Below, one piece after another: positions 1 through 22,168 of a stretch of 22,168 nt of DNA. Both the position numbers and the translations under genes were made by a program. Position 1 is the first letter of the stretch. The number at the start of each line of letters is the position of its first letter. The stretch is taken from positions 1 to 22,168 of IMG/VR virus record IMGVR_UViG_3300031566_003789. One strand, written 5' to 3'. The DNA comes from a virus. The notes below the pieces were generated by a model. It worked only from the letters and a program-made list of their open reading frames with translations, did no database searches and was not told the origin of the DNA.

Positions 1-1454
1 CCGAAGTGACCGTATTTCTGGTATTTTTCACCTGTCTCATTATCTTTTACGATATGCTTATCCTTACCTCCGTCTAATGCCTGTTTGCAATACATCAGAT
101 CATTAATAAGATAATGACAATTCTCATCAATAATTACCTTAATAGGCAACTTATCTTCAAATATCTTATTAATAAATTCACGCCTGTAAACAACTGAAGG
201 ATTAGAAATTAGTGATCTGTCGGATTCATTTATAAGATATCCGTGGAGTTTATATGCAATCACTTCATAATGGTGCTGAAAATCCACCTTTGCTGTTGAG
301 ACATTGCGATTATGACCACTTGCATCACCATAGAAATACAATCCTGATTTATGCTTTTCATAACGATTAACAAACTCTATACAAACCTCTTCTGTCGAGT
401 TACGTGGATTGACAAGTGCTATCTCATCAAAAAACCTCCATTCCCAGTACGAATCATACACCCCCCACGGCTTATTAATATATTTTATTTGTGCTAATCC
501 GGCACTGTTATAAGGCACCGAGTTCTGATCGAATGATATATGAATAGAAAGAGAGGGGTCATATTTGACAATTCCTACATGACGAAGCCTGTCAAATGAT
601 GAATAGAACTCACCCCCGGTCGTCACAAACGGGTTAGCAAAGATAAGTGCCTTCCCTCTCTCTTCCGTATTATTCTGTAGTATTGTATTGATATAGTTCT
701 CTCCTACATTATGAATATTATGGTAGGTTGATGAAATCGTGACAAACTTATTCCCAATCTCTTTTTCAAAATAATCAGTCTTTGAATATATTTTTGCTGT
801 TATTTCATTGATATGACTTTCGAGATTAAACCATTCATTTATCCAATCTGTCTTTGCTGGCGAAGTTGTGATAAAAAGAGGATTATATTGCTGTTCTTGA
901 TTACCTTTATTCGTAATCACTCCATTGACATTAAACATGCCTGATTGGCGTATCCTGGCAATAATGATTTCTTTAACATCTTCTTCTTTTGTGTCCTTTG
1001 TCTCATCAAGAACCGCCCAACCAAATTCTTTACCTTCATGCGCCTTCGCATTATCCATTGATCCAATAAAAACATTACAGCCGTTATAGAATGTTATAAT
1101 ACCATAATAATCATCGAATGACTGGCCTTTTGTATTCCATCCTGTCGCATTAGGAGGTCTGCGATTGATTACATATTGCCCCCACGGACATGAATCTTTA
1201 TTATATTCGACTATACCAATAGATTTCCAGTACTCACGGATTCTGAATAATGTTGAGTGCTCAAGCTGTAAATAAGTGTTAGCAGCGATAAAACCCCGTA
1301 CCTGTGGGAAGTCATTGATAAATCGTCTTGTGATCATACCAAGCAAGTATGTCTTACCTGAACCAACGCCAGCGAGAAACAAATTTATATTTGATGTGCT
1401 TTCGTAAATAGAAGCCTGGGGATCGGATAATGTCTGTTTAATCTTGACTTCCAT
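1..1454 (-). CDS. terL: Terminase large subunit (ATPase/nuclease), C-terminus cut by window edge
   Basis: This is the motor that packages phage DNA into the prohead. The first 484 residues are visible; the end lies beyond position 1. A Walker A loop (GVGSGKT) is at residues 29-35. A Walker B strand ending in the acidic pair of AVLDET is at about 147-152. The C-terminal nuclease half shows three spaced acidic sites: D309 in ISFDQ, D377 in YGDAS and D452 in NDLMY. This is the usual layout of an ATPase domain followed by an RNase H-like nuclease. The ATG at 1454 overlaps the end of the small-subunit gene by 17 bases. I am confident of the family. The cohesive-end or headful type cannot be told from this fragment. 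Confidence 0.95.
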   Translation of the reverse strand, partial: MEVKIKQTLSDPQASIYESTSNINLFLAGVGSGKTYLLGMITRRFINDFPQVRGFIAANTYLQLEHSTLFRIREYWKSIGIVEYNKDSCPWGQYVINRRPPNATGWNTKGQSFDDYYGIITFYNGCNVFIGSMDNAKAHEGKEFGWAVLDETKDTKEEDVKEIIIARIRQSGMFNVNGVITNKGNQEQQYNPLFITTSPAKTDWINEWFNLESHINEITAKIYSKTDYFEKEIGNKFVTISSTYHNIHNVGENYINTILQNNTEERGKALIFANPFVTTGGEFYSSFDRLRHVGIVKYDPSLSIHISFDQNSVPYNSAGLAQIKYINKPWGVYDSYWEWRFFDEIALVNPRNSTEEVCIEFVNRYEKHKSGLYFYGDASGHNRNVSTAKVDFQHHYEVIAYKLHGYLINESDRSLISNPSVVYRREFINKIFEDKLPIKVIIDENCHYLINDLMYCKQALDGGKDKHIVKDNETGEKYQKYGHF

Positions 1455-1737
1455 TCTTTGTTTGTATTATTACAGTCGGCATCTTTGGAAATAACCTTTC
1501 ACCTTCACTTGTTACGTCTGTCTTACGTGGCAACACATAGGTAAATAACTTAGCACAAGCATCAAGATAACGAGCTGAATCTTTCTCTTTTAATTTATCA
1601 AGTGAATCTTTGATATTATCTATCTGCCCTAATAGTATCTTTTCGAGTAGTTCCTTTGCTTCTTTTGTCGTTCTATTAGGAATTCCTGCTGGTCTACCAT
1701 TAGGATTATTTGTTTTACCTTTACCTGGTCCTCTCAT
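1438..1737 (-). CDS. terS: Terminase small subunit-like DNA-binding protein
   Basis: A 99-residue protein that lies directly before the large terminase and overlaps it, the usual place of the small subunit, which recognises the packaging site. It begins with a Gly/Lys/Pro-rich segment (GRPAGIPNRTTKE at about 14-26). That segment resembles the GRPKGxPNKTTKE opening of small terminases or DUF5681-like proteins in Bacteroidetes phages. A charged helical segment follows (about 27-60, with LDKLKEKDSARYLD) and then LFTYVLPRK. There is no clear classical helix-turn-helix. The assignment rests on position plus the N-terminal motif, the latter from memory of the family. Confidence 0.75.
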   Translation of the reverse strand: MRGPGKGKTNNPNGRPAGIPNRTTKEAKELLEKILLGQIDNIKDSLDKLKEKDSARYLDACAKLFTYVLPRKTDVTSEGERLFPKMPTVIIQTKNGSQD

Positions 1738-1799
1738 TTGTAGAGATTTGTTGTTTTCAAATTACTTTTTGGTCGTTTTCTCTTCTTACAGTTACACAT
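1734..1799 (-). CDS. Very short basic Cys-x-Cys peptide upstream of terS
   Basis: A 21-residue frame starting MCNCKKRKRPK. It has one of the strongest Shine-Dalgarno matches in the window, GGGGAGGAAG, ending about four bases before its ATG. Its TGA overlaps the terS ATG as ATGA, the same coupling used by neighbouring genes. It holds a CxC pair and a strongly basic patch. It may be a tiny nucleic-acid or metal-binding protein, or a leader peptide whose translation loads ribosomes onto terS. I do not recognise a family. The coupling and ribosome site support translation; the function is unknown. Confidence 0.5.
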   Translation of the reverse strand: MCNCKKRKRPKSNLKTTNLYK

Positions 1800-1815
1800 T
1801 TCGCTTCCTCCCCTA

Positions 1816-2079
1816 TTAGTTCTTCTCTTTACAAGTAACAGTTACTATTTCCGGTCTTGTGCTTTTTAGTTGCTCAAATAACCTTATATCGTCTTCTGTG
1901 ATAACTCCCGTCCTGCCCATGTTTAATTGTTCATTCGTGCAATAAGTCTTCACAGCTGGTCCATAAAACCATCGCCAGGTACATTCCCAACATACCATTT
2001 CGATTTGTGGTTCTGATTCTTGTTCCTTTTCACAAGCAAAGACAAATAATAAAATAATAAAAAATAATAGCTTTTTCAT
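1816..2079 (-). CDS. Small predicted lipoprotein
   Basis: An 87-residue protein with a lipoprotein signal: MKK, then a hydrophobic stretch (LLFFIILLFVFA) and a lipobox Cys at residue 16. The mature end is Cys-Glu-Lys-Glu-Gln-Glu, rich in acidic residues. In Bacteroidetes such a start resembles the signal that sends lipoproteins to the outer surface (established for the phylum; assignment here is inferred). The mature part has a CWEC motif and a second Cys pair (TYC, VTC), so disulfides or metal binding are possible. I placed the start at the ATG at 2079, because the in-frame TTG at 2109 would bury the signal peptide. Its place by the terminases and glycan genes would fit superinfection exclusion or lysis, but neither is shown. 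Confidence 0.7.
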   Translation of the reverse strand: MKKLLFFIILLFVFACEKEQESEPQIEMVCWECTWRWFYGPAVKTYCTNEQLNMGRTGVITEDDIRLFEQLKSTRPEIVTVTCKEKN

Positions 2080-2105
2080 TGGTTTACTTTTTATGTTTAA
2101 AATAT

Positions 2106-2288
2106 TCAAATCGTATCATCTAAATATGATTCATCATTAAACGGATCATCAATCACTCCCATAAGATATTTATCATTATCATCAAACTGCGCCATGAAAT
2201 CATTGTGTGCAATTATTATGTCATCGAAGGTCATCTCACCTTCCGCATCATCCCAGTGCTCCTGCAAAATCTCCTCAAAACTTCTCAT
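2106..2288 (-). CDS. Small acidic protein of unknown function
   Basis: Sixty residues and strongly acidic, with many Asp/Glu (for example HWDDAEGEMTFDD and DDPFNDESYLDD). It has no Cys, no membrane segment and no family I recognise. The start codon overlaps the stop of the acetyltransferase gene as ATGA, so it belongs to the same coupled operon. Acidic phage proteins of this size are sometimes DNA mimics or enzyme inhibitors, but nothing in the sequence singles out that role. Confidence 0.6.
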   Translation of the reverse strand: MRSFEEILQEHWDDAEGEMTFDDIIIAHNDFMAQFDDNDKYLMGVIDDPFNDESYLDDTI

Positions 2289-2773
2289 AGCTCCCTTAAT
2301 TTTTCATATTTCCACAACTTAATATACTTATAAGTAGTAACAATTTCTGCTCCAATCTTGTGCTTAAACCTTAATGCAGGTTCATTATTAGAATCAGTGA
2401 TGGAATAAAATACACTTCGCCCCCGGCTTCTCATCATTTCATAACATTTTGATCTCAGGATCTCAGCATAACCATTGCCCCGCTTATCGGGTTTCGTCAT
2501 TGCGGAATATAGATAACACTCATTTTCTTTTAATGAAATTTTTAACCCATAATATTCAATACTTTTAATATTAACCCATAGATAGGATAAAACCACACCA
2601 TCAGCTATTAACCCAAGACATTTAGAACCAATGAGCATTTCGCCCATGAATTTCCAAAAGGTATTCTTACTATCTTCAATGTATTTTAAATCTATTGGAC
2701 TCAACCATCGTGCCTTGAGATTGCTTTTGATTTTATAATCACCCTCTTTATACAGATTAAACCGTTTTACCAT
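2285..2773 (-). CDS. GNAT-family N-acyltransferase
   Basis: A 162-residue protein with the CoA-binding motif A of GNAT enzymes. A short strand (YLYSAMTKPD) is followed by RGNGYAEIL and a helix (KCYEMMRSRG), matching the R/Q-x-x-G-x-G/A pyrophosphate loop. Later ITDSNNEPALRFKHKIGAEIV matches the usual motif B region, where the substrate tail and CoA meet. Length is normal for a single-domain GNAT. It starts 7 bases inside the end of the BKACE gene, so the two are tightly coupled. In a glycan operon the likely acceptor is an amino-sugar or amino group on a glycan. The acyl donor might come from BKACE, which is inference only. Confidence 0.8.
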   Translation of the reverse strand: MVKRFNLYKEGDYKIKSNLKARWLSPIDLKYIEDSKNTFWKFMGEMLIGSKCLGLIADGVVLSYLWVNIKSIEYYGLKISLKENECYLYSAMTKPDKRGNGYAEILRSKCYEMMRSRGRSVFYSITDSNNEPALRFKHKIGAEIVTTYKYIKLWKYEKLREL

Positions 2774-3573
2774 ATCAGCCCCCTAAATTCGCTTGGTGTC
2801 ATTACCTCTCTCTCGTTGGCTTGTGCTAACCGATGTATCCTCAGTAATAAATCCATGTTAGTAGCAAGCTGTGTCCTTTCATTATTGTACCAGATGTTAT
2901 CTTCCAACCCTACCCGTACACCGCTACCGATAGCTATTGATATGGAGTTCATCATAAGCTGATATTCTCCTATTCCGGCCACTGAATAATAAGATGGTTG
3001 TGGAAGTTCTTTAATCATTAATCCCAGGTAAAGTGGGTCGGCTTGGGCACAGGCTATATTGCCAAATAAAAGATTGAAATAGTACGGGGGTTTTAACAAA
3101 CCCTTTTTAATCAAATATTTTGCATAGTTTATCATGCCAACATCAAAAACTTCAAGTTCAGGTCTTATCCCCCATGCCTGCATTACTAAAGCCAAATCAT
3201 GAATCATATCCGGGCTATTGACAGATTCTTCTTTATTAAAATTAAGTGATGAGAGAGTAAGGGAGGCCATGTCAGGAAATAGATCAAGACATTCTGACCG
3301 TTCTTCGAATGTTTTAAAGGTCCTCCCCGAAGTAGATAGACAAATTACAACGTCACTATATTTCCGTATTCCCTCAAATATTTCACGATAAACATCCTTT
3401 TTGTATGTTGGCTTGCCATTAGGATCACGAGCATGTATATGTACTTTGGTTATTCCCAATGCAGAGGCTTCCAGTACATCATTAATTATTTCATTCACAC
3501 TTAATGGTACAAGTGGTGTCATCTCTTTTGTCGGGATCATGCCTGTTGGACATAAATCAATAATCAGCTTCAT
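2767..3573 (-). CDS. BKACE-family beta-keto acid cleavage enzyme (DUF849)
   Basis: A 268-residue TIM-barrel type protein matching the beta-keto acid cleavage enzymes (Kce and relatives). These use Zn and acetyl-CoA to turn a beta-keto acid into acetoacetate plus a new acyl-CoA. Visible signatures are an N-terminal TGMIPTKEMTPLVPLS segment, the zinc-binding HIHARD (His45, His47), a CLSTSGR substrate strand, and near the end GVRVGLEDNIWY, whose Glu is the usual third zinc ligand. Length is near the family norm (about 270-310). It overlaps the GT10-like gene upstream (ATGA) and the GNAT gene downstream. Such a metabolic enzyme is unexpected in a phage. It may supply an acyl-CoA for the next gene's transferase, but the substrate is unknown. 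Confidence 0.8.
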   Translation of the reverse strand: MKLIIDLCPTGMIPTKEMTPLVPLSVNEIINDVLEASALGITKVHIHARDPNGKPTYKKDVYREIFEGIRKYSDVVICLSTSGRTFKTFEERSECLDLFPDMASLTLSSLNFNKEESVNSPDMIHDLALVMQAWGIRPELEVFDVGMINYAKYLIKKGLLKPPYYFNLLFGNIACAQADPLYLGLMIKELPQPSYYSVAGIGEYQLMMNSISIAIGSGVRVGLEDNIWYNNERTQLATNMDLLLRIHRLAQANEREVMTPSEFRGLIW

Positions 3574-4409
3574 TTTATTCTGTATTCTTTAATTCCTTTT
3601 AAAGCCCGCAACATGGCCTCTTTTAAAATATCCTCATATTTATAAACTTTTAACCCAAGTTTGTAATTATCTTTAACAATAGGAAGCATCCTCTTATATA
3701 CTTTGGGTGTCAGCATATTCACCTTTCTTATCAGGTCGTCAATAGAATCGATTATTATAAATCCATTCTCATTGAAATATTTCCCAATCCTTGTACAGCC
3801 CCAATAAAGCGGAATCGTTTTTGTTATCAGACAATCGATTAATTTCTCAGAGAAATAATACTCATGATGAAAACCCTCGATGCAAACATGGAACATCCGA
3901 TCAAAGACCATGACTTTTTCTTTCCTGTTCGGCCACGGCGGCATCGGCAAAGTGTCTTCTATTGGGTCAAACTGGTTCCAGGTTCCCCGATAAATATCAA
4001 AAGGTATTTTAATTTCTTTTCTCCGCTCATAAAGTTCATGCCTTAAAGGGTGCCCTGGAGCAATATTCCTGTTGGTCATCACTATTGAAACTCCGAATTT
4101 CTTCTTTATATCAGGCGCAGGATTAACAAACGATCCATTACCTATTAACTCAACAGCGTTCGGAAGTTTAAGTAGTTCCGGATATTGTGTTAAGAAATAA
4201 GAATAAGCCTGTGGGTTATTTAGAATGATTCTATTATAGTCGCCCCAGCATTCAGTGGTGACAAAAAATCTTATTGTGTCATCTGGCACTGGGTCAAGAT
4301 TCTGTGGTATCGTATTATCAATACAACACTCGACCTTCTTGTTGACCGGAAGGTCTATGTTGGCCTCAATCCCTTCGGGGAATATCGATTTCATTAAGAC
4401 TTTTGACAT
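3570..4409 (-). CDS. Glycosyltransferase, GT10 (fucosyltransferase)-like
   Basis: A 279-residue protein with the C-terminal pattern of alpha-1,3-fucosyltransferase-like GT10 enzymes. FHVCIEGFHHEYYFSEKLID is followed by CLITKTIPLYWGCTRIGKYF. This corresponds to the family's nucleotide-sugar-binding stretch, in which an aromatic/Glu motif and a Ser/Thr-Glu-Lys precede a small-residue loop and a 'P-x-Y-W/Y-G' segment. There is no signal peptide or membrane helix, so it probably acts in the cytoplasm. Two starts fit: ATG at 4409, or ATG at 4394 overlapping the previous stop as TAATG. The donor sugar cannot be fixed from sequence, and GT10 membership is by motif only. Confidence 0.75.
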   Translation of the reverse strand: MSKVLMKSIFPEGIEANIDLPVNKKVECCIDNTIPQNLDPVPDDTIRFFVTTECWGDYNRIILNNPQAYSYFLTQYPELLKLPNAVELIGNGSFVNPAPDIKKKFGVSIVMTNRNIAPGHPLRHELYERRKEIKIPFDIYRGTWNQFDPIEDTLPMPPWPNRKEKVMVFDRMFHVCIEGFHHEYYFSEKLIDCLITKTIPLYWGCTRIGKYFNENGFIIIDSIDDLIRKVNMLTPKVYKRMLPIVKDNYKLGLKVYKYEDILKEAMLRALKGIKEYRIK

Positions 4410-4984
4410 ACTATTCTTATTATAATGGGATCCTCATTTTTATAAATAGCCAAACCCCTTTGTTCTACCTGGTAAATAATTTTAAAACCTATTGATTCCA
4501 ATTTATTAGAAAGTTGGTTTATGTTTATTAGTCTCCTATAATGATTATCTTTAGGAACACTACCCTTATCACTTCTGGCCTCAATCATCAACATGCCGGA
4601 ATCGAGTAATTCAAGAGAATCCTTCAAAATACATTTCTCAAAATCTTCTGGTATGGCATGAAGTAAAAATCGACAATAGATAAAATCAAATTCTCCTGAA
4701 TAGAAATCAAATTCTTTTGTATATAAACCATCTTCAAGATCATATTTGACAAAATCAATCTTCATCATCTCAAATAATATCCTATAAAATTCAGAATAAT
4801 CAAGTGCTGTTACATCCATCCCTTCTAATTTAAAATAGATAGAATCCCTGCCATTTCCAGAACCAACATCGAGAACTCTATTACAGGGTTTCATAAACCC
4901 ACGGCAAAAATGAGCAAATTGTGATGTTTCATCCGTCACGTCCTGATACCTATTCCAGTATTCCTTATTATAAATCAAGTCCAT
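4394..4984 (-). CDS. Class I SAM-dependent methyltransferase (glycan operon)
   Basis: 196 residues with a clear Rossmann methyltransferase core. Motif I is VLDVGSGNGRDS (about 37-48), followed by MDVTALDYSE, with the acidic residue that holds the SAM ribose, and FDFIYCRFLLHAIP as the motif IV region. It overlaps the LicD-like gene upstream and the GT10-like gene downstream. The most likely job is O-methylation of a sugar or of a group added by the neighbours. It has none of the motifs of the DNA methylases found elsewhere in the window. The substrate is unknown. Confidence 0.8.
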   Translation of the reverse strand: MDLIYNKEYWNRYQDVTDETSQFAHFCRGFMKPCNRVLDVGSGNGRDSIYFKLEGMDVTALDYSEFYRILFEMMKIDFVKYDLEDGLYTKEFDFYSGEFDFIYCRFLLHAIPEDFEKCILKDSLELLDSGMLMIEARSDKGSVPKDNHYRRLININQLSNKLESIGFKIIYQVEQRGLAIYKNEDPIIIRIVCQKS

Positions 4985-5510
4985 ATACTATAGTTGCGTG
5001 TTTATCTTTTACCGGTGTCTTCCAATCACCATACCAATCAGTTAATAACTTTTCGGCATTTAATGGTATCTTGAAATCGACACCAATAAAATTTATTGTC
5101 TTAAACTCACTGAAGGGTAAATTATTTCGGCGGAAGAAACAAAGGTCTGTGTATTCATCATCACGGATAACGGAAACAAGACTGTCATTATAGGACATAC
5201 GACATAATCTAAATCCTATGTCTATCAACTTACTAATCACTATGTCAAAATTATTCTTACTCTCATAGAAAAATCCAATATCATCATCTGTGTCATGTTC
5301 AATAAATGAGTTATCCCGGACAGCCCCAAGAAGTGTTCCATACATAAGCCAGAAAACAATATCCTCACCATTAAGGATTTCTCGAATATTTAGAAGATTA
5401 CGTTTACATATTTCTATATCCCGTTTCTTTCCTTGCCTCCTTTTCAATCTGGCACCATAATTCCAAGTCACGTTTAGTTCAAAACCGAAAAATTTCTCTG
5501 CTATTGTCAT
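4968..5510 (-). CDS. LicD-family phosphotransferase-like protein
   Basis: A 180-residue protein whose centre matches the LicD/fukutin nucleotidyltransferase-fold motif. WLMYGTLLGAVRDNSFIEHD is followed by a row of aspartates (DTDDDIGF). Known family members transfer phosphocholine or similar phospho-alcohols from CDP-linked donors to sugars. The GTLLGAVR loop and the Asp triplet that bind Mg-nucleotide are intact. The protein is shorter than many LicD proteins but complete across the catalytic region. The start overlaps the preceding glycosyltransferase stop as ATGA. Together with the methyltransferases it points to heavy decoration of the glycan. The group transferred is not known. Confidence 0.8.
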   Translation of the reverse strand: MTIAEKFFGFELNVTWNYGARLKRRQGKKRDIEICKRNLLNIREILNGEDIVFWLMYGTLLGAVRDNSFIEHDTDDDIGFFYESKNNFDIVISKLIDIGFRLCRMSYNDSLVSVIRDDEYTDLCFFRRNNLPFSEFKTINFIGVDFKIPLNAEKLLTDWYGDWKTPVKDKHATIVYGLDL

Positions 5511-6193
5511 TTCTCATTTCCTGTTACATATTCACTTCTCCCATGTCCTATATTCACGGCATATTCGCCTATCAAGCACGCCGACCTGTATCCCAGATCA
5601 TGATATCTCTCACCGATAGCCTGTTCCCGGTGCCATATAGTACCCTCCCAGGGAATATCGGCATAAGGAGCTACCCTCTTATAATCACTCAGCCTTTTAA
5701 GTCCACAGGCAGTAGTAAACCCGTGCCATGCGAAATCATTATAGCCATTCATACCCTTCTGATAGTTCTCAATAAGTAACTGATAAGATGTATTGCCTAT
5801 TTTCAGAATCTCAGGTTCTAAAGGATTGTTATTGTAATCAGCCAGCCAGACTTCTTCGATATCCGGTCTTGCTTCCATTATTTCAAGAGATTGTTCTATG
5901 AATCCATCCTTAGTAACACACCAGTCATCTTCACAATGGAAAAAATACTCCGTGCCAATAAACCCATAACCCTCATCAACACTTTTTATCAGCCCCATGT
6001 TCTCTTTATTGAAGACAAATGTTGCATTGCTATAGGTATTCTTTAATTGTAAATGGATTCCCTTGTCACCCGAATCATTGACTATGATAAAATCAACAAA
6101 TGGATATTTGTTTATCTCAATAAATGCCTTTACAGACCTGTATAGGAGATCGAGTCTTCGGCAACTAAAGAATATGACTGTTAATTCTTGCAT
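5507..6193 (-). CDS. Glycosyltransferase, GT-A (GT2-like)
   Basis: 228 residues with an N-terminal nucleotide-binding half: a strand (LTVIFFSCRR), a helix, then DFIIVNDSG, with the first conserved Asp. The DXD-like metal site is FFHCEDDWCV, where EDD takes the usual place. A C-terminal acceptor part follows (WHGFTTACGLKRL, WEGTIWHREQAIGERYHDLGY). There are no membrane segments. It overlaps the upstream GT2 gene by 29 bases, and no later in-frame Met gives a shorter overlap without cutting into the first strand. Family-level function is clear; sugar specificity is not. Confidence 0.75.
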   Translation of the reverse strand: MQELTVIFFSCRRLDLLYRSVKAFIEINKYPFVDFIIVNDSGDKGIHLQLKNTYSNATFVFNKENMGLIKSVDEGYGFIGTEYFFHCEDDWCVTKDGFIEQSLEIMEARPDIEEVWLADYNNNPLEPEILKIGNTSYQLLIENYQKGMNGYNDFAWHGFTTACGLKRLSDYKRVAPYADIPWEGTIWHREQAIGERYHDLGYRSACLIGEYAVNIGHGRSEYVTGNEK

Positions 6194-6935
6194 ATACTTT
6201 TTTATTTCTTATATATTCTGTAGCAAGCAACTGCTTTTCGGTTCTGATCGTGCCGTCACAATTCGGGTTAAGATCGTTATAATAATAGAGTATCTTATCA
6301 ATAAATCTGATATGATTTCCTGCCATTTCAACCATAGAATACATATAGGCCAGATCACCAGCAACCTTAAAATATTCTCCATCCTCATCCCGCAAATCCT
6401 TATCATCTATCTTATCCCATAACCACCGCTTGAATGTCCGCAGGTGTGATGTTACCCAGAGTCCGCTCTTCCGGTAAGTCTCCGGAGTAACACTTGTCTC
6501 AACAAGATAACCCGCTTCGCATGGTGTCATTATATGGGAAAAATTCTGACAGGTATTTTTATACTTACCTGATAATGGCAGGAATGAACCGTATGTCAGC
6601 CATACATCATCCTGATAAACTTCATTAAGACAATTCAGTACACCGTCATCAGCAAGATAATCATCACCATCAACGGTAACTATAATGTCATTCTCTTTCG
6701 ATATAAACTTAATACCGAGACCTATATTTCTTAAAGAAGAACCAGTATGTTTATAGTTTCTATAATGATGAGTATTAAACTCTTTTATTATATCCCACGT
6801 ACTATCTTCAGAACAATCATCAATAACAGCAACTTCATAATCTGAATATTTCTGTGTGGTTACCGATTCCAGACACCGTCCTATCCATTGCTCTGCATTA
6901 TACACCGGGATTACTATGATAAATTTATTCTGCAT
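6165..6935 (-). CDS. Family 2 glycosyltransferase
   Basis: A 256-residue classical GT2. IIVIPVYNAEQWIGRCLES opens the fold, VAVIDDCSEDST carries the first Asp pair that binds the nucleotide, and IIVTVDGDDYL contains the DXD metal site. The second half (TPETYRKSGLWVTSHLRTF, DEDGEYFKVAGDLAYMYSM) has the acidic ED-type segment expected for the catalytic base and acceptor region. It is a soluble inverting transferase that would use an NDP-sugar. It overlaps genes on both sides and is part of the coupled glycan operon. Confidence 0.88.
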   Translation of the reverse strand: MQNKFIIVIPVYNAEQWIGRCLESVTTQKYSDYEVAVIDDCSEDSTWDIIKEFNTHHYRNYKHTGSSLRNIGLGIKFISKENDIIVTVDGDDYLADDGVLNCLNEVYQDDVWLTYGSFLPLSGKYKNTCQNFSHIMTPCEAGYLVETSVTPETYRKSGLWVTSHLRTFKRWLWDKIDDKDLRDEDGEYFKVAGDLAYMYSMVEMAGNHIRFIDKILYYYNDLNPNCDGTIRTEKQLLATEYIRNKKVYARINSHIL

Positions 6936-7761
6936 CTCTGATCAAATTACTGATTATACAATCCGGCAGGTTTTTCTCTCCCCCGGCTGTCTGATTCAGG
7001 AAATTGCCCCAAATCTCATTGCCTCCATACCAGTGACAGCCAATAGATTCCTCATTAAACCTCGGATTCGCTCCGTTAAGTAATTCCCGTACATTATAGG
7101 CGCTGTGGGCATAAACGACATCCATTGACAGATTAACGGCATTGGGGATTTTGTCCATATCCCTGTAATATTTATTCATCATTTCTGGCCCCCAACACTG
7201 ATAATGTTTGGGATGATATTCCTTATTAAGTGTATTTGTAAAAAACCCGAAGAAACGACTATCTTTTGTAGCCATATTGAATCCCGTTGAATGGCCATAG
7301 GAACTGATACAGACATAGGTTTCTTTATCTTTATTCTCCGGTATATTTGTCTTCAGGGATGTTATGGGCTTGAAATAGATAATATCCATGTCGCTCCATA
7401 CACCCCCGTAAAGATTCAAAACAGAAACTCTTATGTAATCATTCTTATGAACCTCTGCCATGCCCTTACGAAATCCAAGACCGGTAAAGTCCACCGACAC
7501 TTTCTCTATTGGTAATTTTAATAGTTCAGGTATATAATCTTTGCAGAGTTTTTCATCAAGATATTGATAGTTGGTATTTATTCCCCATGACCTGCCCTTA
7601 TGGGATTCTTGGGGATACCAGAAAATAATGTCCCAGTCGGGGTTGAGCTTCATAAAGCTCTTAATAGTCAGATACCGGAGATATATCAACTTACCACCGC
7701 CCCAATAGAGATGCAATATTTTGGGCACACTCAGATGCCAGTTATTTTTCTCTTCCACCAT
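6925..7761 (-). CDS. Glycosyltransferase with DXD sugar-binding region (GT32-like)
   Basis: 278 residues. It begins with VPKILHLYWGGG, the usual PKxIHxxWxG opening of the Gly_transf_sug/GT32 group. NPDWDIIFWYP follows, and later YIRVSVLNLYGGVWSDMDII, the hallmark stretch in which the DMD triad binds metal and nucleotide-sugar. Known relatives include capsular polysaccharide synthesis transferases and the eukaryotic OCH1 mannosyltransferases. Length is complete. It overlaps the exostosin-like gene by 31 bases upstream and the GT2 gene by 11 downstream. Confidence 0.87.
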   Translation of the reverse strand: MVEEKNNWHLSVPKILHLYWGGGKLIYLRYLTIKSFMKLNPDWDIIFWYPQESHKGRSWGINTNYQYLDEKLCKDYIPELLKLPIEKVSVDFTGLGFRKGMAEVHKNDYIRVSVLNLYGGVWSDMDIIYFKPITSLKTNIPENKDKETYVCISSYGHSTGFNMATKDSRFFGFFTNTLNKEYHPKHYQCWGPEMMNKYYRDMDKIPNAVNLSMDVVYAHSAYNVRELLNGANPRFNEESIGCHWYGGNEIWGNFLNQTAGGEKNLPDCIISNLIRDAE

Positions 7762-8558
7762 TCAAATTCTAATTTATCCATATTCCACTCCTTGCGACTT
7801 ATCTCCATAAATGAATCATGAAGGAACTTATCAGTCATCTCTTCCCAGTCATCAAGGAAGAGAATCGGCAAATCGGTATAAAAGCTGTTATTAATATTTC
7901 TTATGACTATCGGTATTGTATTCATATACAGACACTCCCAGACCCTGTGAGTATCAATCCCGTTCCCCTCCGGGCAAACAACAAAGGGATGGTTATAGAC
8001 ATTCTGTATGTAATTATCAAATCCCTGACCATTAGAACCCATGTGCATCGTTGCCCAATTTGCACTCCGGAGTACATCATAGGGTTTCTTTCTGGCTGCG
8101 GGATTGGTTTTTATGTTGTGATTTATATAGACCATATTCCTATATTTCTTCGGGGTTTTTAGCTTTCCCTCCATTATCCTCTTCTTATCCTTGAGCCAGA
8201 AATCATTTTCTATGCCTACCGGTATCGAAAAGACGCTTTCATTGGTAATATTCACGTTTGTTGTGTACCAGACAACACCTACGGGCGGTGTAAGATCAGC
8301 AGGGTTATCGGCATTATGGGTTATTACGGTGACTTTTTTGTTAAGCCTTTCAAATAGCTGATCTGCATAAAAAGTATGGGTATAGATAATATCGCCGTCC
8401 TGAAGTTGCGCCCAATCGAGTGTATTCCGCAAATATCTGTAATCGCTTGGGGAAAAATTATTCACGGCATCCCGATACTCATGACCTATGTAAATCCTCG
8501 GAGGCGCATAATGCCACCTTGCAATGGTCTTGAATTTATTACCTTGTATAAAATTCAT
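7731..8558 (-). CDS. Exostosin-like (GT47-type) glycosyltransferase
   Basis: 275 residues. The C-terminal half has the GT-B donor-binding pattern of exostosin-like proteins: HPFVVCPEGNGIDTHRVWEC, then LYMNTIPIVI. The N-terminal half holds YTHTFYADQLFERL and VTVITHNADNP. No signal or membrane segment is seen. The ATG overlaps the preceding methyltransferase stop as ATGA. Its first codons (IQGNKF) recur in a 17-codon frame at 9175-9228, a possible relic of a related gene. The family call rests mainly on the PEGNGIDTHRxWE motif as I know it from bacterial glycan loci. Confidence 0.68.
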   Translation of the reverse strand: MNFIQGNKFKTIARWHYAPPRIYIGHEYRDAVNNFSPSDYRYLRNTLDWAQLQDGDIIYTHTFYADQLFERLNKKVTVITHNADNPADLTPPVGVVWYTTNVNITNESVFSIPVGIENDFWLKDKKRIMEGKLKTPKKYRNMVYINHNIKTNPAARKKPYDVLRSANWATMHMGSNGQGFDNYIQNVYNHPFVVCPEGNGIDTHRVWECLYMNTIPIVIRNINNSFYTDLPILFLDDWEEMTDKFLHDSFMEISRKEWNMDKLEFEWWKRKITGI

Positions 8559-9169
8559 TGTAGTTCCATTTTAGTACATTCAGAATATTTCTCTTGAAAC
8601 TCTTTAATATGAGGTTTCAGTGCTTCATTTAAAGAACCCTTATCAATTTCTTTGCGGATCATAACACAAGTGCCCGTCCTGTTTGTAGTAAGGACATAGC
8701 TGTTAAAACCCTCTTTATTTATCAGATGATAATTGTTGGTCTGCATACCAATGTCGTCACAATCATGATACATAATTATATCAAACTTTCCCCGAAGAGT
8801 ATTTATTGAGATAACTCTGCATGATGGGACATGATCGACAAATAGAAGATTGGGTTTTAAATCAGGGATGACAATGTTTCCATAATAATCCACAAATTGC
8901 TTATCTTGTTCTTCTGTAAGATCATTTATAAAATCACAATCATGCACCTCGCCCAGGTTGTGATAAATGACATCTATACCAAGTTCATTTTTAATGTGAT
9001 CAATCCAATCAATATCATTCTCAATAAACATCGCCTCCCTATTCATAAACAGAGGAGTTGAATAAATGCCACAACCAAGTTCTAATACAAATTTAGGATC
9101 ATATAGATCGAGTATTGCCTTAATTAGTGGCTGGTGTGTTGCCCATTCAAATCCCTGTGCTATAAACAT
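8555..9169 (-). CDS. SAM methyltransferase-like protein (glycan operon)
   Basis: 204 residues with a Rossmann-type motif I (FVLELGCGIYSTPLF, about 28-42), then MFIENDIDWIDH, in which the acidic residues would hold SAM. A later strand is LLFVDHVPSC, and FDIIMYHDCDDIG could carry a metal or catalytic site. It resembles the class of methyltransferases common in surface-glycan operons, but the rest of the fold is divergent. An N-terminal helical part (GFEWATHQPLIKAILDLY) precedes motif I. It lies between two glycosyltransferase genes. The substrate is unknown. Confidence 0.6.
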   Translation of the reverse strand: MFIAQGFEWATHQPLIKAILDLYDPKFVLELGCGIYSTPLFMNREAMFIENDIDWIDHIKNELGIDVIYHNLGEVHDCDFINDLTEEQDKQFVDYYGNIVIPDLKPNLLFVDHVPSCRVISINTLRGKFDIIMYHDCDDIGMQTNNYHLINKEGFNSYVLTTNRTGTCVMIRKEIDKGSLNEALKPHIKEFQEKYSECTKMELQ

Positions 9170-9174
9170 AATGT

Positions 9175-9228
9175 TTATTTTATAGTATCTCCAATTCCGA
9201 ACTTATTACCCTGTATTACATCATTCAT
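9175..9228 (-). pseudogene. 17-codon frame, likely remnant of a glycan gene
   Basis: The frame reads [17 protein letters not shown] and stops. Its ATG overlaps the preceding transferase stop as ATGA, exactly like the intact genes around it. The IQGNKF segment also opens the exostosin-like gene at 8558, and the two DNA stretches match at 16 of 18 bases there. I infer the start of a lost gene (deletion or exchange), or a coupling peptide kept to pass ribosomes to the gene at 9169. No family call is possible from 17 residues. Confidence 0.4.
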
Positions 9229-9959
9229 AAGTCAGTAGTTATTAAATGTTCAGCTCTAAATGTACCCTCCCGTTTTAGCTTTTCGCACAATGTCCCCGTT
9301 CTGGCATACAGTTCCGCATCAAAAGTGAAAGCCTTCCTATCATAATGATACTGGTGAAAAACAAATGGGGCGTTAATAAAATCAATCCGGAGTCCAAGCG
9401 TCCTGATCTGATGAACCAAATAATTGTCCTCATATCCCAGACCATCCCAAAATCTCTCATCAAAACCGTTGATCAATTTCAGATTTCCCGGCGTTATAGC
9501 ACAACAAAAATGCAATGCCTCAGGCCGGTATTTGGAGTGATTATACCATGCCGAATCACCATTATGTACCGCAGTCCTGTTATTGAATTTTTTAAGATTA
9601 ACGTCTTGATTCTTTCCCAGAGAATAACAGGCAAAAGAAAGGTAATTATAAGACTTTATATTATCCCTGACGCATTTTACAATATCTCCCACATGGTAAC
9701 ATTCCGGATTCTGAATTATAACAGCTTCGGGATTTTTCTTCAATGCCTCCCCAAATCCTATATTGAAATTCACCCCGGGATTAATCCAGTTTTTTTCTTT
9801 TATTTCGATTATAGTTATATCAAATGGATATTCCGATAGATTAATAGGCCCCGAATCATTTACAACAAAAACCTCAATATCCTTATATCCCCTGAATGAC
9901 TCAAGTGTTTTAAGAAATTGCTCTTCCCTGTCGTGATATGCTGTGACTATTGCTATCAT
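9225..9959 (-). CDS. Glycosyltransferase, GT2/GT7C-type
   Basis: 244 residues. The N-terminal GT-A half has [20 protein letters not shown] and VFVVNDSG. The DXD-equivalent is less typical ([13 protein letters not shown]). The C-terminal half carries [20 protein letters not shown], the galactosyltransferase-type motif in which the ED pair is the catalytic/acceptor site. I chose the ATG at 9959, whose ATGA overlaps the decarboxylase stop. An upstream in-frame ATG at 10016 would add 19 basic residues ([13 protein letters not shown]) read inside the neighbouring gene, and these look non-native. It is the first sugar transferase after the donor-making enzyme. Confidence 0.85.
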
Positions 9960-10867
9960 GAAAAATATCTGATTGTGTTTCTTAATCCTTCCTCTAAATC
10001 TACAATGGGACTCCATCTTAATAGTTCTTGTGCAAGTGATATATCGGGCCTTCTGCGAACAGGATCATCAGCGGGCAGTGGCCGAAACTTAATTACTGAT
10101 TCGGAATCTGTCAAATAAAGAATCTTATCAGCTAATTCCTTAATAGAATATTCTTCCGGATTCCCTATATTAACCGGCAAACAATAATCAAAATCCATTA
10201 ATTTTATCAAACCTTCAATTAGGTCAGAAACGTATTGGAAGCTCCTTGTCTGGCTTCCATCGCCATAAATAGTTATATTTTCCCCTTTTAATGCCTGAAC
10301 GATAAAATTAGAAACTACCCTGCCGTCATTGGGGTGCATCTTGGGACCATAGGTATTAAAAATCCGTGCAATCCTTATATCAACTTTATGTTCATGGTAA
10401 TAATCCATGAATAAGGTTTCAGCACAACGCTTGCCCTCATCATAACAACTGCGGATTCCTATTGGATTTACGTGTCCCCAGTAATCTTCCCTTTGTGGAT
10501 GAATAACAGGATCTCCATATACTTCACTTGTGGAGGCTTGTAATATTCTTGCCCCGGTTTCTTTAGCGAGATTAAGCATATTAATCGCACCCTGAACAGC
10601 CGTCCTAACTGTCTTTACAGGGTCGTGTTGATAATGAACCGGGGAGGCTGGACAAGCCAAATTATAAATCTGATCGACCTGCAAATGATAAGGAATTGTC
10701 ACATCCCATCCTACGAAAGTAAAATTCTTATTATCCAATAAATGAAGTATATTCTTGCGGGAACCAGTAAGTAAGTTATCTAAACAGATAATTTCATTAT
10801 CATGAATTAATCTTTCACAAAGATGTGAACCAATAAATCCGGCACCCCCTGTAATAAGTATTCTCAT
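9956..10867 (-). CDS. UDP-glucuronate decarboxylase (UDP-xylose synthase)-like epimerase/dehydratase
   Basis: A 303-residue extended short-chain dehydrogenase. The NAD loop GGAGFIG is at residues 7-13. [14 protein letters not shown] and TSEVYGDP are signature segments of UXS enzymes. The catalytic Tyr142 and Lys146 are in SCYDEGK, preceded by HVNPIG. IFNTYGP and [10 protein letters not shown] complete the sugar-nucleotide site. UXS enzymes convert UDP-glucuronate to UDP-xylose, so it would supply a donor for the transferases that follow. The ATG at 10867 overlaps the stop of a 35-codon gene; another ATG at 10876 is possible. A related NDP-sugar 4-epimerase is the main alternative, but the motifs favour UXS. 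Confidence 0.88.
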
Positions 10868-10971
10868 GACAGACATATCGGATATTCTTTAAATACGAAC
10901 CGATAGATAGACTTATTCATACCTTCGTTCCATAAGACTACTCTTATCCTGAACCATACTCTTGAAGCCAT
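10864..10971 (-). CDS. Short basic peptide coupled to the decarboxylase gene
   Basis: A 35-residue frame ([20 protein letters not shown]...) that is Arg/aromatic-rich. It ends with TGA inside the ATG of the decarboxylase gene (ATGA). It fills the gap of about 100 bases after the Cys-rich protein gene, and an A/T-rich leader (AAATTAAATAAT) precedes its ATG. No family is recognised. It could be a genuine micro-protein or a remnant. Confidence 0.4.
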
Positions 10972-10981
10972 ATTATTTAAT

Positions 10982-11203
10982 TTAGTCATCTTTAACCATT
11001 ATAATATTATGAATATTATGATTAAAATTATTATTAGCACATATATCCAGTATTCTTGTTGTCCCCTGACAATTACCAGTTCCCCGTTTATTCCATCGTG
11101 TTCCCTTGTGAAAGTAACACCCAAAGCAACTATTTGAATAATCTCCATTTTCCTTTATCACAAAATTCTGACCTTTAATATTAATCATCTTAGGTGTTTT
11201 CAC
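10982..11203 (-). CDS. Small Cys-rich protein, possible zinc binding
   Basis: 73 residues from a GTG start. Four Cys are arranged as CFGC, then NC about 17 residues on, then ICANN, and His residues cluster near the end (FNHNIHNIIM). This could bind one zinc. The pattern 'CxGCYF...C...C...IIxV' recalls a common small protein of Bacteroidetes phages, from memory only. Its ribosome site and GTG lie inside the 29-bp repeat that also starts the methylase gene at 11917. The promoter and start region were therefore probably duplicated when the methylase arrived. Confidence 0.65.
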   Translation of the reverse strand: MKTPKMINIKGQNFVIKENGDYSNSCFGCYFHKGTRWNKRGTGNCQGTTRILDICANNNFNHNIHNIIMVKDD

Positions 11204-11228
11204 TTCTTAAATCCTTTTATGGTGAATA
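11200..11228. repeat. 29-bp direct repeat, copy downstream of the methylase gene
   Basis: Identical to 11914-11942 across 29 bases and divergent on both sides. In minus-strand sense it runs from TATTCACC through AAAAGGATTTAAG to AGTGA. Here it supplies the AAGGA-type ribosome site and GTG start of the Cys-rich gene at 11203, but no longer codes the end of an upstream protein. The two copies bracket the small DNA methylase gene. Confidence 0.9.
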
Positions 11229-11254
11229 AATTGAAGCTATGTTATCTATTCTTG

Positions 11255-11917
11255 TCATACAAATTCAAGTTTAGTCTGCATCTTATGTGTCTCAAATCTC
11301 TTAGCCGCAGCATCGTAGTAATCCTTGTCAATCTCGCAACCTATAAATTCACATCCAAAATCATAAGCTGCTATTGCCGAACTTCCAGAACCTAAATGAG
11401 TGTCGATAATCTTAAATTCGGGTTTGGCGTATTTCTTTAAAAGCCATTTGTAGAGCGCAATAGGTTTTTGTTGTGGATGGATCCTGCCATCACTTCCGTT
11501 ATTACCCCAATTTATAGAACCATTTTGAACATTTCCCGACCATTGATATTCAAAATATTCTATCTTATTATTAAATGTCTGAGAAGCCAAATCACATTCA
11601 GATAAATTTTTACCTTTCGACCAAGAGGTTAATTTTTTATAATGAACAATCCGCCCCGGTGATTTTATAAATGGATAGAAATAATTACAACCCCAAATTA
11701 TTTGATGTATTGATATTCTTTCTAATTCAATAAAATAGGATCTATCAGGTATTAAATTATTCCAAATAATTTTATTATGTATAGATGATTTTTTACCTCT
11801 TGAAAACCTGTTTGTATTTCCTATCCCATACGGCGGGTCAACAATAGCTAAATCAAAATACTTATCCGGTACTTTCGCCATGTATTCCATACAGTCGATA
11901 TTTAAAAGCTCAATCAC
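11255..11917 (-). CDS. DNA methylase, N6-adenine/N4-cytosine type (copy 1)
   Basis: A 220-residue orphan DNA methyltransferase. Catalytic motif IV, DPPY, lies near the N-terminus (residues 27-30, in AIVDPPYGIG). SAM-binding motif I comes late (IIDTHLGSGSSAIAAYDFG, then EIDKDYYDAA). This is the IV-before-I order of the N6_N4_Mtase family (beta-type), which modifies the exocyclic amine of A or C. The middle segment (about 35-145) should hold target recognition. It is a paralogue of the gene at 16833-17462: both ends are nearly alike and the middle differs. The GTG start lies in the 29-bp repeat and overlaps the previous stop. No restriction enzyme is nearby, so a protective or regulatory role is likely. 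Confidence 0.9.
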   Translation of the reverse strand: MIELLNIDCMEYMAKVPDKYFDLAIVDPPYGIGNTNRFSRGKKSSIHNKIIWNNLIPDRSYFIELERISIHQIIWGCNYFYPFIKSPGRIVHYKKLTSWSKGKNLSECDLASQTFNNKIEYFEYQWSGNVQNGSINWGNNGSDGRIHPQQKPIALYKWLLKKYAKPEFKIIDTHLGSGSSAIAAYDFGCEFIGCEIDKDYYDAAAKRFETHKMQTKLEFV

Positions 11918-11942
11918 TTCTTAAATCCTTTTATGGTGAATA
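11914..11942. repeat. 29-bp direct repeat, copy upstream of the methylase gene
   Basis: This copy codes the last residues of the 70-residue protein (FTIKGFKK and stop). It also provides the ribosome site and GTG start of the methylase. Recombination with the copy at 11200-11228 would remove 714 bp, delete the methylase cleanly, and leave the upstream protein complete and coupled to the Cys-rich gene. Confidence 0.9.
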
Positions 11943-12126
11943 CCTTGCTCTTGTATGGCATGACCTCAAAGGGCTGATGCCATGTCTCATTCTCTCCCTT
12001 AACAACCCCTATCGTTATAGAACCAGGCCTTACAAGGAAACCTGAGACAGTCCGTATCACTTCAGGCTCACTCTCTAAGTAAACCTTCTCCTTGAAATCC
12101 ACATGAGTTGTAAAACTTTTTTTCAC
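11914..12126 (-). CDS. Small beta-rich protein of unknown function
   Basis: 70 residues if read from the GTG at 12126 (VKKSFTTHVDFKEKVYLES...). A longer in-frame ATG at 12198 exists, but its first 20 or so codons lie inside the tRNA gene, so I reject it. Alternating hydrophobic/polar stretches (VIRTVSGFLVRPGSITIGVV, YKSKVFTIKGF) suggest a small beta-barrel. It follows the tRNA by 15 bases and ends inside the 29-bp repeat. No family is recognised. Confidence 0.55.
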   Translation of the reverse strand: MKKSFTTHVDFKEKVYLESEPEVIRTVSGFLVRPGSITIGVVKGENETWHQPFEVMPYKSKVFTIKGFKK

Positions 12127-12141
12127 TTCACATCTTAATTG

Positions 12142-12212
12142 TAGCGAGAGAAAGATTCGAACTTTCGACTGGAGCTTATGAGACTCCCGAGATACCACTT
12201 CTCCATCTCGCT
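12142..12212 (-). tRNA. tRNA with anticodon CAT (Met or Ile2)
   Basis: A 71-nt cloverleaf. The acceptor stem is AGCGAGA/TCTCGCT (7 bp). The D stem is GAGA/TCTC with loop AGTGGTA. The anticodon stem is GGAGT/GCTCC (one G-T pair) with loop CTCATAA, giving anticodon CAT. The variable region has 4 nt. The T stem is GAAAG/CTTTC with loop TTCGAAT, and the discriminator is A. CCA is not encoded. Position 1 is paired, unlike a bacterial initiator, so it is elongator Met or, if lysidine-modified, the Ile tRNA reading AUA. The second would suit an AT-rich phage, but sequence alone does not decide. Confidence 0.95.
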
Positions 12213-12217
12213 GTAAA

Positions 12218-12441
12218 AATCTTCCTGCCCGTTTCCAAGCGGAATACTAATACCTTAACCTAACTACCCATTGTTTAATTAGAACTTTGGATTAAGTAGT
12301 ATTTAATATCTTACAACAGACAGCGCCCTCTTGGCAGGACTGTAATAATCTATTTATTTATTCGAGTCGACGAAAAGGAGATGCCATTTCTGTCAGTTTA
12401 GGCTTACCCCATCATTACTGTCTGTCTTCAGCAGGAAGATT
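12218..12441 (-). ncRNA. Candidate structured RNA directly 5' of the tRNA
   Basis: Non-coding stretch that folds by hand as follows. An 11-bp perfect closing helix (12441-12431 with 12228-12218) is followed by TTT. Inside is a 7-bp helix (12425-12419 with 12322-12316) stacked on an 8-bp helix (12418-12411 with 12349-12342). A side hairpin pairs 12340-12336 with 12329-12325. Two hairpins lie in the junction: 12410-12401 with 12385-12377, and 12374-12371 with 12364-12361. A second arm pairs 12302-12297 with 12249-12244 and 12296-12290 with 12260-12254. Its 3' end is 5 nt from the tRNA, so the two may be co-transcribed and separated by RNase P. I do not recognise the class. No folding program was run. 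Confidence 0.5.
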
Positions 12442-12462
12442 ATATCGTTTCAAAGAACTTTT

Positions 12463-12509
12463 AAAAAGGGCGGTTCTAAACCGTGTGCACCCGGAAAACC
12501 TCCCCGCCC
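12463..12509 (-). terminator. Rho-independent terminator candidate
   Basis: In minus-strand sense, GGGCGG (12509-12504) can pair with CCGCCC (12473-12468), followed at once by TTTTT (12467-12463). The 30-nt loop can form small hairpins. An alternative shorter stem is CGGTT-TAG-AACCG at 12483-12471, followed by CCC and the T run. It lies after the metallophosphoesterase gene and the first GGCNN array. It may end the early transcript and isolate the RNA/tRNA unit. Confidence 0.55.
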
Positions 12510-12587
12510 CCCAATGAAAAACTACCCAAATTTACTAACAGCCTACCTATTATTACGTTCATAACCCTTCGGGTTTTTAACAATTTA

Positions 12588-12655
12588 ACCTTGCCTAGCC
12601 TTGCCTTGCCGTGCCTTGCCTCGCCGTGCCACGCCTCGCCTGGCCATGCCCTGCC
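12588..12655. repeat. GGCNN five-base-period array 1
   Basis: Thirteen GCC triplets (plus strand) at exactly five-base spacing from 12593 to 12655, preceded by an ACC at 12588. The two bases between vary (TA, TT, GT, TC, AC, TG, AT, CT). In minus-strand sense it is GGCNN, starts 5 bases after the metallophosphoesterase stop, and ends in near-uniform GGCAA units next to GGTTAAAT. It is not a reading frame: the period is 5. Confidence 0.95.
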
Positions 12656-12660
12656 GCGAT

Positions 12661-13473
12661 TTATATTTTTATAGCCTCCATCTTTTGGGAGTTAATTTCG
12701 ACAACAACCTGATCCCACTTAAAGGAACCATCATCTTCGACATCAAAAACCGTCACACCCCAATGCACCGTACCGGAACAAATCCTTGCCCCGAATTTTG
12801 TACCCATGCCCTGAAGTGCCGGAAGTGTCATTGCTACCCATCCAGGCTCACCGCAAAATGTTGCATAATGAACGTGCGCCCTTAAAATAACATTTGCCCT
12901 CGGTCTCAGGTCTCGTTCATTCCAGAGGACGTTCCAGAGACGCTCTTTTGCCGGGGCAGTAAATCTACCATGTGGAATTGATGAACCGCTTACATGGTGT
13001 CTTAAATCAAAAATACAGCCATTAACATCAACTGATTCATGGGAACCTATTTTTTCAAAACCGCATCTTTCAGCGATAATACTCTCCCAATCCTCCCCAC
13101 CTTCACCCGATGTATGATAACCTGTTCCATAAACGCCAATCCATTTAAAGTTTTTACTGCCCCTGTCAGATATGTTTTGTAGGCACTCAACGGCCATATC
13201 GACTTGTGTATTACGGTCAGCATATATTAATTCCGTAGCCCCTGATTTTGATTCTTTGCCGTCTATTAAATCACCAAGCTCAAAGCCAATATCGAAAGGT
13301 TTGTATTTTTCGAGTATGTTAGTAAACTTAATATATAGTTCACTTTGAAGTTTCTCCCACTTATTGTGCTTTGTAGTGCTATTTTCAACCTCCTTGTATT
13401 GATATGCCGGAGGCGTTAATCCCGCCACGTGCCCACAATGTAAGTCTGCTATTGCAATAATTCGCTTTTTCAT
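12661..13473 (-). CDS. Calcineurin-like metallophosphoesterase
   Basis: 270 residues with the metal-site blocks in order. IAIADLHCGH is the D-x-H site. ELGDLIDG is the GD-x-x-D site. VYGTGYH is at the place of GNHE, with the Asn replaced. RHHVSG and LRAHVHY (the GHxH place) complete the set. The enzyme would hydrolyse phosphodiesters or phosphomonoesters with two metals. The changed GNHE block suggests altered chemistry or substrate, though phage members often vary there. Start is ATG-AAA-AAA with an A/T-rich leader and no Shine-Dalgarno. GGCNN arrays lie on both sides. A role in nucleic-acid metabolism or defence against host nucleotide signals is possible but unproven. Confidence 0.85.
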   Translation of the reverse strand: MKKRIIAIADLHCGHVAGLTPPAYQYKEVENSTTKHNKWEKLQSELYIKFTNILEKYKPFDIGFELGDLIDGKESKSGATELIYADRNTQVDMAVECLQNISDRGSKNFKWIGVYGTGYHTSGEGGEDWESIIAERCGFEKIGSHESVDVNGCIFDLRHHVSGSSIPHGRFTAPAKERLWNVLWNERDLRPRANVILRAHVHYATFCGEPGWVAMTLPALQGMGTKFGARICSGTVHWGVTVFDVEDDGSFKWDQVVVEINSQKMEAIKI

Positions 13474-13496
13474 TTTATAAATTTTAAGTTAAGTTT

Positions 13497-13539
13497 GCCT
13501 TGCCTTGCCGTGCCCTGCCGTGCCTAGCCATGCCTCGCC
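13497..13539. repeat. GGCNN five-base-period array 2
   Basis: Nine GCC triplets (plus strand) at exact five-base spacing (13497 to 13539). The spacers are TT, TT, GT, CT, GT, TA, AT, TC. In minus-strand sense it begins 8 bases after the stop of the gene at 13548 and ends in GGCAAGGCAA just before the leader of the metallophosphoesterase gene. Confidence 0.95.
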
Positions 13540-13547
13540 CAGAATAT

Positions 13548-14102
13548 TTAATTCCATTCAGAAACTTTAAACTTGCCAAATACACCCCGGTATGTTCCGA
13601 GTCCTATACTGATACCGCCCTCCTCGAATATCCTGCGCAAAATTGCCTCATTGACATCATTATTTTCGAAAAGCGTTATCTTGAACGAAAGAGACCAGGG
13701 AGGTAATAATACCGGCCTTATCTTTTCTGAAGGCACAATAAGCCCCCCTGTTTTCTTGACCCGTGCTACCCTCCGGTCAATCATATAATCTGAATTATCC
13801 AAAGTAAGCGCAACGCCATCACGCATAATTGATATTTCGTTAGGGTCTATATCCACATAGGATAGAATAGCCCTGGCTACCCCCCTCCATTTTCTACCTA
13901 TCACTCTCTTTGTTGCTGACTCCGTTAGGTCTGCTGTCAAGAATGAGGAAATGTTTACAGCTGGCAGGACTAAGCTCTTGCCGTCCTGTGCTAAGTAGAA
14001 TTTTTGATCCGGAGAGGTTTCCTGACCGCTCATATTCAAATATTTGTCGAACATAATCGGACGTATCCCCTCCAATGTGATTTGCCTCGTGATTGTTTTC
14101 AT
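13548..14102 (-). CDS. Unknown phage protein with a RAMP-like glycine loop
   Basis: 184 residues with no family I can name firmly. It opens with a strand (ITRQITLEGIRPIMFDKY), has KSLVLPAVNISSFLTADLTE and a basic helix (KRVIGRKWRGVARAILSYV), and ends with GGISIGLGTYRGVFGKFKV. The last segment, Gly-rich with an Arg and an aromatic residue and followed by a strand, resembles the glycine loop of RAMP/Cas7-like RNA-binding proteins. That is a pattern-level likeness only. A second ATG at 14169 in another frame has a better ribosome site, but only about 22 unique codons. GGCNN arrays flank this gene on both sides. Confidence 0.65.
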   Translation of the reverse strand: MKTITRQITLEGIRPIMFDKYLNMSGQETSPDQKFYLAQDGKSLVLPAVNISSFLTADLTESATKRVIGRKWRGVARAILSYVDIDPNEISIMRDGVALTLDNSDYMIDRRVARVKKTGGLIVPSEKIRPVLLPPWSLSFKITLFENNDVNEAILRRIFEEGGISIGLGTYRGVFGKFKVSEWN

Positions 14103-14189
14103 TTTCGAAGTTTTTAGTTAATAAATCAAAATCTATAATTATCTTATCTATTATAGTAAAGCCGCTCATGATTTCTTCCCCTCTATTTA

Positions 14190-14242
14190 ACCTTGCCTTG
14201 CCTTGCCGTGCCCAGCCCCGCCGGGCCGCGCCTTGCCAAGCC
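14190..14242. repeat. GGCNN five-base-period array 3
   Basis: An ACC at 14190 followed by ten GCC triplets at exact five-base spacing (14195 to 14242). The spacers are TT, TT, TT, GT, CA, CC, GG, GC, TT, AA. In minus-strand sense it begins 17 bases after the stop of the gene at 14260. Its 3' end is three uniform GGCAA units and GGTTAAAT, shared with array 1. The older-looking 5' units are the most divergent and include a GCCC-GGCG-GGGC hairpin. Confidence 0.95.
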
Positions 14243-14259
14243 GTGTTTTATCGCTCATT

Positions 14260-14487
14260 TTATTGGTTAATAATCCGTTCATTTAATTTCCTCCACGTTC
14301 TCCTTAATCTCCCCGCCAAAATATTGATCACACGCTTTTTATCTTCGCTAAATTCCCTGTACTCCTTTAATACACCCAATCCGTGGCTCGGCCTGTCATC
14401 ATATCCCATGTAATCGCTGAAATGCCAGAGTATGTGTTCAAGATATTTCAGCTCCTCTTCTGTTAATGTTATCCGGGTCTTTTTCAT
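14260..14487 (-). CDS. Small charged helical protein
   Basis: 75 residues: MKKTRITLTEEELKYLEHIL, then HFSDYMGYDDRPSHGLGVL, then a basic helix (KKRVINILAGRLRRTWRKLNERI). The TEEEL opening followed by helices is typical of small phage regulators, but no domain is recognised. The ATG lies 10 bases after the stop of the 56-residue gene. It is the last gene before the first GGCNN array in transcription order. Confidence 0.65.
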   Translation of the reverse strand: MKKTRITLTEEELKYLEHILWHFSDYMGYDDRPSHGLGVLKEYREFSEDKKRVINILAGRLRRTWRKLNERIINQ

Positions 14488-14497
14488 TGCTTATCAG

Positions 14498-14668
14498 TTA
14501 ATTTATTGCCCATTTTGCAATTTTGTAAATAAATACACTAAATTTTCTGTATTTAGGTGTACCAAATTTACATTTCGGATCAATTAATTTTTCAACATTA
14601 TACAATGGTTTAAATACCAACCATCTTATTAAAAATTTTTTTATACGTATAATTATAAATGTTTTCAT
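14498..14668 (-). CDS. Small basic membrane-associated protein
   Basis: 56 residues (MKTFIIIRIKKFLIRWLVFKPL...). It has a hydrophobic, strongly basic first 20 residues (an amphipathic or membrane-associated helix), a central LIDPKCKFGTP and an aromatic basic end (FSVFIYKIAKWAIN). Its ATG overlaps the stop of the upstream gene as ATGA, which supports real translation. No family is recognised. Confidence 0.6.
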   Translation of the reverse strand: MKTFIIIRIKKFLIRWLVFKPLYNVEKLIDPKCKFGTPKYRKFSVFIYKIAKWAIN

Positions 14669-14907
14669 AATCCATTCCTCTTTTTTATTTCAATTATTGC
14701 TTTTTTAAAACCATCAATATAACCATCAACCCAATCACAATTTACACTATCTCCACACATCATTCCAGATTGCATCTTCTTTATCTCATCCTCACTCGGC
14801 ACATCAAGAGGCAGTGCCATTATAGCATCGGCAATCTTCTCTAAATTATTCCATAAATAGGGTCTCAATATCTCAATTATAGCCTTGCGCCTTGCTTCTG
14901 TTTTCAT
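14665..14907 (-). CDS. Small unknown early protein
   Basis: 80 residues. It opens with a helix (RRKAIIEILRPYLWNNLEKIADAIMALP). The middle is DVPSEDEIKKMQSGMMCGD and the end is DWVDGYIDGFKKAIIEIKKRN. No domain is recognised. The leader AAATAACATG lacks a Shine-Dalgarno. It overlaps the next gene as ATGA and lies among other very small early genes. Confidence 0.65.
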   Translation of the reverse strand: MKTEARRKAIIEILRPYLWNNLEKIADAIMALPLDVPSEDEIKKMQSGMMCGDSVNCDWVDGYIDGFKKAIIEIKKRNGL

Positions 14908-14925
14908 GTTATTTGGTTTTATTGC

Positions 14926-15363
14926 TTATTGGTTAAATAGTTGAATAAGTTCGTTTTTATAAGTAATCATAAGTTGGATGAGTTTTTTATGGTTTTTTTT
15001 ATTATATAACCCATTTTGTATAACCTCTTCCCAAAACTCATCACTTTTCAATAAATTCAATCTTGTTATTTTCGCTTCCGGCTTCTGCTTTTTCTGCTTT
15101 TGGGCTGTCCACTGACTGCGCTCAAAACAATCTGGACAAACTGATACATCCAACATACAAAGGTTGTTTATAAACATCTTGCATCCATCACAAGTTTCGT
15201 GTTCTTCTTGCTCCATATTCGCTTTGAGGGCGGCAATATCTGATTCAAGTCTTTCTATTACTTCCAAAGTAAGGCTACTTACGGTTTTGCTTACAAATCC
15301 TATTTTTAGATTTAAAATCAGTCCTTCTAGCTTCTCGATGTACTGTTCTGTTAGTGTTTTCAT
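14926..15363 (-). CDS. Coiled-coil protein with zinc-ribbon Cys motif
   Basis: 145 residues. The first 50 form a likely coiled coil (EQYIEKLEGLILNLKIG, LTLEVIERLESDIAALKANMEQ). Then comes CDGCKMF, C about 10 on, and CPDCFER, giving two CxxC knuckles able to hold zinc. The C-terminal half is a basic linker (QKQKKQKPEAK) and helices. Metal binding is inferred from Cys spacing. The start overlaps the previous stop as ATGA. Confidence 0.65.
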   Translation of the reverse strand: MKTLTEQYIEKLEGLILNLKIGFVSKTVSSLTLEVIERLESDIAALKANMEQEEHETCDGCKMFINNLCMLDVSVCPDCFERSQWTAQKQKKQKPEAKITRLNLLKSDEFWEEVIQNGLYNKKNHKKLIQLMITYKNELIQLFNQ

Positions 15364-15524
15364 TTGTCAATAATTATTTCAACCAAAGAAGGATTAAAAT
15401 CACCATATTCTGTGCAAACCATTGGTTGTCCTGCAACAATCGAAAATCCTTTAACTTTCGTTTGTAAACCAGCAATATCAATGATATCGTCCTTTTTAAT
15501 TTCATGCCCGTTTTTGTCTTTCAT
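15360..15524 (-). CDS. Small beta-rich protein
   Basis: 54 residues (MKDKNGHEIKKDDIIDIAGL...), ending in FNPSLVEIIIDK. The KDDIIDI...TKVKGF pattern suggests a small SH3-like or KOW-like barrel common in phages. Both ends overlap the neighbouring genes as ATGA, so translation is well supported even though it is too short for most gene-size cut-offs. Function is unknown. Confidence 0.65.
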   Translation of the reverse strand: MKDKNGHEIKKDDIIDIAGLQTKVKGFSIVAGQPMVCTEYGDFNPSLVEIIIDK

Positions 15525-15805
15525 TTGTCAATGTTTTGTTTCCAATATTCGTAAAGTTCAACAAGAGTTAAAGGCTTCCAATAAAATTCCTCATATTTTT
15601 TTATCTCTTTTTTCATTTCCCCAATTGAATTATCATAATAATCCGTTAATTGAATATCTACATGAGGCTCATAAAGCATCCATTCCACAAACTCTTTTGG
15701 ATAGCAGATTGATTCTATTTCGGTGGCAACTTGTTGTTTAATTTTCCATGGCATATCTACAAGCCACTCGTGATTACAAAGTATTTCAATGATTTTGTCT
15801 TTCAT
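15521..15805 (-). CDS. Small unknown early protein
   Basis: 94 residues from the ATG at 15805 (MKDKIIEILCNHEWLVDMPW...). This lies one base after the upstream stop; a longer frame from 15841 would run into that gene. Features are a helical start, YPKEFVEWMLY, VDIQLTDYYDNSIGEM and an aromatic C-terminal helix (VELYEYWKQNI). Its first four residues repeat those of the next gene (MKDK). No family is recognised. Confidence 0.65.
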   Translation of the reverse strand: MKDKIIEILCNHEWLVDMPWKIKQQVATEIESICYPKEFVEWMLYEPHVDIQLTDYYDNSIGEMKKEIKKYEEFYWKPLTLVELYEYWKQNIDK

Positions 15806-15806
15806 A

Positions 15807-16034
15807 TTATTCGGTTTTAAATTCAAACTCCTGTTTATCAAATTCCCTTATTCTGCTCTTTGTCACAAGATATTCCATATCGTCATTATCCCTGAAAAGA
15901 ATGTTCTTATCATCTACATCTATAATAGTGCCCCTCATAATAAATCCTGTCGTTATATAGAAATCTCCTGGTATCGGATATTTACGCTTTTTCTTAATTG
16001 TGAATGATATTTCACCGTAATCACCAACGTTCAT
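15807..16034 (-). CDS. Small beta-barrel-like protein
   Basis: 75 residues, mainly alternating strand-like segments: YGEISFTIKKK, GFIMRGTIIDVDDKNILFRD, MEYLVTKSRI. The pattern fits a short SH3-like barrel. Its ATG overlaps the stop of the 46-residue membrane protein (ATGA). Unknown function. Confidence 0.65.
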   Translation of the reverse strand: MNVGDYGEISFTIKKKRKYPIPGDFYITTGFIMRGTIIDVDDKNILFRDNDDMEYLVTKSRIREFDKQEFEFKTE

Positions 16035-16171
16035 AACCCACTTTTAATAAGTAAGCTGATACCCCATGCAGCCAATGTCAGCACTATTAATATCACCCAA
16101 CCCGCCAGTAGTAAAACACAACCGGCAAAACCATCGTAATTAGTGTCTTTTCTCCAATCGTATGTTTTCAT
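16031..16171 (-). CDS. Small single-pass membrane protein
   Basis: 46 residues: a polar start (MKTYDWRKDTNYDG), one long hydrophobic segment (about 15-41, from FAGCVLLLAGWVILIVLTLAA) and a short basic end. The start is 2 bases after the upstream stop, and the end overlaps the next ATG as ATGA. Topology is likely N-out or N-in with one helix. Function is unknown. Confidence 0.65.
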   Translation of the reverse strand: MKTYDWRKDTNYDGFAGCVLLLAGWVILIVLTLAAWGISLLIKSGL

Positions 16172-16173
16172 GA

Positions 16174-16440
16174 TTATTCTTCTCCCGGTTTAATAATGGT
16201 TCTTTCTTTCATAAGCTGGTTCAATACTTCCAAAACATCGGCAAGACAGCTATTGTTCCATACTGTATCATAATCAAAACGTTCAGGGGAAAAGCAATAC
16301 TGTCTCCATGCCGAATACCATTCAATAAGTCCAATCATTTTACCACTTGCTTTATTAACAATATGGACTATTTTTGTTTTTCTACCCTTATGTTCATGAG
16401 CTTCAAAAATCAGATATTTGTTTTCTTTAATTATTTTCAT
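16174..16440 (-). CDS. Conserved small phage protein (GxIxWYxxWRQYCF type)
   Basis: 88 residues. Strands (YLIFEAHEHK, TKIVHIVNK) precede MIGLIEWYSAWRQYCFSPER, then TVWNNSCLADVLEVL. The 'G-x-I-x-WY-x-x-WRQYCF-x-P ... N-x-x-CL' pattern recurs in many phage small proteins in my memory, with no assigned function. It starts 4 bases inside the end of the DnaA-like gene. Confidence 0.7.
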   Translation of the reverse strand: MKIIKENKYLIFEAHEHKGRKTKIVHIVNKASGKMIGLIEWYSAWRQYCFSPERFDYDTVWNNSCLADVLEVLNQLMKERTIIKPGEE

Positions 16441-16820
16441 ATCGCAATAGAATTTAATTGTTGAGTTATCTCGCCTACCTCTCTCTTTAGTCTTGCAATA
16501 AGATTTGAGAGATGGTCGGTTTCCTTATACATAACACCCTCTTTGATAATATCATAATATCTATCAATTTTTTCTCTAAACTCTTTGTTTGTGTCATAAA
16601 AGTTTTGTATAGATTTGCGTGAATTAAAAGCTGAAGAATGGGTTTTACCATAATATTCAGCCGCAGCTGTTTGTGAATTTTCAAATAACATAGCAAAATA
16701 CATCACCAGCTGGCGAGGAAAACAAACTTCCCAATATCGCCGGTTAATCTGTAAAATATCTGGAGTTATCTTTTCTTCCGCACAAACCACCGTCTCGATG
16801 TATTCAATACTCCTTTTCAT
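16437..16820 (-). CDS. DnaA domain IV-like DNA-binding protein
   Basis: 127 residues. The region about 28-80 (RRYWEVCFPRQLVMYFAMLF, then SQTAAAEYYGKTHSSAFNSRKSIQNF) follows the C-terminal DNA-binding domain of DnaA: R-x-x-RQ-x-x-MY-x-A, a helix, then the 'G-x-x-H-S/T-x' recognition helix. No AAA+ ATPase part is present. Known stand-alone copies may bind DnaA-box-like sites or recruit host replication factors. The gene sits directly after a DNA methylase gene, so adenine methylation at the origin could be relevant (inference). The C-terminal third is a coiled coil. Confidence 0.75.
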   Translation of the reverse strand: MKRSIEYIETVVCAEEKITPDILQINRRYWEVCFPRQLVMYFAMLFENSQTAAAEYYGKTHSSAFNSRKSIQNFYDTNKEFREKIDRYYDIIKEGVMYKETDHLSNLIARLKREVGEITQQLNSIAI

Positions 16821-16832
16821 GTCTATTGGTTT

Positions 16833-17462
16833 TTAAAATAATTTTTGTTGCATTTTATGAATCTCAAACCGCCGCAATGCTGCATCGTAATAATCCTTGT
16901 CAATTTCACATCCGATAAAGTCACAACCAAAATCATATGCTGCTATTGCTGAACTACCAGAACCCAGATGAGTGTCAATAATCTTAAATTCAGTTTTGGC
17001 ATAGTTCCTGAGAAGCCATTTATATAAATCTTTCGGCCGTTGACATGGATGAATATTGGTTATGCCTGTTTCATTTCCCTTGCGTCCTCCAGACCATTGG
17101 ATAAAAATCTTTCGCATTGGTATTTTAAATGAAGTCCAAGCCAATTCACATTCGGAGGTATTCATTTTTTCAACATCATTCCCCTTGTCCCAAATAATCC
17201 AGCTATTAGTTATTGGCAAATAATGACAGAAATAATTTCCACCCCAAATAATTTGATTTTTACTTATTCTAAATAATTCAACAAAATATTGTTTATCTGG
17301 TATTTTTTGATTCCATCCCTTTTTGCCATAATGTTGGGTATGTTTCTGTTTCATCCAATAATCACCAATCCCATATTGAGGGTCAACAATAGCCAAATCA
17401 AAGTACTTATCTGGTACTGTCGCCATATATTCCATGCAGTCGATATTTAAAAGCTCAATCAT
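16833..17462 (-). CDS. DNA methylase, N6/N4 type (copy 2, DPQY variant)
   Basis: 209 residues from the ATG at 17462, which overlaps the previous stop (ATGA); a frame from 17495 adds only an unlikely leader. Layout is as in copy 1: the motif IV region at the start (AIVDPQYGIG) and a late SAM motif (IIDTHLGSGSSAIAAYDFG, EIDKDYYDAA). The catalytic DPPY is changed to DPQY (codon CAA instead of a CCN proline codon), which may weaken or alter catalysis. The central segment, with KHTQHYGKKGWNQKIPDKQY, differs strongly from copy 1 and probably carries a different target specificity. No partner endonuclease is seen. Confidence 0.88.
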   Translation of the reverse strand: MIELLNIDCMEYMATVPDKYFDLAIVDPQYGIGDYWMKQKHTQHYGKKGWNQKIPDKQYFVELFRISKNQIIWGGNYFCHYLPITNSWIIWDKGNDVEKMNTSECELAWTSFKIPMRKIFIQWSGGRKGNETGITNIHPCQRPKDLYKWLLRNYAKTEFKIIDTHLGSGSSAIAAYDFGCDFIGCEIDKDYYDAALRRFEIHKMQQKLF

Positions 17463-17989
17463 TTTTCTATTCCAAATTCTTGTGGTGTAGGCCAATGCCC
17501 GTTACCTATCCTAACTGCTAATTCTTTCAAGGGAACCTTATCCCAATTATCACCAGTCAGCCCCCAATCTATCTTCTTGCAAATAGCCTTACCAAGTGGA
17601 CACCTTTCCAGATCCTTGAAATGTAATGTGTCACCTGACAACCTGGCTGCCCTGTCGTCATGCTCAAGTTTATGCCTGTAATCCAGTGTAACTTCAGAAA
17701 CCCAATCGTAAATATTGCGTGGGTTAAGAGTTACCTTTTCATTCTTCAACTTACCCAGCGATCCACGTATAAAAGCCGAAGCGATAACCGATAATGGAGC
17801 AAACGAAAACTCCGGCAGCTGTATGTTCTCTATCACTCTGTCAACTTCTACCCTCTCCACTTTGGCTCCCATATTCAAAGCAGCGTGTTCAATAAAATCA
17901 CTGATAAAAATTTTAAAATTCTCAGTAGGTATGTCCTTTACTGCATAGGAAGCATATACCTGGTATTTTTCATTCTTAAGCATATCCAT
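17459..17989 (-). CDS. Unknown replication-module protein
   Basis: About 176 residues from the ATG at 17989 (MDMLKNEKYQVYASYAV...). An in-frame ATG at 18025 would add 12 residues and a 50-base overlap with the upstream gene, while one at 17983 would shorten it by two residues; 17989 is a compromise. A central segment (SVIASAFIRGSLGKLKNEKV, then NPRNIYDWVSEVTLDYR) resembles helical proteins found beside DUF6291 proteins in Bacteroidetes phages, possibly helicase-loader-like. A late CPLGKAICKKIDWG may bind metal weakly. I cannot name a function. Confidence 0.65.
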   Translation of the reverse strand: MDMLKNEKYQVYASYAVKDIPTENFKIFISDFIEHAALNMGAKVERVEVDRVIENIQLPEFSFAPLSVIASAFIRGSLGKLKNEKVTLNPRNIYDWVSEVTLDYRHKLEHDDRAARLSGDTLHFKDLERCPLGKAICKKIDWGLTGDNWDKVPLKELAVRIGNGHWPTPQEFGIEK

Positions 17990-18566
17990 CGACTCTTTTT
18001 TTATCTGGTTTAATCTTGTTATCATCCTTGAACCAGACAGCTTGCATCTTCTGCTTCCAGTTCCTTATCTTATTACCTTTGCTATCATGCCAGTCAGCTA
18101 TTGCATAATAGTTGTAAGCCTTGTCTGCTGCTTCAATAGAATATCCATTATCACCAAAGTATATTTCAACTTCTTCAAGTGAAGGTGCTATAAAAACATT
18201 TTGAGGTTTGCGCTTCTTATTATTTATCTTCTTATCTTTATCTCTATCTCTATCTCTATCTCTATCGGTATGTTTCGTATCGGGACGTATTCGGTCGTAT
18301 TCGGTCGTATCGTTTTTATTCCACCGTATATTTATATTGTCCCTGTTTTGCAGACAGATAGCCTCATATTTTTTCAAGTCTCTTTTTAAGGTTTGTTTTA
18401 TTGGCTCGAATAATAGGCCGGTAATTCTGTCCGGTGCCCCAGGATTAAGGTCATTTACATACCGGAAAAAATGTTTTATCAGCCTACCGGCCTCATCATC
18501 TTGCAGGGATTCAAAGGTGCTCATCCAATCCCTGTAAACAATGATTCTATTTTTATTCTCTGCCAT
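17976..18566 (-). CDS. DUF6291-like replication protein
   Basis: 196 residues. The first 75 match the DUF6291 pattern: YRDWMSTFESLQDDEAGRLI, KHFFRYVNDLNP, LLFEPIKQTLKRDLKKYEAI. Known copies lie in replication modules of Bacteroidetes phages. A low-complexity linker (TDRDRDRDRDKDKK) follows, then a helical C-terminal part (SLEEVEIYFGDNGYS, WKQKMQAVW) that may bind a partner, as in phage replication initiators. The linker is coded by a six-base tandem repeat and a ten-base repeat read across the frame. Exact role (initiator or helicase helper) is inferred. Confidence 0.8.
   Translation of the reverse strand: MAENKNRIIVYRDWMSTFESLQDDEAGRLIKHFFRYVNDLNPGAPDRITGLLFEPIKQTLKRDLKKYEAICLQNRDNINIRWNKNDTTEYDRIRPDTKHTDRDRDRDRDKDKKINNKKRKPQNVFIAPSLEEVEIYFGDNGYSIEAADKAYNYYAIADWHDSKGNKIRNWKQKMQAVWFKDDNKIKPDKKRVDGYA
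18243..18266. repeat. Six-base tandem repeat in the DUF6291 gene
   Basis: Four perfect TCTATC units (GATAGA in coding sense) code Asp-Arg pairs. Copy changes would keep the frame and only lengthen the linker. A nearby ten-base unit, TCGGTCGTAT, occurs twice at 18291-18310. It is not a multiple of three, so its loss or gain would shift the frame. Confidence 0.9.
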
Positions 18567-18684
18567 TTGCCATAAATTTTGCTATCTGCCATATATGCTT
18601 TTTGTTAATAGTATAATATTCAGCCCTATCAAGCCTTGTCCTCTTAATCCTGAAATACCACCGTATTATCTTAATGAATCTCAT
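18553..18684 (-). CDS. Small basic protein
   Basis: 43 residues, very basic and aromatic (MRFIKIIRWYFRIKRTRLDRA...). It overlaps the zinc-ribbon gene at its start (14 bases) and the DUF6291 gene at its end (14 bases). The overlaps and lack of any other content in this gap support translation. Possible nucleic-acid binding, unproven. Confidence 0.45.
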   Translation of the reverse strand: MRFIKIIRWYFRIKRTRLDRAEYYTINKKHIWQIAKFMANGRE

Positions 18685-18862
18685 TTGCCATTAATTCCTC
18701 TACTCCAACAAAGAACTCGTATCCACAGTCGCAGACATAGTGCCCCGGCTCTGGTCGTTCATCTTTATAGTCATGCCACAATCCTGTTTCATACCAGCCG
18801 TCATCGTCTCGAAACCAGGTAACCCGTTTTAGAATAGTGCTTCCGCATTCAGGACATTTCAT
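18671..18862 (-). CDS. Small zinc-ribbon protein
   Basis: 63 residues with CPEC near the start (residues 3-6) and CDCG near residue 44. These two Cys pairs should hold one zinc. Between them lies an acidic, aromatic loop (WFRDDDGWYETGLWHDYKDE). The ATG lies inside the 3' end of the cytosine methylase gene. Likely a small nucleic-acid or protein adaptor; function unknown. Confidence 0.65.
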   Translation of the reverse strand: MKCPECGSTILKRVTWFRDDDGWYETGLWHDYKDERPEPGHYVCDCGYEFFVGVEELMANEIH

Positions 18863-19874
18863 AATATTTCTGTATTACTTTGAATAACTCAAAAGCGACT
18901 TGCGGGACAATGGCGTTTCCGAGCCCTTTAAGTCTGTCAACTCTGTTTTTGATTCCTGCTGCGACTCTTGGCACTCCGTTAGGTTCGTGTAACCAATAGG
19001 GTAGCCCATTAACCATTCGACCCAATTCGGATTTAAAGTCCCGCATTTCCCATTCTCTATTGCATCCCTTAGTGAATTTGTCATTGGATTGCGTCCCGTT
19101 ATTTCCATTGTTTCCAATTTCCTGCAACCCTTGTAATCTACTGTCGCTGGTGTCGGGAACATCTTTACCTGATTGCTTAATGTTAATGTTGTTTTCCCTG
19201 CCAACACGCTTGGAGCCAGACAATGATTGTGTGTCCCGTCTGCACCCATCGGAGTACGCCACAATCCATATTCTGTCTCGTCTATGCCACGCTCCGATGG
19301 CACAAGCTGGAATAATAAATTGTTCTGTCGTGTAGCCTTCATTCGCCAGGTCAGAGAGTATCCCGTCAAGTGTTTTGCCATTCCCCATCGAGACGAGGCC
19401 AGCAACATTTTCGCCAACGACAAAGGACGGTTTAAGGATTCTGATAGTTGTAAGCATCGAAGGCCAGAGGTAACGGCTGTCGTCAACTCCTTTTCGTTTT
19501 CCAGCATGGGAAAAAGGCTGGCAGGGGAAGCCTCCGGTGAGGATGTCGATTTGTCCGAGATTGATTCTTTTGTCCTTTCCCTGTGTAATATTTCTGATAT
19601 TAAATTCGTCCCCCCTAATTTCTTTTGGTATCTTTTTTCCGATAGTTGTCCTCTTGCTGAATCCATCGCCTGTGGTGTTGGTAATAATTTCCCCATTCTG
19701 TAACATTTTATTAAATTCAACAATATCTCCGAACCTCAAAGTGTCAGGGAAGTTCTTTGCAAGTATCTTCTGACACCACTTATCCCATTCAACCTGGAAT
19801 ACATTCTCCCAACCCATCCATTGAGCAGCCAAGTCAAAACCTCCGATTCCTGAAAATAAACTGCCATGTCTCAC
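18849..19874 (-). CDS. dcm: DNA cytosine-C5 methyltransferase
   Basis: 341 residues from a GTG start. Ordered C5 motifs: I, LFSGIGGFDLAAQ (6-18); IV, GGFPCQPFS with catalytic Cys118; VI, ENVAGL (155-160); VIII, RRDRIWIVAY (198-207); and X, GLGNAIVPQVAFELF near the end. Residues about 55-107 form an insertion between motifs II/III and IV. The target-recognition region (about 208-300) is low in hydrophobic residues (NNINIKQSGK, GNNGNNGTQSND), and both regions coincide with a long nested second frame. Probably an orphan phage methylase that guards DNA from host restriction; the target site is unknown. Confidence 0.92.
   Translation of the reverse strand: MRHGSLFSGIGGFDLAAQWMGWENVFQVEWDKWCQKILAKNFPDTLRFGDIVEFNKMLQNGEIITNTTGDGFSKRTTIGKKIPKEIRGDEFNIRNITQGKDKRINLGQIDILTGGFPCQPFSHAGKRKGVDDSRYLWPSMLTTIRILKPSFVVGENVAGLVSMGNGKTLDGILSDLANEGYTTEQFIIPACAIGAWHRRDRIWIVAYSDGCRRDTQSLSGSKRVGRENNINIKQSGKDVPDTSDSRLQGLQEIGNNGNNGTQSNDKFTKGCNREWEMRDFKSELGRMVNGLPYWLHEPNGVPRVAAGIKNRVDRLKGLGNAIVPQVAFELFKVIQKYYEMS
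18875..19696 (-). other. Long nested reading frame inside the cytosine methylase gene
   Basis: A 273-codon open frame in the same direction, shifted one base relative to the methylase, starting at ATG 19696 (or TTG 19723). It is protein-like: KLLPTPQAMDSARG at the start, SRWGMAKHLTGYSLTWRMKA, LLFQLVPSERG, MFPTPATVDYKG, and GTLNPNWVEWLMGYPIGYT near the end. LPTP-x-A-x-D and LNP-x-WVEW-x-MG-x-P patterns recur, in my memory, in proteins annotated beside phage cytosine methylases. It could be a true dual-coding gene, or a by-product of codon choice in conserved methylase motifs. A 158-codon plus-strand frame also overlaps, which warns about composition. Confidence 0.35.
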
Positions 19875-19877
19875 CGT

Positions 19878-20270
19878 TTAACAGAATTTTATTTGTTTAA
19901 CCTTCAAGGTGTATTCCTTAATCATTTCTTCCAGCTCCGTCCGGCTCCACTTGTGCCCGTTTTTCTTATACTCTTTAGCAAGATTTTCAAGTATCTCACA
20001 GTTCTCTTTACCTATCCTTCCCGGAAGATTGGCTGCATAATTCAGCAGATGCCTGTCGTCAAAAAGATTGCACCTGGCACATTCCCCGTGAACATTCAAC
20101 TCATTAAATCTGAGTCCGTCATAACCCTTTACTGAGTAGAAATGCCCGGCTTGAAGGGGCTTGTATTGCCCACAACTGATACATGGAGCATCTGCACTCT
20201 TGAGCCTGATATATTCGTTAAAGATGATTTGCAAAACTTTTTTAAGAGACGGAAGTGATTTAGCTTTCAT
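19878..20270 (-). CDS. ninG: NinG-like recombination protein
   Basis: 130 residues matching lambda NinG (Rap), a structure-specific nuclease that acts on recombination branches. CISCGQYKPLQAGHFYS and FNELNVHGECARCNLF give the two Cys pairs of the zinc fold, with the His of AGHF. LLNYAANLPGRIGKENCEIL is the helical tail. Length is shorter than lambda NinG (about 200) but typical for compact phage copies. The start overlaps the previous stop as TAATG. It forms a recombination set with NinB, SSB and the exonuclease. Confidence 0.88.
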   Translation of the reverse strand: MKAKSLPSLKKVLQIIFNEYIRLKSADAPCISCGQYKPLQAGHFYSVKGYDGLRFNELNVHGECARCNLFDDRHLLNYAANLPGRIGKENCEILENLAKEYKKNGHKWSRTELEEMIKEYTLKVKQIKFC

Positions 20271-20476
20271 TATTTGTCTCTTAAATTAGGATGCATATAT
20301 CTATCAATAGCTGAATTACCTTCACAGTAAACATCGGAATCGAAGTAGCTTTCTTTCATTAGAAAATCTGTGTAATTAGTTAATTCATCTTTTATTAATT
20401 CATTCATCAGTTTCTCCATTTCTGACATAGAGACTTTACCTCCAGTAAATAACAAAGCCAATCCTTTTGCTTTCAT
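20270..20476 (-). CDS. Small unknown protein between ninB and ninG
   Basis: 68 residues. MKAKGLALLFTGGK is followed by a helix (MSEMEKLMNELIKDELTNYTDFLM) and an acidic end (SYFDSDVYCEGNSAIDRY). It starts with the same MKAK as NinG, which may reflect duplicated start regions. ATGA overlap with ninB. No family is recognised. Confidence 0.6.
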   Translation of the reverse strand: MKAKGLALLFTGGKVSMSEMEKLMNELIKDELTNYTDFLMKESYFDSDVYCEGNSAIDRYMHPNLRDK

Positions 20477-20886
20477 AACTTATCTTTATAGAAATCATAA
20501 AATTCCTCCCATCGTAAATCATTAGGATCGGGCAGGGTAATTGCAAGTTCAGCAGATGCAAACTCCTGAATTTTATCCAAGTAGTATTTAAACATATTAC
20601 TTGTCAGGTCTTTTGTTGACCATCGTAAAAATGTTTCTTTTCCGAACAATATAGAATCTTTAGGTTCGAGGTATTTTTTCTTAAAATAATCATGCAAATC
20701 ATCCTTGTCATTGCCGGTCTCAAATGAAATACAGGTTAGCCAGAGCCAGTAAAGAGCATTCTGTGAAATAGTCCTTTTGATCCTTCGCTCAGTTATATCA
20801 ACCGTATAGACCTTTTTTAAGTCAAGTCTTTTGATATGAGCAATTACCATTTCCCGGTCAAGTTCCGTTAAAAGTTTACGTTTCAT
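20473..20886 (-). CDS. ninB: NinB-like recombination mediator
   Basis: 137 residues resembling NinB (lambda Orf), which helps load strand-annealing factors on SSB-coated DNA. RTISQNALYWLWLTCISFET, then DKDDLHDYFKKKYL is the family's best conserved stretch, and a DPNDLRWEEFYDFY acidic/aromatic end follows. Complete length. It lies directly after SSB and overlaps it as ATGA, the partner expected from its role. Confidence 0.85.
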   Translation of the reverse strand: MKRKLLTELDREMVIAHIKRLDLKKVYTVDITERRIKRTISQNALYWLWLTCISFETGNDKDDLHDYFKKKYLEPKDSILFGKETFLRWSTKDLTSNMFKYYLDKIQEFASAELAITLPDPNDLRWEEFYDFYKDKL

Positions 20887-21302
20887 AATGGTATTTCACC
20901 GTCTGGTATCTCATCGTAATTAGCAACATTGCCGGGCAAATCATTAATATTAGACATTGCCTTTTGAGTCTTTGGTTCCTCTGGTTTATTCCCCGTAAAA
21001 TGCATATGCTGGCCTATGATTTCAGTCACATAAACCGTCTGGCCGTCTTTGTTCTCATAACTCCGGTAACTGATCTCGCCTTCGATAATTAGCGAAGTAC
21101 CTTTCTTGACATATTTAGAGGCTGTCTCAGCGACCTTCCCCCATAAGATTATGTTATGCCATTGCGTCTCTGTGATCTTCTCACCTGAGTTATTTGTGTA
21201 ACTCTTATTGGTAGCCAGAGAGAACTTTGTTACTGTCTTATCGTTTACTTTACGGGTGTCGGGGTCTTTACCAACATTGCCGTGCAGAATTATTTTATTC
21301 AT
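20883..21302 (-). CDS. ssb: Single-stranded DNA-binding protein
   Basis: 139 residues with a full OB-fold: MNKIILHGNVGKDPDTR, TKFSLATNKSY, TQWHNIILWGKVAETASKYV, TSLIIEGEISYRSYENKDGQ. A flexible Pro/Lys linker follows and an acidic tip (YDEIPDGEIPL), a variant of the DDDIPF partner-docking tail. It protects single strands and recruits NinB and other repair factors. It overlaps the exonuclease gene by 8 bases. Confidence 0.95.
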   Translation of the reverse strand: MNKIILHGNVGKDPDTRKVNDKTVTKFSLATNKSYTNNSGEKITETQWHNIILWGKVAETASKYVKKGTSLIIEGEISYRSYENKDGQTVYVTEIIGQHMHFTGNKPEEPKTQKAMSNINDLPGNVANYDEIPDGEIPL

Positions 21303-21930
21303 TTAGTAAATTGTATTTGTTATATCTCTCAATTTTCACCTTAATTTGGTCTATTGCCTTGTCTAACTTTTGTTCAAATTCGGCAAACAAATCTTTATCA
21401 GGATAAACTCTGACGACAAAGAGTTTCATTCCTTTGCAATAGGAAATGAAATCACAGTAATCGAATCCGGTGACAAAAAGCTGTCCTTGTACCTGGTAAC
21501 GATAATCAGAGGGTAACATATATGATAATTTAGATTCTATGTATCCGAAATGGGTTTTTGCAAGCGGACATTTAATCTCAATCATGCCATTATCAACCGT
21601 CAGGCCGTCAGGTGAAATGCCTATCCAATCATGGTATTTATGATCTTCGTCAGGGATGATAAAACCAACTTGTTTTATTTCCGTTCCAAATAATATTTCA
21701 TAATCCATTCGGGCTTCTGGTTCGGTTTCAATACCGGCCTCCATAACGGCGTTTACATAAGTGTCTTCTGCCTTGCCCGTAATTATCTCACAAGCTATAT
21801 TGGCGAGTAAATCCTTATAAGAAACGGTGTCTTCCTTTGACATGAGGTTTTTAAATCTCGTCCCCGTTATTCTTCCGAGCCGTGCATCATGCCATGCCTC
21901 TGAGAGTTGTTCACAAGTAAAGAGTATCAT
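21295..21930 (-). CDS. YqaJ-like exonuclease
   Basis: 211 residues with the PD-(D/E)xK nuclease core of the YqaJ/lambda-exo type. WHDARLGRITGTRFKNLM is the start motif. AGIETEPEARMDYE supplies the first Glu. GISPDGL gives the catalytic Asp, and MIEIKCP gives Glu-x-Lys. DYRYQVQGQLFVTG completes the active site. Such enzymes chew 5' ends to make single strands for annealing with SSB and recombination mediators. Overlaps the partial upstream gene (ATGA). Confidence 0.92.
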   Translation of the reverse strand: MILFTCEQLSEAWHDARLGRITGTRFKNLMSKEDTVSYKDLLANIACEIITGKAEDTYVNAVMEAGIETEPEARMDYEILFGTEIKQVGFIIPDEDHKYHDWIGISPDGLTVDNGMIEIKCPLAKTHFGYIESKLSYMLPSDYRYQVQGQLFVTGFDYCDFISYCKGMKLFVVRVYPDKDLFAEFEQKLDKAIDQIKVKIERYNKYNLLNE

Positions 21931-22168
21931 GATTCAAGAGTCTTATCAAGTTCGACCATAAGATCAAAAAGAACAGTTGCATATTCCGGCAATTCTTCTT
22001 TATTCAGTCGCCCAGCCACAACAAGGTCTTTAGCGTATGCTACAGCAAAACCAGAATAACGAGATTTTTCCTTATTGAGATTCTTACCATAATTGGATTG
22101 ACGCTGCTGAAATACTGGCTTAATAACAAGGAATGAAGCAGGATTACCATTTTTATCAGTATATGTTC
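21927..22168 (-). CDS. Unknown gene, N-terminus outside the window
   Basis: The last 79 residues are visible (TYTDKNGNPASFLVIKPVFQ... ending VLFDLMVELDKTLES). A strand-like segment is followed by a basic Asn/Gln-rich stretch and helices. It sits upstream of the exonuclease, a common place for a recombinase or annealing protein, but the fragment shows no RecT or ERF motif I can identify. The stop overlaps the exonuclease ATG. Confidence 0.6.
   Translation of the reverse strand, partial: TYTDKNGNPASFLVIKPVFQQRQSNYGKNLNKEKSRYSGFAVAYAKDLVVAGRLNKEELPEYATVLFDLMVELDKTLES

Follow-up and report, generated by a model that had tools for sequence, protein, structure and literature searches.

Arrays and genes at the locus

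The window analysed here is a stretch of 22,168 bases, an IMG/VR virus record, and it carries three (GGY NN)n arrays, each in perfect five-base phase and all on the minus strand (Table 1). An earlier note on this DNA had described three arrays of strict five-base period at these places, and its counts hold, with 13, 9 and 10 in-phase GGC triplets; including the GGT at the end and the half unit at the start gives 14, 9 and 11 YNNGG units. Four GGC units in phase are matched 23 times, always on the minus strand, against 0.00 expected from dinucleotide-preserving shuffles, and no further array of at least four units occurs anywhere in the window. The placement of the arrays after stop codons on the transcribed strand was likewise borne out, since they start about 2-17 nt past the stops of minus-strand genes (12661, 13548 and 14260), at offsets of -88, +5 and +889 nt relative to the gene identified below as vipr. 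The final units are rich in GGCAA, and the flank that the note had seen as common to two arrays is present as GGTTAAAT, the GGT of which is the last GGY. An assembly artefact, a possibility the note had raised, is unlikely because the related contig L280, the nearest relative found (Vipr 57% and phosphoesterase 90% identical), has arrays at the same three places, together with one more.

Table 1. Features of the window and, in the last row, tRNA-like tails in other phage loci.
Feature	Position	Strand	Remarks
Putative vrRNA array upstream of vipr	14190..14245	-	11 YNNGG units; NN 5'->3' AC TT AA GC CC GG TG AC AA AA AA
Candidate tail, 3' flank of upstream array	14165..14189	-	taaatagaggggaagaaatc...
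vipr, 184 aa, predicted RAMP-fold protein	13548..14102	-	sequence profile and predicted structure; phrog_4652 family; homologue of SUSP1 Vipr, PDB 36pp
Putative vrRNA array directly downstream of vipr	13497..13542	-	9 units; NN TG GA AT TA AC AG AC AA AA
Candidate vrRNA tail, 3' flank of middle array	13473..13496	-	short, A/T-rich aaacttaacttaaaatttataaa; partly common to L280 arrays; no strong structure seen
Calcineurin-like metallophosphoesterase, 270 aa	12661..13473	-	Pfam PF00149 in 8/12 aligned proteins, not in the window's copy on its own
Putative vrRNA array after phosphoesterase gene	12588..12658	-	14 units; NN GC AG AT CA GA GT AC GA AA AC AA AA TA AA
Candidate tail, 3' flank of third array	12548..12587	-	small hairpin aacccgaagggtt
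5' flanks with TATAAAT/ATAAAACT-like motif	12659-12668, 14246-14252		window
tRNA-Met(CAT) gene	12141-12212	-	about 380 bases beyond third array
Methyltransferase-type genes	11255-11917, 16833-17495, 18849-19874	-	DNA N6/N4 methyltransferase (PF01555); second gene, near-identical ends; C5 cytosine methyltransferase
Loci with tRNA-like tails	L488 (Mycobacterium phage LittleE) 2178-2440, 3669-3905; L013 ~3760; L036 two arrays		

The gene lying between the first and second arrays encodes a protein whose family is dominated by a single cluster, with 49 of 50 aligned members assigned to phrog_4652 (unknown function). A search of the PDB with the 50-member family profile returned 36pp, the 'SUSP1 Vipr protein', at E=4.1e-39 (next match 0.078), and a profile restricted to the window's own clade matches 36pp alone in the PDB (E 3.9e-5). 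It was the match of the family profile that led to VIPR, a literature search under the repeat sequence having returned nothing relevant. The AlphaFold2 model of the window's Vipr (mean pLDDT 96.1, pTM 0.89) predicts a RAMP fold with an RRM core and a glycine-rich loop, and a C-terminal glycine-rich motif, ISIGLGTYRGVFGKF, is present in the sequence. Every one of this model's 50 best Foldseek matches in the PDB is a chain from a CRISPR effector, in most cases a type III or VII RAMP (E 9e-6 to 4e-4, probability 1.00), with moderate TM-scores to RAMPs of 0.4-0.6; third among its BFVD matches is a phage protein named 'Cas system-associated RAMP superfamily protein' (E 1.1e-6). A tblastn search of INPHARED with the window's Vipr gave no match.

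The arrays of the window and of L280 have in common a short, A/T-rich 3' flank (aaac.taa..ttaaaa) bearing no significant structure. No outstanding promoter-like site was found in the window. In the window and L280, most arrays have a TATAAAT/ATAAAACT-like motif immediately 5' of their first unit, possibly a promoter or processing signal. A short open frame on the minus strand (13894-14169) begins just past the upstream array and overlaps the vipr start out of frame, and L280 seems to conserve its first ~20 residues. At 2767-10876 the minus strand carries a series of sugar and surface genes that includes glycosyltransferases, LicD, a methyltransferase and a GDP-mannose dehydratase-like epimerase, along with a beta-keto acid cleavage enzyme.

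Linkage of the arrays to vipr

A pattern scan of IMG/VR for (GGCNN)5GGC listed at least 120 viral stretches, many of which hold more than one array, almost always on a single strand and usually a few bases past a same-strand stop codon; (GGCNN)n runs after stop codons, which the earlier note had suggested looking for, do recur in related phages. The genes adjoining the arrays in these listed stretches resembled one another, and a first protein profile was built from 17 of them together with the window's 13548-14102. Among the 120 listed viral loci, chosen solely by the DNA pattern, 79 contain a vipr homologue. A longer pattern, run on 84,980 genomes of bacteria and archaea, mainly picked up simple microsatellites or GC-rich matches, with a few degenerate arrays on metagenome-assembled contigs, two of which carry a vipr-family gene.

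The linkage also holds in the reverse direction. Searching IMG/VR by the Vipr protein alone produced 80 loci, and arrays, called at no fewer than seven units and four different NN, occur in 60 of them, none more than 3 kb from vipr. There are 16.8 arrays per 10 kb within 500 bases of the gene, 1.8 between 0.5 and 1 kb, about 0.2 between 1 and 3 kb, and none farther out. In 61 of 81 loci the arrays flank vipr, intergenic and on the coding strand, and only four arrays in all lie on the opposite strand. No array was found in 31 control viral loci fetched by an unrelated pattern, nor in 78 Vipr-less loci of the neighbouring metallophosphoesterase. The note's placing of the arrays at gene ends holds, but their anchor is the vipr gene rather than gene ends in general, as the density profile indicates. 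A Felixounavirus, wV8, which we take to belong to the group of SUSP1, served as positive control: its Vipr homologue has an array on each side, of 9 and 11 units.

A strict array is missing from 20 of the 80 relatives, most of which have looser 5-periodic GG runs near vipr, and the scaffold consensus may accordingly vary by lineage. Such runs, with GGA allowed, were seen in loci without strict arrays in the range L293-L346 (e.g. L333 near 5876). The metallophosphoesterase adjoins vipr in 17 of 81 loci, clustered on the tree in the window's Vipr lineage. As a candidate new accessory gene it was dropped after a reverse test, vipr being missing at 78 of 79 further loci of its family; no role in the system is claimed for it, since it is a common phage gene elsewhere.

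Relation to VIPR and alternative readings

VIPR (Viral Interference Programmable Repeat) is the subject of a 2026 preprint (bioRxiv 2026.04.26.720920, PMC13142463), the main text of which gives examples from Escherichia phage SUSP1 and from a prophage of Pseudomonas fulva and distinguishes seven types, with accessory vap genes. As described there, vrRNAs comprise 9-16 YNNGG units in which GGY is scaffold and NN guide, followed by an invariable 3' tail that is structured, with a pseudoknot, in the SUSP1 clade; the Vipr-vrRNA complex recognizes double-stranded DNA with one base skipped between NN pairs and represses transcription, and natural targets lie in rival phages and satellites (PMC13142463).

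The window resembles these systems in its small, single, phage-borne RAMP gene, in its intergenic GGY/NN arrays, one upstream and the others downstream, whose 9-14 units fall within the 9-16 given in the preprint, and in the pairing of a conserved scaffold with hypervariable NN. It differs from the SUSP1 system in a distant Vipr (single-sequence phmmer E 0.11, the clade profile being needed to reach the value given above), in arrays that stand singly after consecutive genes, in NN that are A-rich beside the tail, in the neighbouring metallophosphoesterase, and in a short A/T-rich 3' flank, the structured tail of the SUSP1 clade not being seen in the window's array RNAs. The locus is thus a new, divergent example of VIPR and not a new kind of system; it comes from an uncultivated phage and is probably undescribed.

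A RAMP fold is shared with the class 1 CRISPR effectors (Cas7/Csm3/Cmr RAMPs with crRNA), and, as the preprint points out in its main text, these also resemble VIPR in placing repeated subunits on a guide RNA with bases periodically unpaired (PMC13142463). In contrast to class 1 CRISPR, the period in the window is 5 rather than 6 and the guide letters are non-contiguous. A tandem-repeat scan, as distinct from a dedicated CRISPR finder, revealed no long repeat-spacer array in the window, and six of its proteins that were scanned gave no cas or PADLOC CRISPR matches.

The reading favoured here, at a probability of roughly 0.94, is that of a phage-borne VIPR in which Vipr and three vrRNA arrays serve in NN-guided DNA recognition and target repression. 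The arrays are most likely genes for vrRNAs with NN pairs that select DNA through the 1-nt-skip code of the preprint, and the targets are probably rival phages. In such a system, the 184-aa Vipr would be the RAMP-fold protein whose subunits hold the repeated GGY bases of the guide RNAs encoded by the flanking arrays, and the hypervariable NN would be displayed to pair with double-stranded DNA as xNN xNN, one base being skipped between pairs. Repression would then fall on the bound target, most likely a gene carried by a competing phage, satellite or prophage. RNA expression, complex formation, 1-nt-skip recognition and repression are carried over by analogy from the other phages in the preprint's main text (PMC13142463), and the window phage's copy would presumably work alike, with its three vrRNAs directed against other DNA. 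Protein binding to the RNA, one of the roles for the arrays that the earlier note had entertained, is the likely one.

The foremost alternative, in itself very improbable, is a cis-acting mRNA element that is bound by a ring-like or multimeric TRAP-like protein and controls stability or termination of the preceding genes. Sites of TRAP (trp RNA-binding attenuation protein) consist of a conserved triplet with 2-nt spacers repeated about 11 times, and the arrays reproduce this geometry 9-14 times, in a position just past stop codons that would suit a cis element. The triplet is a different one, however, and the spacers are hypervariable and apparently informative, whereas a cis element needs no hypervariable NN, least of all NN that differ almost completely between relatives as close as the window and L280. 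The linkage is moreover to vipr and not to a class of regulated genes, and the protein at the arrays has a predicted RAMP rather than TRAP fold. Less probable still are selfish microsatellites or ones produced by slippage, or a hotspot of recombination where genes end within recombination modules. Some bacterial contigs do contain simple microsatellites of the (GGCTT)n type, the arrays gain and lose units in steps of five bases, and recombination genes (YqaJ, RusA-like, SSB) often lie nearby; yet a microsatellite would be homogeneous or drift everywhere, while here three of five positions are fixed and two free, and the selfish repeat or hotspot suggested in the note leaves unexplained why the arrays follow a single protein family and do not occur in the controls.

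The faintest prospect is a DNA or RNA structure devoid of guide function, either a two-tier G-quadruplex (GGN3 runs) or hairpins with G.G mismatches. A GG every five bases permits G2N3 quadruplexes, and one array folds slightly better than its shuffles (z -1.97), but the other two fold no better (z 0.11 and 0.09), and this unremarkable folding speaks against a plain structural element. A quadruplex would also have no need for the constant C of GGY (95%), and a structural reading leaves both the hypervariable NN and the vipr link unexplained.

The reciprocal searches and controls, independent of the discoverers' method, show that in environmental phages GGY/NN arrays and the Vipr RAMP occur jointly, and a simple DNA pattern suffices for phage annotators to find VIPR loci.

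Putative guide letters, array change and candidate targets

Column entropies across the clade, calculated from 1205 units with three intact neighbours to either side, are 0.32 bits for Y, 1.89 for N1, 1.97 for N2, and 0.22 and 0.15 for the two G positions. GG/Y is therefore near-invariant and NN near-maximal in entropy, indicating selection on a scaffold with hypervariable guide letters, and the earlier view of divergent units as older and drifting does not fit such columns (0.15-0.32 against 1.9-2.0 bits). In L280, nearly all NN differ from those of the window, except AA at the 3' end.

Closely related phages exemplify how arrays change. Among loci with identical vipr DNA, L305 has extra units relative to L303/L304 that are interior (GT; a GA GT TG tandem), and the difference between the 17 units of L304 and the 24 of L305, a comparison of unit number that the note had called for, arises through interior insertions. 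L287 and L288 are one NN letter apart with identical vipr DNA, and in L323 and L325 the guides are replaced while vipr remains 96% identical. Growth from one end finds no support in these pairs. The polarity from which that growth had been deduced is nonetheless real: AA occupies the last NN in 48-66% of arrays in every GC class, compared with 0-7% at the first NN, and this bias fades over about four units. It is absent in wV8, and is thus lineage-specific.

Taken as a whole, and with rather less than an even chance of holding jointly, these features may mean that in this VIPR lineage 2-4 tail-proximal NN pairs form a fixed A-rich handle and are not guide letters, so that the working guide would be shorter than the array; that new guides would arise without acquisition machinery, by interior gain or loss of five-base units and NN-confined substitutions; and that in some other VIPR phages the guide RNAs would be matured with tRNA-like 3' ends, suggesting the use of host tRNA-processing enzymes. 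The A-rich tail-proximal bias, interior unit gain and loss, and tRNA-like tails are absent from the main text of PMC13142463. The pairs of phages with identical vipr and different arrays make guide change without adaptation genes, which that main text does not settle, directly testable.

IMG/VR was searched for targets with the 8-NN cores of each guide, allowing one skipped base, and yielded no confident DNA target for the three guides, the cores having 3-27 matches and the remaining NN agreeing at about the chance level. Guide 2 matches 18/18 letters in genes of L265 and L277, which we take from their motifs to be T4-like terminase genes, and the skipped base there does not coincide with the codon wobble. 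In several large terminase-like genes the core of guide 3 lies, wobble-phased, on an FFVQPGAL motif (17-18/22 letters overall); the best matches of this guide, 20/22, occur in two further, unrelated proteins, close to the chance expectation. The matches of both guides are possible leads from sequence comparison and are not claimed as targets. A pooled test of 0-3 nt skips, with 256 guides on 2.2 Mb, detected no excess outside preselected loci.

As to the 3' ends of arrays in other phages, an Rfam search of ten relatives detected no hammerhead ribozymes. Minihelices resembling the acceptor and T-arm of a tRNA were seen after some arrays, for example CGGCGGTTCGAGTCCGCCG, closed by CCGGG/CCCGG. 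Such a stem-loop lies within 110 nt of 8 of 484 distinct arrays, where about 0.6 would be expected, one of the eight (L313) being a true tRNA, and these tRNA-like minihelices suggest maturation by tRNA-processing enzymes.
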